Of a DNA stretch of 64,000 nt, positions 1 to 64,000 are shown piece after piece. The notes under the pieces were generated by a model, which saw nothing but the letters and a program-made list of their open reading frames with translations, was not told where the DNA came from and searched no databases. The DNA is from Actinoplanes oblitus. Lineage in GTDB: Bacteria > Actinomycetota > Actinomycetes > Mycobacteriales > Micromonosporaceae. Location of the stretch: positions 5,719,501 through 5,783,500 of the forward strand of contig NZ_CP126980.1 in NCBI RefSeq assembly GCF_030252345.1, read 5' to 3'. The position numbers and the translations under genes are program-made. Numbering within the stretch: position 1 is the stretch's first letter; every line of letters begins with the position of its first letter.

Positions 1-593
1 CGCGCCGCCGCTACGCCCGCCACCGCCAGCGCGCCGACGACCAGGACGAGGCCGGGCAGGCCGCCACCGACCGCCACGGCGACACCGGCGGCCGCCCACA
101 GCAGCGCGAAGGCGAGGACGGCGGCAGCGCACATGCCGGCGGCGAGCGCCGGGAGGTAGCGGACCGCGGCGACGATCGCCTCGAGCGAGCGTACGGTATG
201 TCCGCGCTCCGCCCCGATCAGGGCAAGCGTCGCGGCGGGAAGCGCGAGCAGCCAGAACATCGCGATCAGGCCGAGCCTTGCCCAGGCCAGGCGAGCACCC
301 TCCGAGCTGTCGATCACCAGGAGACCGTTGGTGACCATCGCATGCCCGCGGCCCAGAAGCAGGTCCGCCAGAGCCAGCCCGATCAGGGTGGGCGCCAGCA
401 GTGGCAGCACTACCATGAGTAGCCGCCGCCGATGTTCCGCGGCCCGGCGGTAGCCGGCTCCGGCGTTACTGACCAGCCCTTTCAGAGCACGCGACGATGA
501 TGACACAGCGTGCACGATAGCTGCTTTGATCTTGCCAAGACCCTGGCCGACAAGGTGATCATGGGTGGCCGTCAGGGCGTGAGATGGTCGCAT
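1..593 (-). CDS. membrane protein, 3' part cut by the window edge
   Basis: An unbroken reverse-strand frame runs from an ATG at 593 off the left edge. After a mixed, basic N-terminal stretch it gives hydrophobic segments: one around LLMVVLPLLAPTLIGLALA, one around LGLIAMFWLLALPAATLALI, one containing AVLAFALLWAAAGVAVAVG and another at the edge. This is a polytopic inner-membrane protein of unknown function, possibly a transporter permease. The start is uncertain: the first 60 codons have weaker third-position G/C bias than the rest, so the GTG at 506 or the ATG at 416, just before the first membrane segment, may be the true start. No motif names a family. Upstream DNA up to 1309 holds no intact gene. 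Confidence 0.55.
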   Translation of the reverse strand, partial: MRPSHALTATHDHLVGQGLGKIKAAIVHAVSSSSRALKGLVSNAGAGYRRAAEHRRRLLMVVLPLLAPTLIGLALADLLLGRGHAMVTNGLLVIDSSEGARLAWARLGLIAMFWLLALPAATLALIGAERGHTVRSLEAIVAAVRYLPALAAGMCAAAVLAFALLWAAAGVAVAVGGGLPGLVLVVGALAVAGVAAA

Positions 594-1309
594 CGTCCGG
601 CCGACGCCGCGGCGCTGCCCGCCCCACGTCACCCGGTATCCGGTGCACGACTGGCAGAAGTCCTACCCCGGCGAGACCGCTGTCGTCGCCCCCGAACAGG
701 TGCCGGGTGCCTACCCTCCGACTCCCGGCACTGACTGATCGCGCAGTGAGCTTCGATCGGTTTCATCGCGAGCTGGGCCGGCCGCCAACACCAACGGCCG
801 AGACTGGAGCGTGACGGCGGCCAAGCGAATCGGCGCGCACGATCAGCGGCAGTTAGGTGCGGTGCGCGAGGCGTGCCCGGGTCCGACAGCGCCTATTCAG
901 GTTGCCGTTCGCGCATCACGCGTACGACCGCCCCGTTACACCAGGCCGACCTCGCTGATCAAGCGCTGGCCGACCGACTCCGCGCATGGCTCGCCATCAA
1001 GCCGCGCTTGGTGTGAATCCGTCCCGGCACAGCGCGGATGCCGCCGGTCGACGAGGACAACGACTGGTCGCGAGGCATATTCGCAAGCTGCTCCACCGAG
1101 TCAGGCGGGCTGCCCCACATCAAGCCGGAGGTCGAAGAACAGACTCAGGTCACTGTCACCCACTTTTGCGTACGCCCGGTGCCGCTCCGGGCGTACGCAA
1201 AAAAGGTTGTGGAAGATTGTCGTGGGGATGTCGAGAAGCCGTGGCGGGCTCCGTCCTGGGGGTGAAGGCGGCGACAATGGGTCGCACCGGAACCGAGGAG
1301 ACGATCATC
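594..1309. other. gene-poor stretch with degraded coding fragments
   Basis: I see no intact gene here. A short plus-strand frame ending in TGA near 738 (peptide HDWQKSYPGETAVVAPEQ) and another ending near 1014 look like tails of former genes, but neither has a start with a ribosome site. A 16-bp perfect inverted repeat lies at 1164-1202. The stretch reads as decayed intergenic DNA between the edge membrane protein and the DGPF gene. Confidence 0.4.
1164..1202. repeat. long hairpin with TTTTGCGTACG arms
   Basis: Two perfect 16-bp arms (1164-1179 and 1187-1202) separated by 7 bases. Each arm begins, read inwards, with TTTTGCGTACGCCCGG, which resembles the TTTTC(CG)GTACG head of the dispersed elements found elsewhere in this window. 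The sequence therefore looks like two such heads facing each other. No T tract follows the hairpin on either strand, so it is not a textbook terminator. Confidence 0.6.
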
Positions 1310-1726
1310 ATGGCGAAGTACCTGCTGCTCAAGCACTACCGCGGCGCTCCGGAGGCGGTCAACTGCGTGCCGATGGAGAAATGGACGCCGGAGGAGATCT
1401 CGGCGCACATCACGTACATGAACGACTTCGCCGCGCGGCTGGAGACGACCGGGGAGTATGTCGACGGGCAGGCGCTCGCGCCGGAAGGGACCTGGGTGCG
1501 GTTCGACGGCGAGGGGCGCCCGCCGGTGACCGACGGGCCGTTCGCCGAGACGAAGGACCTGATCGCCGGGTGGATGGTGATCGACGTGGACAGCTACGAC
1601 CGGGCCGTCGAGCTGGCCGGGGAGCTGTCGGCGGCGCCCGGCGCCGGCGGCCAGCCGATCCACGAGTGGCTGGAGCTGCGGCCGTTCCTGTCCGAGACAC
1701 CGAATGCCGACGCCGACTGCCACTGA
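1310..1726 (+). CDS. YCII-related DGPF-domain protein
   Basis: A 138-residue protein of the YciI-like/DGPF family, with the family signature DGPFAE near residue 70 and a nearby TKDLIAGWMVIDVDSYD segment. The ATG at 1310 was chosen because GAGGAG lies 9 bases upstream. It ends 12 bases before the start of an ECF sigma factor, so the two are probably one transcript. In actinobacteria DGPF proteins are characteristically encoded next to ECF sigma factors carrying a long C-terminal extension (the ECF42 group), and that is the arrangement here. The biochemical role of DGPF proteins is not settled; they are presumed to act in the same signalling circuit. Identification is firm, mechanism is not. 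Confidence 0.92.
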   Translation: MAKYLLLKHYRGAPEAVNCVPMEKWTPEEISAHITYMNDFAARLETTGEYVDGQALAPEGTWVRFDGEGRPPVTDGPFAETKDLIAGWMVIDVDSYDRAVELAGELSAAPGAGGQPIHEWLELRPFLSETPNADADCH

Positions 1727-1738
1727 TCGACCGTCACC

Positions 1739-2896
1739 GTGGATGACCTCCTGCTCCGGAGCCTCATCCCGGGTGTCCTCGGGATCCTCGTCCGCCGCGG
1801 AGCCGACTTCGCGGCGGCCGAGGACGCCGTGCAGGACGCCCTGGTCGAGGCGATCCGGGTGTGGCCGGCCGACCCGCCCCGGGATCCGAAGGGCTGGCTG
1901 GTCACCTCCGCCTGGCGCAAGTTCCTCGACGCGACGCGGGCGGACACCGCCCGGCGGCGCCGTGAAGGCCTGGCCGACGAGGAGCCGGCGCCCGGCCCGG
2001 TGTCCGGGGTGGACGACACGCTGCAGCTGTACTTCCGGTGTGCGCACCCGTCGCTGACACCCGGGTCCGCTGTGGCGCTCACCCTGCGGGCGGTCGGCGG
2101 GCTGACCACCCGGCAGATCGCCGAGGCCTACCTGGTGCCGGAGGCGACGATGGCCCAGCGGATCAGCCGGGCCAAGCGGACCGTCTCCGGGGTGCGCTTC
2201 GACCAGCCCGGTGACGTACGGACCGTGCTGCGGGTGCTCTACCTGGTGTTCAACGAGGGGTATTCGGGGGACGTCGACCTGGCCGCCGAGGCGATCCGGC
2301 TCACCCGCCAGCTGGCGGCCGCCGTCGACCACCCCGAGGTGGCCGGGCTGCTGGCGCTGATGCTGCTGCACCATGCCCGGCGGGAGGCGCGGATCGGGGC
2401 GGACGGGAGTCTGGTGCCGCTGGCCGAGCAGGACCGCGGCCGGTGGGACACCGCGATGATCGCCGCCGGGGTGCGGATCCTGCAGGCGGCGCTGGCCCGG
2501 GACCGGCTGGGCGAGTTCCAGGCGCAGGCGGCGATCGCGGCGTTGCACGCGGACGCCCGGACGGTCGCCGAGACCGACTGGGTGCAGATCGTCGAGTGGT
2601 ACGACGAACTGGCGAAACTGACCGACAGCCCGATCGTGCTGCTCAACCGGGCGGTAGCTGTCGGCGAGGCGGACGGGGCGCGGTCCGGGCTGGCCGCGCT
2701 CGCCGCGCTGGACGAGACACTGCCCCGGTACGCGGCGGTGGCGGCGCACCTGCACGAACGCGACGGGGATCTGGCGACGGCGGCCCGGTGGTATGCCGAG
2801 GCGGCCCGCAAGGCGTCCAACATCGCCGAGCGCGACCACCTGACCCGGCAGGCCGCCCGGCTCAACTCCCGCGGCGGACAGCCGCCCGGTGCCTGA
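1739..2896 (+). CDS. ECF sigma factor with C-terminal extension (ECF42-like)
   Basis: A 385-residue RNA polymerase sigma factor starting at GTG. Residues 1-60 form region 2 (AEDAVQDALVEAI and the WLVTSAWRKFLD segment); residues near 110-150 form region 4 (ALTLRAVGGLTTRQIAEAYL, then MAQRISRAKRTV). The remaining 230 residues are an alpha-helical, TPR/DUF6596-like extension containing YLVFNEGYSG and VALNRAVAV-type motifs (here LLNRAVAVGEADG). Ordinary ECF factors end after region 4, so the extension assigns it to the ECF42-like group, where it is thought to replace an anti-sigma factor in control. The partner DGPF gene lies immediately upstream. No recognisable anti-sigma gene is adjacent. Confidence 0.93.
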   Translation: MDDLLLRSLIPGVLGILVRRGADFAAAEDAVQDALVEAIRVWPADPPRDPKGWLVTSAWRKFLDATRADTARRRREGLADEEPAPGPVSGVDDTLQLYFRCAHPSLTPGSAVALTLRAVGGLTTRQIAEAYLVPEATMAQRISRAKRTVSGVRFDQPGDVRTVLRVLYLVFNEGYSGDVDLAAEAIRLTRQLAAAVDHPEVAGLLALMLLHHARREARIGADGSLVPLAEQDRGRWDTAMIAAGVRILQAALARDRLGEFQAQAAIAALHADARTVAETDWVQIVEWYDELAKLTDSPIVLLNRAVAVGEADGARSGLAALAALDETLPRYAAVAAHLHERDGDLATAARWYAEAARKASNIAERDHLTRQAARLNSRGGQPPGA

Positions 2897-2989
2897 GCAC
2901 AGGACGGGCACCCGCCGGGCCGGTGCGCATCTCACCCGGGCCGGGTGCGGCCGGTGCGTCGGTCGCCGGGCGGACCGTAGGCTGGCCGG

Positions 2990-3643
2990 GTGATCCAAGC
3001 AGTGATCGTTGACGTGGACGACACCCTCTGCCTGACCGAGGCGGCCTCCTTCGACCTGGAGAACGAGGTGCTCGCCCAGCTGGGCCGCCCGCCCATGTCA
3101 CGCGAGGTGCACTTGGCCACCTGGGGCGAGAAGCTGCTGGACGCCATGCCACACCGCTCCCCCGGCCTGGACCTGGACCGGTTCGCCAAGCTGTTCCCGG
3201 TCCACCACCGGAAATACCTGGCCGACGGCCGGCTCGACGTGATCCCGCCGGAGAACCTGGCGGCCCTGGACCGGCTGGTCCTCGGCGGCCGCACGATCAT
3301 GCTGCTCACCTCGCGAACCGGCGAGGAGGTGGCGCACCTGCTCGAACCGGACCACCTCCTGGCCGGGCGGGTCACCAGCGCCTACCACCAGGACAACACC
3401 CGCTTCCACAAGCCGGATCCGCGGGTCTTCGACGAGCTGCTGGCCGAGACCGGGCTGCGCCCGGAGCAGTGTGTCTACGTCGGTGACTCGCCGGGCGACG
3501 CGCTGGCGGCGGGTGGCGCCGGCATCCGATTCGTCGCCTGCCTGCAGAGCGGCGTCCGGCGCCTCGACGAGTTCGACCCGCGGCACGTCACCGCGGCCGT
3601 CGACAGCTTTCCCGAGATCGTCCCGGTGATCGAGGGTCTGTGA
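2990..3643 (+). CDS. HAD-superfamily hydrolase
   Basis: A 217-residue haloacid dehalogenase-like phosphohydrolase starting at GTG. Motif I is VDVDDT (nucleophile Asp8, general acid Asp10), motif II is LLTSRT, motif III includes the lysine of FHKPDP, and motif IV is GDSPGDALAA, giving the complete catalytic set. A helical cap sits between motifs I and II, as in the beta-phosphoglucomutase/phosphoglycolate phosphatase branch. The substrate cannot be told from sequence. It is followed by a strong bidirectional hairpin and converges on a small secreted protein gene. Confidence 0.88.
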   Translation: MIQAVIVDVDDTLCLTEAASFDLENEVLAQLGRPPMSREVHLATWGEKLLDAMPHRSPGLDLDRFAKLFPVHHRKYLADGRLDVIPPENLAALDRLVLGGRTIMLLTSRTGEEVAHLLEPDHLLAGRVTSAYHQDNTRFHKPDPRVFDELLAETGLRPEQCVYVGDSPGDALAAGGAGIRFVACLQSGVRRLDEFDPRHVTAAVDSFPEIVPVIEGL

Positions 3644-3687
3644 TCCGGCGGCGACCGCGCCCACCGAGGTGAGCGCGGTCCGCCGGA
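3644..3687. terminator. bidirectional hairpin between convergent genes
   Basis: Starts at the base after the HAD stop codon. The left arm 3644-3660 pairs with the right arm 3673-3687 apart from a two-base bulge; the loop is 12 bases. It ends 6 bases before the stop of the convergent gene, so it can serve both transcripts. There is no T tract, as is usual in GC-rich actinobacteria. Confidence 0.75.
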
Positions 3688-3693
3688 ACTCGG

Positions 3694-4062
3694 TCAGCCG
3701 CAGTTCGAGGCGACGCACACCGTGACGACGTCCAGGTCGAGCGACTTGCCGAGGTTGGTCAGGTAGAACCCGGCGACGGCAGTCTTGATCACCGTGATGT
3801 CCACGCCGGCGTTGTTCAGCACGTTCTGCAGCCCGACGAGCTGGCTGCCGCTCAGCACGCTCACGTCACCCACGTTCACCGTGACGTTGTTGCTGTTCAC
3901 CGTGCCGACGCAGGTGACCTTGTGGTCCTTCCCGCCGCCCTGGTTGGTGCAGGTGTAGTTCTTGTTGCCGTTCCCGCTGGAGGCCAGCGCGGCGGTGGCG
4001 GGGGCGGCGAAGCCCATCGCCAGCGTGCCGACGACGAGGGCCAACTTGATCGAGTGCTTCAT
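3694..4062 (-). CDS. small secreted protein, unknown function
   Basis: A 122-residue protein starting at an ATG preceded by AAGGA. Residues 1-28 are a clear Sec signal peptide (MKHSIKLALVVGTLAMGF, then ATAALASS). The mature part starts with a Gly/Asn-rich segment (SGNGNKN) and has four cysteines, two near the N-terminus and two at the C-terminal end (CVASNCG), which could form disulfides outside the cell. The middle (VNVGDVSVLSGSQLVGLQ) is hydrophobic and beta-like. I do not recognise the family; its make-up is reminiscent of small actinobacterial surface proteins such as chaplins, but there is no chaplin motif. A terminator-like hairpin with a T6 tract lies in its leader. Confidence 0.75.
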   Translation of the reverse strand: MKHSIKLALVVGTLAMGFAAPATAALASSGNGNKNYTCTNQGGGKDHKVTCVGTVNSNNVTVNVGDVSVLSGSQLVGLQNVLNNAGVDITVIKTAVAGFYLTNLGKSLDLDVVTVCVASNCG

Positions 4063-4089
4063 GGGGGGTCCTTCCGCAGAACGAATATG

Positions 4090-4120
4090 AAAAAAGTCCG
4101 CAAATGCTCGCTTTACGGAC
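4090..4120 (-). terminator. terminator-like hairpin with T6 tract in the leader
   Basis: On the minus strand GTCCGTAAA pairs with TTTGCGGAC (9 pairs including one G-T wobble, 7-base loop, 4096-4120) and is directly followed by six Ts (4095-4090). That is a canonical intrinsic terminator, rare in this GC-rich window. It lies 27 bases upstream of the start codon of the small secreted protein, so it would stop transcripts entering that gene from upstream. It may be an attenuator or may block read-through. Confidence 0.6.
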
Positions 4121-4247
4121 GAAACGGAACTATGCCAGCACGGCGCACGGCGTCCGGGACGTGGCGGCGCGCCACGCCGCGGGTCCCGCTTCCGGGTGAC
4201 GCCGGCCGTCCCCCCACCGGACACGGCGAACAGGTAGCGTGGGCCCG

Positions 4248-4991
4248 ATGAAGCGGGCGGCGATGCTGGCACTGGTGCTGCTGGCCACGCTGCTGCCCGC
4301 CGCGCCGGCCGCCGCCTCGGTGCCGGACCAACTGGCGCACGTCGGCAACGCCCGGCAGCTGATCGTGGTGACCGGCGGGAGCTGGTCGTCGACCCACGCG
4401 ACGCTGCGCGCCTACCAGCGCGGATCGGACGGCAAGTGGCGGCAGGTGTTCGCCGCGATGCCGGCCCGCAGCGGCTACGGCGGCTGGGTGTGGGCGGCGC
4501 AGCGCGTGCAGGACACCGGGACGACGCCGGCCGGCACGTTCACCATCACCCGGGCGTTCGGGGTGCGTGCCGATCCGGGGACGCGCCTGCCGTACCGCCG
4601 GGTCGACGCGAACGACTACTGGGTCGGCGACCGCCGGGACCCGCAGACGTACAACGTCTTCCAGCCGTCCGCCTCGCCGCACCGCACCTGGCGGATCTCC
4701 CAGGCGGAGCGCCTGGCCGCCTACCCCACCCAGTACGCCTACGCTGCGGTGATCAACTTCAACCGGCCGGCCGGCGTGCACTGGAACGCCACGCTCGGCG
4801 AGTACGTCACCGGGACGCCGTCGCACGTCGGCCGCGGCTCGGCGGTCTTCCTGCACGCCAGCGGCAAGGGCTCGACAGCGGGCTGCGTGTCGGTGAGCCG
4901 GACGAACCTGGTCCGCCTGCTGAAGTGGCTACGCCCGGCCCAGCACCCGCGCATCGTCATGGGCCCCGCCTCGGTGATCAACCAGGCGTGA
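4248..4991 (+). CDS. secreted L,D-transpeptidase (YkuD-like)
   Basis: A 247-residue exported protein with a signal peptide at residues 1-23 (MKRAAMLALVLLATLLPAAP). The C-terminal half is a YkuD-like L,D-transpeptidase catalytic domain: His203 (VFLHASGKG) and Cys213 (STAGCVSVS) match the His/Cys catalytic pair, with the Cys in a GCVSV context. Such enzymes make 3-3 cross-links in peptidoglycan or attach proteins to it, outside the membrane. A GTG nine bases upstream is also in frame; the ATG was preferred because the signal peptide then begins with MKR. The 3' end overlaps the convergent ArsR-type regulator by 14 bp. Confidence 0.85.
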   Translation: MKRAAMLALVLLATLLPAAPAAASVPDQLAHVGNARQLIVVTGGSWSSTHATLRAYQRGSDGKWRQVFAAMPARSGYGGWVWAAQRVQDTGTTPAGTFTITRAFGVRADPGTRLPYRRVDANDYWVGDRRDPQTYNVFQPSASPHRTWRISQAERLAAYPTQYAYAAVINFNRPAGVHWNATLGEYVTGTPSHVGRGSAVFLHASGKGSTAGCVSVSRTNLVRLLKWLRPAQHPRIVMGPASVINQA

Positions 4992-5916
4992 CCAGCGCGT
5001 CGCCGCGCGCGGTGCGCAGGTAGTAGACCTGCCGCCCGGACCTCTGCCGGACGGCCAGCCCCGCGGCGACCAGCCGGGCCAGATGGGCGGAGACGCCACC
5101 CGGGGCCAGCCCGGTGCGCCGGGCCAGCGAGGTGGTCGTCGACGGCGTCGCCAACTCGGTGAGCAGCGTCGCCCGGGCCCGGCCGAGCACCGCCGCCAGG
5201 TCGGCCGCCGGTGGATCGTCGTGCCACATCGCGCCCACCCCACGCGCCGGATAGCGCAGCACCGGCGCCCACGGCTCGGCCGCCTTGACGAAGACGTTCG
5301 GCCAGGCGAACAGCGACGGCACGAGCACCAGACCGCGTCCGCCGAGCCGGTACCCCACGTCCAGGGCCGGCCGGTCCACCGACAGCACGTCGTCCGACCA
5401 GGAGACCGCCGGGTCCAGCTCGCGGAACATCGCCTGTGGACCGGCGTCGGCCAGCCGCCGGGCGCGGTACATCACGTCGCCCTCGAGGATCCCGCGCATC
5501 CTCGGCCAGTACGGCGCGAGCGCGCGCTCCCAGTACCACCGCATCTGGTCGGCGATGGCGTCCGGAGTCACCGCCGGCGCGCGTTCGCCGAACACCGCGG
5601 CCAGGTCCTCCCGCACCGTCGCCGCCGGGGTGGCCCGCACCGCCGCGAACTCGGCCGCCGGCTCGGCCACCGGCGACAGCGGCGCCGGTGCCAGGAATCC
5701 CGGCAGCTGCCGCCGCGGGGTGATCACCAGATCGCGAAGCTCCCGCAGCTCGGGGGCGGCCAGCACCGCCTCCCGGTGCCGGGTCATCCATGGCAGGTGC
5801 ACCGCGTGCGCGCCGGGGTCGCGCAGCACCCGCAGGCTCGCCACCACCTCCCAGGCGGGCGAGATCCCGAACCGGACCCCGGCGAGATCGGCCGGCGACA
5901 GCGACATGCGCAGCAT
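4978..5916 (-). CDS. DUF5937/ArsR-type winged-helix regulator
   Basis: A 312-residue transcription factor. Residues 1-190 are a DUF5937-like sensor region (DLAGVRFGISPAWEVVASL at the start), and the last 80 residues are an ArsR-type winged helix (ARATLLTELATPSTTTSLA, then GLAPGGVSAHLARLVAAGL and a RSGRQVYYLRT wing). It is divergent from an MFS transporter gene 63 bp away and probably controls it. A paralogue with the same domain order lies at 30.4-31.4 kb, also divergent from a metabolic gene. The ligand is unknown. A second in-frame Met, three codons on, is an alternative start. Confidence 0.85.
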   Translation of the reverse strand: MLRMSLSPADLAGVRFGISPAWEVVASLRVLRDPGAHAVHLPWMTRHREAVLAAPELRELRDLVITPRRQLPGFLAPAPLSPVAEPAAEFAAVRATPAATVREDLAAVFGERAPAVTPDAIADQMRWYWERALAPYWPRMRGILEGDVMYRARRLADAGPQAMFRELDPAVSWSDDVLSVDRPALDVGYRLGGRGLVLVPSLFAWPNVFVKAAEPWAPVLRYPARGVGAMWHDDPPAADLAAVLGRARATLLTELATPSTTTSLARRTGLAPGGVSAHLARLVAAGLAVRQRSGRQVYYLRTARGDALVTPG

Positions 5917-5920
5917 CGAG

Positions 5921-5940
5921 GATTCACTCTAGACCGAATC
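5921..5940. promoter_or_regulatory. candidate operator for the ArsR-type regulator
   Basis: GATTCACTCTAGACCGAATC, with 5-bp arms GATTC/GAATC around a 10-bp centre, lies 4 bases upstream of the regulator start and 40 bases upstream of the MFS start. Its position between divergent genes suggests autoregulation plus control of the transporter. This is inference from symmetry and location only. Confidence 0.4.
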
Positions 5941-5979
5941 GTTGGGCCCGGCGGGCCGCCGCCCCCGAAGCTGCCCGGC

Positions 5980-7218
5980 ATGTCACGTGACTTCACCCGA
6001 TTCCTGGTCGCCGCGGTCGCCGCCAAGTGGGGTGTCAACCTCGCCAAGGTGGCCGTCCCGCTGATCGCGATCGCCTCGCTCGGTGCCGGGCCGGGCGAGG
6101 CCGGTGCGCTGGCCGCCGCCGGGACCGCGCCGTTCCTGCTGATCGGGCTGCCGGCCGGCGCCTGGCTGGACCGGATCGCCCGCCGCCCGGTGCTGGTCGC
6201 CATGGATCTGCTCCGGTTCGGCCTGCTCGGCTCGGTTCCGGTGGCGGCCGCGGCGGGCCTGCTGTCGTTGCCGTACCTCGGGCTGGTGGTGTTCCTCAAC
6301 GGCGTCGCGACGGTGTTCTTCGATCTGGCCGCGCAGAGCCACCTGGCCGACCTGGTCGACGACCGTGGGCACCTGGTCGCGGCCAACGGCCGGCTGGCCA
6401 CCGTGGACCAGCTGGCGTTGATCGGCGGCCCGGCGCTGGCCGGCTGGCTGATCGGCCGGTCCACCGCGTCGGTGGTCCTGGCCGCCACCGCACTCGGCTA
6501 CCTCTGGTCGGCGCTGTGGATCCGGCGGATCCGGCGGCCGGAGCCGCGCCCGGCAGCGGTGGCTCGCCGCTCCCTGGTCGCCGAGGTCCGGACCGGCCTG
6601 TCGTTCGTCCGGCGGAACCGCACCCTGCGGGCCATCGCCATCGCCGGCGCCCTGGTGAACTTCGCGACCTCGGGCACCGTGGCGATGCTGCCGCTGCTGC
6701 TGACTCCGGAGCGCACGCTGAGCCTCTTCCTGAGCGCCGGCGGCCTCGGTGGCCTGCTCGCGGCCCTGACCGCGAAGCGGTTGTCGAAGGCCTGGGGCCC
6801 CGGCCGCTCGGTGCTCGCGATCGGACTGGCCATCGTGCCGGCCGCGCCGCTGCTGCCGCTCGTCGGCCGGCCGGTCCCGTGGCCGCTCGCCGCGCTCGCC
6901 TGGGCGGTGGTCATCTTCAAGATCGGTTTCGACGGTGTGGTGCTGACGTCGTTCCGGCAGCTGGTCACCCCGCCCGGGCTGCTGGGCCGGGTGAACGGCA
7001 CCCTTCGGGTGATCTTCAGCGGCGCGCTGACGCTCGGCGCCGCGACCGCCGGACTGGTCGGCGACCACGCCGGTCCGCGCGCCGCGCTCGCCGTGGCCTG
7101 CGCCGCGCTCATGCTGGTCTGGGTGCCGATCCTGCGGTCCCCGATGCGCGCGGCGACCGCCTGGGAGAGCGCCTCTATCCTGGACCGATCACCCATCGCG
7201 ATTGAAGGCGGACGATGA
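5980..7218 (+). CDS. MFS-type drug/metabolite exporter
   Basis: A 412-residue major facilitator protein with about twelve membrane segments. The usual loop-2 signature is visible as GAWLDRIARRPVLVAMD after the second helix, and the second half begins near LRAIAIAGALVNF. Actinobacterial proteins of this kind are generally proton-driven efflux pumps of the DHA3 type; the substrate is unknown. The ATG at 5980 was chosen because the hydrophobic first helix follows directly and the upstream in-frame sequence is the antisense of the regulator. The stop overlaps the start of a TetR gene (ATGA), so the two are translationally coupled. Confidence 0.88.
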   Translation: MSRDFTRFLVAAVAAKWGVNLAKVAVPLIAIASLGAGPGEAGALAAAGTAPFLLIGLPAGAWLDRIARRPVLVAMDLLRFGLLGSVPVAAAAGLLSLPYLGLVVFLNGVATVFFDLAAQSHLADLVDDRGHLVAANGRLATVDQLALIGGPALAGWLIGRSTASVVLAATALGYLWSALWIRRIRRPEPRPAAVARRSLVAEVRTGLSFVRRNRTLRAIAIAGALVNFATSGTVAMLPLLLTPERTLSLFLSAGGLGGLLAALTAKRLSKAWGPGRSVLAIGLAIVPAAPLLPLVGRPVPWPLAALAWAVVIFKIGFDGVVLTSFRQLVTPPGLLGRVNGTLRVIFSGALTLGAATAGLVGDHAGPRAALAVACAALMLVWVPILRSPMRAATAWESASILDRSPIAIEGGR

Positions 7219-7847
7219 GCGGCCACGGGGTACGCAGCAGGCAGGTGGAGGAGACCCGTGCCCGCATCCTGCGCACCGCCGAGCGCCTCTTCGCCGAGCA
7301 CGGCGTCGCCTCGGTGTCCAACCGGCAGATCAGCGAGGCCGCCGGGCAGGGCAACAACGCCGCCGTCAACTACCACTTCGGCACCAAGTCCGACCTGGTC
7401 CGGGCGATCGTCCGGCGGCACGCGGGGCCGATGGAGGAGATCCGCCGCGGGCTGCTGGAGCGGCACGCCGGCAGCACCGAGGTGCGCGACTGGGTCACCT
7501 GCGTGGTCCGCTCGATCACCGACCACCTGACGGCACTGGGCAGCCCCAGCTGGTACGCCCGGTTCGCCGCCCAGCTGATGACCGAGCCGACCCTGCGCGA
7601 GCTGGCCGCCGCCGAGATCGCCGAGGCGCCGATGTTCCTGGCCGTGCTCGACGCGCTGCACCGCTGCCTGCCCGATCTGCCGGACGAGGTGCGCCGCGAG
7701 CGGGACGACATGGCACACACGTTGATCCTGCATTTCTGCGCGCAGCGTGAGCGCTCCGGCACCACCGAGTGGTCGTCGACGGCGGCCGCGCTGATCGATG
7801 CGGTGGACGGCCTTTATCGCGCTCCCAGCCATCAGTCAGTGCCCTAG
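7215..7847 (+). CDS. TetR-family repressor
   Basis: A 210-residue TetR-type regulator. The N-terminal helix-turn-helix occupies residues 10-60 (TRARILRTAERLFAEHGVA, then ISEAAGQGNNAAVNYHFG, with the typical YHFGTKSDL end of the DNA-binding domain). The C-terminal half is a ligand-binding helical bundle. It overlaps the MFS stop by 4 bp and precedes a monooxygenase gene by 87 bp, so it may control the exporter, the monooxygenase or both. The pairing of exporter and TetR suggests a response to a toxic small molecule. Confidence 0.9.
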   Translation: MSGHGVRSRQVEETRARILRTAERLFAEHGVASVSNRQISEAAGQGNNAAVNYHFGTKSDLVRAIVRRHAGPMEEIRRGLLERHAGSTEVRDWVTCVVRSITDHLTALGSPSWYARFAAQLMTEPTLRELAAAEIAEAPMFLAVLDALHRCLPDLPDEVRRERDDMAHTLILHFCAQRERSGTTEWSSTAAALIDAVDGLYRAPSHQSVP

Positions 7848-7934
7848 ATCACAACTTAGGTCAAGCAGTTGCTTTAAATTCGGGCCTTCGGTTGGCTACC
7901 CCGTACCGGACGAACCCCGTGAAAGGGCCCACCC

Positions 7935-9716
<1,782 letters not shown>

Positions 9717-9727
9717 CCCGCTGCGAC

Positions 9728-9756
9728 CTCCGGCGCCGCCTCCTTCGGCGCCGGAG
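9728..9756 (+). terminator. terminator of the monooxygenase gene
   Basis: Perfect 11-bp arms (9728-9738 and 9746-9756, CTCCGGCGCCG and its complement) with a 7-base loop start 11 bases after the stop codon and are followed by CCACCCCTTTTCG. The same hairpin is copied at 11875-11903. Confidence 0.75.
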
Positions 9757-9869
9757 CCACCCCTTTTCGTACGATCTCGGGCGACCACAAGCGCAGCAGC
9801 CCGGTCCCGTGGCTGAGCGCACGGTGATCCCGGCGCACGACCGCGAGGCCGCGCCGGGCTGAGCTCGCC
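9757..9869 (+). repeat. dispersed intergenic element, copy b
   Basis: Begins with ACCCCTTTTCGTACG directly after the monooxygenase terminator and ends with GGGCTGAGCTCGC. The 95 bases after the GTACG head align without gaps to the minus strand of 30282-30394, with about 80 percent identity by eye. Related elements lie at 34842-34965, 35198-35317 and, shortened, at 11904-11957. Function unknown; it does not encode a convincing peptide. Confidence 0.75.
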
Positions 9870-10364
9870 AGGCCCGCTCCAACCCCGGACCCGGCCGCGG
9901 CGCCGGCCCATCGCGCGACGGCCGATTCGCCGGCAGGGTGCTATGTCTACGTCGCATCCACGGCGAAGCCCGCACTCCCTGCGATAGGTTCGGAATGCTT
10001 CAGCTCGCGCGATTGGGCGTTGGCTGGAGCCATCCTTCATACGCCCATCCCACTCGCATTGATCGGCGTCGTAATGAGCGCTGCGATCGTCGCAGGCGTC
10101 GTGGCCACCACCAACCGGCTACGGTGGTCGGCACTGCCGTCGCCTGGACAGCACGGCCGGTGACTGCCGGAATGATCACGCTCCTGCACGCCTACCGCAG
10201 ACTCCCGTGACGCGACTGCCGCCGTATTCTGACCTGCCGCTGGTATCGCGTGCGAACGATCGGATGCGAGCTTGTCGCTCAAGTTGAGCGCGGACGTAAG
10301 CGACGGCTTGGACCTCCTGACGCTTCAGTGTGTGCGTATCACCGGGACGAGTAAGGGGAGCTTC
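9870..10364. other. intergenic, no gene seen
   Basis: Less GC-rich than the flanking genes, with no open frame showing the usual codon bias. It forms the left part of the segment bracketed by the 255-bp direct repeat. AAGGGGAG at its right end is the ribosome site of the next gene. Confidence 0.4.
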
Positions 10365-10802
10365 ATGGCTGACGACATACCGCAGGAGGACGAGGCGGCC
10401 CTCGCCGAACTAGCCGGTGCAGTAGGGAGCTTCCTGTCCCTGGTGGGATTCGACCCCGCGCTGTTATTGGAACCGGCGGACAAGCCGCGACTCGGCGGGC
10501 GTCCCGGTCTCTACGTCGAGGTCGACGCGCTCACAGGCGGCGCCGGGGTTTATGTCGGATGGCACAACTCCAAGGACCTGACCGAAGCGGTCATTCAAGC
10601 CGCCCGGCGGGGGGATCTTGCCGATCCGGTGCTTCCTGTTCACGGCGACGCGCTCAGGATCATGTTCGAGGCGCTTGTCGAACTGCTGAGCACCGCGGGC
10701 TTCGTCGTTTCGGAGGCGGAGGGATACCGCGAATACCAGGTAAGAGTCGAAGGGATCGCTGGCGACATCCTTGAGACGGTAAGGCGGTGCCGCGGGAACT
10801 GA
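10365..10802 (+). CDS. hypothetical acidic protein
   Basis: A 145-residue soluble protein, starting at an ATG with AAGGGGAG upstream (in-frame codons extend back to 10272 but lack a good ribosome site). The N-terminus is strongly acidic (DDIPQEDEAALAELAG). A central GLYVEVDALTGGAGVYVGWH is followed by helices ending in YREYQVRVEGIAGDILETV. I do not recognise the family; small acidic proteins of this kind are often immunity or antitoxin-like, but no toxin is adjacent. Third-position G/C bias is weaker than in the flanking genes. It lies inside the segment bracketed by the 255-bp repeat, consistent with acquisition. Confidence 0.65.
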   Translation: MADDIPQEDEAALAELAGAVGSFLSLVGFDPALLLEPADKPRLGGRPGLYVEVDALTGGAGVYVGWHNSKDLTEAVIQAARRGDLADPVLPVHGDALRIMFEALVELLSTAGFVVSEAEGYREYQVRVEGIAGDILETVRRCRGN

Positions 10803-11047
10803 GCAACCGCATCGTGACAACGGTTCGGTGGGCGGAGCCATCCGCGATCCGGCGCAGTACGGCCCCTTCGGCAGTGCAAGCTGGAGGCGAGCGACCCGGG
10901 CTCGGTTCATCTCTCAGTGGGACCTGGCGGCTTGCGCGGCCTCCGGTATGCGCCGGTATGCCGGGGCCCGGGCGTGCCGCGGACAGCCGGGGCCGTCCCG
11001 GAACGCTCCGGTATTGTCCTCGCTCGTTGCGACGAACGGGGACGGCA

Positions 11048-11656
11048 GTGAATGTGGCACGGTGGAAGTGGGTTCCGGGACTACTGGTCCTGGCGTTGGC
11101 CGGATGTTCTTCGAGCACCGCTGCCGCGCGGACCGAATCGGCTCCGGTCCGGGTCTGGCATGACGTCACTGCCGCCTGCCCTACCCTGACGTCTCCGCCG
11201 TACGGCATCGATGCGACAGGCAAGCGGTCACCAGCATATGTGGCGCCCGGCGAGCAGCAAGCCATCGATCGGGTGGCTCCCGGTGCGACGTTCGAGCACG
11301 CCGTCTGCCGGTATTCGGATCCAGCCTTCGATCGTCCCGGCGCCAAAGCCGACTGGAAGATATTTTCCGGTGGGGCGGGAATGACGCAAGCGAAGGAGTT
11401 CTTCGACAGGGAACGGGCGGCGGCAACGGGGTTCGGCGTCGACTACGCCGACGTGCCGGGCCTGAAAAGCGAGGCTTTCGCCTGGTATTACCAGCCGGAA
11501 TTGTACGTGGCGGCGCGCTCGGGTAACGCGTACGTCGTGGTCCTGACGACGCCGGGCCCGGAGGCCGCCAAGGATTTCGACAAGCTGCAGCCCCTTCAGC
11601 AGCAGGTGCCCGCCCTCACCACGATCATGAAGGACGTGCTGACCGCTCTGCGGTGA
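11048..11656 (+). CDS. putative lipoprotein, unknown function
   Basis: A 202-residue exported protein starting at GTG (a second GTG two codons on is possible). Residues 1-19 form a lipoprotein signal with lipobox LALAGC; the cysteine is followed by SSSTAAA, a typical tether. The mature domain has two further cysteines (TAACPTLTS and EHAVCRYSD), possibly a disulfide, and ends in a helical segment. It resembles the DUF3558-like cell-envelope lipoproteins of actinobacteria in length and cysteine layout, but I cannot confirm this. The stop lies 15 bases before the second copy of the 255-bp direct repeat. Confidence 0.72.
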   Translation: MNVARWKWVPGLLVLALAGCSSSTAAARTESAPVRVWHDVTAACPTLTSPPYGIDATGKRSPAYVAPGEQQAIDRVAPGATFEHAVCRYSDPAFDRPGAKADWKIFSGGAGMTQAKEFFDRERAAATGFGVDYADVPGLKSEAFAWYYQPELYVAARSGNAYVVVLTTPGPEAAKDFDKLQPLQQQVPALTTIMKDVLTALR

Positions 11657-11670
11657 ACGGCTCCGGAGGG

Positions 11671-11925
11671 TGTCGCCACGATCCGCGAGACGGCCCCGGA
11701 CAACTTCACGTTCCAGGCGGAGTGCACGCCGGGCTACTACAACGGCGAGGGCAAGCCACGCCCGGTCAACAACTCCTTCGGCCCCGGCCCGGTCGTCTTC
11801 CACGACCTGCTGCGCACTTGGCGCGCCGAAGGCGGCATGGACCAGGTCCTCGCCACCGACTGACCCGCTGCGACCTCCGGCGCCGCCTCCTTCGGCGCCG
11901 GAGCCACCCCTTTTCGTACGATCTC
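11671..11925 (+). repeat. direct repeat, copy 2
   Basis: Near-identical copy of 9524-9778 (see copy 1). The bracketed 1.9 kb (9779-11670) holds the acidic protein and the lipoprotein. The right flank keeps only part of the dispersed element that follows copy 1. Confidence 0.92.
11672..11863 (+). pseudogene. 3' fragment of the monooxygenase gene
   Basis: Sixty-three codons plus stop, identical in frame to the end of the monooxygenase (from VATIRETAPDNFTFQAE to GGMDQVLATD). It lacks the flavin and NADPH domains, a start codon and a ribosome site, so it cannot make an enzyme. Its near identity to the parent means the duplication is recent or kept uniform by gene conversion. Confidence 0.92.
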
Positions 11926-11957
11926 CGGCTCCCGCGGCCAAGCGCACGGTGCACCGT
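11904..11957 (+). repeat. dispersed intergenic element, shortened copy c
   Basis: Starts with the same CCACCCCTTTTCGTACG head as copy b because it begins inside the 255-bp repeat. After GATCTC the sequence diverges: about 22 bases of the core are missing, but CGGCCAAGCGCACGGTG still corresponds to TGGCTGAGCGCACGGTG of copy b. The related right flank shows that the element belongs to the locus and is not just an accident of the duplication boundary. Confidence 0.55.
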
Positions 11958-12129
11958 TGACTCGCCTGTACCGCCGAACTCATCGGGACCGCTACCTCAG
12001 GCGTTACTGCGGCCGATCCCACCGCGCGTTGACCTGGCCCGCAGCGTCTTGGGGCCGACGACTCGACTTCGGCCCGGGATCGGCGTGGCCTCGCTAAGGT
12101 CGAAAGGTGCGTCGTTCCGAAGCGGCGGG

Positions 12130-13353
12130 ATGCCCGTGACACGATCACGAGTGCTTGTTGCTGTCGTCGTGGGCGTGCTGGCGGTGGCCGGCGTCACTAT
12201 GCGAGTTCTGACCGCTGCACAGCGGGGCGCCGCGCGTCATGCGATTGGCGAATCCGATACGACGATATCGGGGACCGCCTCCCACGGCGCGGCCGCGAAC
12301 TCCGATGCGGCGACGCTGTGGGAGGCGATCCCCGGCGCGTTCGGCGCCCCGGACGGCGCGACCGCCCAGGTGATGTCGCTCGTCAGGCACGAAAACTGCT
12401 TCACCGCGATGGGCGCCGTGCGTACGGCTCGTTCCTCGAACATCGCATCCTGGACCAGCAGCGACGATTGCCGTTCCTCGCGGCTGGCCGGGTCCGGCAC
12501 AGCGCTGAAGCCACCGGTCAAGGAAAGGCTGCTCGGCGTGGTGGACGCGAACGGCACTGATCTGTGGCACGGCGAAGCCTTTGCCGTGATCACCGATCGG
12601 GAGCGACCCCACGGTTACCTCCTCAAAGGGCACCCCGGTGTCTGGACGGAAGAGGACTTGCCGGCTGACGCGACCGCGGCGCCCACCGCCATGGGGCCGG
12701 ACAATCCATTCCTTCTGCTCGCCGGCCGCCGGAAGAATGGCTTGGCAACCTGGCTGTACTCCGGTTGGGGCTGGAATTCCACGCCGCTGCCCGCCCCGGC
12801 CGGCGCCGTACCGTTGAGCGCCGCCGGCATGCCCCGCCTGGCGGACACCGTGATCCCACCGGCCACCGTCATCGTCGGGCGTGCCGGGCCACATGCGGCC
12901 ATCTGGCACAGTCCACCCGGCGGTCAAGACTGGCAGTATCACGAACTCACCGAGGCCCGCACTCTCACCAGCGTTGTCTTCAACGGTGTGGAACTCGTTG
13001 CCACCGGCACCGCATCAACTGGTGGTCCCGTCGTCCTCACCTCGACCGACGGAGTGTCCTGGAGCCAGGATTCCCATCCGCTCCCGCTCGGTCTGCTGCG
13101 ACCGTTCGGTTCCTTGTTCACGACCGCCGCGCCCTCGTCGGCTTTCGTTCTGGGCGGACCGGCGGAGCCACCGCCACCCGTCTACGCCGTCAGCGAGACC
13201 CAGAGCGGCTGTGGCGCGGTGTACCAGCGCAGCAGCACCGCCTGGATCGAGGAACCGCTCGGGTGTCATGGCGCTCCCACCTCGCTGTTACGGCTCAGCG
13301 ACGGCCGACTCGCCGCGGCCGGCGCCACGACGCTGTGGCTGCGACACAGCTGA
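12130..13353 (+). CDS. membrane-anchored extracytoplasmic protein, unknown
   Basis: A 407-residue protein with one N-terminal membrane segment (residues 8-27, VLVAVVVGVLAVAGVTM) and a large outside domain. The domain has repeated short beta-strand blocks with Ser/Thr-Asp-Gly turns (VVLTSTDGVSWSQDSHPL, IWHSPPGGQDWQYHEL), like the blades of sialidase/BNR-type propellers. Four or more cysteines are spaced through it. The substrate or partner is unknown. The ATG follows GCGGCGGG, a weak ribosome site. It sits just right of the duplicated segment. A propeller fold is inference from the blade-like repeats. Confidence 0.7.
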   Translation: MPVTRSRVLVAVVVGVLAVAGVTMRVLTAAQRGAARHAIGESDTTISGTASHGAAANSDAATLWEAIPGAFGAPDGATAQVMSLVRHENCFTAMGAVRTARSSNIASWTSSDDCRSSRLAGSGTALKPPVKERLLGVVDANGTDLWHGEAFAVITDRERPHGYLLKGHPGVWTEEDLPADATAAPTAMGPDNPFLLLAGRRKNGLATWLYSGWGWNSTPLPAPAGAVPLSAAGMPRLADTVIPPATVIVGRAGPHAAIWHSPPGGQDWQYHELTEARTLTSVVFNGVELVATGTASTGGPVVLTSTDGVSWSQDSHPLPLGLLRPFGSLFTTAAPSSAFVLGGPAEPPPPVYAVSETQSGCGAVYQRSSTAWIEEPLGCHGAPTSLLRLSDGRLAAAGATTLWLRHS

Positions 13354-13562
13354 GCCGGGCCAATTCGACGTCGAGATTTGACCGGCATTTGAGCAATGAC
13401 GCATCGCCCGTTGTCTTCGCCGCCGGCACTGGTGGTACGTCAGATCCGCGCCAGTGGCCGGGGGTAGCTCCGGGCTCCACCAGGAAGATACGCACTGGAC
13501 GGATCGTTCTCACCGCACGGTGAACGCCACGCGACGTCCGGATCCGCCGCGATCCTCGCTAC
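13354..13562. other. intergenic, no gene seen
   Basis: About 200 bases of mixed composition after the membrane-anchored protein. I see no open frame with codon bias and no hairpin of note. Confidence 0.3.
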
Positions 13563-13679
13563 GTGAACTCGGGTGCCATCCTCTTCCGTCCGCTCGGTGC
13601 CAAGAAGTATGAGGACCCGGTAGACAAAGCCTGGCCCGCCGCGACGTTGCCCCAGAGCCGGCAACTCCGCGAGGATTGA
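13563..13679 (+). CDS. small reading frame upstream of L7/L12-like protein
   Basis: Thirty-eight codons from a GTG: NSGAILFRPLGAKKYEDP near the start and SRQLRED at the end. The stop is 4 bases before the GTG of the next gene, so the two may be coupled. The peptide has no membrane segment and no family I know. The tight spacing and balanced codon use make it possibly real; it could equally be the tail of a decayed gene. Confidence 0.35.
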   Translation: MNSGAILFRPLGAKKYEDPVDKAWPAATLPQSRQLRED

Positions 13680-13683
13680 CCGA

Positions 13684-13980
13684 GTGACGCAGACGGAGGT
13701 TATCGACGCTGTAGCCGCACTTGGCCGTCGGCGACTCGCTGACGGGGCCGATGTCGATGAGGTACTCGCCTTCTTTCAGGCAGAGGGGCTCGGCATCATC
13801 GCCGCGATCCGGGCAACCCACCTCGCCCTTGACCTCACCCTGGTGGACGCTCGCGATCTGGTGGAAAGTGCGCAGCCTTATAACAGCAAGTATCCGGCCG
13901 CCGCGAACTGGCATCAGGAGGTGCTGCAACGCCTGCAGCATGCAGTTAGTGCGCTCCGCGAAGGGAAACTTGATCAGTAA
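13684..13980 (+). CDS. small protein with ribosomal L7/L12 C-domain-like motif
   Basis: A 98-residue protein starting at GTG. The centre, GIIAAIRATHLALDLTLVDA followed by RDLVESAQPY, resembles the C-terminal domain of ribosomal protein L7/L12 (I-x-x-I-R-x-x-T/H-x-L-x-L-x-x-A-x-x-L-V-E), and stand-alone domains of this kind occur in small actinobacterial proteins of unknown role. The N-terminus (MTQTEVIDAVAALGRRRLAD) is helical. Codon use is less GC-biased than in neighbours, in keeping with the accessory character of this stretch. Confidence 0.65.
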   Translation: MTQTEVIDAVAALGRRRLADGADVDEVLAFFQAEGLGIIAAIRATHLALDLTLVDARDLVESAQPYNSKYPAAANWHQEVLQRLQHAVSALREGKLDQ

Positions 13981-14128
13981 CGACACGGCCAGGCGGCTTC
14001 GAAGAATCGGCTGCGCGTCTCCGAAGTTGGTATCCAGGGCACCGAGCCACTACGACGCCGATGCCCTCTACTACCGTTAAGCGAATAAACCGGGCCTACC
14101 TTGACGACCCTCGCTAGGGTCTACCGCT

Positions 14129-14230
14129 ATGGGCGCGATCAAGCCGTGGCATCTGCTCTTTTGTCTCATCGTCGTGTTGATGATCGTTGGAGTGACAGCG
14201 GCTCTCATCAGCGCGGGACGAAGGAAGTAG
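14129..14230 (+). CDS. 33-residue single-pass membrane peptide
   Basis: An ATG-started frame encoding MGAIKPWHLLFCLIVVLMIV, then GVTAALISAGRRK. One membrane helix (residues 8-28) is bounded by KPWH at the front and a GRRK tail. The start GAxKPWH resembles the N-terminus of actinobacterial TatA proteins, but the FGxKRLP hinge and amphipathic helix of TatA are missing, so it is not a working TatA. TTGACG at 14101 lies upstream and may be part of a promoter. The short length makes the call tentative, but the sharp membrane-helix design supports a real gene. Confidence 0.55.
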   Translation: MGAIKPWHLLFCLIVVLMIVGVTAALISAGRRK

Positions 14231-14251
14231 CCCCGTTCCGGTCGATGCCGG

Positions 14252-14926
14252 TCAGAACAACGCGATCTGCCCCGGCATCGGCTCATCCGGGTGGGTCGAG
14301 GGCGTCGCTGTCACCGGCGGCTCGGGAACTCTCGGGTGGGCTGCTTCCTCGGCCTCCTCAAGCCAGGCCAGCATCGGCCGCAGACGGTCGCCCTGCTGGT
14401 TGAGGGGTCGATAGCCACTGTCCGCGGCGGCGGCTTGCAACGATCGCAGAAGCGCGTCGTCAACTGGAGGCAGTCCGAGGGCGCTACGCAGGCGGTCACG
14501 GTCGGCGTCGAGTTCCGGCCGGTATTCGCGGATCTCGTCGTCGGTGCGACCGAGAAAGTCGTTCAGATCCCGGCCGTCGTTCCGCTCGGCGGGAATCGTG
14601 GTGGCGTCGTGCAGGCTGGAGACGCCGACAACGAGGGTCAACGCATCCCGGAGACTTCTCGCCACGAGCCCGCCCTCGCCTTCCGAGCCGACATAAAGCA
14701 CCGGCCGCACTTCTCCCGTGCCGACGAGGAGAAAGGACCCGCCGGTACCGTCGCCGGCGATCGCTTCCCACGGCTCCCCGCTCGCCAGCGTCACCGGCTC
14801 GATCGGTCCGTCTGCGGCTCGTGCCACTTCGAAGTCGAACAGAGTGAGCAGATCGGCGATCCACGGAGTGCCATGGATCGTCTCGAGCAGCCTGCGTTCC
14901 GTCACGCCACCTTGATATGAGAACAT
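14252..14926 (-). CDS. hypothetical protein, SMI1/SUKH-like
   Basis: A 224-residue soluble protein starting at ATG 14926. It begins MFSYQGGVTERRLLETIHGT, then WIADLLTLFDFEVARA. The layout (acidic alternating strands GEPWEAIAGDGTGGSFLLV, LYVGSEGEGGLVARSLRDAL) resembles SMI1/KNR4-type proteins, a family rich in immunity proteins of polymorphic toxins. The C-terminus is Pro/Thr-rich and disordered. A second protein of similar style is at 34.1-34.8 kb. No toxin gene is adjacent, so an immunity role is only a suggestion. Confidence 0.6.
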   Translation of the reverse strand: MFSYQGGVTERRLLETIHGTPWIADLLTLFDFEVARAADGPIEPVTLASGEPWEAIAGDGTGGSFLLVGTGEVRPVLYVGSEGEGGLVARSLRDALTLVVGVSSLHDATTIPAERNDGRDLNDFLGRTDDEIREYRPELDADRDRLRSALGLPPVDDALLRSLQAAAADSGYRPLNQQGDRLRPMLAWLEEAEEAAHPRVPEPPVTATPSTHPDEPMPGQIALF

Positions 14927-15077
14927 GGCTGAGCTGCTGTTCAACGTAGTCTCACGCCGTGCACAGGGCGCTCCTGATCTCGCGCCGCCTCCGGCACTGT
15001 CGTCAACCGCCACGCGCCGTGGCCGTCCCCGGTGACGCCCCGCTCTGGCGGGCGCTGGCACCGGTCCGACCAGAAGC

Positions 15078-15950
15078 TCAGGAATTGCGCTTGATGTGGG
15101 CGACGACGGCGTCCCGGCCGGGGCCCGCCTCGGGGACCGGGAGCAGCGGATAGACGTGCAGCGCGCCGGGCTCCTCGTGGTAGTCGAGAGCGACACCGGA
15201 CGGCAGCCGCTCCCGCAGCGTCCGGCAGTCGGCGAGGGTGATGTCCCGGGTGCCGACCAGGATCTGCACCGGCGGCAGCACGGACAGGTCGCCGTGCAGC
15301 GGGCTGATCCGCGGGTCCTTCAGGTCCAGCCCGTGTGCCCAGGCGGCGGCCATCGGACGCAGCCCGGGCCGGACTAGCCACGGGTCGAAGGGCTGGATCG
15401 CGTCGATCCCGGGGTTGTCCATCGCCAGGTCCAGCCAGGGTGCCAGCAGGGTGAGCCCGCTGATCCCGGCACCGCCGGTTGCCTGCGCCACCAGCAGCGC
15501 GAGGCCGCCGCCGGCCGAGTCCCCGGCCAGGTAGCAGCGGCGTCCCTCGGCGACGAGACCGGCCACCACCCTGGTCACGAAGTCGAGGGCTTCGAGCCCG
15601 TGGTGCGCCGGCGCCAGGCCGTAGATCGGGACGTGCACGTCACAGCCGGTACGCGCGGCGATCTCACCGATCAGCGACCAGTGCTCCCCCACGATCTCAC
15701 TGGTGTAGGCGCCGCCGTGCAGATAGACCACAGCTGTCGCGCTGGGCGCCGGCCCCGCGTGCACGGTGTGCACGTCGAATCCGTGTTCCCGCGAGCTGGT
15801 GACGGTGCATCGTCTCGTCAGCCGGGCCGGTGGGGCGGACGGGCCCTTGGGCCGGGCCAGGGTGCGCCGGCCCGCGGCCTCGGTGGCGAACTTCCGCCGG
15901 TACGCCAACCGGGTGAACAGTCCCACGCCGCGCATCTGCCAACTCGACAT
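15078..15950 (-). CDS. alpha/beta hydrolase, HSL-type esterase
   Basis: A 290-residue alpha/beta-hydrolase of the hormone-sensitive-lipase branch. The oxyanion motif HGGAY is near residues 78-82, the nucleophile elbow GDSAGGG contains Ser145, the acid is in VGTRDI near residue 236, and the His is in ALHVYPLL near 265. Such enzymes cleave small esters or acylated metabolites in the cytoplasm. The ATG at 15950 (MSSWQMRGVGLF) was chosen; longer in-frame starts add a sequence unlike the family. It is divergent from the lamin-tail protein gene. Confidence 0.85.
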   Translation of the reverse strand: MSSWQMRGVGLFTRLAYRRKFATEAAGRRTLARPKGPSAPPARLTRRCTVTSSREHGFDVHTVHAGPAPSATAVVYLHGGAYTSEIVGEHWSLIGEIAARTGCDVHVPIYGLAPAHHGLEALDFVTRVVAGLVAEGRRCYLAGDSAGGGLALLVAQATGGAGISGLTLLAPWLDLAMDNPGIDAIQPFDPWLVRPGLRPMAAAWAHGLDLKDPRISPLHGDLSVLPPVQILVGTRDITLADCRTLRERLPSGVALDYHEEPGALHVYPLLPVPEAGPGRDAVVAHIKRNS

Positions 15951-16098
15951 CGGACGACCGTGCCACCCCGTCCGCCCGTGATCAAGTAGCCGAACGGTCA
16001 GCCTGATCCGGCCCGACACACCACTGTTTCCCATTCTTCCCGGCCACGGGTACCACCAGAATGGTGCCGCCACCGACCATTCCGGAAAGGGATTCTTC

Positions 16099-16551
16099 AT
16101 GCGCAGAACGCTGGGCACGATCAGTGCGATCGCCGTCGCCCTGGGCGGCAGCCTGTTCGCCGCCGCGCCCGCCGAGGCCGCACCGTCACTGCGGTTCGAC
16201 TACGCGCGGTACGACTCGCCGGGCACCGACAACCGCAGCAACAAGAGCTTGAACGCGGAGTGGATCTCGCTGGTCAACACCGGCCGGACCGCCGTCAGCC
16301 TGAAGGGCTGGAAGATCGTCGACAGGTCGCGGACCTACACGTTCGGCAACGTCACGATCGCCGGCAACGGCGGGAAGGTCACGCTGCACACCGGCAAGGG
16401 CACTGACACCAGGACGCAGCTCTACTGGGGTTCCGGCAACTACGTCTGGAACAACACCGGCGACACGGCCACGTTGAAGACCAAGGCCGGCAAGACGCAC
16501 GACACCTGCACCTGGAAGAAGAAGACCGGGCGCACCGGAGTCGCCTGCTGA
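16099..16551 (+). CDS. secreted lamin-tail-domain protein
   Basis: A 150-residue exported protein. A signal peptide covers residues 1-28 (MRRTLGTISAIAVALGGSLF, then APAEA). The rest is a single lamin tail (LTD) fold: NAEWISLVNTGRTAVSLKGW, KIVDRSRTYTFGNVTI, LYWGSGNYVWNNTGDTATL. Secreted LTD proteins are common in Streptomyces and relatives, with proposed roles in surface or DNA/carbohydrate binding; the ligand is unknown. AAGGG lies 8 bases upstream of the ATG. It is followed by a strong hairpin shared with the convergent permease gene. Confidence 0.85.
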   Translation: MRRTLGTISAIAVALGGSLFAAAPAEAAPSLRFDYARYDSPGTDNRSNKSLNAEWISLVNTGRTAVSLKGWKIVDRSRTYTFGNVTIAGNGGKVTLHTGKGTDTRTQLYWGSGNYVWNNTGDTATLKTKAGKTHDTCTWKKKTGRTGVAC

Positions 16552-16558
16552 CCGAGGT

Positions 16559-16587
16559 GGCCGGCGGCCCGCTGGGGGCCGCCGGCC
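16559..16587. terminator. bidirectional terminator
   Basis: Perfect 12-bp arms GGCCGGCGGCCC/GGGCCGCCGGCC with a 5-base loop lie in the 45 bp between the convergent lamin-tail gene and the sugar-permease gene, so both can use it. Confidence 0.8.
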
Positions 16588-16596
16588 GATCCGGAG

Positions 16597-17502
16597 TTAC
16601 TTGACCGCGCCGGCGGTGAGGCCGGCCTGGATCTGCCGCTGGAAGACCGCGTAAACGGCGATCATCGGCAGGATGGAGAGGGTGAGCGCGGCGAACAGGG
16701 TGGACCATTCGGCGTGGTAGCCGGCCTGGGTGCTGATGTTGGCGATGCCCTGGGTCAGGACCCATTTCGAGTCGGCGCCGGCGCCCTGCATGATCACGAC
16801 GGGGAGCAGGTACTGGTTCCACTGCCCGACGATGTTGAAGATGGTGATGCTGATCAGCCCGGATTTCGCCATCGGCATCATGATCTGGAAGAACCGGCGC
16901 AGGTGTCCGGCCCCGTCGACCAGGGCGGCCTCGTCGATCTCGTGGGGCAGCGTCTTGAAGAACGCGACCAGGAAGAACACCGTGAACGACAGCGAGTACG
17001 CGATGTAGACCAGGATCAGCCCGGTGAAGCTGTTGAGCAGTCCCAGGCTCTGCACGATGCCGAACAGCGGGGCCAGCGCCATGAACGTCGGGAACGCCAG
17101 CCCGGAGACGAACAGGTAGTAGATCGCCCGGTTACCGGGGAACTTGTAGCGGGCCAGCACGTAGGCGGCCATCGCGCCGAGCAGCATCGTCCCGGCGGTG
17201 CTGATCGCCACCACGAACACGCTGTTGAGGAAGTACTGCCCGATGTGCGCCTCGCTCCACGCGTCGGCGTACGTGCTGAACGAGAACGACTCGGGTAGCG
17301 CGAACGGCTTGCCCAGGAAGATCTCGGTGTTGTTCTTGAACGAGGCCAGCACGACCCAGAGCAACGGCCCGGCCGTGGCCAGAGCCCACAGGAACAACGC
17401 GACGTGCGCGACCCCGTTGAGCGGGTTGATCCGGCGCTGCCTGTCGGCAGCCGGGACGGGCTTGGTGGTGGTCGCGGACTTCTCAAAAGCCAAGTTGGTC
17501 AT
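16597..17502 (-). CDS. sugar ABC permease, MalG/NgcG type
   Basis: A 301-residue inner-membrane permease with six segments. The EAA loop is EIDEAALVDGAGHLRRFFQI, the site that docks the ATPase. The N-terminus is a long polar arm (MTNLAFEKSATTTKPVPA) typical of the MalG-like partner. It is the last gene of a binding protein - permease - permease operon on the minus strand (14 bp after the preceding gene) and has no ATPase gene beside it, so a shared ATPase such as MsiK probably energises it. By operon layout it could be ngcG, but the symbol is left blank. Confidence 0.88.
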   Translation of the reverse strand: MTNLAFEKSATTTKPVPAADRQRRINPLNGVAHVALFLWALATAGPLLWVVLASFKNNTEIFLGKPFALPESFSFSTYADAWSEAHIGQYFLNSVFVVAISTAGTMLLGAMAAYVLARYKFPGNRAIYYLFVSGLAFPTFMALAPLFGIVQSLGLLNSFTGLILVYIAYSLSFTVFFLVAFFKTLPHEIDEAALVDGAGHLRRFFQIMMPMAKSGLISITIFNIVGQWNQYLLPVVIMQGAGADSKWVLTQGIANISTQAGYHAEWSTLFAALTLSILPMIAVYAVFQRQIQAGLTAGAVK

Positions 17503-17516
17503 CTCAACGTCTCCGC

Positions 17517-18410
17517 TCAGGCCGCCACGGCGTCGCGGCGGGTGACCCGCAGGGTCAGCGCGGCGAACGTCAGGGTCAGGAAGAACAGCACCACGCCGAG
17601 CGCTGACGCGTAGCCGGCCTGCGAGTTCTGGAACGCGTTCAGGTAGATCTGCATGCTCAGCACCTGGGTGCTGTTGTTCGGCCCGCCGTGGTTCACCGAC
17701 ATGATGTTGACCAGGGCGAACGCGTCGAACGCGGCGATACCCAGATAGACCCAGGCGACCTGCAGGGTGTCCCACAGCAACGGCAGCGTGATCTTGAAGA
17801 ACAGGGTGACCTTGGTGGCCCCGTCCAGCGCGGCGGCCTCGTAGATCTCCTCGGCGATCGAACCCATCCCGGCGGAGAACAACACCACGTAGAACCCGAC
17901 CGCCTGCCACACCAGGACCACCAGGATGCAGGTCAGCGCCCAGCGTTCGTCGGCCAGGAACAGCCACGGCGTCCACGACTGCGGCAACAACCCGTTGATC
18001 ATGCCGGACTTGTCCGACCCGAACACCCGCCCGAAGATCACCGCCACGATCGCCAGCGCCAGCAGCTGCGGGAAGAAGAAGATCACCCGGTACACCTTCG
18101 AGCCCCACACCCCACCGGCCTTCTTACCACCGGAATTGAGCAGGAACGCGAAGAACAACGCCAGAGCGATCGTCACGATCGGCATCACGATCAACAGGTA
18201 CAGGTTGTGCCGCAACGCGATCCAGAACACCGAGTCGTCCCACAACTTCTGGAAGTTCTCCACCCCGATGTACGTGAACCCGCCGTAACCCGACCAGTCG
18301 GTCAACGACAACTGGAACATCTGCAGATACGCGCCGACCACGAACACCAGGTAGAGCGCCAGCGGCACGACAAGGAAACCGATGATGAAGGGATACTTGC
18401 CGTGCCGCAT
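17517..18410 (-). CDS. sugar ABC permease, MalF/NgcF type
   Basis: A 297-residue permease with six membrane segments, starting MRHGKYPFIIGFLVVPLALY. The EAA loop is EIYEAAALDGATKVTLFFKI, with the conserved Gly. It forms the heterodimeric channel with the downstream permease. It lies 31 bp after the binding-protein gene and 14 bp before the second permease. The family imports mono- or disaccharides; the neighbouring binding protein suggests N-acetylglucosamine or chitobiose, without proof. Confidence 0.9.
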   Translation of the reverse strand: MRHGKYPFIIGFLVVPLALYLVFVVGAYLQMFQLSLTDWSGYGGFTYIGVENFQKLWDDSVFWIALRHNLYLLIVMPIVTIALALFFAFLLNSGGKKAGGVWGSKVYRVIFFFPQLLALAIVAVIFGRVFGSDKSGMINGLLPQSWTPWLFLADERWALTCILVVLVWQAVGFYVVLFSAGMGSIAEEIYEAAALDGATKVTLFFKITLPLLWDTLQVAWVYLGIAAFDAFALVNIMSVNHGGPNNSTQVLSMQIYLNAFQNSQAGYASALGVVLFFLTLTFAALTLRVTRRDAVAA

Positions 18411-18441
18411 GACGCCTACCTATCTCTTACCGACGGATATT

Positions 18442-19878
18442 TCAGGAGCGGGTGAACTTGGTGATCGACGAGTCCTTGGCGACGGCCTGCGAGGCGGCCT
18501 CCATGGTGTCGCAGAACTTCTGCGCGTCGCCGCCCTTGAACATCAGCTGGTTGGCGGCCTCACGGGAGGCGTCGTCGAGCTTCTTGTACCAGGTGTCGAA
18601 CAGGTAACCCATGAACACGTCCTGGCCGGCCTTGCCCAGCGCGTCGTTCGCGGAGGTCAGCCCGGGGCTGATGGTCACCCCGTCGGCCGCGCCGGCGACC
18701 ACGGTCAGCGACTTGGTCAGCTTGGTGAACTCCAGCGCCGCCTTCTTCGACAGCATGGTGCGCAGGTACTCCTTGCCACCCTGCGGGTTCTTGCTCTTGG
18801 CCGCCGCGAAGTAGATCTCACCGGCCGCCGCGTTGATCGCCGCCGCCGGCAGCTTGTCCGACGCGGTGACCGACGGGTACGTCATCATCGCGTACTCGAA
18901 GCCGGCCGGAGTGCTGGCCGCCTGCTCGTTCTCCAGCCACGAGCCGCACGGGTAGAACGCGACCTTGTCCTGGTTCTGCTGCAGCTGCACCTCGGTGTGC
19001 TTCAGACCCAGGAAGGAGGGGTTGATGTACTTCTTGCCGATCTCACCCCACGCGGCGGCGGCCTGCTTGACCGCGTCGTTGGTCCACGCACCCGGCTTCA
19101 GGTTGTCGATGTCCTTGAGCACCTGCTCGGTGCCGATCTTCGCCGCCGACGTCATGATCGCCCGGACCATGTAATACGACGCGTTCGCCCCCGCGTACCC
19201 GAACGGGGTGATGCCCGCCGCCTTGATCTTGTCGAGCAGCGCGGTGAAGTCCGCCCAGGTCGTCGGGATCGTCCAGTTGTTCTTCGCGAACAGCTTCTTG
19301 TTGTACCAGAGCCCGAAGACCGTGAACGAGTAGTTCACCGCGAACGGCTTACCGTCGTAGGTGCCCTGCTGCACCGCACCCGGCACCAGCGTCTCGGCCA
19401 CCGTCTTACCGGCGATGTCCAGCGACGGCGCCGCGAACAGATCCGACAGGTCAGCGGCCTGCCCGGCCTTCACGATCGCACCGAAGTCCATGATGTCCGA
19501 ACCCGAGTTGTTGATCATGTCGGGCGCGGTACCGGAGTTCAGCCGCGGCTTGATCGTGGTAGCGACCTGCTGCGTCGCCGAGTAGGTCACCTTCGAGTCC
19601 GGCCACTTGCTGTTGTACAGCGGAGTGTCCACATCGGTGGCGTACTTGGTACCGAGACCACCATCGAAGATCACGATCTCGATACCGGCCTTCGGGTCGA
19701 TACCCAGCGGATTGTCGGCCGACTTGGTGCCGGTCGCCTGCTTGGTGTCGTCACCGTTGTCGTCCGAGCCCGCACACGCGCTCAGAAAGCTCACACCGGG
19801 CGCGGCGACCAGACCGACGGCGGCGGCACGGCGCAGCAGGGTACGGCGGTCCAGCTCGGACTTCGTTATCTCAGACAT
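18442..19878 (-). CDS. sugar-binding lipoprotein, NgcE-like
   Basis: A 478-residue solute-binding protein. The N-terminus DRRTLLRRAAAVGLVAAPGV, then SFLSACAG combines a twin-arginine-like signal with a lipobox cysteine at residue 35, so it is probably exported folded and tethered outside the membrane. The body is a family-1 bacterial extracellular binding protein (GSDIMDFGAIVKAGQAADLS, WADFTALLDKIKAAGITPFG). This layout matches the N-acetylglucosamine/diacetylchitobiose binding proteins (NgcE type) of Streptomyces. It heads the transporter operon and is itself 51 bp downstream of an RpiR regulator on the same strand. Confidence 0.85.
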   Translation of the reverse strand: MSEITKSELDRRTLLRRAAAVGLVAAPGVSFLSACAGSDDNGDDTKQATGTKSADNPLGIDPKAGIEIVIFDGGLGTKYATDVDTPLYNSKWPDSKVTYSATQQVATTIKPRLNSGTAPDMINNSGSDIMDFGAIVKAGQAADLSDLFAAPSLDIAGKTVAETLVPGAVQQGTYDGKPFAVNYSFTVFGLWYNKKLFAKNNWTIPTTWADFTALLDKIKAAGITPFGYAGANASYYMVRAIMTSAAKIGTEQVLKDIDNLKPGAWTNDAVKQAAAAWGEIGKKYINPSFLGLKHTEVQLQQNQDKVAFYPCGSWLENEQAASTPAGFEYAMMTYPSVTASDKLPAAAINAAAGEIYFAAAKSKNPQGGKEYLRTMLSKKAALEFTKLTKSLTVVAGAADGVTISPGLTSANDALGKAGQDVFMGYLFDTWYKKLDDASREAANQLMFKGGDAQKFCDTMEAASQAVAKDSSITKFTRS

Positions 19879-19929
19879 CGGTGTCCTTTCAGGAAGGGTG
19901 GGCGAAAAGGGTGCTGAGTTGCGAGGTGG

Positions 19930-20934
19930 CTATGGCGCGCTGCCCTTGGCCGCCTTGTGGCCCTGCACCGCCTGGGCAGTGCGCTGGAAGGCGGCATGGG
20001 AGCGTTCGTGGGTGCGCTGGGCGACGGCGACGTAGACCAGGTCGCAGACGACCAGTTGCGGGTGCCGGGCGGAGAGCGCGTCCGGCCGGAAGGTGGTCGC
20101 CTGGGTCGCGGTGACCAGGACGATGTCGGCGAGCTCGGCCAGCGGCGAGCGCGGGAAGCTGGTGAGCGCGATGGTGGTGGCGCCCCGGCTGCTCGCCTCG
20201 GCGAGCAGCTCGATCGTCTCGCCGGTCTCGCCGCTGTGCGAGATGCCCAGCGCCACGTCGCCGGGTTTCGACAGGGCGGCGCTGGCCAGGCCGTTGTGGG
20301 TGTCGGTCCAGGCCCACACCGGGATACCGATGCGGTGCAGGCTGAACTGCATCTCCTCGCCGACCAGCGCGCTGCCGCTGGCGCCGAAGATGTTCACCCG
20401 GCGCGCCCCGGCGATGGCCCCGGCGGCCCGTTCCACCTCGGCCAGGTCGAGCAGGTTCGCGGTGTCGTGCATGGCCTGGGTGTCCGCCGCCATGATCTGC
20501 CCGAGCACCCGCTCCAGCGGGTCGTTGGGCTGGATCTCGCGGCCGATGTCGACGGTCCAGCCGGCCGAGCGGGCCCGCCCGGTCTCGGCGGCGATGCCCA
20601 GCCGCAGGTCGGCGTAGCCGTCGAAGCCCAGCGCCCGGCAGAAGCGGGTCACCGTCGCCGGTGACGTGCCGCTGCGCTCGGCCAGCTCGACGATCGTCGC
20701 CCGGGAGGCGGCCGCCGGGTCGGCGATGACCTGCTCGGCCACCCGCTTCAGCGCGCCGGTGAACTCCGGCAGCAGCGTGCGCAGCCGGACCAGCACGCCG
20801 TCCGCCGACGAGTGCTCGAGGTTCATGTTGCCGAGGAGGCTCATAGTCGTCCCGTTGCCTGCGAGGCCCTGATCGCGAACCACCGAGTCGGCGACCGCAG
20901 TCGACGCGGTGCCGTCCATCTCCGGCTCAGCCAT
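19930..20934 (-). CDS. RpiR/MurR-family regulator with SIS domain
   Basis: A 334-residue transcription factor. After a 45-residue leader comes an RpiR helix-turn-helix (VRLRTLLPEFTGALKRVAEQ, then ELAERSGTSPATVTRFCRAL), and residues 155-290 are a SIS phosphosugar-binding domain (NIFGASGSALVGEEMQF, DVALGISHSGETGETIEL). RpiR proteins sense phosphosugars such as GlcNAc-6-P or MurNAc-6-P. It precedes the sugar transporter genes on the same strand and probably controls them. Several in-frame Met residues near the start (residues 31 and 37) leave the exact start open. Confidence 0.9.
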   Translation of the reverse strand: MAEPEMDGTASTAVADSVVRDQGLAGNGTTMSLLGNMNLEHSSADGVLVRLRTLLPEFTGALKRVAEQVIADPAAASRATIVELAERSGTSPATVTRFCRALGFDGYADLRLGIAAETGRARSAGWTVDIGREIQPNDPLERVLGQIMAADTQAMHDTANLLDLAEVERAAGAIAGARRVNIFGASGSALVGEEMQFSLHRIGIPVWAWTDTHNGLASAALSKPGDVALGISHSGETGETIELLAEASSRGATTIALTSFPRSPLAELADIVLVTATQATTFRPDALSARHPQLVVCDLVYVAVAQRTHERSHAAFQRTAQAVQGHKAAKGSAP

Positions 20935-20970
20935 CAGACACCCCTTCAGGACTGAGTGTTAACTGTCGCG

Positions 20971-20984
20971 GTAAAAGTTCTTAC
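20971..20984. promoter_or_regulatory. candidate operator of the RpiR regulon
   Basis: GTAAAAGTTCTTAC is a near-palindrome (GTAA/TTAC ends) 36 bases upstream of the RpiR start, in a locally A/T-rich patch. RpiR-type operators are short A/T-rich palindromes, so this is a plausible autoregulatory site. No DasR-type site was recognised near the transporter. Confidence 0.35.
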
Positions 20985-21352
20985 TGACGGCCCCTACCTG
21001 TCAAGACTGCGGGCGAAATTTTCAAACCGTTATCTGTTCCGGCGCTGCACAGCGCGCCAAACACCGCCAGTTCGCCGTAGTTTGCCACGAAACCCGAGTT
21101 CCAGCCGGGTCACACCGGTACACGGCCTACCGACCGATATGCCCGGTGACCCGCGTCTCGTCGCGAACGCCCGGTGACCTCGCACTGACCCCGCGCCGCC
21201 GGAGACCTCGGCGTAACCTGCGAAACGATCGAGAAAAGAATTCTTATCCGCGCCGAGACACGGACGGCGCGCGGTCCGCTTCTGCCCGATTCAGAGCTAT
21301 TTGGGTACACCCACCGCGCCCGCCCTCGGCAACCCGCCCGTCCCCACCCGTC

Positions 21353-21388
21353 CGCGCCGCGGTCCGCTCGGGACCGGACCGCGGCGCG
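21353..21388 (-). terminator. strong hairpin terminator
   Basis: Perfect 14-bp arms CGCGCCGCGGTCCG and complement with an 8-base loop, 53 bases downstream of the stop of the minus-strand secreted-protein gene at 21441. It also insulates the RpiR promoter from that transcript. Confidence 0.75.
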
Positions 21389-21440
21389 CCACCGGCCCGG
21401 CGGGGCGGGCAGCCGGCCCAGGGCGTACCGGAAAGGGGTT

Positions 21441-21824
21441 TCAGGCGATGGCGACCGTCCAATTCTCGCCGTCGTCGGTGCCGCTGCACGGATTGAAGTC
21501 GTGGGCACCGGTGACGCAAACGCGGAATGTGACCCTCCGGCCCGCACCGAAATGGTGTTCGAAGCGCACCGGGATACCGCTCTTCGCGACGCCCTCGTGG
21601 GTGCCGGTCTGCACCGTCCCGTTCACCCGCACATAGCGATATTCGACATACGGGCGATCGGTGGTGGCCCGGGCGACCACGGTGAAAGCGTCACTACCAG
21701 CGTCGAAGCTCGCCTCGGCGAGCAGTGCGCTGTCCGGGTCGAAGACCTGGGCGGTGGCCGAAACCGCGGACGGCGGGAATCCCATCGCTGCCACGATCGC
21801 GGTGAGCGGAACCAGGCTGTTCAT
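21441..21824 (-). CDS. small secreted beta protein, unknown function
   Basis: A 127-residue exported protein; residues 1-23 are a signal peptide (MNSLVPLTAIVAAMGFPPSA). The mature domain is rich in beta strands (FTVVARATTDRPYVEYRYV, GRRVTFRVCVTGAHDFNPC) and has two cysteines near the end that could form a disulfide. I do not recognise the family. It is monocistronic, with a strong terminator downstream, and is divergent from the FIST protein gene 190 bp away. Confidence 0.72.
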   Translation of the reverse strand: MNSLVPLTAIVAAMGFPPSAVSATAQVFDPDSALLAEASFDAGSDAFTVVARATTDRPYVEYRYVRVNGTVQTGTHEGVAKSGIPVRFEHHFGAGRRVTFRVCVTGAHDFNPCSGTDDGENWTVAIA

Positions 21825-22016
21825 TGCTACCTCCGCTGGACGGGCCGGTGCGACGCGGCCTTTCTGCCATGTCGCCCAAATCGGAGGTGACTATTGCGTA
21901 CCCGCGAGTAGCCGGGAAAAACACGAAAGACGCTCACCAATTTCGGCGACGGCCCGGGAATGCCCGCGCCGGCCGGCGATGCCGGCGCCCGGCTCAACTC
22001 GCCGGTCGGGCGGCCG

Positions 22017-23225
22017 ATGTCCAGGGGCATGAAGCACGTCAGCAGCGCCGGGCCGGGAGTCCGCTGGTTCGGCACCGGCTACAGCACCCTCGCCGACCCG
22101 GCCGCGGCCGGAGCCCAGGCCGCCACCGAGGCGCTGGCCGGGCGGGACCCGGCGGTGGTGTTCGTGTTCTGCTCGATCGGCTACCAGGTGCCGGAGCTGT
22201 TCGACGCCCTGCGCGCGCAGGTCACCGCGGACACGGTGATCGTCGGGTGCAGTACGTCCGGGCAGCTCGCGGACGGGCGGGTGGACCTGGCGGGGGTGGC
22301 GATGGCGGCCTGGGGCGGCGAGGGCTTCGCCGTGCGTACCCAAGTCGCCCGAGCCGCGAGCACCCGCCTCCGTGCGGCGGGCGCCGACGCCGCCGCCTGC
22401 CTCGCCGGCGTGGACGGCGAGCATCAGGCGCTGCTGTTGATCGGTGACGGGCTGACCGGCAACCAGCACGAATTCGTGCGCGGGGCGTTCTCCGTGGCCG
22501 GCGCCGCCGTGCCGCTGGTCGGCGGGTGCGCCGCGTCGAGCTTCACCGCGGTGCGGACCTATCAGTTCCACGGCGGCCGGGACGGCGTGGAGATCATGTC
22601 GGACACCGTGGTCGGCGTCGCGATCGGCTCGTCCGCGCCGCTGGGCGTCGGGATCGCGCACGGCTGGCGCAAGGACGGCGACGCCATGGTGATCACCAGC
22701 AGCCGCGACGGGCGGGTCCTGGAGTTCGACGGCGAGCCGGCGCTCGACGTCTACCTGCGCCGGCTCGGCCTCGACGAATCGGTGCTCGACGACCGGGACG
22801 GCTTCCAGGCGCTGGCCTTCCACCACCCGCTCGGGCTGTCCCGGCGCACCGCCGAGGACATCCGGGTGATCCACGGCGGGGACCGGGCCGAACGCTCGCT
22901 CCGCTGCCTGGCCGACGTGCCGCAGGGCGCGCTCGCCTGGCTGATGAGCGGCGATCGGGACGCGCTGCTGGACGGCGCGGCCGAGGCGACCGGGCAGGCG
23001 CTGGACGCGCTCGGCGGGCGGCCGGCGCTGGGCATGCTGGTCTTCGACTGCGCGGCCCGATGGATCAAGCTGGGCGACGACGGCGTGCGACAGGAGAACG
23101 TCGAGATCGGCAAGCGGCTGGACGGTGTGCCGTTCGCCGGCTTCTACACCAACGGGGAGATCGCCCGGATCCGCGGTGCGCTCGGCATGCACCAGTTCAC
23201 CGTGGTGACCCTGGCCCTGGGATGA
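22017..23225 (+). CDS. FIST-domain sensory protein
   Basis: A 402-residue soluble protein with FIST_N (about residues 20-200, including VVFVFCSIGYQVPELFDAL and VIVGCSTSGQLADG) and FIST_C (about 220-380, ending PFAGFYTNGEIARIRG). FIST domains are proposed to bind small ligands such as amino acids and often sit beside signalling enzymes. Here the next gene, 82 bp on, is a GGDEF-EAL protein, so this is probably its input module. Start choice is uncertain among ATGs at 21960, 22017 and 22029; none has a strong ribosome site. Confidence 0.85.
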   Translation: MSRGMKHVSSAGPGVRWFGTGYSTLADPAAAGAQAATEALAGRDPAVVFVFCSIGYQVPELFDALRAQVTADTVIVGCSTSGQLADGRVDLAGVAMAAWGGEGFAVRTQVARAASTRLRAAGADAAACLAGVDGEHQALLLIGDGLTGNQHEFVRGAFSVAGAAVPLVGGCAASSFTAVRTYQFHGGRDGVEIMSDTVVGVAIGSSAPLGVGIAHGWRKDGDAMVITSSRDGRVLEFDGEPALDVYLRRLGLDESVLDDRDGFQALAFHHPLGLSRRTAEDIRVIHGGDRAERSLRCLADVPQGALAWLMSGDRDALLDGAAEATGQALDALGGRPALGMLVFDCAARWIKLGDDGVRQENVEIGKRLDGVPFAGFYTNGEIARIRGALGMHQFTVVTLALG

Positions 23226-23307
23226 GCCGCGGCCCGCAACCGACGATCCCGGCCCGGCCGGATGACAGCCACCCCCGCACCACCAGTCCAGCCCGAGGAA
23301 AGGCGCG

Positions 23308-25044
23308 ATGAACCACTGGTCGACCCACCAGCTCACCGAATTCTTCGCCGCGGTCTGCGCACCGCAGGACGAGCATTCGGCCGTCACCGTCGCGGTGGAG
23401 CGCGCTGCCGAAGTGCTGGAGACCGAGGTCGGCGCGGTGCTGCGCGATGGCCGGGTGCAGGTTGCCTGGGGCGCCAACCGCGACCGGCTGGACGGCCTGC
23501 TGTCCGGAGAAGGTTGCCCGGCGACACTCACCCTGCCGGGCCTGTCGGCGCTGCACGTGACGAGTGCCGGGTTCGGCACCGAACCGGGCGGCGCGCTGCT
23601 GGTCGCCCGGGCGAGTGATCCGCTCGACCCGCAGGAGCGGCAGCTGCTGCAGGCCATGGCGCAGACCCTCGGGCTGGCGCTGGCCAACATCGGGCTGCTC
23701 TCGGCGGAGCGCCGGCTGCGCGAGGAGCGCGAGCGGGAGGCGGCCGAGCGGCTGGCCCTGGTGGAGTCGTTGCGCGAGGCCCGGCACGACTCGCTGACCA
23801 GCCTGCCGACCCGGGTGCTGTTCCTGGAGATGCTGGCCGAGAAGCTGCACGCCGGGCAGCCGACCAGCGTGCTCTTCATCGACCTGGACCGGTTCAAGGC
23901 GGTCAACGACAGCCTCGGGCACCGGGCCGGTGACGACCTGCTCGGGCTGGTGGCCGGCCGGGTGCGCGGCTGCCTGCGCCCGTCGGACACCGCGGCCCGG
24001 ATCGGCGGCGACGAGTTCGCGGTGCTGCTCGGCGACTGCCGGGCCGAGCAGGCCGTCCCGGTCGCCCAGCGGCTGATCGACGCGATCAAGCAGCCGTTCG
24101 TGGTGAGCGGGCAGGAGGTCTTCATCGGGGCCAGCATCGGGATCGCCGCCGGTCCCGGCCCGGCGCCCGGTGACCTGCTCGGCAACGCGGATGTGGCGAT
24201 GTACCGGGCCAAACAGGAGGGCCCCGGCAAGGTGGTGCTCTTCGAGCCGCGGATGCACGCCGACGCCCTGGCCCGGCTCACCCTCAACGGCGACCTGCAG
24301 CGGGCGCTCACGCTCGGCGAGTTCCGGCTGCAGTACCAGCCGCTGATCTCGCTGGACAGCGGCCGGCCGGTCGGCGTGGAGGCCCTGGTGCGCTGGCAGA
24401 ACCCGGAACGCGGATACGTCTCGCCGGCCGACTTCGTGCCGATGGCCGAGGAGACCGGGCTGATCAGCGACCTCGGCCGGTGGGTGCTGCACACCGCGGG
24501 CCGGCAGGCGGCCGCCTGGCGGCGCACCCGGCCCGAGCTGGGGCTGAACGTCAACGTGTCGGGGCGGCAGCTGACCGACCCGCAGTTCGCCGCGGACGTG
24601 GAGCGGATGCTCACCGAGTGCCGGCTGCCGCCCGCCGCGGTCACCCTGGAACTGACCGAGTCGGTGCTGATGAGCGACCCGAAGACGGCCATCGCCTGCC
24701 TGCGGGACCTGCAGGATCTCGGGGTGGACGTGTCCATCGACGACTTCGGCACCGGTTACTCGTCGCTGTCCTACCTGCAGCGGCTGCCGGTCGACGAGCT
24801 GAAGATCGACAGGGCGTTCATCAGCCGGGAGACGCCGACCAAGGCCGATCTCGCGGTGATCCGCACGATCGTCGAGCTGGCCCGGACCCTGGATCTGCGC
24901 ACGGTGATCGAGGGGATCGAGACCGCCGATCAGCGCGACGCGATGCGCCGGCTCGGCTGTGACCTGGGGCAGGGCTACCACCTGTGCCGGCCGGTGCACC
25001 CCGAGGACCTGCTGCGCAGCATCGATCCGCCGCTGGTGGCCTGA
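23308..25044 (+). CDS. GAF-GGDEF-EAL cyclic-di-GMP enzyme
   Basis: A 578-residue signalling protein without membrane segments. Residues 1-130 are GAF-like, 130-160 a coiled coil, 160-315 a GGDEF domain with an intact GGDEF motif at 233-237, and 325-570 an EAL domain with EAL at 358-360, DDFGTG at 478-483 and EGIE at 535-538. Both motifs look catalytically intact, so it could both make and break cyclic di-GMP, a second messenger that controls development in actinobacteria. The upstream FIST protein is its likely sensor partner. GAGGAAAGGCG precedes the ATG. Confidence 0.92.
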   Translation: MNHWSTHQLTEFFAAVCAPQDEHSAVTVAVERAAEVLETEVGAVLRDGRVQVAWGANRDRLDGLLSGEGCPATLTLPGLSALHVTSAGFGTEPGGALLVARASDPLDPQERQLLQAMAQTLGLALANIGLLSAERRLREEREREAAERLALVESLREARHDSLTSLPTRVLFLEMLAEKLHAGQPTSVLFIDLDRFKAVNDSLGHRAGDDLLGLVAGRVRGCLRPSDTAARIGGDEFAVLLGDCRAEQAVPVAQRLIDAIKQPFVVSGQEVFIGASIGIAAGPGPAPGDLLGNADVAMYRAKQEGPGKVVLFEPRMHADALARLTLNGDLQRALTLGEFRLQYQPLISLDSGRPVGVEALVRWQNPERGYVSPADFVPMAEETGLISDLGRWVLHTAGRQAAAWRRTRPELGLNVNVSGRQLTDPQFAADVERMLTECRLPPAAVTLELTESVLMSDPKTAIACLRDLQDLGVDVSIDDFGTGYSSLSYLQRLPVDELKIDRAFISRETPTKADLAVIRTIVELARTLDLRTVIEGIETADQRDAMRRLGCDLGQGYHLCRPVHPEDLLRSIDPPLVA

Positions 25045-25078
25045 CCGGGTCCACGAACGGGCGACGCATAGGTCAAGA

Positions 25079-25098
25079 TACTCACCGTCGAGTGAGTA
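25079..25098. promoter_or_regulatory. perfect inverted repeat upstream of discoidin-like gene
   Basis: TACTCACCGTCGAGTGAGTA has 7-bp arms around a 6-bp centre and lies 12 bases upstream of the GTG start. It overlaps the expected promoter/leader, so it may be an operator or a small leader hairpin. Confidence 0.4.
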
Positions 25099-25110
25099 CA
25101 GGGGGCGTGC

Positions 25111-25860
25111 GTGACCGAATTCGACAGCCAGCGGCGGGGGCCGTCGCGGGCGGACAACCTGCGGCTGACCAAAATGCCGCAGCGGCCACCCCGGCCGGTG
25201 CCGGGATATCAGCCGCCCGTGGCGCCGCCGCCCGTGGTGCAGCCGCCCGCGGTGGCGCCGCCCGCGCCGCCCCCGGCGCCACGCAGGCGCCGGGGCTGGC
25301 TGGCCGGGCTCGTGGTGCTGCTGCTGGCGGGCGGCGGCGCGGTGGCGTACCGGAAGCAGTCGGAGGCGGCCGCACGTCCCGCGCCCGCCGTGACCACCGC
25401 ATCGCCCTTCCCGGCCGGGCCGGAGCCGCGACCGTCGGCGGTCTCCCGGAGCCCCACCGGGAAGATCAACCCGGACGGGGTGAACCTGGCCCTGCACGCG
25501 GCCTGCACGGCCTCCGGTATCGAGAGCGACTCCTGGCTGCCCACCTTCGCCTGCGACGGTGACCCGGCCACCCGCTGGTCGAGCGCCTTCGAGGAGAAGC
25601 AGTGGCTGCGCGCCGACCTGAAGCGCCGCTGGGAACTCACCACCGTGACGCTGAAGTGGGAGCGGTCCTACGCGGTCGGCTACCGCGTCGAGACCTCGCT
25701 GGACGGCAAGAGCTGGGAGAAGCTCTACGCCACCGCCAAGGGCAAGGGCGGCACCGTCAAGATCCGCGCGAAGGGCCGGGTCGCCCGGTTCGTGCGGATG
25801 TTCGGCGTCAAGCGGGTCAGCCGGTACGGGTACTCGCTGCTGGAGCTGGAGATCCGCTGA
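25111..25860 (+). CDS. membrane-anchored discoidin (F5/8 C)-like protein
   Basis: A 249-residue protein starting at GTG. Residues 1-65 are a cytoplasmic Pro-rich tail (PPVAPPPVVQPPAVAPPAP), residues 67-85 a membrane helix (WLAGLVVLLLAGGGAVAY), then a Pro/Ser linker and a C-terminal F5/8 type C-like beta sandwich (CTASGIESDSWLPTFACDGD, then PATRWSS, and a closing YGYSLLELEIR). This domain usually binds carbohydrates, so the protein probably displays a sugar-binding module on the cell surface. Its last 44 bp overlap the end of the convergent regulator gene. Confidence 0.85.
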   Translation: MTEFDSQRRGPSRADNLRLTKMPQRPPRPVPGYQPPVAPPPVVQPPAVAPPAPPPAPRRRRGWLAGLVVLLLAGGGAVAYRKQSEAAARPAPAVTTASPFPAGPEPRPSAVSRSPTGKINPDGVNLALHAACTASGIESDSWLPTFACDGDPATRWSSAFEEKQWLRADLKRRWELTTVTLKWERSYAVGYRVETSLDGKSWEKLYATAKGKGGTVKIRAKGRVARFVRMFGVKRVSRYGYSLLELEIR

Positions 25861-28513
25861 GTCGCCGGGAGCGGGCGGCCTGGTAGGCACACCCGGCCGC
25901 CTCGAACGCCGCCGCCGTCGCCCGCACCCCCGCCGGGTCCCCGGCGAGCAGGGCGCCGGCCCGGTCCACCAGGGCCGTCGCGACCGGGTTGCCGGCCACC
26001 GTCCGCCGGGCCGCCGCGATCCGCGCCGCCGCCCGCGGGTGCCCGCTCAGCACGGCGGCCTCGGCGCGCAGCGCCACATACCAGTGCAGCCAGATCCAGG
26101 TGACCCACTTCCACACCTCGTCCGGCTCCGGCTCGAGGCGGTCCGCGGCCTCGGCGACCCGGTCCCGGTCGAGCAGCACGATCGCGTCGAAGACCGCGCC
26201 GTAGCCGTACGTGTACTCCGCGGTCACCCCCATCGCCGCCAGCACGGCGAGCCACCGCTCCCGCTCGTCCCGCTCGCCGCGCAGCCCGTGCACCATGGCG
26301 ACCGCGGCGGCCGCCGGGGCCAGCGCCGACTTGGCCGGGCGACCGGCCCGCTGCCAGGACTCCAGGAACCGTTCGCCGTACCGCAGCACCGCGCCGGTGT
26401 CGCCGGCGAGGGCCTCGGTCACCACCAGCCAGCAGGTGCCCCGGTGCCCGACCTCGCTCATCAGCGGATGCTCGGCGAGCTGCCGGCCGGTACGGCGGGC
26501 ACCGGGCAGGTCACCGGCGCCGAGCGCGGTCTCGGTGGCCATCCCGAGCGCGTCGAGCAGCTCGTGCGAGGCGGCCGGGGTGTCCGGCGTGGCGGCCAGC
26601 AGGACGATCCGCCTGCGGGCGGTGGCAGCGGTGCCGAACGTGTCGCCGGCCCAGCACCGCGCGCCGATCAGCGCGTCCAGCGCCGCCGACTCGGCCAGCG
26701 GGTCGCCGAGCTGGTGGGCGAGGTCGACGGCCCGCTCGGCCCGGGCCACCGTCTCCGGTACGGCGTTGTCGGCCGGCCCCTGCGCCGCCCCGAACGCGTC
26801 GCTGAGCACCCCGGCCTCGGCCAGCGCCACGGCGGCCCGGGCGGCCGGGTCGTCGCCGGCCAGCCCGCGCGCCCGCTCGACCAGCTCGATCGTCTCCTGG
26901 CGGGCCGGCAGGTGGTCGAACTTGCCCCAGAACCGGTGCGTGGTGGTGGCCGCCGTGGCCAGGTCCCGCGCGGCGGCCGCCGGGTCCGGGGTGATCTCGG
27001 CGGCGGCCAGCAGGTAGCGGTAGGCGTCGTCACCGCGGATCCGGCAGCCGGCGACCGCGGCGGCCTGCCGGAACATCTCGGCGGCCTCGGCCGGGTCGGT
27101 GGCCAGCGCGGCGGCCTGCTCGAACCGGATCTGCGACTCGGCGGCGAGCTTGCGGGCGAAGGTGAGCTCGGCGAGCTTGCGGGTCAGCGGGTAGTCGTCG
27201 GACCAGGCCTGGGCGGCGCGCAGGTCGTCGGCGACGGCGTCGAACCGGACGCGCCAGCCCTCCGCGAAACCCCGTAGTTCGTCGGCTTGACGCTCGCACC
27301 ACCGCAGGTGCCGGGCACGGGCTTCGGCGAGCTCCCCCATCGCTGTCAACTGCTCGGTCCCGTACTGCCGGATGGTCTCCAACAGCCGGAACTCGGTCCC
27401 GGACGACGATGGCAGGACCACGAGGAGGCTCTGCTCGGCCAGCCGGGCGAGCCCATCCGCCGTCGCACCGGCCACCTCGGACGCCGCCTCCCGGGTGAAC
27501 GGCGCGACGAACACCGACAGTCGCCGCAACAGCGCCCGATCCGCCGGGGCGAGCAGCGCGTGACTCCAGTCCAGCGCGGCGCGGACCGACCGGTGCCGCT
27601 CGTCGGTGCGCGAGCCGCCCTCCAGCATCCGCAGCGGATCCGCCAGCCCCGCGGTCAGCCCGTCCAGCCCCAGCGTCGGCCAGCGGGCCGCGGCGAGCTC
27701 GATCGCCAGGGCCATCCCGTCGAGGCGGGCGCAGAACGCCGCGATCGGGTCGCGCAGCGCGTGGTTGGGCGGCCAGCTCGCGGCGGCGGCCCGGTCCATG
27801 AACAGCGCCACCGCGTCCGACTCGCCACCACCGTCCAGCGACAGCGGCGGCACCGGGTAGACCCGCTCGAACGGCACCATCAGCCGGGCCCGGCTGGTCG
27901 CCAGCACCGTGACGCGCGGGCAGGTGGACAGCAGTTTCTCCAGGAACGGCGCCACCCCGTCGCGGACCTGCTCGCAGTTGTCCAGCACGAGCAGCACGTC
28001 CCGGTCGGCGAGGGCGTCCACCACCGACTCGGTCATCGCCCGGCCCAGTTGCTCGCCGATGCCCATCGCGGCGGCGACGGCGGCCGCCACCACGCACGGG
28101 CCGGGGCCGGTTACCGGAACCAGGTCGACGAACCAGACGCCGTCGGGATGATCCCCGCCGATCTCGGCGGCCACCGCCAGCGCGAGCCGCGTCTTGCCCA
28201 CCCCACCCGGGCCGACCGCGGTGACCTGCCGATGCGTGGCGAGCATCCCGGCGAGCGCGGCACGCTCCGCGGCCCGGCCCACGAACGAGGTCAGCGGCGT
28301 CGGCAGCGGGTTTCTCGGCGCCCCGCCCGCACCGGCTCGCCGGGCCAGGGCGCGCCGGTCGGCGACGTCCAGCTTGCGCAGCAGGGCGGAGACGTGGCTC
28401 TCCACGGTCCGCACCGAGATGAACAGCTTCGCCGCGATCTCGGCGTTGCTCAGGTGCCGGCCCACCAGGGTCAGCACCTCGGCCTCGCGGGACGAGACGT
28501 CTGCGGCAGTCAT
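25817..28513 (-). CDS. N-terminal LuxR-HTH / NB-ATPase / TPR regulator
   Basis: An 898-residue regulator. Residues 5-60 are a LuxR/GerE helix-turn-helix (VSSREAEVLTLVGRHLSNAE, then VRTVESHVSALLRKL); residues 95-330 are an AAA/NB-ARC-like ATPase (Walker A GPGGVGKT at 101-108; Walker B DVLLVLDNCEQ); the last 500 residues are helical repeats. In LAL-type regulators the HTH is normally C-terminal, so the N-terminal position here is the less usual order and resembles AfsR/SARP-style proteins. Alternative start at 28522. It probably responds to a ligand through the repeats; the target is unknown. Confidence 0.88.
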   Translation of the reverse strand: MTAADVSSREAEVLTLVGRHLSNAEIAAKLFISVRTVESHVSALLRKLDVADRRALARRAGAGGAPRNPLPTPLTSFVGRAAERAALAGMLATHRQVTAVGPGGVGKTRLALAVAAEIGGDHPDGVWFVDLVPVTGPGPCVVAAAVAAAMGIGEQLGRAMTESVVDALADRDVLLVLDNCEQVRDGVAPFLEKLLSTCPRVTVLATSRARLMVPFERVYPVPPLSLDGGGESDAVALFMDRAAAASWPPNHALRDPIAAFCARLDGMALAIELAAARWPTLGLDGLTAGLADPLRMLEGGSRTDERHRSVRAALDWSHALLAPADRALLRRLSVFVAPFTREAASEVAGATADGLARLAEQSLLVVLPSSSGTEFRLLETIRQYGTEQLTAMGELAEARARHLRWCERQADELRGFAEGWRVRFDAVADDLRAAQAWSDDYPLTRKLAELTFARKLAAESQIRFEQAAALATDPAEAAEMFRQAAAVAGCRIRGDDAYRYLLAAAEITPDPAAAARDLATAATTTHRFWGKFDHLPARQETIELVERARGLAGDDPAARAAVALAEAGVLSDAFGAAQGPADNAVPETVARAERAVDLAHQLGDPLAESAALDALIGARCWAGDTFGTAATARRRIVLLAATPDTPAASHELLDALGMATETALGAGDLPGARRTGRQLAEHPLMSEVGHRGTCWLVVTEALAGDTGAVLRYGERFLESWQRAGRPAKSALAPAAAAVAMVHGLRGERDERERWLAVLAAMGVTAEYTYGYGAVFDAIVLLDRDRVAEAADRLEPEPDEVWKWVTWIWLHWYVALRAEAAVLSGHPRAAARIAAARRTVAGNPVATALVDRAGALLAGDPAGVRATAAAFEAAGCAYQAARSRRLSGSPAPAASTRTG

Positions 28514-28795
28514 GGGTGCCATTATCGATGCCGGCCTCCGTGGCCGGTACCGACGACCGCGCCCGGCCGGCACGGCCACCATCGGGGCACACTGCTCGGC
28601 GGGCCGCTGGTCGCGGTCCTCGGCGGGCGGCTCACCCCGCTGGTGTCCGGGCTGCTCACGGTGCTGCTCGGGGTGGGCGTCGCGGTCGCCGTCCGTGGGC
28701 TCTCCGTACGGCGTTCCGTGGTCACCACTGATGCGCGAGAGGTGCACTGAGCGGGAAGCTGAGTGCACCGGACGACGACGACTCAGGGAGTGACG

Positions 28796-29134
28796 ATGAA
28801 CAAGGGAATCAAGACCGTACTGCACACGGTGTCCGACCTGGACGCGGCGAAGACGCTCTACACCGCCCTGCTCGGTATCGCCCCGCAGACGGATACCTCG
28901 TACTATGTCGGTTTTGACACCGATGCTCAGCACATCGGCCTGCTCCCGGCGAAGGACGGCGTCACCGCGCCGGTCGCCTACTGGGAGGTCGACGACATCG
29001 AGGCGAAGCTGACCGAGCTGACCGCCGCCGGCGCCACCGTCAAGGAGAAGGCCCACGACGTCGGCGGCGGCCGCCTGGTGGCCACCGTCACCGACCCGGA
29101 CGGCAACGTCCTCGGCCTGCTCCAGGACAGCTGA
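28796..29134 (+). CDS. VOC/glyoxalase-fold protein
   Basis: A 112-residue vicinal-oxygen-chelate protein: IKTVLHTVSDLDAAKTLYTA, YYVGFDTDAQHIGLLP, and VATVTDPDGNVLGLLQ form the paired beta-alpha-beta-beta-beta units. Members bind metals or small toxins; this one is too general to assign. The ATG follows CAGGGAGTGACG. The region upstream to 28513 contains a hydrophobic open frame without a start codon (ending at 28750). A strong hairpin terminates the gene. Confidence 0.88.
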   Translation: MNKGIKTVLHTVSDLDAAKTLYTALLGIAPQTDTSYYVGFDTDAQHIGLLPAKDGVTAPVAYWEVDDIEAKLTELTAAGATVKEKAHDVGGGRLVATVTDPDGNVLGLLQDS

Positions 29135-29139
29135 CCGCT

Positions 29140-29171
29140 CCCGGGTGACCCCGCTGCCGGGGTCACCCGGG
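29140..29171 (+). terminator. terminator of the VOC gene
   Basis: Perfect 13-bp arms CCCGGGTGACCCC/GGGGTCACCCGGG with a 6-base loop, 5 bases after the stop codon. Confidence 0.82.
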
Positions 29172-29362
29172 CCCGGTAGGTCGCCGGTGATCCGGGCTGG
29201 GCTCAGACGTCTGGCGTTCCCTGCTCCTGCTGTCCGTTATCGATCAGCTCGTTGAGACCGATCTCGCTTGGGCGGCGGTAATCCCGGCCGCCCGCGTCCA
29301 CGCCCTCTCCCCGTGCCGCCCACCGCCGCCGCCGAGGGGCCGGTCCGGCTAGCGTGATCGGC

Positions 29363-30208
29363 ATGGCGATGCCGGCGGACAGTCATGTGCACACCGAGTT
29401 CTCCTGGGACACGCGGGTCGGTTCGATGGAGCGCACCTGCGAGCGCGCCGTGGCGATCGGGCTGCCGGCGATCGCCTTCACCGAGCACGTCGACCACACC
29501 CGGTGGACCGTGCCGGCCACCGGGCCCTACGCCAGCGACGAGTTGCGCGCCGCCGCCGACCCGGACGGCATGATCACGCCGCCGGCCTTCGACGCGCTCG
29601 GTTATCTCGAGACGATCGACAGGTGCCGCACCCGGTTCCCGCAGTTGCGCATCCTCACCGGCATGGAGGTCGGCGAACCGCACTGGCACGCCGCGCAGTG
29701 CGCGAGAATCCTCGCCACCGGCACCTTCGACCGCGTTCTCGGCTCGCTGCACTGCCTGCCGGACGGCGCCGGTTTCGCCGAGCCGTGGGCGTTGTTCCCG
29801 CACCGCGACCCCGCCGACCTCGTCCGCGAATACCTCACCGAGATCCCGGAAATGGTCGCCGGCGACCATCCTTTCACCGTTCTGGCGCACATCGACTATC
29901 CGCTGCGCTTCTGGCCCGCCGACCGTTCCGGACCATTCGACCCGATGCCGTTCGAAGAGCATTTCCGGTACGCCCTGCGCGCCACCGCCGCATCCGGTCG
30001 CGCCCTGGAAATCAACACCCGGATCCCGCTCGACGCGACGATTCTGCGCTGGTGGCACGAGGAGGGCGGGGAAGCCGTCACGTTCGGCAGCGACGCACAC
30101 CAGCCCGACCTGATAGCCCACGGCTTTCCCGAGGCCGCCGCGATGGCCGAGGCGCACGGCTTCCGCCCCGGCTCCCGTCCCTACGATTTCTGGCCGCGAA
30201 CGAACTGA
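29363..30208 (+). CDS. PHP-domain phosphoesterase
   Basis: A 281-residue polymerase-and-histidinol-phosphatase (PHP) domain enzyme. The metal-binding motifs are DSHVHTEFSWD at the N-terminus, AFTEHVDHT, the Glu of LTGMEVGEP, VLGSLHCL, LAHIDYP and the terminal FGSDAHQPDLIAHGF, so the trinuclear metal site looks complete. Histidinol-phosphatase-like members hydrolyse phosphate esters in the cytoplasm; the substrate here is unknown. The ATG at 29363 (MAMPADSHVH) was preferred over a GTG nine bases earlier. It is followed by dispersed element e and a convergent regulator. Confidence 0.88.
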   Translation: MAMPADSHVHTEFSWDTRVGSMERTCERAVAIGLPAIAFTEHVDHTRWTVPATGPYASDELRAAADPDGMITPPAFDALGYLETIDRCRTRFPQLRILTGMEVGEPHWHAAQCARILATGTFDRVLGSLHCLPDGAGFAEPWALFPHRDPADLVREYLTEIPEMVAGDHPFTVLAHIDYPLRFWPADRSGPFDPMPFEEHFRYALRATAASGRALEINTRIPLDATILRWWHEEGGEAVTFGSDAHQPDLIAHGFPEAAAMAEAHGFRPGSRPYDFWPRTN

Positions 30209-30281
30209 TCCCGGTATCGACCGGCGGATCTCACCGGTGCACCCGCCGCGCGCCGGGCGGCCCGGACCGGAGGCGGGCGTC

Positions 30282-30394
30282 GCGAGCTCAGCCCGGCACG
30301 GCGTCGCGGTCCGGCACCGGGACCACCGCGCGGCTGGCCACGGGACCCGGCTGGTGCGGTCGTGGTGGCACGAGAGCGTACGAAAAAAGGTGTC
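30282..30394 (-). repeat. dispersed intergenic element, copy e
   Basis: Read on the minus strand it starts with ACACCTTTTTTCGTACG, 3 bases after the stop of the ArsR-type regulator, and ends with GGGCTGAGCTCGC. The 95 bases after the head align gap-free with element b at 9757-9869 (about 80 percent identity by eye). It fills the gap between the convergent PHP and regulator genes. Confidence 0.75.
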
Positions 30395-30396
30395 TG

Positions 30397-31356
30397 TCAG
30401 CCTTCGGTGAGCTGGTGGCCCAGGTGGGTGTGCTGGTAGTGCAGGCGGCGGCCGGTGCGGTGCGGGGTGATCAGGCCGGCGTCGCGCAGCGTGGTCAGGT
30501 GGTGCGAGGCGGTGGCCGGGGCCAGGCCCAGGAGCGTGGCCACCTCGCCGGTGGTGGCCGGCGTGGCGAGCAGGGTGAGGACGGCCGCGCGGGTCGGGCC
30601 CAGCAGGGCGGACAGCGCGGCGGACGGCTGCGGGGGCGGGGACCAGAGGTTGCCGTAACCGGTGGGGGCGTACCAGAGGGAGCGGCCGGTTGTCGCGCCG
30701 GTCATGGCGTAGACGTGGGGGCCGGCGAAAGCGGTCGGGAGAAGCGTCATCTCCCGCGTGTCGGCGGACCACTCACCCGACTTGTCTGGATATTTGAGGA
30801 GGAGGGCGGAACCGTCCCAGTCCAGCCTCGGGTGCAGACCGTCGAAGATCGCCCGCGGGCTGCGCTCGGCCGCGACCCGCACCCGGGTGGCGATCTCCGC
30901 CTCCGCCGTGGCCCGCAACCGGGACCACACCGGGGCGATGGCAGCGGCGTGATACTCGCGGATCTCCCCCAGCAACCCGGTCAGCGCCACCGCCGGCGCC
31001 TCCGCGAACCGCCGGACCACCGGCGGCCCCTCCCCCGCCCAGCCGGCCGTCACCTGCTCCGCCACCTGATCGAGCGGTGTCGCGGCGATCACCGCCAGCT
31101 CGTCGTCGAGCGACGGCCGGGCGACCGCCGGCACCGGGGTCAGGAAATCCGGGGCGTGACCGCGCGGACCGCACAGCACGGCACGTAACGCCGGCAGCGC
31201 CCGCATCGTCGCGGCGGTCCGGACCGACCAGTCCGGGCGCAGCCACCCGGCCGGGCCGCCACGCAGCGCCAACACGCTCGCCACCAGCTCCGCCATCGGC
31301 GAGTGCGCGAACCGCAACCCGGCCAGGTCGGCCGCTCCGAACTCCCACGCAATCAC
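30397..31356 (-). CDS. DUF5937/ArsR-type winged-helix regulator (paralogue)
   Basis: A 319-residue regulator with the same order as the one at 5.0-5.9 kb: an N-terminal DUF5937-like region (DLAGLRFAHSPMAELVASVL) and a C-terminal ArsR winged helix (AAVLTLLATPATTGEVATLL, TASHHLTTLRDAGLITPHR). The GTG at 31356 (codons VIAWEFGAADLAG) is preferred to an ATG nine codons upstream because that ATG lies inside the palindrome. It is divergent from an aldo/keto reductase gene 65 bp away and probably controls it. Ligand unknown. Confidence 0.85.
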   Translation of the reverse strand: MIAWEFGAADLAGLRFAHSPMAELVASVLALRGGPAGWLRPDWSVRTAATMRALPALRAVLCGPRGHAPDFLTPVPAVARPSLDDELAVIAATPLDQVAEQVTAGWAGEGPPVVRRFAEAPAVALTGLLGEIREYHAAAIAPVWSRLRATAEAEIATRVRVAAERSPRAIFDGLHPRLDWDGSALLLKYPDKSGEWSADTREMTLLPTAFAGPHVYAMTGATTGRSLWYAPTGYGNLWSPPPQPSAALSALLGPTRAAVLTLLATPATTGEVATLLGLAPATASHHLTTLRDAGLITPHRTGRRLHYQHTHLGHQLTEG

Positions 31357-31363
31357 CTCACCA

Positions 31364-31379
31364 TTCGAGCACGGTCGAA
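31364..31379. promoter_or_regulatory. candidate operator of the second ArsR-type regulator
   Basis: TTCGAGCACGGTCGAA, with 5-bp arms TTCGA/TCGAA, lies 7 bases upstream of the regulator start and 42 upstream of the aldo/keto reductase start. It occupies the same relative place as the palindrome beside the paralogue at 5.9 kb, although the two sequences differ. Confidence 0.4.
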
Positions 31380-31421
31380 CCAATACCGGCCGGCGGCCCG
31401 GCCCGCCTACCGTCCCGGGCC

Positions 31422-32390
31422 ATGGAGTACACCCGTCTCGGCCGGACCGGCCTGACCGTCAGCCGGCTCTGTCTCGGCACCATGAACTTCGGCTGGCAGA
31501 TCGACGAGGAGGCCGCCCACGAGGTGCTCGACCACGCGTTCGGCGCCGGGATCACGTTCGTCGACACCGCCAACATGTACGGCAGGGAGGACGGCGACGG
31601 CCTCAGCGAACGGATCATCGGCAGCTGGCTGGCGAAGACCGGCAACCGGGATCGGACGGTGCTGGCCACCAAGGTCTATGCGCCGATGTCCGACGACCCC
31701 AACGACCGCGGCCTGTCCGCCCGCCACCTCATCGCCTCCTGCGAGGCGTCGCTGCGCCGGCTCGGCACCGACTGGATCGACCTGTTCCAGATGCACCACA
31801 TCGACCGCGGCACGCCGTGGGAGGAGATCTGGCAGGCGATGGAGACCCTCACCAGCCAGGGCAAGATCCGGTACGTCGGCTCGTCGAACTTCGCCGGCTG
31901 GCACCTGGCCCGCGCGCAGGCCGCCGCCGATCGGCGCAACTTCCTCGGGATCGTCTCGGAGCAGTGCAAGTACAACCTGCTGACCCGGCATGCCGAGCTG
32001 GAGGTGCTGCCGGCCGCCGCGGAGCTGGGCATCGGGGTCCTGCCGTACTCGCCGCTGCACTTCGGGGCCCTCTCCGGCGCGCTGCGCAAACAGCGGGAGG
32101 GGGTGCCGGGCCGCAGCGTGCTGCACGCGGCGGACCGTGTCGAGCCGCATCGGGCCGCGATCCGGCGGTTCGAGGAGTTGTGCGCGGAGCTGGGACGGGA
32201 ACCGGCGGCGGTGGCGATCGGCTGGCTGCTGTCCCGGCCGGAGGTGACCGCACCGGTCCTCGGGCCGCGCACGCCGGCGCAGCTGGACGTCCCGGTGGCG
32301 CCGCTGGCGGCGGACGTGCTGGCTCGGTTGGACGAGATCTTCCCGCCGGTGGGGAAGGGTGGGCCCGCCCCGGAGGCGTGGGCTTGGTAG
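31422..32390 (+). CDS. aldo/keto reductase
   Basis: A 322-residue NADPH-dependent oxidoreductase of the TIM-barrel aldo/keto reductase superfamily. The catalytic tetrad is visible: Asp and Tyr in FVDTANMYG, Lys in LATKVY and His in LFQMHHID. The cofactor end carries GLGPRTPAQL-type residues (VLGPRTPAQLD). It belongs to the YdhF/perakine-reductase-like group; the substrate is a carbonyl compound that cannot be named. The divergent ArsR-type regulator probably controls it. The downstream intergenic DNA is a tandem repeat array. Confidence 0.92.
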   Translation: MEYTRLGRTGLTVSRLCLGTMNFGWQIDEEAAHEVLDHAFGAGITFVDTANMYGREDGDGLSERIIGSWLAKTGNRDRTVLATKVYAPMSDDPNDRGLSARHLIASCEASLRRLGTDWIDLFQMHHIDRGTPWEEIWQAMETLTSQGKIRYVGSSNFAGWHLARAQAAADRRNFLGIVSEQCKYNLLTRHAELEVLPAAAELGIGVLPYSPLHFGALSGALRKQREGVPGRSVLHAADRVEPHRAAIRRFEELCAELGREPAAVAIGWLLSRPEVTAPVLGPRTPAQLDVPVAPLAADVLARLDEIFPPVGKGGPAPEAWAW

Positions 32391-32443
32391 GCGGACGGCT
32401 GCACTGATCGGGGGATCGTCGCCCGCCTCGCCGAGCTCCGCCG

Positions 32444-32496
32444 GGCTGGTGCTCACGGCCCTGTCCCGGGCTGGGAAGGAACCGTGAGCACCAGCC
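32444..32496. repeat. long inverted repeat at head of tandem array
   Basis: Perfect 15-bp arms GGCTGGTGCTCACGG (32444-32458) and its complement (32482-32496) flank 23 bases. The right arm carries the AGCACCAGCC motif of the following tandem units, so the array begins with an inverted copy of its own motif. It may terminate the aldo/keto reductase transcript. Confidence 0.7.
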
Positions 32497-32775
32497 GCAC
32501 AGCCTGGCTGGCCGTGACGGTGCCATCGCGGGCCCGGAAGCAACCATCAGCACCAGCCCACACAACCCAGCTGGCCGTGACGGTGCCATCCCAGGCCCGG
32601 AAGCAACCATCAGCACCAGCCCACACAACCCAGCTGGCCGTGACGGTGCCATCCCAGGCCCGGAAGCAACCATCAGCACCAGCCGCACAACCCGGCTGGC
32701 CGTGACGGTGCCATCCCAGGCCCGGAAGCAACCATCAGCACCAGCCGCACAACCCGGCTGGGCGTGACGGTGCCA
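32482..32775 (+). repeat. tandem array, 62-63 bp unit, five copies
   Basis: The motif GCCGTGACGGTGCCATC recurs at about 32511, 32574, 32637, 32699 and 32761 (steps of 63, 63, 62, 62). Each unit also carries CAACCATCAGCACCAGCC and a CCAGC...GCTGG stem that in some units is lengthened to CCAGCCG...CGGCTGG. A related array with the same period lies at 54945-55220. No reading frame is conserved through it. Confidence 0.85.
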
Positions 32776-32816
32776 TCCCGGGCGGGGAAGGGGCCGTGGG
32801 CGCCAGCCGGGGCCTG

Positions 32817-33437
32817 TCAGGTGTATTGGGCGGCTGGGCGGCGGGACGGCTCCGCCTCGGTGCTGCCCTCGGGACGCCGGAGCGTGCGCCCGTCGGCCGG
32901 CGCCACGACTCCGCTGGTCCAGAGCGCGGGCGAGGCCGGTGCCGGGGGTGCGCTGCCGATCGGCGTCACGACCGCAGGTGCCACGACCGCGGGCGCCACC
33001 ACTGCGGGCGTCACGACCGCAGGCACCACCACTGCGGGCGTCACGACCGCAGGCACCACCACTGCGGGCACCACGACCGCAGGTGCCACGACCGCAGGTG
33101 CCACGACCGCAGGTGCCACGACCGCAGGTGCCACGACGGCGGGTGCCACGACCGCGAGGGCCGAGACCTCGCGTACCGGTGAAACGAGCGGGGCATCGGC
33201 GGCGGCGCGTGCCGACCACGTGACGTGCTCACCCTCGACCCCCGCCGACGACCCGCCGTTCTGGTGACGGTGCCCGGACGCCAGCGTGGACCGGGCGGCT
33301 GCCGTGCGTACGCCAAGGGTCTCCGAAGCGACAGTGACCCGCGCATCGGTCACGGCCTGGGCCGGCGCCGCCGCCAGGCCGCTCATCGCGAGTCCGGTGG
33401 CGGCGGCGACAAGTACGGACAGGGAACGCTGGCGCAT
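32817..33437 (-). CDS. secreted VVAPA pentapeptide-repeat protein
   Basis: A 206-residue exported protein; AGGAGG sits 7 bases before its ATG. Residues 1-28 are a signal peptide (MRQRSLSVLVAAATGLAMSG, then APAQA). The middle is about thirteen tandem copies of a five-residue unit, VV(A/V/T)PA, encoded by 15-bp DNA repeats, followed by a Pro/Ala-rich tail. Hydrophobic Val-Pro repeats of this type recall elastin- or cell-wall-spacer sequences and may form an extended surface stalk. There is no sorting motif or membrane anchor at the C-terminus. Copy number probably varies between strains. Function unknown. Confidence 0.78.
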   Translation of the reverse strand: MRQRSLSVLVAAATGLAMSGLAAAPAQAVTDARVTVASETLGVRTAAARSTLASGHRHQNGGSSAGVEGEHVTWSARAAADAPLVSPVREVSALAVVAPAVVAPAVVAPAVVAPAVVAPAVVVPAVVVPAVVTPAVVVPAVVTPAVVAPAVVAPAVVTPIGSAPPAPASPALWTSGVVAPADGRTLRRPEGSTEAEPSRRPAAQYT

Positions 33438-33626
33438 CGGGCCCTCCTGGGAACGAACCGGTGAGGAACCCACGATCGCCACGCCACCTGTGTCCCCGCT
33501 GTGCCATCCGGAGCGATCCGTTGTGAACCGACGGGGAGCCGCCGGGGCTGCTCAGTGTCCGAATCCGCCCATGCCAGTTCATCATCCTTCGAGGAATGGC
33601 GAGCAACGGCGAGGAGAGGGTGGGCC

Positions 33627-34100
33627 ATGGATCTGGTCACGGGTGCCGAGGTGTCGATCGCGCGGGTGGTGGCGGTGCCGCGCGAGCGGATGTGGGAGCT
33701 GATCACCGCGGTCGGGCGGATCGGCGAGTGGAGTCCGGAGACGGTCCGGATCGACGGGCCGGCGGCGCTGGTGCCGGGTGCCCGGTTCGTCGGGCACAAC
33801 CGCTATCCGGACGGCTTCGTGAGCACGGTGACCTGCGAGATCACGGTGGTGGAGCGGCCGGCGACGTTCGCCTACGCGGCGCTGGACGACGACGGGCTGG
33901 CGGCCTCGCTGTGGCGGTACGAGCTCACCGACGGCGAGCAGCCGGGGACGACGCTGCTGCACCAGACGTTCCGGCACGGGCCCGGCAACACCGGCATGCG
34001 GGTCGGGGCCGAGGCGGACGAGCGGGCACTGGACCGGCGACTGACCGGGCTGTGCGGCAACATGCTGGCCACCATCGCGGCGATGACCGCGATGGGTTAG
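33627..34100 (+). CDS. SRPBCC/polyketide-cyclase-like protein
   Basis: A 157-residue START/SRPBCC-fold protein: AEVSIARVVAVPRERMWELI, then WSPETVRIDGPAALVPG and FVGHNRYPDGFVSTVTCEI are the usual strand-helix pattern around a hydrophobic cavity. Members bind lipids or polyketides, or act as aromatase/cyclases; here there is no biosynthetic cluster. GAGGAGAGGG precedes the ATG at 33627. Its stop overlaps the end of the convergent gene by 4 bp. Confidence 0.82.
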   Translation: MDLVTGAEVSIARVVAVPRERMWELITAVGRIGEWSPETVRIDGPAALVPGARFVGHNRYPDGFVSTVTCEITVVERPATFAYAALDDDGLAASLWRYELTDGEQPGTTLLHQTFRHGPGNTGMRVGAEADERALDRRLTGLCGNMLATIAAMTAMG

Positions 34101-34759
34101 GGCGCGGCCAGGGCCGCCGTCACCAGACGGAGGTCGTCGTCCGGGAGGCCACCCCTCTTGCGTACGGCGTACTCGCCGTCGCAGACCAGAACGTCACCGT
34201 CCGGGCTCCACCGAGCGGGGTTGTCGAGGATCTGCCGGGCCGCCTCGCTCGCCGCCGCCGAAGCGCCGCCGCCGACCGCGAGGAACGCCGCGGCGACCCG
34301 CTCGGCGGCCTCCGGCGGGGCGTCCGCGTCACCGAACGCCGGCAGCGCCAGCAGCAGCCGCTCCGGCGTCGTGCCGATCCTGTCGAACTCCGCCCAGGAC
34401 AGCCCCGGCCCGTAGCCGTGCCCCTCCCGGGCGGCGACCGAGATGGCCCGCCCGGGGGTCAGCACCACGTAGTCGTCGCCGCCCTCGAAGTCGTGCCCGT
34501 GCCAGATGACCTGCACGAACCGGTCACTGATCGGGATCACCGGCCAGCGCTCGGCGGCCCGCAGCTCGTCGTCCAGGGCAGCGATGTCGTCGTCCTCGCC
34601 GCCGAACAGCTCGGCGATCAGCTCCGACTCGGCGCACCCGTCGAACATCGCGAGCCAGAAGACCCGCCGCCGCACCAGGTCGGTGCCGTCGGTCAGGATC
34701 GTCGCGGGGACACCGTCGTATCGCCGGACGTAGTCGGCGGCCTGCTCGTCAGTCAACAT
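34097..34759 (-). CDS. hypothetical protein, SUKH-like
   Basis: A 220-residue soluble protein, starting MLTDEQAADYVRRYDGVPAT. A helical, acidic first half (CAESELIAELFGGEDDDIAA, then LDDELRAAERWPVIPI) is followed by short strands (RFVQVIWHGHDFEGGDDYVV) and a helical end. The general style is that of SMI1/SUKH or DUF-type immunity proteins, but I cannot place it with confidence. Longer in-frame starts lie inside repeat DNA and were not used. Confidence 0.6.
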   Translation of the reverse strand: MLTDEQAADYVRRYDGVPATILTDGTDLVRRRVFWLAMFDGCAESELIAELFGGEDDDIAALDDELRAAERWPVIPISDRFVQVIWHGHDFEGGDDYVVLTPGRAISVAAREGHGYGPGLSWAEFDRIGTTPERLLLALPAFGDADAPPEAAERVAAAFLAVGGGASAAASEAARQILDNPARWSPDGDVLVCDGEYAVRKRGGLPDDDLRLVTAALAAP

Positions 34760-34841
34760 CAACCGAAGCCTACGGCCTGCCACACACCCCGGTCGGCAAC
34801 ACATCGCGCGCACCCGGTTTCCGTTCCGGTCCGCGGTCCGC

Positions 34842-34965
34842 AAACCCCCTTTTCCGGTACGAAGCGGCCCGGTCCCCAAACGCAACAGCCGCGCTCCGCG
34901 TCCTCACAACGCGGACTCCGAGCTGTGGTCCGGACCGCCCCGCGCGCCCCGGCCCCGGCCCCGGC
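34842..34965 (+). repeat. dispersed intergenic element, copy f
   Basis: Starts AAACCCCCTTTTCCGGTACG and contains CGCAACAGCC and GGACTCCGAGCTGTGG. It is an inverted partner of copy g (35198-35317): over about 105 bases the two match with one gap and roughly 80-85 percent identity by eye. The head and CA(A/G)CAGCC core are shared with copies b and e, but the tail differs, so f/g form a second subfamily. Confidence 0.72.
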
Positions 34966-35197
34966 CACACCCGCCCCAGACCGTGCCGCGCGTCCCGACC
35001 CGCGACCCGGACCGCAAGGCCGCGCCCGCCCCAGACCATGCCGCTACCCACTGTCGCCGACTGACCCGCCACGATCTGTCGTCGGCCGACCGCGACGATC
35101 TGTCGCCGACCGGCCCGCCTCGGTCTGTCGTCGGCCAGCCCGCCAGGGTCGGAGCGCGCGCCTCGGACCGCGGCACAAACGGCCTCGCGTGCCGGAC
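34966..35197. other. centre of the inverted f/g pair, with short direct repeats
   Basis: No gene seen. Three imperfect direct repeats of about 25 bp built on CGATCTGTCGTCGGCC lie at roughly 35070-35145. Together with f and g this makes a 476-bp structure with 120-bp inverted ends, which looks like a non-coding mobile or structural element. Confidence 0.5.
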
Positions 35198-35317
35198 CGG
35201 GCCGGGGCCGTGGCGCGCGTGGCGGCCCGGACCACAGCTCGGAGTCCGCGTCGCGAGGACACGGGGCATGGCTGTTGCTTTCGGCGACCGGACGCTTCGT
35301 ACCGAAAAGGGGTTTCC
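35198..35317 (-). repeat. dispersed intergenic element, copy g
   Basis: Minus-strand copy starting GGAAACCCCTTTTCGGTACG and ending in the complement of GGACCACAGCTCGG and its GC-rich flank. Inverted relative to copy f. It lies downstream of the RDD-protein gene, in the same sense as that gene. Confidence 0.72.
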
Positions 35318-35385
35318 GGCAATGCGATCCGGCCTGTCAGCGGACAGCGGGACGAGGCGGGGTCGGCCCGTCAGCGGGAAGCGAG

Positions 35386-35462
35386 GCGGATGCGGGAAGC
35401 CCGGATGCGGGAAGCCCGGATGCGGGAAGCCTGAACACAGGAAGCCTGGACGCGGAACTCCT
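35386..35462. repeat. 15-bp tandem repeat, three exact plus two degenerate copies
   Basis: CGGATGCGGGAAGCC is repeated three times without change and then twice in degenerate form, ending just before the stop of the RDD-protein gene. A simple sequence repeat likely to vary in copy number. Confidence 0.7.
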
Positions 35463-35470
35463 GGAGATCG

Positions 35471-36412
35471 TTAGCGGGCGGGTGAGGCTGGGCGGACCGG
35501 TACGCCCGGGAACGGGCTCCGGCCGGACCGGCCGAAGCCCGGCAGGACCCGCTCGGTGACCAGGCGTCCGGCGGCCAGTTGGGCGGCCGAGCGGCGGCGG
35601 CGTTCGGCCAGCACCGCGCAGAGGAACAGCCACGGCGGGGTGTTCGGCGGCGGGGGCGGGGTGACCCGGGTGCCGAGTTCGTGCGCGAGCATCCGCAGCA
35701 GGCTGCTGTTGTAGGGCTCGCTCAGTTCGGGAGCGCGGGACAGGTACTGCCGGACCTGGGCGGCGAGCTCGTCGTCGACAGCGGACAGGTCGGCGGTCGC
35801 CGCCCATCCGGCGAGGGCGGCCGGCATGCCCGGGACGAACCGGAACGGCACCGGGCGGCGCTCGTGCACGACCAGGGTGCCGGCCGCCAGGTCGCCGAGG
35901 CGGCGGCCCTTGTCCGAGGCGATCATGGTGATCAGGCTGCCGGCCCAGGTGAGGAACGGCAGGAGCAGGCCGGGCCACTCGACGGTGAGGCCGATCAGCG
36001 CACGGGTGAACGCGTGGCGTACCCGGATCGGGCCGCCGTCCTCGCGGATCACCCGCAGCCCCATCGCCATCTTGCCCACGCTGCGCCCGTTGGTCTTGGT
36101 CTCGACGAAGGTCGGGAACGCCAGCAGCACCACCACGATCACCATCGTCATGACGGCACCGACCAGCGCGTCGTCGACCAGGCTGTCCGGCAGCACGGCC
36201 AGCACCACGCCGGCCACCAGCGACACCATGCCGGAGACCATGCCCAGCATCAGGATGTCGATCCCCAGCGCGATCGCCCGGGAGCCGAGCCGGGCCGGCC
36301 GCAGGTCGAGGGCGACGGCCTCGGCGGTGACCAGGCCGGTGCCGGCCGGCGACACGTCCGCGGTGGGCGGCACGGCGGGGAAGTCGGCGTTCACGCGGAC
36401 AGTCAACACCAC
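35471..36412 (-). CDS. RDD-family membrane protein
   Basis: A 313-residue membrane protein starting at GTG. The RDD domain is at residues 38-185: RLGSRAIALGIDILMLGMVS carries the Arg-Asp pair, and NGRSVGKMAMGLRVIREDGG is the family's second conserved block; three to four membrane segments follow. The C-terminal 100 residues are cytoplasmic with a Pro-rich stretch. RDD proteins are proposed transporters or membrane organisers. It is divergent from the SpoIIM gene, as is common in actinobacteria where RDD, SpoIIM, DUF58 and MoxR genes cluster. Confidence 0.88.
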   Translation of the reverse strand: MVLTVRVNADFPAVPPTADVSPAGTGLVTAEAVALDLRPARLGSRAIALGIDILMLGMVSGMVSLVAGVVLAVLPDSLVDDALVGAVMTMVIVVVLLAFPTFVETKTNGRSVGKMAMGLRVIREDGGPIRVRHAFTRALIGLTVEWPGLLLPFLTWAGSLITMIASDKGRRLGDLAAGTLVVHERRPVPFRFVPGMPAALAGWAATADLSAVDDELAAQVRQYLSRAPELSEPYNSSLLRMLAHELGTRVTPPPPPNTPPWLFLCAVLAERRRRSAAQLAAGRLVTERVLPGFGRSGRSPFPGVPVRPASPAR

Positions 36413-36477
36413 CGGGGCCAGGCCGGGAACACCGCGTCCACTACGCTGCCGTCAACGAGAACGGCGGGGGCGGCAGC

Positions 36478-37464
36478 ATGATGGATCTCGACGCTTATGT
36501 CACCGAGCGCGGCGGCGAATGGCACCGCCTCGAGGTGCTGTCGACCCGGCGTGACCTGACCGCGGCCGAGGCCGACGAGCTGGTCGTGCTCTACCAGCGG
36601 GCGGCCACCCACCTGTCCGTGCTGCGCACCCGCAACCCGGATCCGATCGTGCTGGCCGAGCTGTCCCGCCTGGTGCTGGCCGGCCGCGCCGCGGTCACCG
36701 GCAGCGGCGGCCGGGTCTTCTGGCGGCCGGTCGCCGAGTTCTTCGTCTACCGTTTCCCCGGCGCGCTCTACCGGACCCGCCGCTGGTGGGGCACTGTCGC
36801 CGTGCTGCTGGTCACCGCCTGCGCCGCACTGGTCTGGTACCTGGCCGCCAACCCGGACGTGCTGGCCCTGTTCGCCAGCGACGCGGAGGTGGACAAGGTC
36901 GTCGACCAGGACTTCGTCGGCTACTACAGCGAGTATCACGCGCAGAACTTCGCCCTGCGGGTGTGGACGAACAACGCCCTGCTCACCGCGCAGTGCCTGG
37001 CCGCCGGGGTGCTGATCCTGCCGGTGTTCTACCTGCTCGCGTCGAACCTGCTGAACACCGGCGTGGTCGGCGGGATGATGGTCAGCCAGGACGCCGGCGA
37101 CACCTTCCTGACCTATCTGGCCCCGCACGGCCTGCTGGAGATCACCTGCCTGTTCGTCGGTGCCGGGGTGGGCCTGCGGCTGGGCTGGTCGTGGATCGCG
37201 CCGGGCCCGCTGCGCACCCGGCGGGAGTCGCTGGTCGCCTGGGCGCGGGAGGGCATGGTGGTCGCTGTCGGCCTGGTGCCGACCCTGGCGGTGGCCGGCA
37301 CCCTGGAGGCGTTCGTGACCCCGTCGGGGCTCCCGGCGGCCGCCCGGATCGGCATCGGCGCCGTGGTCTGGCTGGGATTCCTGGGGTACGCCCTGGTGTG
37401 GGGCCGCCTCGCCAACGAGCACCGGCCGGCCGGCCCGGACACCGCCGACCTGCCGACCGCCTAG
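36478..37464 (+). CDS. stage II sporulation protein M-family membrane protein
   Basis: A 328-residue membrane protein of the SpoIIM-like (DUF95) family. A cytoplasmic helical N-terminus (RGGEWHRLEVLSTRRDLTAA, then VLYQRAATHLSVLRTR) is followed by six membrane segments and the conserved FALRVWTNNALLTAQCLAAG and APHGLLEITCLFVGAG blocks. In spore formers SpoIIM acts with cell-wall remodelling factors; outside Bacillus its role is unclear. It converges with the DUF58 gene, and both end inside one 22-bp inverted repeat. Confidence 0.9.
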   Translation: MMDLDAYVTERGGEWHRLEVLSTRRDLTAAEADELVVLYQRAATHLSVLRTRNPDPIVLAELSRLVLAGRAAVTGSGGRVFWRPVAEFFVYRFPGALYRTRRWWGTVAVLLVTACAALVWYLAANPDVLALFASDAEVDKVVDQDFVGYYSEYHAQNFALRVWTNNALLTAQCLAAGVLILPVFYLLASNLLNTGVVGGMMVSQDAGDTFLTYLAPHGLLEITCLFVGAGVGLRLGWSWIAPGPLRTRRESLVAWAREGMVVAVGLVPTLAVAGTLEAFVTPSGLPAAARIGIGAVVWLGFLGYALVWGRLANEHRPAGPDTADLPTA

Positions 37465-37518
37465 CCCGTGTTTCGGAGTCCGGCCGCAGCCCCGGTCGGA
37501 CTCCGAAACACGGGCTAG
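37461..37518. terminator. symmetrical terminator containing both stop codons
   Basis: Perfect 22-bp arms (37461-37482 and 37497-37518) with a 14-base loop. Each arm begins CTAGCCCGTG; the TAG of the SpoIIM gene lies in the left arm and the TAG of the convergent DUF58 gene lies in the right arm. Confidence 0.9.
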
Positions 37519-38831
37519 AGTCGCCCGCTCGCCTTCAACAGCAGGTAGACGTCGGCGACCTGGCTGGCGAACGAGTCCGCGTCGGCGTCCACCACCGTCG
37601 CGCCGGAGCGGGCCAGCACGTCCCGGACCCGGTCCCGCTCGTGCAGCACCCGCTCGGCGGCCGCGGCGGTGTGCACGTCGGTGGCGGTCACCGTCTCCCC
37701 CAGCAGGGCGAGCCGGGCGACCGCCGGGTCCCGGACACCGGCCACGATCACCTTGTGCCGGGCGGCGAGCCGCGGCAGCACCGGCAGCAGCCCCTCGATC
37801 ATCGGCGCGGTGTCCAGCGCCGTGAAGATCACCACGAGGGAGCGTTTCCGGTCACGGCGCAGCAGTTCCCGGGCGAGCAGGGCGAAGTCGGTCTCGGCCA
37901 GCGCCGGTTCCAGCGACGCCATCGCGTCGATCAGCCGGGGCAGCTGGGTGCGGTGCCCACCGCCCTCCACCCGGGTGCGCACCGCGCTGTCCAGGGCGAT
38001 CAGGTCGACCCGGTCGTCGGCGCGGGCGGCCAGCACGGACAGCAGCAGCGCCGCGTCGATCGAGGCGTCCAGCCGGGGTGCGTCGCCGATCCGGACCGCC
38101 GAGGTACGACCGGTGTCCAGCACGCAGATGACCCGGCGGTCGCGTTCCGGCCGCCAGGTGCGCACCACCACGTCGTGGTGCCGGGCGCTGGCCCGCCAGT
38201 CGATGGAGCGGACGTCGTCGCCGATCACGTACTCCCGGAGCACGTCGAACTCGGTGCCGTGGCCGCGGCCCCGGGTGACCACTGTCCCGTCCAGCACCCG
38301 GATCCGGGCGAGTTTCTCCGGCAGGATCCGCCGGGACGGGAAGCGCGGCAGCACCCGCAGCGTCCACGGTGGCGTGACCCGCTCGTTCCATGCCCGTCGC
38401 CGCTGCCGGTAGGCGAAGCCGAGCGGCCCGTACGACCGCAGCGTCACCCGCACCGCCGGCCGGTCACCGTGCCGCGTCGGGGTGAGCGTGGTGGTGACCA
38501 CGTGCGACGCCCCCGCTGCCAGCTCGACGTCGTGGGCGAGCGGCCCGGCCCCGGCCGACGGCACCCAGCTGTCCCGCAGGCGCAGCCGGATCGACCGGCT
38601 GCCGTCGTTCGTCACGGTCAGCGTGGTGGCGGCCGCGTTGCCGAGCCACACCGTCCGGTCACCGTCGCGGCGCAGCCGCACCCCGGTCAGCGAGCCTGCC
38701 ACGCCCAGGTCGATCAGGGCGAGCCCGATCGCCAGGGCCAGCACCCCGCCGACGGCCAGCCACGGCGCCGGCAGCAACGCGGGCAGCGGCAGGCCGGCCG
38801 CCAGCAGGAGCGCGAAACGCCTGGTGATCAT
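37515..38831 (-). CDS. DUF58-domain protein with vWA-like fold
   Basis: A 438-residue protein with two N-terminal membrane helices (residues 6-48) and a cytoplasmic DUF58 domain. The conserved block GTEFDVLREYVIGDDVRSID, then WRASARHHDVVVRTWRPERD is the family signature, and CVLDTGRTS is a degenerate MIDAS-like site. DUF58 proteins are encoded with MoxR ATPases, which are thought to remodel their partners. It overlaps the MoxR gene by 4 bp and is the last gene of a five-gene operon. Confidence 0.92.
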   Translation of the reverse strand: MITRRFALLLAAGLPLPALLPAPWLAVGGVLALAIGLALIDLGVAGSLTGVRLRRDGDRTVWLGNAAATTLTVTNDGSRSIRLRLRDSWVPSAGAGPLAHDVELAAGASHVVTTTLTPTRHGDRPAVRVTLRSYGPLGFAYRQRRRAWNERVTPPWTLRVLPRFPSRRILPEKLARIRVLDGTVVTRGRGHGTEFDVLREYVIGDDVRSIDWRASARHHDVVVRTWRPERDRRVICVLDTGRTSAVRIGDAPRLDASIDAALLLSVLAARADDRVDLIALDSAVRTRVEGGGHRTQLPRLIDAMASLEPALAETDFALLARELLRRDRKRSLVVIFTALDTAPMIEGLLPVLPRLAARHKVIVAGVRDPAVARLALLGETVTATDVHTAAAAERVLHERDRVRDVLARSGATVVDADADSFASQVADVYLLLKASGRL

Positions 38832-39790
38832 CGCGGGGACGGCACCGCGGCGAGCACCGCGGCCAGCACCGACTCGACGGTGACGCCGTCCAGCTCGGCG
38901 TCGGCGCGCAGCCGGACCCGGTGGCGCAGGGTCGGCAGCGTGTAGCCCTTGACGTCGTCCGGCACCACGTAGTCGCGCCCGTTCAGCCAGGCGTGTGCCT
39001 TCGCGGTGGCCAGCAGCGCTGTCGCGCCGCGCGGGGAGGCGCCCAGCTCCAGGGCCGGCGCCACCCGGGTGGCCCGGCACAGGTCCACGATGTACGCCAG
39101 CACCGGGTCGGCCACCTGCACCCGCTGCACCGCGGCCCGCCCGGCGGCCAGGTCGGCGGCGCCGGCCACCGGGGTGACCCCGGCGGCCTTGAGGTCGCGC
39201 GGGTCGAAGCCGTGGTGGTGGGCGCGCAGCACGCTCAGCTCGGCGTCCCGTTCGGGCAGCGGGACGACCAGCTTGAGCAGGAACCGGTCCAGCTGGGCCT
39301 CGGGCAGCGGGTACGTGCCCTCGTACTCGATCGGGTTCTGGGTGGCGGCGACCAGGAACGGCTGCGGCAGCGGACGCGGGGTGCCGTCCACGCTGACCTG
39401 CCGCTCCTCCATCGCCTCCAGCAGCGCCGCCTGGGTCTTCGGCGGCGTCCGGTTGATCTCGTCGGCGAGCAGCAGGTTGGTGAAGACCGGGCCGGCCCGG
39501 AAGTTGAACGCCGCGGTCCGCGAGTCGTAGACCAGCGAGCCGGTGACGTCGCCGGGCATCAGGTCGGGGGTGAACTGGACCCGCTTGGTGTCCAGGTCGA
39601 GCGCGGTGGCCAGGGTCCGGATCAGCAGGGTCTTGGCGACGCCGGGCACGCCCTCGAGCAGTACGTGGCCACCGCAGAGCAGCGCCACCAGGACACCGCC
39701 GACAACCGCGTCCTGGCCGACGACGGCCTTGCCGACCTCGGCGCGCAGCCGGCCCAGGGCGAGGCGGGCTTCTTGGGCATCGGGGGTCAC
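38828..39790 (-). CDS. MoxR-type AAA ATPase
   Basis: A 320-residue AAA+ ATPase of the MoxR family, starting at GTG. Walker A is GVPGVAKT (47-54), Walker B is LLLADEIN, sensor 1 is FLVAATQNP with the typical IEYEGTYPLPEAQLDRFL, and a C-terminal lid domain follows. MoxR proteins are chaperone-like and act on vWA/DUF58 partners; the DUF58 gene is next with a 4-bp overlap. The upstream DUF4350 gene also overlaps by 4 bp. Confidence 0.94.
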   Translation of the reverse strand: MTPDAQEARLALGRLRAEVGKAVVGQDAVVGGVLVALLCGGHVLLEGVPGVAKTLLIRTLATALDLDTKRVQFTPDLMPGDVTGSLVYDSRTAAFNFRAGPVFTNLLLADEINRTPPKTQAALLEAMEERQVSVDGTPRPLPQPFLVAATQNPIEYEGTYPLPEAQLDRFLLKLVVPLPERDAELSVLRAHHHGFDPRDLKAAGVTPVAGAADLAAGRAAVQRVQVADPVLAYIVDLCRATRVAPALELGASPRGATALLATAKAHAWLNGRDYVVPDDVKGYTLPTLRHRVRLRADAELDGVTVESVLAAVLAAVPSPR

Positions 39791-41091
39791 GGCTGGTCTC
39801 CTTCAAATCCGGTGATCTCGCGTACCAGGTCCTGCACGGCGATCGCGGCGGCGATCAGCTCGTCGTCATCGTCCGGGTGCAGGCCGGCGAGGATCTCGCG
39901 CACGTCGTCCGTCTGCAGCCCGGCGTGCTCGGCGATGTCCGTGATGGTCGCCTCCGGCGGCAGCCCGAGATGCTCGGTGATCCGGCGCCGGGCGGCGGCG
40001 CGCAGCACGTCGAGCGACGCGTCGCGGGCCCGGGCCCGCTGGTAGAGGCGGGCGTGGCCGAGCATCGTCTCGTTGGCCGGGACCCGGGACGGCAGCGGCT
40101 CGGCGACCGGCGTGCCCAGCCGGCGGGCGGCGGCGATCGCGAAGGCGAGCAGCACCAGCGCGAGCAGCACGAGGGTCGCCCAGAACGCCGGCGGGAACGC
40201 CTCGGCCAGCGGGTTCGGCTTCTGCTGCCCGGCCTCGGTGGGCTGCTCGTCCGGGTCGTCGTAATAGTCGTCCGGGTCGAACGTCGCGGTGCGGCTCGCG
40301 CTCTCGGACGGCGTCGGCACCTCGGTCGTCCGGCGCGGCGGCGGGCTGAACGTCGGCGGCACCTCGCGCTGGTGCGCGTCCAGCCAGACCACCCGGGCGG
40401 ACTGCGAGAGCAGGCCGACGGCGAGGGCGTTGTTGCCGTGCTCGGCGATCCGGTCGTTACGGAACGGGTCGGCGGCACCGACCAGGGTGACCAGGACGCC
40501 GTGGCTGCTGACGGTGACCAGCGAGTCGTCGTAGCAGTTCGACGCGAGTCGCGGGGCGAACCACACGTGGCGCACGGCGGCCGGGCCGGCCCGGCCGGCG
40601 AGCGGATCGGCGCAGCCCGGATCGGTGACCGCCGTGGTCCACCGGCTGCCGGCGACCGCCACCGGCCAGCTGCTCGACCTGAGCGCCTGGCCGGTCGGGG
40701 CCACCACGACCACCCGGGTGCCGGTCGGCATGGCGCCGGAGCCGCTGAGCCGGCGCAGGTCGACCAGTCCGGGCGTGCTGACGAAGAGCGTGGCGGGCTG
40801 GTCGTCGCTCCACAGTTTCCGCAGCGCGTCGGTGGTGGTGGTGACGCGCTGGACGGTCACGCCGCCGTCGCGCAGCCGGCCGGCGAGCACGGCGGAGCCG
40901 ATCCCGGCGTCGCTGACCGGGGACAGGAACGTGGCGTCGTCCGGATCCGGCTGCTCGACGGCGTGCACGATCACGGTGCCGGTGAGCAGGACGAGCAGTG
41001 CCAGGAACGGAATGGCGAGACGCAGCCAGCGCCGGTCCCGCGGCGGTTTCGCGACGGCCTCCGGGCGTACGTCGCTCGCGGTGGCGGTCAT
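39787..41091 (-). CDS. DUF4350-domain membrane protein
   Basis: A 434-residue membrane protein: one helix at residues 25-45, an outside DUF4350 domain (FLSPVSDAGIGSAVLAGRLR, then DQPATLFVSTPGLVDLRRL), a Pro/Asp-rich linker, a second helix near residue 305, and a cytoplasmic helical tail with a DUF4129-like pattern. Found in actinobacterial DUF58/MoxR clusters, presumably in the same membrane complex. It overlaps both neighbours by 4 bp. Confidence 0.88.
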   Translation of the reverse strand: MTATASDVRPEAVAKPPRDRRWLRLAIPFLALLVLLTGTVIVHAVEQPDPDDATFLSPVSDAGIGSAVLAGRLRDGGVTVQRVTTTTDALRKLWSDDQPATLFVSTPGLVDLRRLSGSGAMPTGTRVVVVAPTGQALRSSSWPVAVAGSRWTTAVTDPGCADPLAGRAGPAAVRHVWFAPRLASNCYDDSLVTVSSHGVLVTLVGAADPFRNDRIAEHGNNALAVGLLSQSARVVWLDAHQREVPPTFSPPPRRTTEVPTPSESASRTATFDPDDYYDDPDEQPTEAGQQKPNPLAEAFPPAFWATLVLLALVLLAFAIAAARRLGTPVAEPLPSRVPANETMLGHARLYQRARARDASLDVLRAAARRRITEHLGLPPEATITDIAEHAGLQTDDVREILAGLHPDDDDELIAAAIAVQDLVREITGFEGDQP

Positions 41092-41753
41092 CGGTGCCCT
41101 CCCGGCGGTGTCGTGAGGGCGGCCCGCACCTCGGCGGTGAGGGCCCGCATCCGCTCGTCGTGGTCACGGCGCGCGTCGCGGCGGCCGTACCAGATCTCCG
41201 AGAAGATCTCCGTGGCGCCGCCGAGCGGCGTCCCGACCACCGGCCGGTTGGTGGCGGCCGTCGCGGCGAGCTCGGCCGCCGTGGTGCCGGGCTGCGGCGT
41301 GACCACGCCGGCCCGGGTCAGCTCGGCGACGGTGTCGCGCAGCCGTTCCCGGATCGCCTCGGCATAGCGCCCCTCGGCGGCCAGCCGGTCGGCCAGCGAC
41401 AGGCCACCGGCCGGCGTCGGCGCCGGCGTCTCGGTCTCCTGCTCGTCGGCCGGCTCGGTGACCACCGGGGCCGGTTTCGCCTTGGCCTTCGGCTTCTTCT
41501 CCCCGCGGCGCTGGCGCCACTTCGGCAGTCGCCATTTCGGCAGGCGCAGGCGCGGCAGTCGCCACCGGGGCCACCGCAGGCGCAGCCGGATCCGCGGCCG
41601 GCGCAGGCGCGGCATCCGCCGCGGGATCCAGCGGGGGAAGAAATACCAGAGGAGCGCGATCAGGCCGGTGACCGCGATGAGGATCACCAGCACGACCGGG
41701 ATCGGCACCCTGTCGAACACCCGCCCGAGGAACTCGTCGTAGGACCTGGTCAT
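41088..41753 (-). CDS. DUF4129-domain membrane protein
   Basis: A 221-residue protein with one membrane helix (residues 18-40), followed by a strikingly basic Arg/Trp/Pro-rich repeat (PRWRLPRLRLPKWRLPKWR, residues 58-80) and a C-terminal DUF4129 domain (YAEAIRERLRDTVAELTRAG). The basic stretch, directly inside the membrane, could contact lipid head groups or nucleic acid. Overlaps both flanking genes by 4 bp. Confidence 0.88.
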   Translation of the reverse strand: MTRSYDEFLGRVFDRVPIPVVLVILIAVTGLIALLWYFFPRWIPRRMPRLRRPRIRLRLRWPRWRLPRLRLPKWRLPKWRQRRGEKKPKAKAKPAPVVTEPADEQETETPAPTPAGGLSLADRLAAEGRYAEAIRERLRDTVAELTRAGVVTPQPGTTAAELAATAATNRPVVGTPLGGATEIFSEIWYGRRDARRDHDERMRALTAEVRAALTTPPGGHR

Positions 41754-42607
41754 CGTGCGACCACCAGCAACGCCGCCTCGTCCTCGCCGCGCGACCGGCT
41801 GCGGTTCAGCGCGATGTCCAGGCCCTCGGTCCGGATCCGGGCCTCGATCAGCAGCACCGCGTCCAGGCAGGCCAGTGCCGCGTAGGCCACCGTGTTGGCC
41901 AGGGCCCAGGCGAACGTGACAGCCCAGCCCAGCCAGGACGGCCGGGAGAACCCGAGGATCAGCCCGGCCACCGCCATCCAGCCCACTCCCAGCGCGAACC
42001 GGATGCCCAGCCAGACCAGGAAGCCGAGGATCCGGATCCGGGCGACCCGCATGCCGCGCACGGACAGCCGGACGGAGCGGATCAGCGCCATGACCGGGTT
42101 ACCCACCCGGTCCATCGTGAGGATCACCGTGGCCAGGCCGAACAGCCCGTAGAGCAGGACAAAACCGATCAAGCCGGCGTACGCCGCGGGCCAGGCGACC
42201 GCCGTCAGCAGCACGGCGATCACCAGCGCCCGCCCCGGGCGGCTGCGCCGCAGCACCTGCCGGTGCGACATCGCGCGGCCGAGCAGCGCCGGACCGGCGG
42301 CCGCACCCGCGAACGCCCCGAGCAGCGCGATGATGCCGGCCTCCAGGGCCAGGCTGGTCGCGATGCTCGGCCACCACACCCCGGAGCCGGACTCCGTCCA
42401 GTTGTAGATCGCCGGAAGATGCTCCCGGGAGCCCACGATGGTCAGCGCCCACTGCTCGCCGGCGGCCAGCACCGCGGCAGCGACCAGCAGCGGCAGCGCC
42501 CGCTGCCGCAACAAAGCGACCGCGCCGTCCAGCGACTCCCCCACGGTCGTCGCCCGCAACGGCAGGATCGCCGGTATCCGGCGCGGTCCCGCCGCCTCTC
42601 CCCGCAT
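41750..42607 (-). CDS. polytopic membrane protein heading the DUF58/MoxR operon
   Basis: A 285-residue protein with six or so membrane segments (ALPLLVAAAVLAAGEQWALT, IIALLGAFAGAAAGPALLG, VIAVLLTAVAWPAAYAGLIG and others) and a cytoplasmic N-terminus (LRATTVGESLDGAVALLRQR), a pattern seen in glycerophosphoryl-diester-phosphodiesterase-type membrane domains. It is the first gene of the operon; each of the five genes overlaps the next by exactly 4 bp, so they are translated as a unit and probably form one complex. Confidence 0.8.
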   Translation of the reverse strand: MRGEAAGPRRIPAILPLRATTVGESLDGAVALLRQRALPLLVAAAVLAAGEQWALTIVGSREHLPAIYNWTESGSGVWWPSIATSLALEAGIIALLGAFAGAAAGPALLGRAMSHRQVLRRSRPGRALVIAVLLTAVAWPAAYAGLIGFVLLYGLFGLATVILTMDRVGNPVMALIRSVRLSVRGMRVARIRILGFLVWLGIRFALGVGWMAVAGLILGFSRPSWLGWAVTFAWALANTVAYAALACLDAVLLIEARIRTEGLDIALNRSRSRGEDEAALLVVAR

Positions 42608-42690
42608 GGCGGGCAGATTAGCCGACCGGTACGACAGACCGCCGCCCGGAGTGAGCAAACCTGTCCATGCCCGGTGCGGCACCGTTCCCG

Positions 42691-42724
42691 CCGGTGCTGC
42701 CCACCCCCCGGAGGGCAGCACCGG
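42691..42724 (-). terminator. terminator hairpin
   Basis: Perfect 12-bp arms CCGGTGCTGCCC/GGGCAGCACCGG with a 10-base loop, 5 bases after the stop of the minus-strand membrane-protein gene. It separates that gene from the DUF58/MoxR operon. Confidence 0.8.
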
Positions 42725-42729
42725 CCGTC

Positions 42730-43965
42730 TCAACCGGCGACCGGGACCGGAACGGCCGGGGCGCGTCCGGGCTCGCGGGCCATCAGGGCGAAGCCGGCGA
42801 GCAGCAGCAGCGGGCCGGTCACCCCGATCGGGCCGAGGCCCAGGCCGAGGAAGGCCGCCACGCCGGCGACCACCAGCGCCGCCTGCCACCAGCGGGCGAC
42901 CCGGCTGACCGCCGCTCCCACCGCCACCGTGACCAGGCCGAGCAGGCTCAGCACCAGGCTCGGCAGCGCCCAGCCGAACGTGAACGACGGGTAGCCGCCG
43001 ACGGTGTCGGTGACCCGCTTCGCGATGTCCGCGCCGTAGGCCTGGTGCGCGGCCAGGTCGGCGCTGTCGCCCAGCATCAGGCCGCTGAAGTTGATCAGGG
43101 CGAGCACGGTGACGCCCGCCGCGAACCGGGTGAAGCGGTTGGCGCGGGCGGCGAGGAACAGCACCGCCGGCACGAACAGCACCCAGCCCAGGTGCAGCAG
43201 CAGCGCGCTGACCTGAGTCAACGTCGGGTGGCCGGCGAAATCGCCGCCGGCGTCCGGGACGGTGGCCATGCCGGCCGCGAAGGCGAGCGGGGCGGCGTAC
43301 ACGCAAGTCCTGCCGACCGCGCGCCGGAAGGCGCCGAACGAATCCGGCCCGGCAGCGGCCCGCGGTCGCACGAGGCGCCAGGCCGCCACGCCATAGGCGC
43401 CGATCAGCACTGCCGGACCGAGCAGATTGACCGGTACGGGAGAGATCGCGAACGCCAGATACAGCGCGGTCCCGGCCAGCGCGGCCCCGGCGGTCCACCA
43501 GTCGATCACCCGTCCCCGGGCGGCCGCGATCGGCGTCAGCACCAGCGCCAGCCCCCAGCCGAGCAGGCCCACCCACTGCCAGCCGGCGGTCGTGACGGTC
43601 AGCGCCGCCAGCTTCGGGTCGAAGAGGGCCACCTGGGCGTCCGGCAAGTTCTGCTCCAGCGCGAGCAGCACGAAGTCGTTGGCCATCAGCGCGGCGAACG
43701 TGGTCAGCCCGAGAATCGTCGCGACCCAGGCGATCCCGGCGAGCACCGCGCCCCGCTGCCGGACCGGGGCGAGCAGCCCCAGGAAGCCCGGTACGAACAG
43801 CACCCACGCCCAGTGCAGCAGAAGCGAGTGCCACTGCACCGCGTCCGGGTGCTGCCGGTAGATCCCGTAACCCTGGTCCTCGCCGAGCGCCGGGTCCACC
43901 CCGGTCGCCACGGTCAAGGCGATCGGCGCGGCCACCAGGCACACCGCCGCGGCTTTCCGCCACAT
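42730..43965 (-). CDS. membrane protein with internal duplication
   Basis: A 411-residue membrane protein with about twelve segments. Two halves are related: QWHSLLLHWAWVLFVPGFLG in the first corresponds to QVSALLLHLGWVLFVPAVLF in the second, so the gene arose by internal duplication. Two sets of conserved His/Trp in the membrane could bind a cofactor or metal. The ATG at 43965 was chosen because GAGGGGG lies 9 bases upstream; ATGs at 43974 and 43995 are also in frame. Family unknown to me. It is divergent from a two-component system. Confidence 0.72.
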   Translation of the reverse strand: MWRKAAAVCLVAAPIALTVATGVDPALGEDQGYGIYRQHPDAVQWHSLLLHWAWVLFVPGFLGLLAPVRQRGAVLAGIAWVATILGLTTFAALMANDFVLLALEQNLPDAQVALFDPKLAALTVTTAGWQWVGLLGWGLALVLTPIAAARGRVIDWWTAGAALAGTALYLAFAISPVPVNLLGPAVLIGAYGVAAWRLVRPRAAAGPDSFGAFRRAVGRTCVYAAPLAFAAGMATVPDAGGDFAGHPTLTQVSALLLHLGWVLFVPAVLFLAARANRFTRFAAGVTVLALINFSGLMLGDSADLAAHQAYGADIAKRVTDTVGGYPSFTFGWALPSLVLSLLGLVTVAVGAAVSRVARWWQAALVVAGVAAFLGLGLGPIGVTGPLLLLAGFALMAREPGRAPAVPVPVAG

Positions 43966-44128
43966 GATCGTCATCCCCCTCGTCGTCATGGACATCGGCG
44001 GCTGACGTTACGAAGCGGCGGGCGCGGCGTCGTCCGTACCGGCGCCGATCCGGCCTCCGCCGCGCGGCGGACCTGACGTCATCCCGCGGGTGGGTCCGGG
44101 CGGACGGCCCGGCCCGTACGGTCGACGC

Positions 44129-45265
44129 GTGACTGATCGACTGGCCCGGATCCGCCGGAGTGACGTGGCGCTGGCCGCCGGTTTCGCGGCGTTCGCGCTG
44201 ACCGAGGAACTGCTGATCCGGATGCCCGGCGACTGGTGGCCGTTCGCGCTGGCCGCGGCGGCCCTGCTGATCCTGTTCCGGCGGCAGTTCCCGCTGCTGG
44301 TGATGGTGCCGAACGCGATCAGCGTGCTGAACATGTTCTACGTCCCGGCGACCGTCGGCGGGGAGCGGACCGTCAACTTCCGGCTCTGGGAGCTGGTCTC
44401 GATGATGATCGCCACCTACACGGTCGGCCGGTGGGTGCCGCCGCCCGGCCGGTCCCGGCGCGGCATCCTCGGTCTCGGACTGGTCCTCGCCACGGCGGTG
44501 CTCTACCTGTGGAACAACGACGAGGACCCGATGGCCGGCGTCCTCTTCCCGCTCGCGCCCTACGCACTGGGCGTGGTGGTCGCGGCGCAGTCCCGGCGGC
44601 TGGCCGACACCGCGGCGGCCTGGGCCGAGCTGCGCGAGCGGCAGGCCCGCGAGGCGGTCATGGAGGAGCGCGTCCGGATCGCCCGCGAGCTGCACGACAT
44701 GGTCGCGCACAGCGTGACGGTGATGGTGGTGCAGGCCGGGGTGGTCCGGCGGCGGATGGAGGCCGGGCTGCCCGTCGACCCGGAGCTGCTGCGCGGCGTC
44801 GAGTCGGCCGGCCGGGAGGCGGTGGTGGAGCTGCGCCGGACACTCGGGTTGCTGCGCGGCGAGGGTGACGCGCTGGCGCCGGTCGGGCTGGATAACCTGG
44901 ACGAGCTGATCGGGCAGTTCAGGGAGGCCGGGCTGGCGGTGACCGTCCGCCGGGCCGGGCAGGCGGTGCCGCTGCTGCCCGCGGTGGACCTGTCGGCCTA
45001 TCGGATCGTCCAGGAGGCGTTGACGAACGTGCTCAAGCACGCCCCGGCGGCCGCCGCCGAGCTGACCGTCGACTATCGGGCGGACGGGCTGCGCCTGACC
45101 GTCACCAATCCCGGGCCGGTGGTCGCGGCGCCTCCCGGGGGCACCGGGCACGGGCTGATCGGCATGCGCGAGCGGGCCATGCTGTTCGGCGGCGAGCTCA
45201 GCGCCGAGCCCCGCCCGGACGGCGGCTTCGCGGTGCACGCCACGCTGCCGGTGCTCGCCCGATGA
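44129..45265 (+). CDS. NarL-type sensor histidine kinase (HisKA_3)
   Basis: A 378-residue membrane kinase starting at GTG. Four to five membrane segments in residues 10-150 form a small sensor; the dimerisation/phosphoacceptor helix contains His189 in ARELHDMVAHS, and the ATPase domain follows (IVQEALTNVLKHAPAAA with the N box, GHGLIGMRERAMLFGG with a G box). Its last bases overlap the response regulator (4 bp). This class usually senses membrane or envelope stress in actinobacteria. Confidence 0.93.
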   Translation: MTDRLARIRRSDVALAAGFAAFALTEELLIRMPGDWWPFALAAAALLILFRRQFPLLVMVPNAISVLNMFYVPATVGGERTVNFRLWELVSMMIATYTVGRWVPPPGRSRRGILGLGLVLATAVLYLWNNDEDPMAGVLFPLAPYALGVVVAAQSRRLADTAAAWAELRERQAREAVMEERVRIARELHDMVAHSVTVMVVQAGVVRRRMEAGLPVDPELLRGVESAGREAVVELRRTLGLLRGEGDALAPVGLDNLDELIGQFREAGLAVTVRRAGQAVPLLPAVDLSAYRIVQEALTNVLKHAPAAAAELTVDYRADGLRLTVTNPGPVVAAPPGGTGHGLIGMRERAMLFGGELSAEPRPDGGFAVHATLPVLAR

Positions 45266-45918
45266 CGATCAGCGTGGTCATCGCCGACGACCAGCGGATG
45301 CTGCGGGCCGGCCTGCGCATGGTGATCGAGACCGAGCCCGACCTGAACGTCGTCGGCGAGGCCAGCGACGGCGCCGAAGCGGTGGCGGTGGCCCGCCGCC
45401 TGCGCCCCGACGTGGTGCTGATGGACATCGCGATGCCGCGCCAGGACGGCCTCACCGCCACCCGGACCCTGCTGGCCCAGCCGGACCCGCCGCGGATCAT
45501 CGTGCTGACCACCTTCGACACCGACGAGAACCTGCACCGGGCGCTGCGGGCCGGTGCGAGCGGCTTCCTGCTCAAGGTCTCCTCGCCGGAGCACCTGATC
45601 ACCGCGATCCGGGTGGTGGCGGCCGGTGAGGCACTTCTCGACCCGGCGGTCACCACGCGGGTCATCTCGGCCTTCGCGGACCGGCCCGGCCCGACACCGC
45701 CACCGGAGCTGGGCGAGCTGACGCCGCGGGAGGTCGACGTGTTGCGGCTGATGGCCCGGGGGATGTCCAACGGGGAGATCGCCGCCGCGCTCACGGTCGG
45801 GGAGGCCACGGTGAAAACGCACGTCGCCCGGGTGCTGATGAAGCTCGGGTTGCGGGACCGGGTGCAGGCGGTCGTCTACGCGTACGAGTCCGGGTTGATC
45901 CGTGCGGGCCGGTCGTAA
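45262..45918 (+). CDS. NarL/FixJ-type response regulator
   Basis: A 218-residue regulator. The receiver domain has the acidic pair in VVIADDQRML, phosphoacceptor Asp55 in VVLMDIAMP, and Lys in GFLLKVSSP; the C-terminal LuxR-type helix-turn-helix (ELTPREVDVLRLMARGMSNG, then EATVKTHVARVLMKLGLRD) binds DNA. It is coupled by a 4-bp overlap to the kinase gene. The regulon is unknown; the divergent duplicated membrane protein is one candidate target. Confidence 0.94.
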   Translation: MTISVVIADDQRMLRAGLRMVIETEPDLNVVGEASDGAEAVAVARRLRPDVVLMDIAMPRQDGLTATRTLLAQPDPPRIIVLTTFDTDENLHRALRAGASGFLLKVSSPEHLITAIRVVAAGEALLDPAVTTRVISAFADRPGPTPPPELGELTPREVDVLRLMARGMSNGEIAAALTVGEATVKTHVARVLMKLGLRDRVQAVVYAYESGLIRAGRS

Positions 45919-45927
45919 CCCGTGCCG

Positions 45928-46245
45928 ATGTCACGACTCTTCCACGTCAGCTCGGTCCTCAATCGCGACTCCATCCGCCGGCACGGTCTGGACTGGACCC
46001 GGATGGGCGCGGCCCGGAATATCGCCGGCAGCCGGGCGCCGGAGGTCGAGGGCTGTTTCCTTTGCGACGAGGCCACCACGACGTTCTTCATCCGGATCAA
46101 CAACACCGGTGGGCCGGTCGACGTGTGGGCGGTCGACGGGGTCGGCGAGGAGCAGCTGGTCACGTCGCCGGAGGGCTTCGAGTACTACCCGGGCCGGATT
46201 CCCGCCCAGCAGGTCACCCTGCACCGGCCGGACGTCCCGGCGTGA
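45928..46245 (+). CDS. small ART-fold-like protein, unknown
   Basis: A 105-residue soluble protein, starting MSRLFHVSSVLNRDSIRRHG; a GTG six bases upstream is also possible. The opening FHVSSVLNRDSIRRHGLDW resembles the first strand-helix of ADP-ribosyltransferase-like folds (HVT/S-x-x-x-x-x-S-I-x-x-x-G-L, as in DarT or KptA relatives), and a Glu-rich beta core follows (APEVEGCFLCDEATTTFFIR). The length is about half a full ART domain. It begins 9 bases after the response regulator stop and could be co-transcribed. Function unassigned; the ART link is a guess from the N-terminal pattern. Confidence 0.6.
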   Translation: MSRLFHVSSVLNRDSIRRHGLDWTRMGAARNIAGSRAPEVEGCFLCDEATTTFFIRINNTGGPVDVWAVDGVGEEQLVTSPEGFEYYPGRIPAQQVTLHRPDVPA

Positions 46246-46463
46246 TCCGACAGTCCGGCTTGTCGACGTGACGAAGGCACAGGTTGTGATCAGGGAACCG
46301 GTGTATCGCCGACGGGCTCCGGCTACCGGACACCGCTCGCATGAGGCTCGGTCTAGCGCCGCGCAGCACCTCGGCCCGGGATTGTTCCGACTCCGACGCG
46401 ACGGGCGCGGTCAACGCGCCGCGTAGCGTGGAGAGAGATCCGCGGCCGGAGGAGGACAGCGCC

Positions 46464-46804
46464 GTGCGACGTCGCGAGTTCGTCGGCCTCACCGGGGCCG
46501 CCCTCTTCGGCGCCATCCTGGCGGAGACCGAGCCGACCCCTACGCCCGCCGCATCGACCTCGACGCCCTGCCGATCAACGAACGCAAGGCGGTCCTCCTG
46601 CTCGACGTCACCCGCGCGTTCCTCATGTGGGGCAAGCACGAACAGGCCCTCCACACCATGCGGGCCGCCGGCCGGATCGCCCCCGAAGAAATCACTGGCT
46701 GCCCGCGGATCCACAAACTCGTCGGCGACCTGGTCGCCACCGCACCGATCACGGTCCGCCGCGAGGCTCGCGAGTTCGCCGGCGCCTACGGGATCGCCGC
46801 ATGA
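46464..46804 (+). pseudogene. remnant of a regulator paired with a flavoprotein
   Basis: The good ribosome site GGAGGAGG and GTG at 46464 open a frame reading MRRREFVGLTGAALFGAILA. Near 46530 the homologous reading moves to another frame, giving DPYARRIDLDALPINERKAV, then LLLDVTRAFLMWGKHEQALH and ending REFAGAYGIAA, TGA at 46802-46804. The second part is the usual C-terminal (TPR-like) end of XRE-type regulators that stand next to a flavoprotein in actinobacteria. A helix-turn-helix and most of the middle are missing, and the frames do not join, so this is a decayed copy. The flavoprotein gene begins in the terminal ATGA and is intact. Confidence 0.72.
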
Positions 46805-47334
46805 GCACCGATAGCAAGGTCCTCTACATCATCGTCTGCGCCGCCGGCCCCGCCGGCGAAGTCGGCCAGTTGGTCAAGCTCGCTCACGACGACGGCTGGA
46901 CCGTCCACATCATCGCCACGCCCGCGGCGCTCGGATTCATCGACGTACCGACTCTCGAGAAGCAGACCGGCCATCCCGTGCGTAGTCAATATCGAGCGCC
47001 CGGCGAGCCGCGGTCGCCGCGGGCAGACGCTATCATCGTCGCGCCGGCCACCTATAACACGATAAACAAGTTCGCCCAGGGCATCGCCGACACCTACGCC
47101 CTGGGAGTACTGGCGGAGGCACCCGGCCTGAATATTCCCGTCGTGATGCTGCCCTTCGTCAATAGCGCCTTGGCAGGACGAGCAGCATTTCGCCGAAATG
47201 TCGAGCAACTTCGCTCCGAGAAAATTCGCGTGCTCTTCGGCCCCGGGGAGTTCGAGCCGCACTCCCCCGGATCGGGGGACGGCCACCTGGACACCTATCC
47301 CTGGCATCTCGCCTTGCGAAACGTCTGGGATTGA
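46801..47334 (+). CDS. flavoprotein (HFCD/DFP-like)
   Basis: A 177-residue flavoprotein of the phosphopantothenoylcysteine-decarboxylase-like fold: KVLYIIVCAAGPAGEVGQL at the N-terminus, then ADAIIVAPATYNTINKFAQG, the FMN-binding strand with PAT, and PVVMLPFVNSALAGRAAFR. Such stand-alone flavoproteins occur beside XRE-type regulators in actinobacteria; the reaction is unknown. The start overlaps the stop of the broken regulator gene (ATGA), so it once formed a coupled pair. No other in-frame start fits. Confidence 0.88.
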   Translation: MSTDSKVLYIIVCAAGPAGEVGQLVKLAHDDGWTVHIIATPAALGFIDVPTLEKQTGHPVRSQYRAPGEPRSPRADAIIVAPATYNTINKFAQGIADTYALGVLAEAPGLNIPVVMLPFVNSALAGRAAFRRNVEQLRSEKIRVLFGPGEFEPHSPGSGDGHLDTYPWHLALRNVWD

Positions 47335-47459
47335 CGCCATAGCATCACACCCCTTCGACACCGCGGGTAAGCGTAGATCCCAAGTCTGGGATAATCGATG
47401 GCCGACAGCTGGGACTGGACCTTCCCTTACGAGTGGGTCCCAACGTTGAAAAACGTCCT
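47335..47459. other. intergenic, small palindromes only
   Basis: No gene seen. ATCCCAAGTCTGGGAT (47377-47392) is a short palindrome that may terminate the flavoprotein transcript, and GGGAC/GTCCC repeats follow at about 47415-47445. Confidence 0.35.
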
Positions 47460-47975
47460 CTAATCTTGTGCTTCAACCCGTCCGGCGAGGCTTGATGTCC
47501 TTATTGTGGTGGGCCGGCCGCTGATGTGCCTGGCCGGTGACCAGTATGAGTCCCCCGCAGTAGCCGGTCGCGGCGTGCCGGTTACGGGAGCCGGGCGGCC
47601 GTCCGGGACCGGGCCGGCTCGGTTAGATGCACGCGCTGGTGAGCCGCTGGTCGCGCGCAGGTTCGGAAACCCCCGCCGCACCCGGGCCGAGGCCAGCCGC
47701 TTCGGCGCCATCGGGCGTTCCCAGGGCCGGCGTAAGTCCTGGGCGAGGGACCCCGGGCCAGGCGCAGCTGAGTATGTGCGGCCAGCACCAGCCAGGTCCA
47801 GCGGTCGGCGGCGGCCGGCTCGCGGACTTGTGGTGCGGTCCGGCCGAGGGTCTGTTCGAGCAGGCGGAAGGTGTGCTCGATGTCGAAGCGGCGCAGGAAC
47901 GCCTGCCAGCACCGGTCGACATCAGCATCGGTGGCGTCAACCTTGGACCACCCGCCAGCACATCGATCGCTTCCG
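47460..47975 (-). pseudogene. transposase remnant, C-terminal part, frameshifted
   Basis: On the minus strand one frame gives VDRCWQAFLRRFDIEHTFRL, then LLEQTLGRTAPQVREPAAAD and RWTWLVLAAHTQLRLARG; a frame change near 47760 continues LAQDLRRPWERPMAPKRLAS, then ARVRRGFPNLRATSGSPARA. These are the conserved C-terminal blocks of a large actinobacterial transposase family (IS4/IS701-like; RRFDxEHTFR and RRPWE...ARVRRGF). The N-terminal catalytic part, a start codon and recognisable terminal inverted repeats are absent, so the element is dead. Confidence 0.78.
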
Positions 47976-48113
47976 CCTGTCCGTCACGAACGCACCACCG
48001 ACGATCGATTAGAGCGGATGCGGCCTTACGGACCGACGTGCACTCGCGCCGGTCGCACGCCGGCGAATTGACGCCGGAGCAGCGAGCTTCCCGGATGTGC
48101 TCTACTGCCCGAT

Positions 48114-48752
48114 GTGAGAAGACGGGTAAGCCTGGTCCTGAGCGTCGCGTTGCTGCTGGCCGGGGCTGGTGGAGTGGCGAGCTGGCGGTGGTGGCACCAC
48201 CGTGCGCCGTATGGGCCCGAGGCGCTCGACGCTCAGGCGACGCTTCAACTCGTCGACCAGGCGACCGCCGACGCCGCCCTGCGGCCCAGCAATGCCGAAC
48301 AGGCCGATGCCGGAGACCAGATCTTCCTCGGACGGGTTACATGGAGTCGGCCGTCTGACCCCCAGAAGGGCGGCTCTCTTCGCATCATTGTGCTCGACAA
48401 ACGTAGTCACCTGCCGCCCGGCTTCATCGCGGCGACCTCCGCTTTGCCCGACGCCGTCAGTACCGGCTCGGATGGAGCCTTGGACCTCGCCGAGCAGCGC
48501 TACGCCTGGTTACGAGGTGCTGGTACGCGGGAAGTCAATGAGCAGTCGTGGAGTTCCGGTAGTGCCATCTACGTGGACTCGGTAGACGCGTCCCCCGTAA
48601 CCTTCCAGTTCGTTCTCCGCTCGGCGCGACCGGGAACACCGCCTGAGCAGATGGTGGCGACGGGGCCCGCTGAGGTCGAGGACTTATTGGTGGCCCTGAT
48701 CAGCGTGGGGCCTGACGGGCAAGTCTACTGGGCACAGCGACTGCTGAACTGA
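48114..48752 (+). CDS. membrane-anchored protein, unknown function
   Basis: A 212-residue protein starting at GTG. Residues 5-22 form a signal anchor (SLVLSVALLLAGAGGVAS) followed by WRWWHH and an outside domain of alternating helices and strands (GALDLAEQRYAWLRGAGTRE, FQFVLRSARPGTPPEQMVAT). No cysteine and no family I know. Codon bias is weaker than in the core genes, and it is flanked by a transposase remnant and an orphan small gene, so it is probably acquired. Confidence 0.65.
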   Translation: MRRRVSLVLSVALLLAGAGGVASWRWWHHRAPYGPEALDAQATLQLVDQATADAALRPSNAEQADAGDQIFLGRVTWSRPSDPQKGGSLRIIVLDKRSHLPPGFIAATSALPDAVSTGSDGALDLAEQRYAWLRGAGTREVNEQSWSSGSAIYVDSVDASPVTFQFVLRSARPGTPPEQMVATGPAEVEDLLVALISVGPDGQVYWAQRLLN

Positions 48753-49251
48753 CGCAAGTCATCCAAGCCGCCGCTACGGCAAGCTCCTGGAAACAACCAA
48801 TTGCTTCAGTGGGTTGAATGGCAAGCCAATCGGCTGAACAACTTCAAGGAACAAGCTGGACTTGGAGTTCAACCTGGCCGCACGAGCACTTCGAGATAAT
48901 CAACCAGGATGGTGGCTCGATGTACGGCGGTTACGTGTGCGCTCGCGTAAGCAAGATCCTGCGCAATAACGATGAGCTATCAAGGGATGAAGTACTCCAC
49001 ATTGGGCAGACGTTCGGGCCGTACGTTTCCCACTCAGGCAGACCGGCGGCCTACTTGCCTTAGGTCTCGAGGCCGTATCAATTCGTCGCCGGAAATCTTC
49101 CAGCGCGAGGCGAACCCTTGCACCAGCCGCAACGAGACCGCCCATGCGAATAGGCTGTCATGGATCGAGGTGCCGGGCGAGCGCGGCACGGGCCGGCCGC
49201 GCTCGGCCTGCTGGCGGCGGATGCCCGCGGCAGGACCGGTACGCTGCGCCG
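48753..49251. other. low-bias region with one possible small gene
   Basis: Noticeably A/T-richer than the window in general (for example around 48800-48990). Apart from the 81-codon frame listed separately it holds no gene I would support. A minus-strand stretch near 49075-49170 (peptide FAWAVSLRLVQGFASRW) looks like a coding remnant without a start. Confidence 0.4.
48818..49063 (+). CDS. small hypothetical protein, low GC
   Basis: An 81-codon frame starting at ATG. The interior (WPHEHFEIINQDGGSMYGGY, then VCARVSKILRNN) reads like a real protein, but codon use is balanced (many A/T third positions) unlike the core genes. No ribosome site stands out. It is either a recently acquired small gene or a remnant of one. 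Confidence 0.35.
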   Translation: MASQSAEQLQGTSWTWSSTWPHEHFEIINQDGGSMYGGYVCARVSKILRNNDELSRDEVLHIGQTFGPYVSHSGRPAAYLP

Positions 49252-50016
49252 ATGAACTCGCTGGTGATCCTGCTCGATCTGGACGGGACGCTGGTGGAGC
49301 GCGGCCGTCCGGTCCCCGGCGCCGCCCACGCGATCATGGAGCTGCGCCGGGCCGGCCACACCGTGCGCGTCTTCACCAACACCGACTCGCGGGGCGAGGC
49401 CGCCCTGGTCAAGCAGATCCGCCGGATGGGCATCCCGGTGGCGCTCGGCGAGGTCTTCACCCCGGTCGTCGCCGCGCTGCGGGTGCTGACCCTGGCCAGC
49501 CGGGTGCTGGTCCTCGCCGACCGGGCCGTGCGCGACGAGTTCCCGGCACAGTCGGACAACAGCAGGCCCACCCACGTCATCGTCGGCGACTGCCGGCAGA
49601 CGCTGAGCTACCCGGTGCTGGACGCCGCGTTCCGGGCGGTTCGCGACGGTGCCGAGCTGCTGGCCCTGCAGGGCGGGCGCTACTTCCGCGCCGCCGACGG
49701 TGACCACCTGGACACCGGCGCGATCGTCGCCGCCATCGAGTACGCCACCGGCAGCAAGGCCCGCCTGCTCGGCAAACCCAGCCCGGACTTCCTGCGCCTG
49801 GCGGCCGGTGACGTCCCCGCCGACCGGCTCTGGGTGGTCGGCGACGACCGCACCACCGACATCCTGATGGCCCATCGGGGCGGCGCCACCTCCGTCCAGG
49901 TCCGCACCGGCAAGTACCTGGACCAGCAGGCCGCCGAGGGCCTGGCCGAACCCACCCACGTGATCGACTCGATCGCCGGCCTGCCCGCGCTGGTCGAGGC
50001 TCAGGCGATCCGGTAA
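49252..50016 (+). CDS. HAD-superfamily phosphatase, NagD-like
   Basis: A 254-residue haloacid dehalogenase phosphatase of the NagD/class IIA type. Motif I is LLDLDGTLVE (Asp9, Asp11), motif II is VFTNTDS, the cap sits between motifs II and III as in class II, motif III Lys is in LLGKPSPDF, and motif IV is GDDRTTDILMA. Substrates of this class are sugar phosphates or nucleotides. It overlaps the convergent response regulator by 16 bp. Confidence 0.88.
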   Translation: MNSLVILLDLDGTLVERGRPVPGAAHAIMELRRAGHTVRVFTNTDSRGEAALVKQIRRMGIPVALGEVFTPVVAALRVLTLASRVLVLADRAVRDEFPAQSDNSRPTHVIVGDCRQTLSYPVLDAAFRAVRDGAELLALQGGRYFRAADGDHLDTGAIVAAIEYATGSKARLLGKPSPDFLRLAAGDVPADRLWVVGDDRTTDILMAHRGGATSVQVRTGKYLDQQAAEGLAEPTHVIDSIAGLPALVEAQAIR

Positions 50017-50657
50017 CCGACTCCGGGCAGCGTCACGATCGCCACCGGCTCACCGAGTTTGCGCCGCAGCCGCCCGACGGTCACCGTCACGGTGTTCGTG
50101 AACGGGTCGGCGTTCTCGTCCCACACCTGCTCCAGCAGATCCTCGCTGCTCAGATAGCCCGGCGCCGCCCGCATCAGCGCTTCGAGAACCGCGAACTCCT
50201 TCACCGACAGCGGCAGCCCGACCCCGGATCGCGACGCCGTCCGCCGGATCGGGTCAAGTTCAAGATCATTGACACTCAGCGTACGAGGATGAGCGGCCGG
50301 CCGCCGTCGCGCCAGTGATCGCACCCGCAACACCAGCTCGGGAAAGTGGAACGGCTTGGCCAGGTAGTCGTCGGCGCCCAGGGTCAGCCCGCGCACCCGG
50401 TCGTCGGCGGACCCGGCAGCGGTCAGCATCAGCACCATCGCCCGCGGCGCCCGGCCGGTGATCATCTCGCAGAGGGTGTCGCCGCTCAGCCCCGGCAGGT
50501 CCCGGTCGAGCACCACCACGTCGTACGTGTTGACGTCCAGTTTCGCCGCGGCGGCCAGCCCGTCGAGCGCCACGTCGACGGCCATCCCCTGATCGCGCAG
50601 CCCCTCCGCGACCACCTCGGCGAGCGCCACCGCGTCCTCCACCACCAGGATCCTCAC
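50001..50657 (-). CDS. OmpR-type response regulator
   Basis: A 218-residue regulator starting at GTG. The receiver has the acidic pair in LVVEDAV, phosphoacceptor Asp51 in VVVLDRDLPG and Lys in DDYLAKPF; the C-terminal winged helix (LELDPIRRTASRSG; VGRLRRKLGEP, then VAIVTLPGVGYRIA) is the OmpR/PhoB DNA-binding domain. The kinase gene upstream overlaps by 4 bp. Together they precede, on the other strand, an ABC exporter operon that they may regulate. Confidence 0.94.
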   Translation of the reverse strand: MRILVVEDAVALAEVVAEGLRDQGMAVDVALDGLAAAAKLDVNTYDVVVLDRDLPGLSGDTLCEMITGRAPRAMVLMLTAAGSADDRVRGLTLGADDYLAKPFHFPELVLRVRSLARRRPAAHPRTLSVNDLELDPIRRTASRSGVGLPLSVKEFAVLEALMRAAPGYLSSEDLLEQVWDENADPFTNTVTVTVGRLRRKLGEPVAIVTLPGVGYRIA

Positions 50658-51688
50658 GGCAGCCGGATCTCCACCCGCAGCCCGCCCTCCGGCCGCGCCC
50701 GCAGGCCGAGCGACCCGCCGTGCGCGGACGCCACCGCCGAGGCGATCGCCAGGCCCAGCCCGGTGCCGCCGCCGGTCCGGTCCGCGCCGAGCCGCCGGAA
50801 CGGCCGGCCGAGCGTCGCCACCTGCCCCGGGTCGAGAACCGGCCCGTCGTTCTCCACCACCAGCTCCCCGGGGGCCAGGGTCACCCGCATCCACCCGCCG
50901 GGCTCGTTGTGCCGCCGCGCGTTGTCCACCACGTTCGACACCATCCGGGCCAGCAGCACCGGGTTGCCGACGGTGCGGAAGTCGGTGCCCTCCACCGGCA
51001 CCCCGGCCGGGATCAGCGACCGCACCGCCACCGGGGTACGCCCGTCGAGCGCCCCGTGCTGTGCCCTGGCCAGCACCAGCAGCCCCTCCAGCAGCCGTTC
51101 CAGCTGGTCCAGCTCGTTTCGCACCCGCCCGGCCAGCCGTACCACCTCGACCGGCGGCGCCGGCTTGGCCTCCGCCACGTCGATCGCCGCCCGTACCGTC
51201 GCCAGCGGTGTCCGCAGCTCGTGCGACGCGTCGGCGACGAACCGCCGCTGCGCCGCGAACGCCTCCTCCAGCCGGCCGAGCAACTCGTCGATGGTGTCGG
51301 CGAGCGCCTTCACCTCGTCGGCCGGCCCGGTGACGGCGAGCCGCGAGTGCAGGTTGTCGGCGGTGATCCGCCTGGTCGCCGCGGTGATCCGGCGCAGCGG
51401 GCGCAGCACCCGCCCGGCCGCGGCCCGGCCCAGCGCCAGCGACACCAGCAGCATGACGGCCAGGGCGACGAGCGCGCCGACCGCGAGCTGGCGGCTCTGC
51501 GCCGCCGAGGCGGAGGCCAGCTCCTCCTGCAGCCGGGCGATCTGCTCGGCCGGCGGGACACCGGTGCCCTGCGGCGCCACATGCGTGGTCCGGCTGATGC
51601 TGAACGCCGCGGTGATCGCGAGCAGCCCGGCCCCGGAGATCAGGAACAGCACGCCGTACAGAAGGGTGAAACGCAGCCGGACGCCCAT
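50654..51688 (-). CDS. sensor histidine kinase with HAMP domain
   Basis: A 344-residue membrane kinase: two membrane helices (residues 8-28 and 68-90) enclosing a short outside loop, a HAMP linker (RITAATRRITADNLHSRLAV), the phosphoacceptor His156 in ADASHELRTPL, and an ATPase domain with N box (MVSNVVDNARRHN), G1 (VVENDGP) and G2 (GGGTGLGLAIASAVASAHGG). The ABC exporter begins 86 bp away on the opposite strand, the layout of a bacitracin/antibiotic-resistance-type two-component/ABC pair, without proof. Confidence 0.93.
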   Translation of the reverse strand: MGVRLRFTLLYGVLFLISGAGLLAITAAFSISRTTHVAPQGTGVPPAEQIARLQEELASASAAQSRQLAVGALVALAVMLLVSLALGRAAAGRVLRPLRRITAATRRITADNLHSRLAVTGPADEVKALADTIDELLGRLEEAFAAQRRFVADASHELRTPLATVRAAIDVAEAKPAPPVEVVRLAGRVRNELDQLERLLEGLLVLARAQHGALDGRTPVAVRSLIPAGVPVEGTDFRTVGNPVLLARMVSNVVDNARRHNEPGGWMRVTLAPGELVVENDGPVLDPGQVATLGRPFRRLGADRTGGGTGLGLAIASAVASAHGGSLGLRARPEGGLRVEIRLP

Positions 51689-51774
51689 CCGCCCAGCATG
51701 CCCCGCCCGGCATAACAGCGGGATGACAGCCTTCGTCGCGCCCCGGTTAGGCCCGGCTCCGTAGAACTTCCGGC

Positions 51775-52494
51775 ATGACAGCGACCATCGAAGTGAACGG
51801 ACTACGCAAGCGGTTCGGCACCGCGCTCGCCCTGGACGGGATGACGTTCGCGGTCCGGGGCGGTCATGTGACCGGGTTCGTCGGCCCGAACGGCGCCGGC
51901 AAGTCGACGACGCTGCGGGTGCTCACCGGGCTGGACCGGCCGGATGCCGGGACCGCGACGATCGGCGGCCGGCGGTACGCCACGCTGGCCAGGCCGCTGC
52001 GCCACGTCGGCGCGCTGCTCGACCCGCACGCGCCGCACCCGTCCCGGACCGGCCGGAACCACCTGTTGTGGCTGGCCCGTTCGCAGGACCTGCCGGCCGC
52101 CCGGGTGGACGAGGTGCTCGCCCTGACCGGTCTGGCCGACGCGGGACGGCGCCGGGCCGGCGGCTACTCACTGGGCATGCGGCAACGCCTCGGGATGGCC
52201 GCCGCGCTGCTCGGCGACCCGCCGGTGCTGCTGCTCGACGAGCCGTTCAACGGGCTCGACCCGGCCGGGATCGTGTGGATGCGCGACCTGCTGCGCGAGC
52301 TGGCCGGGCAGGGCCGGGCGGTGCTGGTCTCCAGCCACCTGATGAGCGAGCTGCAGGACATCGCCGGGCACGTGATAGTGGTCGGGCACGGCCGGGTGAT
52401 CGCCGCCGCCGAGGTGGGCGAGCTGCTCCACGCGTACGCAAGCCTCGAAGCGGCCTATCTGACGCTGACCGCGGGCGTGGGAGGCATCCGATGA
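51775..52494 (+). CDS. ABC exporter ATPase
   Basis: A 239-residue ATP-binding protein: Walker A GPNGAGKST (37-45), the signature YSLGMRQRLG, Walker B VLLLDEP, and switch His in LVSSHLM. It belongs to the CcmA/DrrA-like exporter ATPases often linked to antibiotic or lipid export. Its stop overlaps the start of the first permease gene (ATGA). The following permease genes are coupled in the same way. Confidence 0.94.
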   Translation: MTATIEVNGLRKRFGTALALDGMTFAVRGGHVTGFVGPNGAGKSTTLRVLTGLDRPDAGTATIGGRRYATLARPLRHVGALLDPHAPHPSRTGRNHLLWLARSQDLPAARVDEVLALTGLADAGRRRAGGYSLGMRQRLGMAAALLGDPPVLLLDEPFNGLDPAGIVWMRDLLRELAGQGRAVLVSSHLMSELQDIAGHVIVVGHGRVIAAAEVGELLHAYASLEAAYLTLTAGVGGIR

Positions 52495-53984
52495 TCCTGC
52501 GTGCCGAATGGGTCAAGTTCCGCACCGTGCCGGCCTGGATCGGTGGCATCGCGGCCGCCGGGCTGATCGTGGTGGCGCTCGGCTGCCTGGCCGCCGCCGG
52601 CACCCGGATGTCCTGCATGGACGGGACCCGCGAGGTGGCCTGCCCACCGGTGCCGGCCAGCCGGGACGGCATCGCGGTCGAGGACCAGTTCACCTTCACG
52701 CACCGCGCGCTCACCGGCGACGGCGCGATCACCGCGAAGGTCGGCGGCCTCGACGGCATCATCACCTACCCGCCGCCGAACCACGACGAGTTGGTCGCCG
52801 GGGTGGCGCCCTGGGCCAAGGCCGGCCTGCTGATCAAGAACGGCACCCGGCAGGGCGCCGACTACGCGGCGGTGATGCTCACCGGCGAGCACGGCGTCCG
52901 GATGCAGTCCGGTTTCACCGGCGACAAGGCGGCCGCCCACCAGCCGCCCACCCGGGAGGCCTGGCTGCGGCTCACCCGGCACGGCGACGAGATCACCGGC
53001 TACGTCTCGGCCGACGGCGTCACCTGGCAGAAGATCGATACGGTACGCCTCGACGACCTGCCCGACACGGTGCGGATCGGCCTGTTCGTCACCTCACCGA
53101 GCGGGATCAGCGTCGACGACAGCGCGCGCGGCGGGCACACCGTCGCCGCCCGGTTCACCCAGGCCAGTGCTCAGTTCTCCCACGTCGACCCGGGTGGCGG
53201 ATGGACCGACACGCTGGTCGGCTACACCTCGTACCGCACCACCTGGCAGCTCACCCACCCGCCCGGCCACACCGAGTCCGGCGGCGTGCTGACGGTCACC
53301 GGGACCGGCGACATCGCGCCCGCCAAGGAGGGCGGCATGCCGATCAGCTTCGTCCTCACCGGGGTCTACGCCGGCCTGCTGCCGCTGATCCTGGTGGCCG
53401 CGCTCTGCGGAACCGCCGAGTTCCGCCACGGGATGATCCGGACCACGCTCGCCGCGATGCCCCACCCGATCCGGGTCTCCGCCGCCAAGGCCGGCGTGAT
53501 CGGCGCGGTGTCGCTGCTCGCCGGCCTGCTGGCGGTCGGCGTGACGGTGGCCGTTACGTCGCGCATCCTGCACGCCCACGCCGTGGTGTCCCTGCCCGTA
53601 CCGTGGCTGACCAGCTTGCGAGTCACCATCGGCACGGCTCTGCTGTTGTCACTGGCCGCCATTTTCGCGTACGCCCTGGGCGCCCTCGTGCGCCGAGCCG
53701 TCCCCGTGGTGGTGGCTGTGACCGCTCTGCTGATCGCTCCCCCGATCCTGGCGGTCACCTCGGTGCTTCCGCCCGGCGCCGGAGCCTGGCTGCTGCGCTT
53801 GACCCCGGGTGCCGCCTTCGCCATCCAGCAGGAGGTTCCGGCGTATCCGCAGCTGTCCCGCCCCCAGACGGTCTTCGACGGCTACTTCCCGCTGTCGCCT
53901 TGGCTCGGGCTGGGCGTCCTGGCCTGCTACGCCGTGGTCGCCCTGGCCGCCGCCACCTGGCGCCTCCGGAGGGCCGTCGCATGA
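52491..53984 (+). CDS. ABC permease with large extracytoplasmic insert
   Basis: A 497-residue permease of the ABC-2 type. Residues 1-36 give a first membrane helix (LRAEWVKFRTVPAWIGGIA, as in the second permease). Residues 38-280 are a large outside domain with a concanavalin/DUF1349-like beta-sandwich (FTFTHRALTGDGAITAKVGG; WAKAGLLIKNGTRQGADYAA; GEIxGYVSxDGVTW-type turn). Five membrane helices follow (FVLTGVYAGLLPLILVAALC onwards). Such a sugar-binding-like insert in an ABC-2 permease is unusual and suggests recognition of a glycosylated substrate. The stop overlaps the next start. Confidence 0.88.
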   Translation: MILRAEWVKFRTVPAWIGGIAAAGLIVVALGCLAAAGTRMSCMDGTREVACPPVPASRDGIAVEDQFTFTHRALTGDGAITAKVGGLDGIITYPPPNHDELVAGVAPWAKAGLLIKNGTRQGADYAAVMLTGEHGVRMQSGFTGDKAAAHQPPTREAWLRLTRHGDEITGYVSADGVTWQKIDTVRLDDLPDTVRIGLFVTSPSGISVDDSARGGHTVAARFTQASAQFSHVDPGGGWTDTLVGYTSYRTTWQLTHPPGHTESGGVLTVTGTGDIAPAKEGGMPISFVLTGVYAGLLPLILVAALCGTAEFRHGMIRTTLAAMPHPIRVSAAKAGVIGAVSLLAGLLAVGVTVAVTSRILHAHAVVSLPVPWLTSLRVTIGTALLLSLAAIFAYALGALVRRAVPVVVAVTALLIAPPILAVTSVLPPGAGAWLLRLTPGAAFAIQQEVPAYPQLSRPQTVFDGYFPLSPWLGLGVLACYAVVALAAATWRLRRAVA

Positions 53985-54040
53985 GGGCCGCCCCGACTTT
54001 CACCGCAGCCTCCGTCCTCCCCAGCCGGGCCGTCGCATGA
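53981..54040 (+). repeat. coupled mini reading frame 1 (tandem copy)
   Basis: A 19-codon frame (MRAAPTFTAASVLPSRAVA, 19 residues) that starts in the ATGA of the permease stop and ends in the ATGA that opens the next mini frame. With the following copy it forms a tandem duplication of the sequence between the two permease genes. Whether the peptide is stable is unknown; its effect may be to pass ribosomes to the downstream gene. Confidence 0.55.
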
Positions 54041-54093
54041 AGGCCGCCTCGACCTTCACCGCGGCTTCCCTCCCCAGCCGGACCGTCGCATGA
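54037..54093 (+). repeat. coupled mini reading frame 2 (tandem copy)
   Basis: An 18-codon frame (MKAASTFTAASLPSRTVA) closely related to mini frame 1 and ending in the ATGA that starts the second permease gene. The motif GTCGCATGA-GGCCGC is thus present three times in 110 bp. Confidence 0.55.
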
Positions 54094-54782
54094 GGGCCGC
54101 GCTGCGAGCCGAATGGGCCAAACTGCGCACCGCGCCCGCCCTGCTCATCCCGCTGACCCTCACGATCCTGCTCACCGCCGCCGGCGCGGCGCTCGGCGAC
54201 CGCGGGATCGACCCGGTCCAGCTACGCCTGCTGGGTGTCCGCCTCGGACAGGCCGCCGTAGCCGCCGCCGGCGTCCAGATCCTCGCCGGCGAATACCGGA
54301 CCGGCCTGATCCGAGCCACCCTGCTCGCCGTCCCCCGCCGCCTCGCCCTGCTCACCGCCAAGGCCACCCTGCTCACCGCCGCCGTGGCTCCCGCAGCCCT
54401 ACTCGGCGTGGGCGCTGCCGTGCTGACCCTGCCGCCCACCACGCCGATGCTCCGGGCCGCCGCCGAGTCGGTCCTCTACCTGATCCTGATCGGACTCCTG
54501 GGCCTGGGCATAGCCGCCACCGTCCGCAGCTCCGCGGTGGCGGTCAGCATCGTCCTGGCGCTGCTCTATCTCATGCCGATGCTGCTCCAGATCCTTCCCG
54601 ACCCGGACTGGCAGCGCGCTCTCTACCGGCTGACGCCCGCCACCGCCGTCCAGGCCCTCACCACCACTGTCGACAACGCGTCCCTGTCGCTGTCCCCGTG
54701 GTCGGCCCTGGCCGTGGTCGCCACCTGGACCACCGTCGCCCTCGTCACCGGCGCCCTGACCTTCCACCGCCGAGACGCCTGA
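54090..54782 (+). CDS. ABC-2 permease
   Basis: A 230-residue membrane protein with six segments, starting MRAALRAEWAKLRTAPALLI. It shares the opening AEW(A/V)K(L/F)RT with the first permease and so belongs to the same exporter. Conserved blocks include EYRTGLIRATLLAVPRRLAL, then LTAKATLLTA. Its start lies in the ATGA of the second mini frame, so translation depends on ribosomes arriving from upstream. Confidence 0.9.
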   Translation: MRAALRAEWAKLRTAPALLIPLTLTILLTAAGAALGDRGIDPVQLRLLGVRLGQAAVAAAGVQILAGEYRTGLIRATLLAVPRRLALLTAKATLLTAAVAPAALLGVGAAVLTLPPTTPMLRAAAESVLYLILIGLLGLGIAATVRSSAVAVSIVLALLYLMPMLLQILPDPDWQRALYRLTPATAVQALTTTVDNASLSLSPWSALAVVATWTTVALVTGALTFHRRDA

Positions 54783-54944
54783 CCCTCCCCCGCGAAGTCC
54801 CCCGCGCGGGCCGGTCCCCGGGCGTGGGTGGTCCCCCTCGCGGGGCGGTCCCTCGCGGGGGCGGTCCCTCGCGGGGGGCAATCCTCCGCCCAACCAAGCG
54901 CCGCCCGGTCCCGGACCCAGCTGGCGCTCAGAATCGCCTCAACA

Positions 54945-55220
54945 GTCCCGAGACAACCACCAGCACCAGCCGACTCTCCACGGCTGGTCACCACGGTTGC
55001 CTCAAGACACCCGAGACGACCACCAGCACCAGCCAACCCCCACAGCTGGCCACCACGGTTGCCTCAAGACACCCGAGACAACCACCACCACCAGCCGACT
55101 CTCCACGGCTGGTCACCACGGTTGTGTCGAGGCACCCGAGACAACCACCACCACCAGCCAACCCCCACAGCTGGCCACCACGGTTGTGTCAGGGCGCTTG
55201 AGACAACCACCAGGACCAGC
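54945..55220 (+). repeat. tandem array, 62-63 bp unit, four to five copies
   Basis: CCAGCC-containing units recur at about 54966, 55029, 55091, 55154 and, degenerate, 55215 (steps of 63, 62, 63, 61). Each unit holds ACCAC(C/G)ACCAGCC, a CCAGC...GCTGG stem and ACCACGGTTG. Aligned to the array at 32.5-32.8 kb, the units share ACGGT, the CAACCA...CACCAGCC block and the GCTG end, with the same length. Confidence 0.85.
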
Positions 55221-55301
55221 TGGGGCGATGCGACAGCGGGTGCCGGTCTTCCGCACGGGCGCGGAGCAGGGCGTTGCCGGCGTCCAGATCTGGAGTGCTG
55301 G

Positions 55302-55706
55302 CTAGTCGCGCAAGGCGGCGGTGAGGTCGACCTCGACGAGCTGGCCGGTGTAGCCGAGAGCGGCCACGCCGACCAGGGTGCTGGCCGTGGTGAAGGCCGG
55401 GGCCAGGTCGGACTCGTTCAGCTGCTGCCAGACCGCGGACAGGACACCGCTGTCCGGGCTGACCACATAGATGACCGAGCGGACCACGTCGGCCGGGGTG
55501 GCGCCGGCCGCTGACAGGACAGCCAGCGAGTTCGCGATCACCTGGGCGGTCTGGGCGGCGTAGTCGCCGTCCGCCCCGACCATCCTGCCGGACAGGTCGA
55601 GCGGGCACTGGCCGGCCAGATGCGCCAGTCGCCCCGCCTCGGTGATCGTCACATGGCTGTAGCCGGCCGTCTCGTGCACCGATGCCGGATTGATCTTCTT
55701 GAGCAT
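55302..55706 (-). CDS. RidA/YjgF-family protein
   Basis: A 134-residue Rid-family protein (MLKKINPASVHETAGYSHVT at the start, HLAGQCPLDLSGRMVGADGD in the middle, VEVDLTAALRD at the end). RidA enzymes hydrolyse reactive imine/enamine intermediates. The diagnostic active-site Arg near residue 105 is not at the usual spot (the segment reads FTTASTLVGVAALGY), so this is probably a non-deaminase Rid relative. It lies between two repeat arrays and reads towards the first. Confidence 0.85.
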   Translation of the reverse strand: MLKKINPASVHETAGYSHVTITEAGRLAHLAGQCPLDLSGRMVGADGDYAAQTAQVIANSLAVLSAAGATPADVVRSVIYVVSPDSGVLSAVWQQLNESDLAPAFTTASTLVGVAALGYTGQLVEVDLTAALRD

Positions 55707-55982
55707 CCGGCCAGCATGGCGACCACGCCGCCCACCCGCGACCGATTAAAACCGGCATACCGGCCAACGCCGAGCGGTCACGACGCGCTTGGAAGCACCG
55801 CCGGTCACCGCGCAAGCCACCCGACAGCACCGCCGGTCACCGCGCAAGCCACCCGACAGCACCGCCGGTCACCGCGCAAGCCGCTCGACAGCAGAGCCGC
55901 TCAACAACAGAGCCGCTCACAGCACAAACCGCCCGACAGCACCGCCACTCACGGCGCAAGCGGGCGGGGAGCGCCGCCCGGG
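55707..55982. other. intergenic, occupied by a short tandem repeat
   Basis: No gene seen. The centre is a 32-bp direct repeat with degenerate continuations (listed separately). Ends just before the stop of the DinB-like gene. Confidence 0.5.
55796..55950 (+). repeat. 32-bp tandem repeat, three copies plus degenerate copies
   Basis: The units at 55796-55827, 55828-55859 and 55860-55891 contain CACCGCCGGTCACCGCGCAA; the first two are identical and the third differs at few positions. Decaying copies built on CGCTCAACA and CGCTCACAGCA continue to about 55950. Confidence 0.8.
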
Positions 55983-56651
55983 TCAGGGGACGAGCGGACC
56001 CGGCAGCGCCGCCCGGGCGGCCGCAGCGTCGCCGGACAGCTCGGACCAGGGCTTCCTGTTCCACAACGCGAGCATCAAGTCAGGCGCCGGACCGCGCAGC
56101 TCGACCACCGGCTCCCCCGGCCCGAACACCCACGAACGCCCGAGGTCATCAGCGGTGAACCGGACCGCCGCCGCCGGCTCAGCCATCCGCCCCAACTTCA
56201 CCTGGCGCGGCGCGAACGTGTCGAACACCTCGGCCACCCCGTCGCCGCAGAGCTCCGGGTCGAGGCGGCTCGGGATGCCCAGCGCGTGCTGCGCGTCCCA
56301 CCGGTGCACCAGCGTCTCCAGCCACCGGCGCCGCCGCCAGAAGCCCACGGTGCAGGGCGGCCAGAACGTCCACGCCTCGGTCGCCGGGTCCACGCTCAGC
56401 GCCTCGACCAGCCGGCGCGACGTCTCCGCCACATGGGGCGCGATGTCCTCGGGCGCGGGCGGGCTCGCATGACGCCCGTGTCGCTCCCGGACGGCCGCGA
56501 CCACCCACAGGTTGCCCTCGGCGACGTGCGCCGCCAGCTCGCGCAGCGTCCAGTCCCCACAGTGCTCGACCGGCGCGCTCAGCTCACCGCCCAGACACTC
56601 CTGGAACAGCTCCAGCTCCTCCCGGAGCAGCGCCAAGTGATCGATCTGCAT
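55983..56651 (-). CDS. DinB/maleylpyruvate-isomerase-like protein
   Basis: A 222-residue protein of the mycothiol-dependent maleylpyruvate isomerase superfamily: WTLRELAAHVAEGNLWVVAA has the first metal His, WRRRRWLETLVHRWDAQHA the second and third, and the C-terminal MDMPI_C-like domain follows (FTADDLGRSWVFGPGEPV). Actinobacteria hold many such proteins as thiol transferases or of unknown role. The ATG is at MQIDHLALLREE; longer starts were rejected for lack of a ribosome site. Confidence 0.85.
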   Translation of the reverse strand: MQIDHLALLREELELFQECLGGELSAPVEHCGDWTLRELAAHVAEGNLWVVAAVRERHGRHASPPAPEDIAPHVAETSRRLVEALSVDPATEAWTFWPPCTVGFWRRRRWLETLVHRWDAQHALGIPSRLDPELCGDGVAEVFDTFAPRQVKLGRMAEPAAAVRFTADDLGRSWVFGPGEPVVELRGPAPDLMLALWNRKPWSELSGDAAAARAALPGPLVP

Positions 56652-56829
56652 GGCCGGGACTCTACCGCCACCCCCCGACAGAACCGGGCCTCCCCGGATC
56701 AAAGGGCTTTCCGGTACGCGATGTAATCGTCCGACGTCGACGAATATGACTCAGGTGGTATGGCGGTGCCCCACGCCGGGTCACGCAGACTCAGGGCTGT
56801 CTAGACAACTCGGTGAACGGAGCACCCCC

Positions 56830-57963
56830 ATGCCCGTACGTCGTCCCCTCCCCATCCTGCTGTCCGTGCTCGCCTGCCTGCTCGCGCTGGTCGCGGTGCC
56901 GGCCTCGGCCGCGAGTTCGCTGACCGTGGCGCAGGCGATCGCCGGACAGAGCGGTACCGGCACGGTCCTCGGCTACATCGTCGGCGAGCCGACCGCGACC
57001 AGCACGGTCCGGTTCGGTGACTTCACCGGCGACACCGCCCTGGCCATCGCCGACAGCAGGACCGAGAGCAGCACCGCCAGGATGCTCTACGTCCAGCTCA
57101 CCAGCTCCTACCGGTCGGCGTTCGGCCTGCTCAGCAACCCCTCGCTGATCGGCCGGCAGCTGACCGTGACCGGGACGCTGACCGCGTACTTCTCGCATCC
57201 CGGCCTGAAGTCGCCCTCGGCGATGTCGCTGGGCACCACCCCGACGCCCGCGCCCACCCCGTCCGGCAGCACGGACGCCTACTACGCCACCGCCGCCGGC
57301 AAGTCCGGGGCGAGCCTCAAGGCCGCGTTGCACACGATCATCTCGACCGGGGTGACGAAGCTGTCCTACGACGCGGTCTGGGACGCGCTCAAGGTCACCG
57401 ATCAGGACCCGGCCAACTCGTCGAACGTCATCCTCGTCTACTCCGGGCTCAGCCGCGCCAAGTCGCTCAACGGCGGCGACACCGGCGACTGGAACCGCGA
57501 GCACGTCTGGGCCAAGTCACACGGCGACTTCGGCACCGCCGCCGGGCCCGGCACCGACCTGCATCACCTGCGACCGGAGGACGTCACGGTCAACGCCCTG
57601 CGCGACAACAAGGACTTCGACACCGGGGGCAGCGCGGTCAGCGGCGCCGCCGGCAACTACACCGACGCGGACTCCTGGGAGCCGCGCAACGCGGTGAAGG
57701 GCGACGTGGCCCGCATGATCTTCTACATGGCGGTCCGCTACGAGGGCGACGACGGCTGGCCCGATCTGGAGGTCGACGACTCGGTCACCAACGGCACCGA
57801 TCCCTACCTCGGGCGACTGTCGAAACTGCTGACTTGGAACGCGCAGGACCCGCCGGACACCTTCGAGAAGAACCGCAACCAGGTCATCTACGCGTCCTAC
57901 CAGCACAACCGCAACCCGTTCATCGACCACCCGGAGTGGGTTTCCGCCATCTTCGGCAGTTGA
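56830..57963 (+). CDS. secreted endonuclease I-family nuclease
   Basis: A 377-residue exported nuclease. A signal peptide occupies residues 1-29 (PLPILLSVLACLLALVAVPA). Residues 30-130 form an OB-like DUF6359 domain (GTGTVLGYIVGEPTATSTVR), a Pro/Thr linker follows, then an endonuclease I domain with the beta-beta-alpha-metal motif: NREHVWAKSHGDFG, then DLHHLRPEDVTVNALRDNKD, and closing YGHNRNPFIDHPEW-like segment (here YQHNRNPFIDHPEW). It degrades DNA or RNA outside the cell. The next operon begins about 100 bp downstream on the same strand. Confidence 0.9.
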   Translation: MPVRRPLPILLSVLACLLALVAVPASAASSLTVAQAIAGQSGTGTVLGYIVGEPTATSTVRFGDFTGDTALAIADSRTESSTARMLYVQLTSSYRSAFGLLSNPSLIGRQLTVTGTLTAYFSHPGLKSPSAMSLGTTPTPAPTPSGSTDAYYATAAGKSGASLKAALHTIISTGVTKLSYDAVWDALKVTDQDPANSSNVILVYSGLSRAKSLNGGDTGDWNREHVWAKSHGDFGTAAGPGTDLHHLRPEDVTVNALRDNKDFDTGGSAVSGAAGNYTDADSWEPRNAVKGDVARMIFYMAVRYEGDDGWPDLEVDDSVTNGTDPYLGRLSKLLTWNAQDPPDTFEKNRNQVIYASYQHNRNPFIDHPEWVSAIFGS

Positions 57964-58069
57964 CCGGCCCCTGACCGGATGGCGACAGAACACGTGGGCC
58001 GCCGTCCCCGCTTCCTAGCCTGGTGGCTACCGGCGATGGTCCGGTCAGGACCGATGGCGAGGTGACGCC

Positions 58070-60943
58070 ATGGAACTCGAGGTTCCCCGCGTCTGGCTCC
58101 GGCTCAGCTTCGAGCTGCAGGTGGATGGGCAGTTCGCGGTCGGCGTCACCGACCACCGCGGCCGGCGTGTCACACCTCCACGGCCGGGTCGCGGGGCGTA
58201 CGGCTGGGACGACGTCTCGATCCCCGCGACGGAGCTGACGCCGCCACTGGTGCTCCGGCGCCCCACCGCGGTGTGGCGGATATTCCGGGACGCGGTGGGG
58301 GCGTTGCCCGACTTCCGTACCGGAAGCTCCTCCCCACCCGCTCTCCCGATCTTCGTGTCGGTCCCCCGGGAACTCGCGCTCATCCGCTCCGACGTGCTGG
58401 TGTCGCAGGTTCTGCCGCCGTCGAACGAGCCGCCACGGTGGGTCGCTGTCCACGATCGCCCGGCGTTCGGGCAGGTCGCGCCGTTCGTGCTGCCGCTGAC
58501 GATCGTCGGTGTTGGCGAGCGAGGCGCCGACGCGCTGCGGCGGGTCGAGCAGACACCCTGGTCCAGTCCGGACGAGTCGCTGCAGGCGCACCTGGCCGAC
58601 ATCACCTGGCTGGACGAGCCCGCCGACGTGATCCGCCGCCAGCCGGAGGGCGACGTCGACGTGCTCGTGCTGGACGCCTACGACGCCCGGGCGCTGACCG
58701 CCGCGGGGTCCAGTGCGGGGATACGCGCGGCCATCGTGCTCGGGGCCGGCCCGGCCGCGGCGCACACCGACCCGGAGAGTGTGCTGCCACTGGCCCGCAG
58801 CGTGATCACCGTGGCGGGGCCGCCCGACGCCGTCCAGCTCGACATCATCGCTCTGCTGCTGCGAGGCGTGAGCCGCGACCTGCCCCTGCACGAAGCCGTC
58901 CGCGAGGCCGCAACCCACCACGACGCGCAGGGTCGCGTGATCGCCCTGTCGGCCTCGCCCGATGCCCTGCACGACCTGCGCCTGACGGCGGCCTGGGACA
59001 GTGTCGAGGGCAGCGTCGTGGCCCTGTCCGGGACGATCGGCGCCGGCACCGGAAGCACCACGGTGGCGTCGATGTTCCCGCCCGAGCAGCACGAGCTCGG
59101 CAGGTCGCTGATCGCGGACGTCGACGCCGCCCGCCACCTGGAGTTCAGCTTCACCGGGGAGGCGCACGGGCTGATCCCGCTGGCGATCGCGCGCAAGGCC
59201 GTGGCCGACGCCGAGCGGGCGGCCCGCGAGCTCGCCTCGGCCTTCGCGCCCGGAACGGATCCGACGGTGACCCGGGACGGTGTCCGGGTGGTGAACCTGG
59301 GACTGCGCCGGCGCGGCGATCAGGTCGGCCCGCCCGGCGTGCGCACCAGCTACGTCGAGCACGTGTGTTCCCTCGCGGCGGGGCAACGGTACGACCTGGA
59401 GGTGCAGATCGGCGCCGCCTGGCCGCAGAGCCTGGTGGTCGGCGAGCTGCCCTCCGTCGACATGTTGCTGCCCGACGACCGTCGCGGGCACGACCTGCAC
59501 GTCGCCGTCTTCACCGACACGATGACGGTGGTGGGCGAAGCGACCCGGGTGCTGCGGCTGCCGCCGTCCGGGCCCTCCCCGGTGCTGACCTTCCCGCTGG
59601 TGGCCGGGGCGGCCGGCCCGGCGTGGGCCCGGGTGAGCCTCTACCACCGGGACAACCTTCTGCAGACTTTCCGGCTCGACCTGCTCGTCGAGGAGGCGGA
59701 GCGGACGCACCCGGGCATGGTGGCCTCGGCCGGCCTGCAGCACAGCGCCACCCGGGACTGGGGGAACCTCGGCGCACTCGGCCGGCGTGCCCTGTCGCTG
59801 ACCGTCAACAGTGACGGCGCGCGGGGCCATCGGCTGTTCGTCAAGGGCGAGGACCTGGCCGTGACCCTGCCGATCGACCACGACCGCGGCGAGGAGGTCG
59901 CCCGGGAGGTACGGCAGATCCTCACCGCCAACGTGAACCGCGCGATCTCCTCCGCGGAGGCCCTCTGGCGCCTCGCCGTGCGGGGCAGCGACTTGTTCAC
60001 CTTCCTGTTCGACCGCCTCCGGGAGGAGGCCGACGCGCTGGCCGCGGTGTGCCGGCGCGAGGACGAGACGCTGCAGATCATCCGCGCCGACCCGGCCGAG
60101 TCGGTGCCGTGGTCGCTGGTCTACGACTGGGATCTGCCGGACTTCCGCTACGGCGACGAGTCGCCGCCGGTCTGCTTCGGCCGCACCGAGGAGGGCCGGC
60201 GCTGCACGCACCACTCCACCGACGGCGTGGTCTGCGTGTACGGCTTCTGGGGCATCCGCCACCACGTCGAGGAGCTGCTGGCCGCGCCCCGCGAGACCGA
60301 CCTGCCCGGTACGCTGCGGATCACCGAGCCGAGCGTGCTGGTGGCCCTCGGGGTGGATCCCGCGGCGACCGGCGACCTCGTCGGCCGGCTGTCGGCGGTC
60401 TTCCCGCCACCGAGGGTGCGGCACCTGGGCAGCACCGATCGGCTGCTGGACAGCCTGTTCAGCGCCGATCGCCCGGCGGTGGTGATCGTGCTGGGCCACC
60501 ACAAGACCACCGATGTGGTGTCGGAACCGGTGGGCTCGCGGATCGCCCTGCGGACGGCGGACGGGTGGCTGCAGGCCAAGGAGATCACCCGGCGGCGCAG
60601 GCAGAACGGCTCCTGGCAGCCGCCCCAGTCCATCGTGATGCTGCTGTCCTGCGGGTCCGCGGCGCCGGCGCCGACCGCGATGAGCAGCTTCCTCGCCGCC
60701 CTCAACGGGGTGGGCGCCGGTGCGGTGCTGGGGACCGAGTGCGACGTCTATTCCGATCTCGCCGCCGACTTCGCCATCAACGTGCTGGCCGCCCTGGCCG
60801 GCGCCGAGCCGATCGGCCGGGCCCTGCCGTTCGCCGGAGCCGTCCGCGCCGCCCGGCACCGCATCGTCATCGACAAAGGGGACGCCCGTGGCCTCGCTTT
60901 CGCCGCGTTCGGGCCGGCCGAGCTCGCGCTGGTGCGTCAGTAG
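58070..60943 (+). CDS. CHAT-domain protease-like protein
   Basis: A 957-residue protein with no signal or membrane segment. The C-terminal part, about residues 660-957, is a CHAT (caspase-like) domain: ESVPWSLVYDWDLPDF, the catalytic His in VIVLGHHKTT (His810/811) and the catalytic Cys in IVMLLSCGSAAP (Cys861), with the closing ADFAINVLAALAGAEPIGRA. Residues 130-300 look like a second, degenerate caspase-like fold without the His/Cys pair, and 430-550 is beta-rich. CHAT proteases act in signalling and in defence systems such as CHAT-TPR and CHAT-gasdermin. It overlaps the next gene by 56 bp. Confidence 0.85.
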   Translation: MELEVPRVWLRLSFELQVDGQFAVGVTDHRGRRVTPPRPGRGAYGWDDVSIPATELTPPLVLRRPTAVWRIFRDAVGALPDFRTGSSSPPALPIFVSVPRELALIRSDVLVSQVLPPSNEPPRWVAVHDRPAFGQVAPFVLPLTIVGVGERGADALRRVEQTPWSSPDESLQAHLADITWLDEPADVIRRQPEGDVDVLVLDAYDARALTAAGSSAGIRAAIVLGAGPAAAHTDPESVLPLARSVITVAGPPDAVQLDIIALLLRGVSRDLPLHEAVREAATHHDAQGRVIALSASPDALHDLRLTAAWDSVEGSVVALSGTIGAGTGSTTVASMFPPEQHELGRSLIADVDAARHLEFSFTGEAHGLIPLAIARKAVADAERAARELASAFAPGTDPTVTRDGVRVVNLGLRRRGDQVGPPGVRTSYVEHVCSLAAGQRYDLEVQIGAAWPQSLVVGELPSVDMLLPDDRRGHDLHVAVFTDTMTVVGEATRVLRLPPSGPSPVLTFPLVAGAAGPAWARVSLYHRDNLLQTFRLDLLVEEAERTHPGMVASAGLQHSATRDWGNLGALGRRALSLTVNSDGARGHRLFVKGEDLAVTLPIDHDRGEEVAREVRQILTANVNRAISSAEALWRLAVRGSDLFTFLFDRLREEADALAAVCRREDETLQIIRADPAESVPWSLVYDWDLPDFRYGDESPPVCFGRTEEGRRCTHHSTDGVVCVYGFWGIRHHVEELLAAPRETDLPGTLRITEPSVLVALGVDPAATGDLVGRLSAVFPPPRVRHLGSTDRLLDSLFSADRPAVVIVLGHHKTTDVVSEPVGSRIALRTADGWLQAKEITRRRRQNGSWQPPQSIVMLLSCGSAAPAPTAMSSFLAALNGVGAGAVLGTECDVYSDLAADFAINVLAALAGAEPIGRALPFAGAVRAARHRIVIDKGDARGLAFAAFGPAELALVRQ

Positions 60944-63062
60944 GCCCGGCCGGATCACCGGCACGATCCTGCTCGTCCTGGCGCTGGCCGGCGGGCCGCT
61001 GCTGGATGTTCCCGCAGCCGCGGCGGCCGACCTGATCGTGGTCAGCGACGGCACGACCGCCACGCTGCCGCCGAGGGCTTCGGCGATCGTCAGTTTCCCG
61101 CTGACCGCTGCCCCCGGTGTGCCGCTGGATCCCGCGCCCGAGGTCGCGGTGCAGCGGGTCCTGCTCGACAAGGAGCAGCTCGACGTGGCCGGCGCCGTCG
61201 AACCATGGATCACCGCCGCGGTGCCGGCCCTGGAACTCCGGGTCAGCACCGACCGGCTGGCCACACCCGGCGCGTACGAGATCCTGCTCTCGGTGACCCG
61301 CGGCGACCAGCGGCAGCTCGTCACGGTGACCCTGACCCGCCCGCCCGGCCGGGTGGTCACCCCGGCGACGGTCACTGTCAAACGGACCCTGCCGTTGCTC
61401 CCGGGCGGTACGACCGAGGAGCGACTGCCCCGGCTGACGGTGTTCGCCGCGTCGGGGACCCGGCTCGTCACCATGTCCGCGTTCCAGGTGGAACCGGACG
61501 ACCCGCAGATCCGGGTCGGCACCGTCGCGGTTCCCGTCGAGCCGGGCGGCCACACCGACGTGCCGTACACCGTCGCCGGGACCGCCGGCCCCGGGACGGT
61601 GACCCGTACGGTGCAGATCTCCTCACCTCAGCTGAGCGACCCGGTCCCGGTCACCTTCTCGGTGACCACCCGGCGTCATCCCGGCCTCATCGCGGTGTTC
61701 CTGATCCTCGGCGTGCTGCTCGGTCTCGCCGTGCGGACCCTGCTTCCGCGAGCGGCCGCGTGGCGGGCCCGGGAGATCGACCGCAGGCAACTGGAGGCGG
61801 ATCTGACCAGCCTCGCCGGACAGTACCCGGACGAGGAGTTCGGCGCCTTCCTCGCCGAGCGCCGAGCCGCCCTGCACGCGGCGCGCGGCGCCGGGGTGAC
61901 GACCACAGCCGCCGCGATCCGCACCGCTGTCGCCCAGCGGCTGGAGGCGTTGCAGGCCGAGCTGACCGGGCTGGACGATCGGTACCGCGCCCCGGCGACG
62001 ATCCTGCGCTCCGACTGGAGACTGCCGGCGAGCCTGGCCGATGGCGTCGGCGCGGCGCGCGCCGCCCTGGCGCGAGCGGACGCCGCCCTGGACGCCCGCA
62101 ACCGGGGCGGCGCGCGGGACGCGCTGACGGACGTGGACCGGGCGGTCGACGACCTCGTCCGCGAAGCCGGCGACTGGGGTGCCCTGGCACTCGCCGGGCT
62201 CACCGACCTGGCGAACGCCCTCGGCGACCGCGACAAAGGGTCGCTCGGACAGCTGCGGACAGCCGTGCTGCTGGCCCGGAGCGGCGTGCCCGTGTCCGCC
62301 GTGGCCAGTCCCGCGACCACGGCGGACCTCGCCCGGCGCCTGCGCGAGGCGGACCAGACCGTGCAGCGCTTCGCGGCCCTGCGGCCCTACCTCAACGGTG
62401 TCGCCGAGGAGGCCGACCTGCTGGCGAAGACGCTCGCCGAGCACCAGCAGGACGTCGCGGACCTCACCGCGGCGACGCGGTCGGCTCGCGCCGGGGCCCG
62501 CGCCGCCGGCGACGACCCGGCCACGGCGGCGGAACCGCTCGCGCGGGTGATCTCCGAACTCGTCACGGCCGAGCAGGACGCCATCCGGCGTCCGCTGAGG
62601 GCCGCCCAGGAGCCAGCCGTGGACGCCATGCTGGCCAGCGGGGACATGGCGGGCGCGCTGCAGGTGGTACTCGGCAAGCTGGGCACCACGACGGCACCGA
62701 CCAGTCCGGTGCTCCTGGGCGACGAGGCCACCACGATCATGGCGGCGACGCGTACGGTCTCCGAGGCCACGCCGGTGCCCCAGCCGCGGCTGGCGATCCT
62801 GCCGAACCGGTCCCCGGCGAGGGACCGGTGGAACGCGGCGAGCCGCGGCATCGTGCTGGCCGTCGCCGGGGCGGGCGTGCTGCTCGTGCACACGCTGGTC
62901 GCCGTGGCGATCGTGCTGCTCGTCGGCTACGGGCTGTTCCTGTCCAGCTGGACGGGAACGCTCAACGACGTGACGACGATCCTCGTCTGGGCCTTCGCCG
63001 TCGACGTCTCGATCGCCGGCCTCAGCGCTCTGCTGACTCCCACCCCGGCGAGGGCCGGATGA
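60888..63062 (+). CDS. large membrane protein, partner of the CHAT protein
   Basis: A 724-residue membrane protein starting at a GTG inside the 3' end of the CHAT gene, with AAAGGGG 7 bases upstream. A signal-type segment (TGTILLVLALAGGPLLDV) leads into an outside region of two or three beta domains (residues 48-260, FN3-like; TPGAYEILLSVTRGDQ), then a membrane helix at about 263-285 (GLIAVFLILGVLLGLAV). Residues 286-650 are a long cytoplasmic helical, coiled-coil-like region with Ala/Arg/Asp heptads, followed by three C-terminal membrane helices. I know no family for it. It may hold a target or receptor for the upstream protease. Confidence 0.82.
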   Translation: MASLSPRSGRPSSRWCVSRPGRITGTILLVLALAGGPLLDVPAAAAADLIVVSDGTTATLPPRASAIVSFPLTAAPGVPLDPAPEVAVQRVLLDKEQLDVAGAVEPWITAAVPALELRVSTDRLATPGAYEILLSVTRGDQRQLVTVTLTRPPGRVVTPATVTVKRTLPLLPGGTTEERLPRLTVFAASGTRLVTMSAFQVEPDDPQIRVGTVAVPVEPGGHTDVPYTVAGTAGPGTVTRTVQISSPQLSDPVPVTFSVTTRRHPGLIAVFLILGVLLGLAVRTLLPRAAAWRAREIDRRQLEADLTSLAGQYPDEEFGAFLAERRAALHAARGAGVTTTAAAIRTAVAQRLEALQAELTGLDDRYRAPATILRSDWRLPASLADGVGAARAALARADAALDARNRGGARDALTDVDRAVDDLVREAGDWGALALAGLTDLANALGDRDKGSLGQLRTAVLLARSGVPVSAVASPATTADLARRLREADQTVQRFAALRPYLNGVAEEADLLAKTLAEHQQDVADLTAATRSARAGARAAGDDPATAAEPLARVISELVTAEQDAIRRPLRAAQEPAVDAMLASGDMAGALQVVLGKLGTTTAPTSPVLLGDEATTIMAATRTVSEATPVPQPRLAILPNRSPARDRWNAASRGIVLAVAGAGVLLVHTLVAVAIVLLVGYGLFLSSWTGTLNDVTTILVWAFAVDVSIAGLSALLTPTPARAG

Positions 63063-63083
63063 CCGGAATGCTTTGATCTATCG

Positions 63084-64000
63084 ATGATCGACGGGGACGG
63101 CATCATCGAGTACGGGTCGGCGGCGTTCCGGGCGGAGCACTGGCTGGTGCGATTCGTCGGTACCGACGACGGGCGGACGCTTCTGGCGGTCGACCACGGA
63201 CGGGTCGACGTGATCGACATGGCAACCGGCGCGGTGACGACCGGGCCCCGGGTCAAGGCGGTGACCACCCACGCCGATGTGGTGGCGGTGGCGCCGGCGG
63301 ACCGGCCGGACACCGTCACGCTGCTGACCCTGCCGGAGCTGACGCCGCGGGCGGAGTTCGACGCCGGCGGCCCGGTGTACCGGCTGGCGATGAGTGGCGG
63401 GACGATCGCGGCGCTCACCGCCGAGCCGTACACACTGGCCCTGATCGTGGACGGCACCACGCACCGGATCGACCTGCCCGACGAGGCGACCTGCCTCGCC
63501 CTGTCGCCGGACGGGACGCTGGCCGCGGTCGGGACGAACAAGGGTCGTACCGGGAACGTGCTGCTCGTGGACGTGCCGACCGGGACTGTCCGGCACACGC
63601 TGACCGGGCCCCGCGCGCCGGTCACCGCGGTGGCCGTCTCCGCGGCGCACGACGTGGTGGTGGCGGCGGCCGGGCCGCGGGTGCTCGGCTGGACGCCGAG
63701 CGCGAAGAAGCCGAAGGCCACGAGCCTGTGGGTGTCGCCGAAGGACGGCGCGTCGCTGGCCGGGATCACCCCGTCCGGGCGGCTGATCGCCTACTCCTGG
63801 AAGGGGTCGACAGCGGCCGTCGATCCGTCGACCGGGACCGTCGACTGGGAGATCGACTCGTACGGCCCGGTTCTGGTCCACGGCGAGCGGGTCGTCTCGG
63901 TCCGGTTCGGCGACTGCCGCGAGCTCGACCCGTCGACCGGGGCGGTGCGGCACACCTGGACGCACCGCGGATACATGACCCGGTTGTCCGCCGTCGGCGA
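63084..64000 (+). CDS. beta-propeller (WD40-like) protein, cut by the window edge
   Basis: An ATG-started frame (MIDGDGIIEYGSAAFRAEHW) open to the right edge for 305 codons. It shows repeated blades of four strands with Asp-Gly turns (VALSPDGTLAAVGTNKGR-like ALSPDGTLAAVGTNKGRTG; LLVDVPTGTVRHTLTGPRAP; GWTPSAKKPKATSLWVSPKD), as in WD40/PQQ propellers. No signal or membrane segment is visible so far. It starts 21 bases after the membrane protein and is probably co-transcribed, adding a protein-protein interaction module to the CHAT operon. The true length is unknown. Confidence 0.78.
   Translation, partial: MIDGDGIIEYGSAAFRAEHWLVRFVGTDDGRTLLAVDHGRVDVIDMATGAVTTGPRVKAVTTHADVVAVAPADRPDTVTLLTLPELTPRAEFDAGGPVYRLAMSGGTIAALTAEPYTLALIVDGTTHRIDLPDEATCLALSPDGTLAAVGTNKGRTGNVLLVDVPTGTVRHTLTGPRAPVTAVAVSAAHDVVVAAAGPRVLGWTPSAKKPKATSLWVSPKDGASLAGITPSGRLIAYSWKGSTAAVDPSTGTVDWEIDSYGPVLVHGERVVSVRFGDCRELDPSTGAVRHTWTHRGYMTRLSAVG

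Follow-up and report, generated by a model that had tools for sequence, protein, structure and literature searches.

The window analysed here, a stretch of 64,000 nucleotides (G000:C1:5719501-5783500) within a 9.8-Mb single-contig genome of Actinoplanes oblitus, ends in three plus-strand genes. Gene 1 (58070..60943) encodes a 957-aa CHAT/separase-like cysteine protease and gene 2 (60888..63062, GTG start) a 724-aa membrane protein, both described from the ORF list and a structure model, while gene 3 (63084..64000, continuing past the edge to window-equivalent 64952) was recognized from its ORF and a Pfam scan as a 622-aa WD40 beta-propeller protein. By ORF coordinates, the end of gene 1 and the start of gene 2 overlap by 56 bases on the plus strand (60888..60943), and 21 bases separate gene 2 from gene 3, an arrangement identical to that given in the original prediction. 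The coding status of all three frames is backed by a third-codon-position GC of 0.91-0.95; as the ORF lists were filtered by codon-position GC, some genes were possibly missed.

The gene 1 protein has no TM segments by hydropathy. Its structure model comprises an N-terminal region (residues 1-130), a caspase-like or Rossmann alpha/beta unit (about 135-305), an Ig/MG-like beta sandwich (about 404-548), a CHAT1-like part (about 556-740) and a CHAT2-like domain that is predicted to be active (about 749-957), with CHAT1 and CHAT2 named as in an extract of PMC10028731. The predicted catalytic histidine, H810 (codon 60497..60499, plus strand), and the predicted nucleophile, C861 (codon 60650..60652, plus strand; both computed from the ORF start), are unchanged in 14/14 aligned relatives, the most distant of which share about 21% identity. 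A catalytic His followed by Cys, conserved and in this order, is the pattern of CHAT/separase-like clan CD cysteine peptidases, and both sites had been foreseen as intact from the sequence, as had the caspase-type fold that is present in the C-terminal part (proposed for 660-957). Three cysteines of the CHAT1-like part (C702, C712, C722) are likewise invariant in 14/14 relatives, as is H714 in 7/7 close relatives, and the cysteines look like a putative metal-binding knuckle; wherever the alignment reaches them, distant CHAT relatives keep these cysteines, the H/C dyad, G725, W727 and G728 (7/7).

Fold comparisons match this protein to both bacterial and eukaryotic members of the clan. The best Foldseek match is Csx29, whose residues 337-750 align to 519-953 of the model, and the highest VIA Z belongs to the eukaryotic separase protease domain (22.9 over 327 residues, rmsd 4.5, 14% identity). 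Yeast separase (5u1s) aligns over 298 residues within 556-954, vs about 209 residues in the active domain. Because these alignments run through both units and are longer than the active domain, we conclude that a caspase-like CHAT1 unit lies ahead of the active CHAT2, and infer that it is catalytically inactive; a 2015 modelling paper, in the portion of its text available (PMC4626109), denied a second unit in separase. The original prediction had also proposed a second, inactive caspase-like fold, at 130-300. A caspase-like unit does lie beside the active domain, as is known from Csx29, but at about 556-740, where it had been missed, and residues 130-300 would be additional. As the sole pseudo-caspase this region was rejected, a separate CHAT1-like unit being seen in the fold alignments; as an extra caspase-like unit it is possible. 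Its hhalign score was 22.2 over 46 columns (P 0.012, probability only 3.5%), which 0/200 column shuffles reached (highest 21.1). In its fold list a REC domain (Z 8.3) scores almost equal to procaspase-3 (Z 8.7), so that the region points to a caspase only weakly.

Profile searches fall short of this protein. Pfam CHAT (PF12770) matched neither gene 1 nor its 6 close relatives at E up to 1, and we therefore place it by fold, dyad and relatives rather than within the Pfam family. One of the distant relatives, in L025, does reach the PF12770 cut-off (32.2 bits vs 24). Pfam, NCBIfam and PADLOC returned sub-threshold matches only, the best being DUF7363 (E 0.0087; found in 3/7 relatives, best E 0.00083), and in a sequence-profile search of the PDB no match improved on E 0.7. 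Two places in the genome do exceed the cut-off of Pfam CHAT (G000:C1:5978711-5979385 and 3436639-3437082; L131, L132), both away from this locus, so that gene 1 is not one of them.

For the gene 2 protein, predicted topology indicates a signal region, a TM segment (residues 263-291) and two C-terminal hydrophobic segments (652-691 and 694-717). The model, with a mean pLDDT of only 69, adds an exported Ig-like domain (46-155), a second, poorly modelled beta region (about 182-261), a cytoplasmic helical region (about 290-597) and a low-confidence linker (about 598-645); the Ig-like assignment also draws on the fold list, in which good coverage is limited to 46-155. Pfam, NCBIfam and PADLOC gave nothing for this protein, and Pfam at E up to 1 revealed no recognizable toxin or pore domain. 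Gasdermin, specifically, had no Pfam match at E up to 1 in 5/5 gene 2 relatives.

Homologues of genes 1 and 2 are listed on equal-sized contigs in Actinoplanes subglobosus and in Dactylosporangium sp. CA-092794. From the protein sequences alone, we asked whether the same DNA could encode both the last residues of the protease and the first residues of the membrane protein. Exactly 56 bases were readable in this way in A. oblitus and A. subglobosus alike, while the other 33/35 homologue pairs and all 2000 shuffled controls gave 14 bases or fewer; this shared reading of its protein ends implies the overlap in A. subglobosus. When starts were scored instead against a profile of the protease C-terminus, 1 and 0 out of 5000 random ones did as well as the real start for A. 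oblitus and A. subglobosus, respectively; for the other three membrane proteins, P0010, P0011 and P0012, p was 0.53, 0.42 and 0.15. The Dactylosporangium pair allows overlaps of only 4 or 8 bases, and adjacency there is not implied by the test. The homologue search detects only relatives sharing exact words and scores a limited number of candidates; among the matches listed, 4/6 other protease homologues and 2/4 other membrane-protein homologues lie on short contigs (2.6-12.9 kb) without a partner, and one contig of 12,914 bases (P0003) should have space enough for a partner, with none among the matches listed.

The pair is also sparsely distributed. Gene 1 has matches in 12/354 family genomes at E≤1e-3, mostly distant C-terminal ones (only in its own genome and in G044 does the match extend far past the C-terminal half), and in 2/397 genomes of the order at E≤1e-20. 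Gene 2 matched 3/354 family genomes, convincingly only its own, which is also the single match among 67 genus genomes and, at E≤1e-6, among 316 class genomes; matches in G089 and G091, covering 53-55 residues near the signal region, were dropped as probably not homologous. A profile search of the genome contigs with both alignments yielded no relative that could be confirmed. On two Streptomyces plasmids, the C-terminal halves of CHAT proteins share 25% identity with gene 1; the plasmid search with gene 2 and the phage search with gene 1 returned none. The PADLOC part of the DefenseFinder/PADLOC comparison suggested at the outset matched neither protein at E up to 1, and the pair is unnamed in Pfam, NCBIfam and PADLOC, in keeping with the earlier remark that this set of partners was not a recognized one; nor, judged by titles and abstract openings, was a description of such a pair found among the papers surveyed. 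Genes 1 and 2 are a rare accessory two-gene module, with the overlap implied in a second species.

All three genes lie in a 9.05-kb accessory segment (57958..64000 in the window, on to window-equivalent 67012) that is absent at the same place in another genome of the genus (G043) and that continues to the right of the window edge with an adenosine deaminase and a DUF6998 ORF. The endonuclease I gene just upstream (56650-57963) is found in 50/67 genus genomes at E≤1e-60, and its surroundings were fetched for 36 of the 49 others (mostly the downstream side, usually 20 kb, twice shorter). Genes 1 and 2 and the propeller were present in 0/36 of these at E≤1e-15, and the conserved right-hand genes (methyltransferase, peptide deformylase) are kept near endonuclease I in 3/36 (G043, G068, G045). 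In G043, matches to positions 57957 and 67013 of our genome are only 56 bases apart, so the 9.05 kb represents an insertion or a deletion; in G068 the conserved sides are about 250 bases apart. A comparison of the segment's two ends revealed no common stretch of 9 bases or longer. The adenosine deaminase (window-equivalent 65044-66519, L002:8544-10019, minus strand; Pfam A_deaminase E 5.8e-97) matches the PADLOC CARF_ADA model over its deaminase part (E 1.1e-38), and G033 has homologous DNA (87% identity by blastn) close to its copy of the endonuclease gene, where the protease and membrane-protein genes were not matched. To the right of the 9.05-kb segment, another variable stretch holds a 1959-aa protein (window-equivalent 67654-73533, L002:11154-17033) with an N-terminal trypsin-like peptidase and a NACHT-like NTPase (PADLOC STAND_TPR E 3.3e-44).

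How does this module compare with described systems? Our comparisons draw on excerpts of PMC7159879, PMC9729208, PMC10028731, PMC4626109, PMC8195603 and PMC10907252. Csx29 (TPR-CHAT) of the type III-E CRISPR system resembles gene 1 in pairing a CHAT1 pseudo-caspase with an active CHAT2 bearing a His-Cys dyad; as described in these excerpts, it is kept inactive, is allosterically switched on by target RNA and cuts a protein of its own locus. That known substrate is Csx30, whereas the partner encoded here is a 724-aa membrane protein. Gene 1 further differs in its extra N-terminal 400 residues and beta sandwich and, unlike Csx29, has no Pfam match to TPR families at E up to 1; neither Cas7-11/gRAMP nor Csx30 was among the 7 neighbouring ORFs scanned with Pfam. 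The eukaryotic separase protease domain is similar in fold, but only gene 1 overlaps a membrane-protein gene. EACC1-caspase pairs, according to the excerpted text of PMC7159879, are two actinobacterial genes combining a caspase-fold peptidase with a membrane component that is proposed as its sensor and activator. In their System 4, as outlined there, the 5' gene has a short single-TM domain and the 3' gene an N-terminal caspase; in our pair the protease gene comes first and carries its caspase at the C-terminus, and the membrane protein encoded after it is large and contains Ig-like and helical domains. Given these differences in gene order, domain position, membrane component and size, the pair is not EACC1-caspase System 4.

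Other actinobacterial CHAT genes have other neighbours. Distant CHAT proteins in L020 (7986-11296) and L025 (7806-10255) adjoin a 118- or 123-aa gene that by eye seems to encode two TMs and has no Pfam match, possibly a smaller version of CHAT-membrane coupling. In L024, L027 and L029, CHAT-like genes adjoin Trypco2 genes (Pfam E 6e-14, 1.4e-19 and 1.6e-15). The large membrane partner was found in none of these loci. Another family of the same taxonomic order has a 968-aa protein (L051:7831-10737) with leucine-rich repeats recognized by eye and a CHAT C-terminus.

We tentatively propose, at somewhat short of even odds, that the pair is a two-gene module in which the protease is held inactive on the membrane protein, then switched on to cut a nearby protein. 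A cytoplasmic separase/Csx29-type protease would be co-produced with a large membrane protein, which places an Ig-like domain outside and a helical platform inside, and would be kept inactive on that platform. The membrane protein would read a signal (envelope, invader or assembly) that brings H810 and C861 into an active arrangement, and the activated protease would then cut a nearby protein—most probably the membrane protein's own linker (about 598-645) or a bound protein—with a stress, defence or death outcome. The physical interaction, autoinhibition, trigger, substrate and outcome are all inferred for this pair. The analogy with Csx29 (inactive until an allosteric switch, with a substrate from its own locus) suggests that the membrane protein may serve as sensor-anchor and perhaps as substrate, residues 598-645 being the likeliest cutting place, while the accessory distribution and the way other CHAT proteases work hint at a possible role in defence or cell death. 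Such a mechanism would not require the propeller gene.

Several other readings of the same data deserve weighing. The membrane protein might be only anchor and sensor, with the substrate elsewhere in the cell as for separase and cohesin, and the result signalling or stress rather than killing. The separase-like protease region, the Ig-like exported domain and the Pfam result for toxin and pore domains would all suit such a role, but a bacterial CHAT substrate, Csx30, is encoded in the same locus as its protease (per the excerpt of PMC10028731) and no other conserved neighbour is known as a candidate substrate; we regard this reading as rather unlikely. A more elaborate receptor-caspase pair, in which the exported Ig-like domain would read an envelope or invader signal, the helical region would assemble and activate a separase-type protease carrying two non-catalytic caspase-like units, and a cut in the linker would free the C-terminal hydrophobic pair to damage the membrane, strikes us as quite improbable. 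If true, it would amount to a membrane-receptor counterpart of gasdermin-type suicide, of which we found no earlier description. A catalytically silent, structural CHAT protein organizing a membrane complex, e.g., for cell division or envelope maintenance, seems equally improbable, with the His-Cys dyad invariant across all 14 aligned relatives to about 21% identity and the pair both rare and accessory.

A single operon of all three genes, with the propeller as scaffold for protease and membrane protein, was the reading of the original prediction, and the 21-base, same-strand gap and the shared 9.05-kb segment missing from G043 speak for it. Against this, propeller homologues in the 354-genome family search (E≤1e-30, 36-77% identical) occur in 7 other genomes, and genes 1 and 2 were found in 0/7 of their neighbourhoods within the fetched flanks, for which the ORF lists leave out part of L030 and L031. 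None of the 7 is among the genomes matching gene 1 or gene 2, and, among the matches listed, relatives up to 79% identical include 0/16 on the pair-bearing contigs of A. subglobosus or Dactylosporangium. We consider such an operon very doubtful, reject the propeller as a core component, as it is separately inherited in the other genomes seen, and no longer retain it as scaffold; judged from its sequence relatives, it is probably a neighbour only. The separation in other genomes that was to count against a three-gene unit holds for the propeller, while the linkage of protease and membrane protein stands. In L043 (G019), the called ORF of the propeller homologue shares bases with a 725-aa ORF whose product has a hydrophobic beginning and might be another kind of membrane partner; this overlap perhaps stems from an over-long start call.

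Bacterial CHAT proteases share the separase fold, and to our knowledge few of their partners and substrates have been described. A gene overlap that is implied for two species singles out one large membrane protein as a specific candidate partner for such a protease, and the case also illustrates that there are CHAT-type proteins which escape both the curated CHAT profile and PADLOC. On our preferred two-gene reading, the pair would tie a protease of the separase type to sensing at the envelope, and not to signals carried by RNA or nucleotides.
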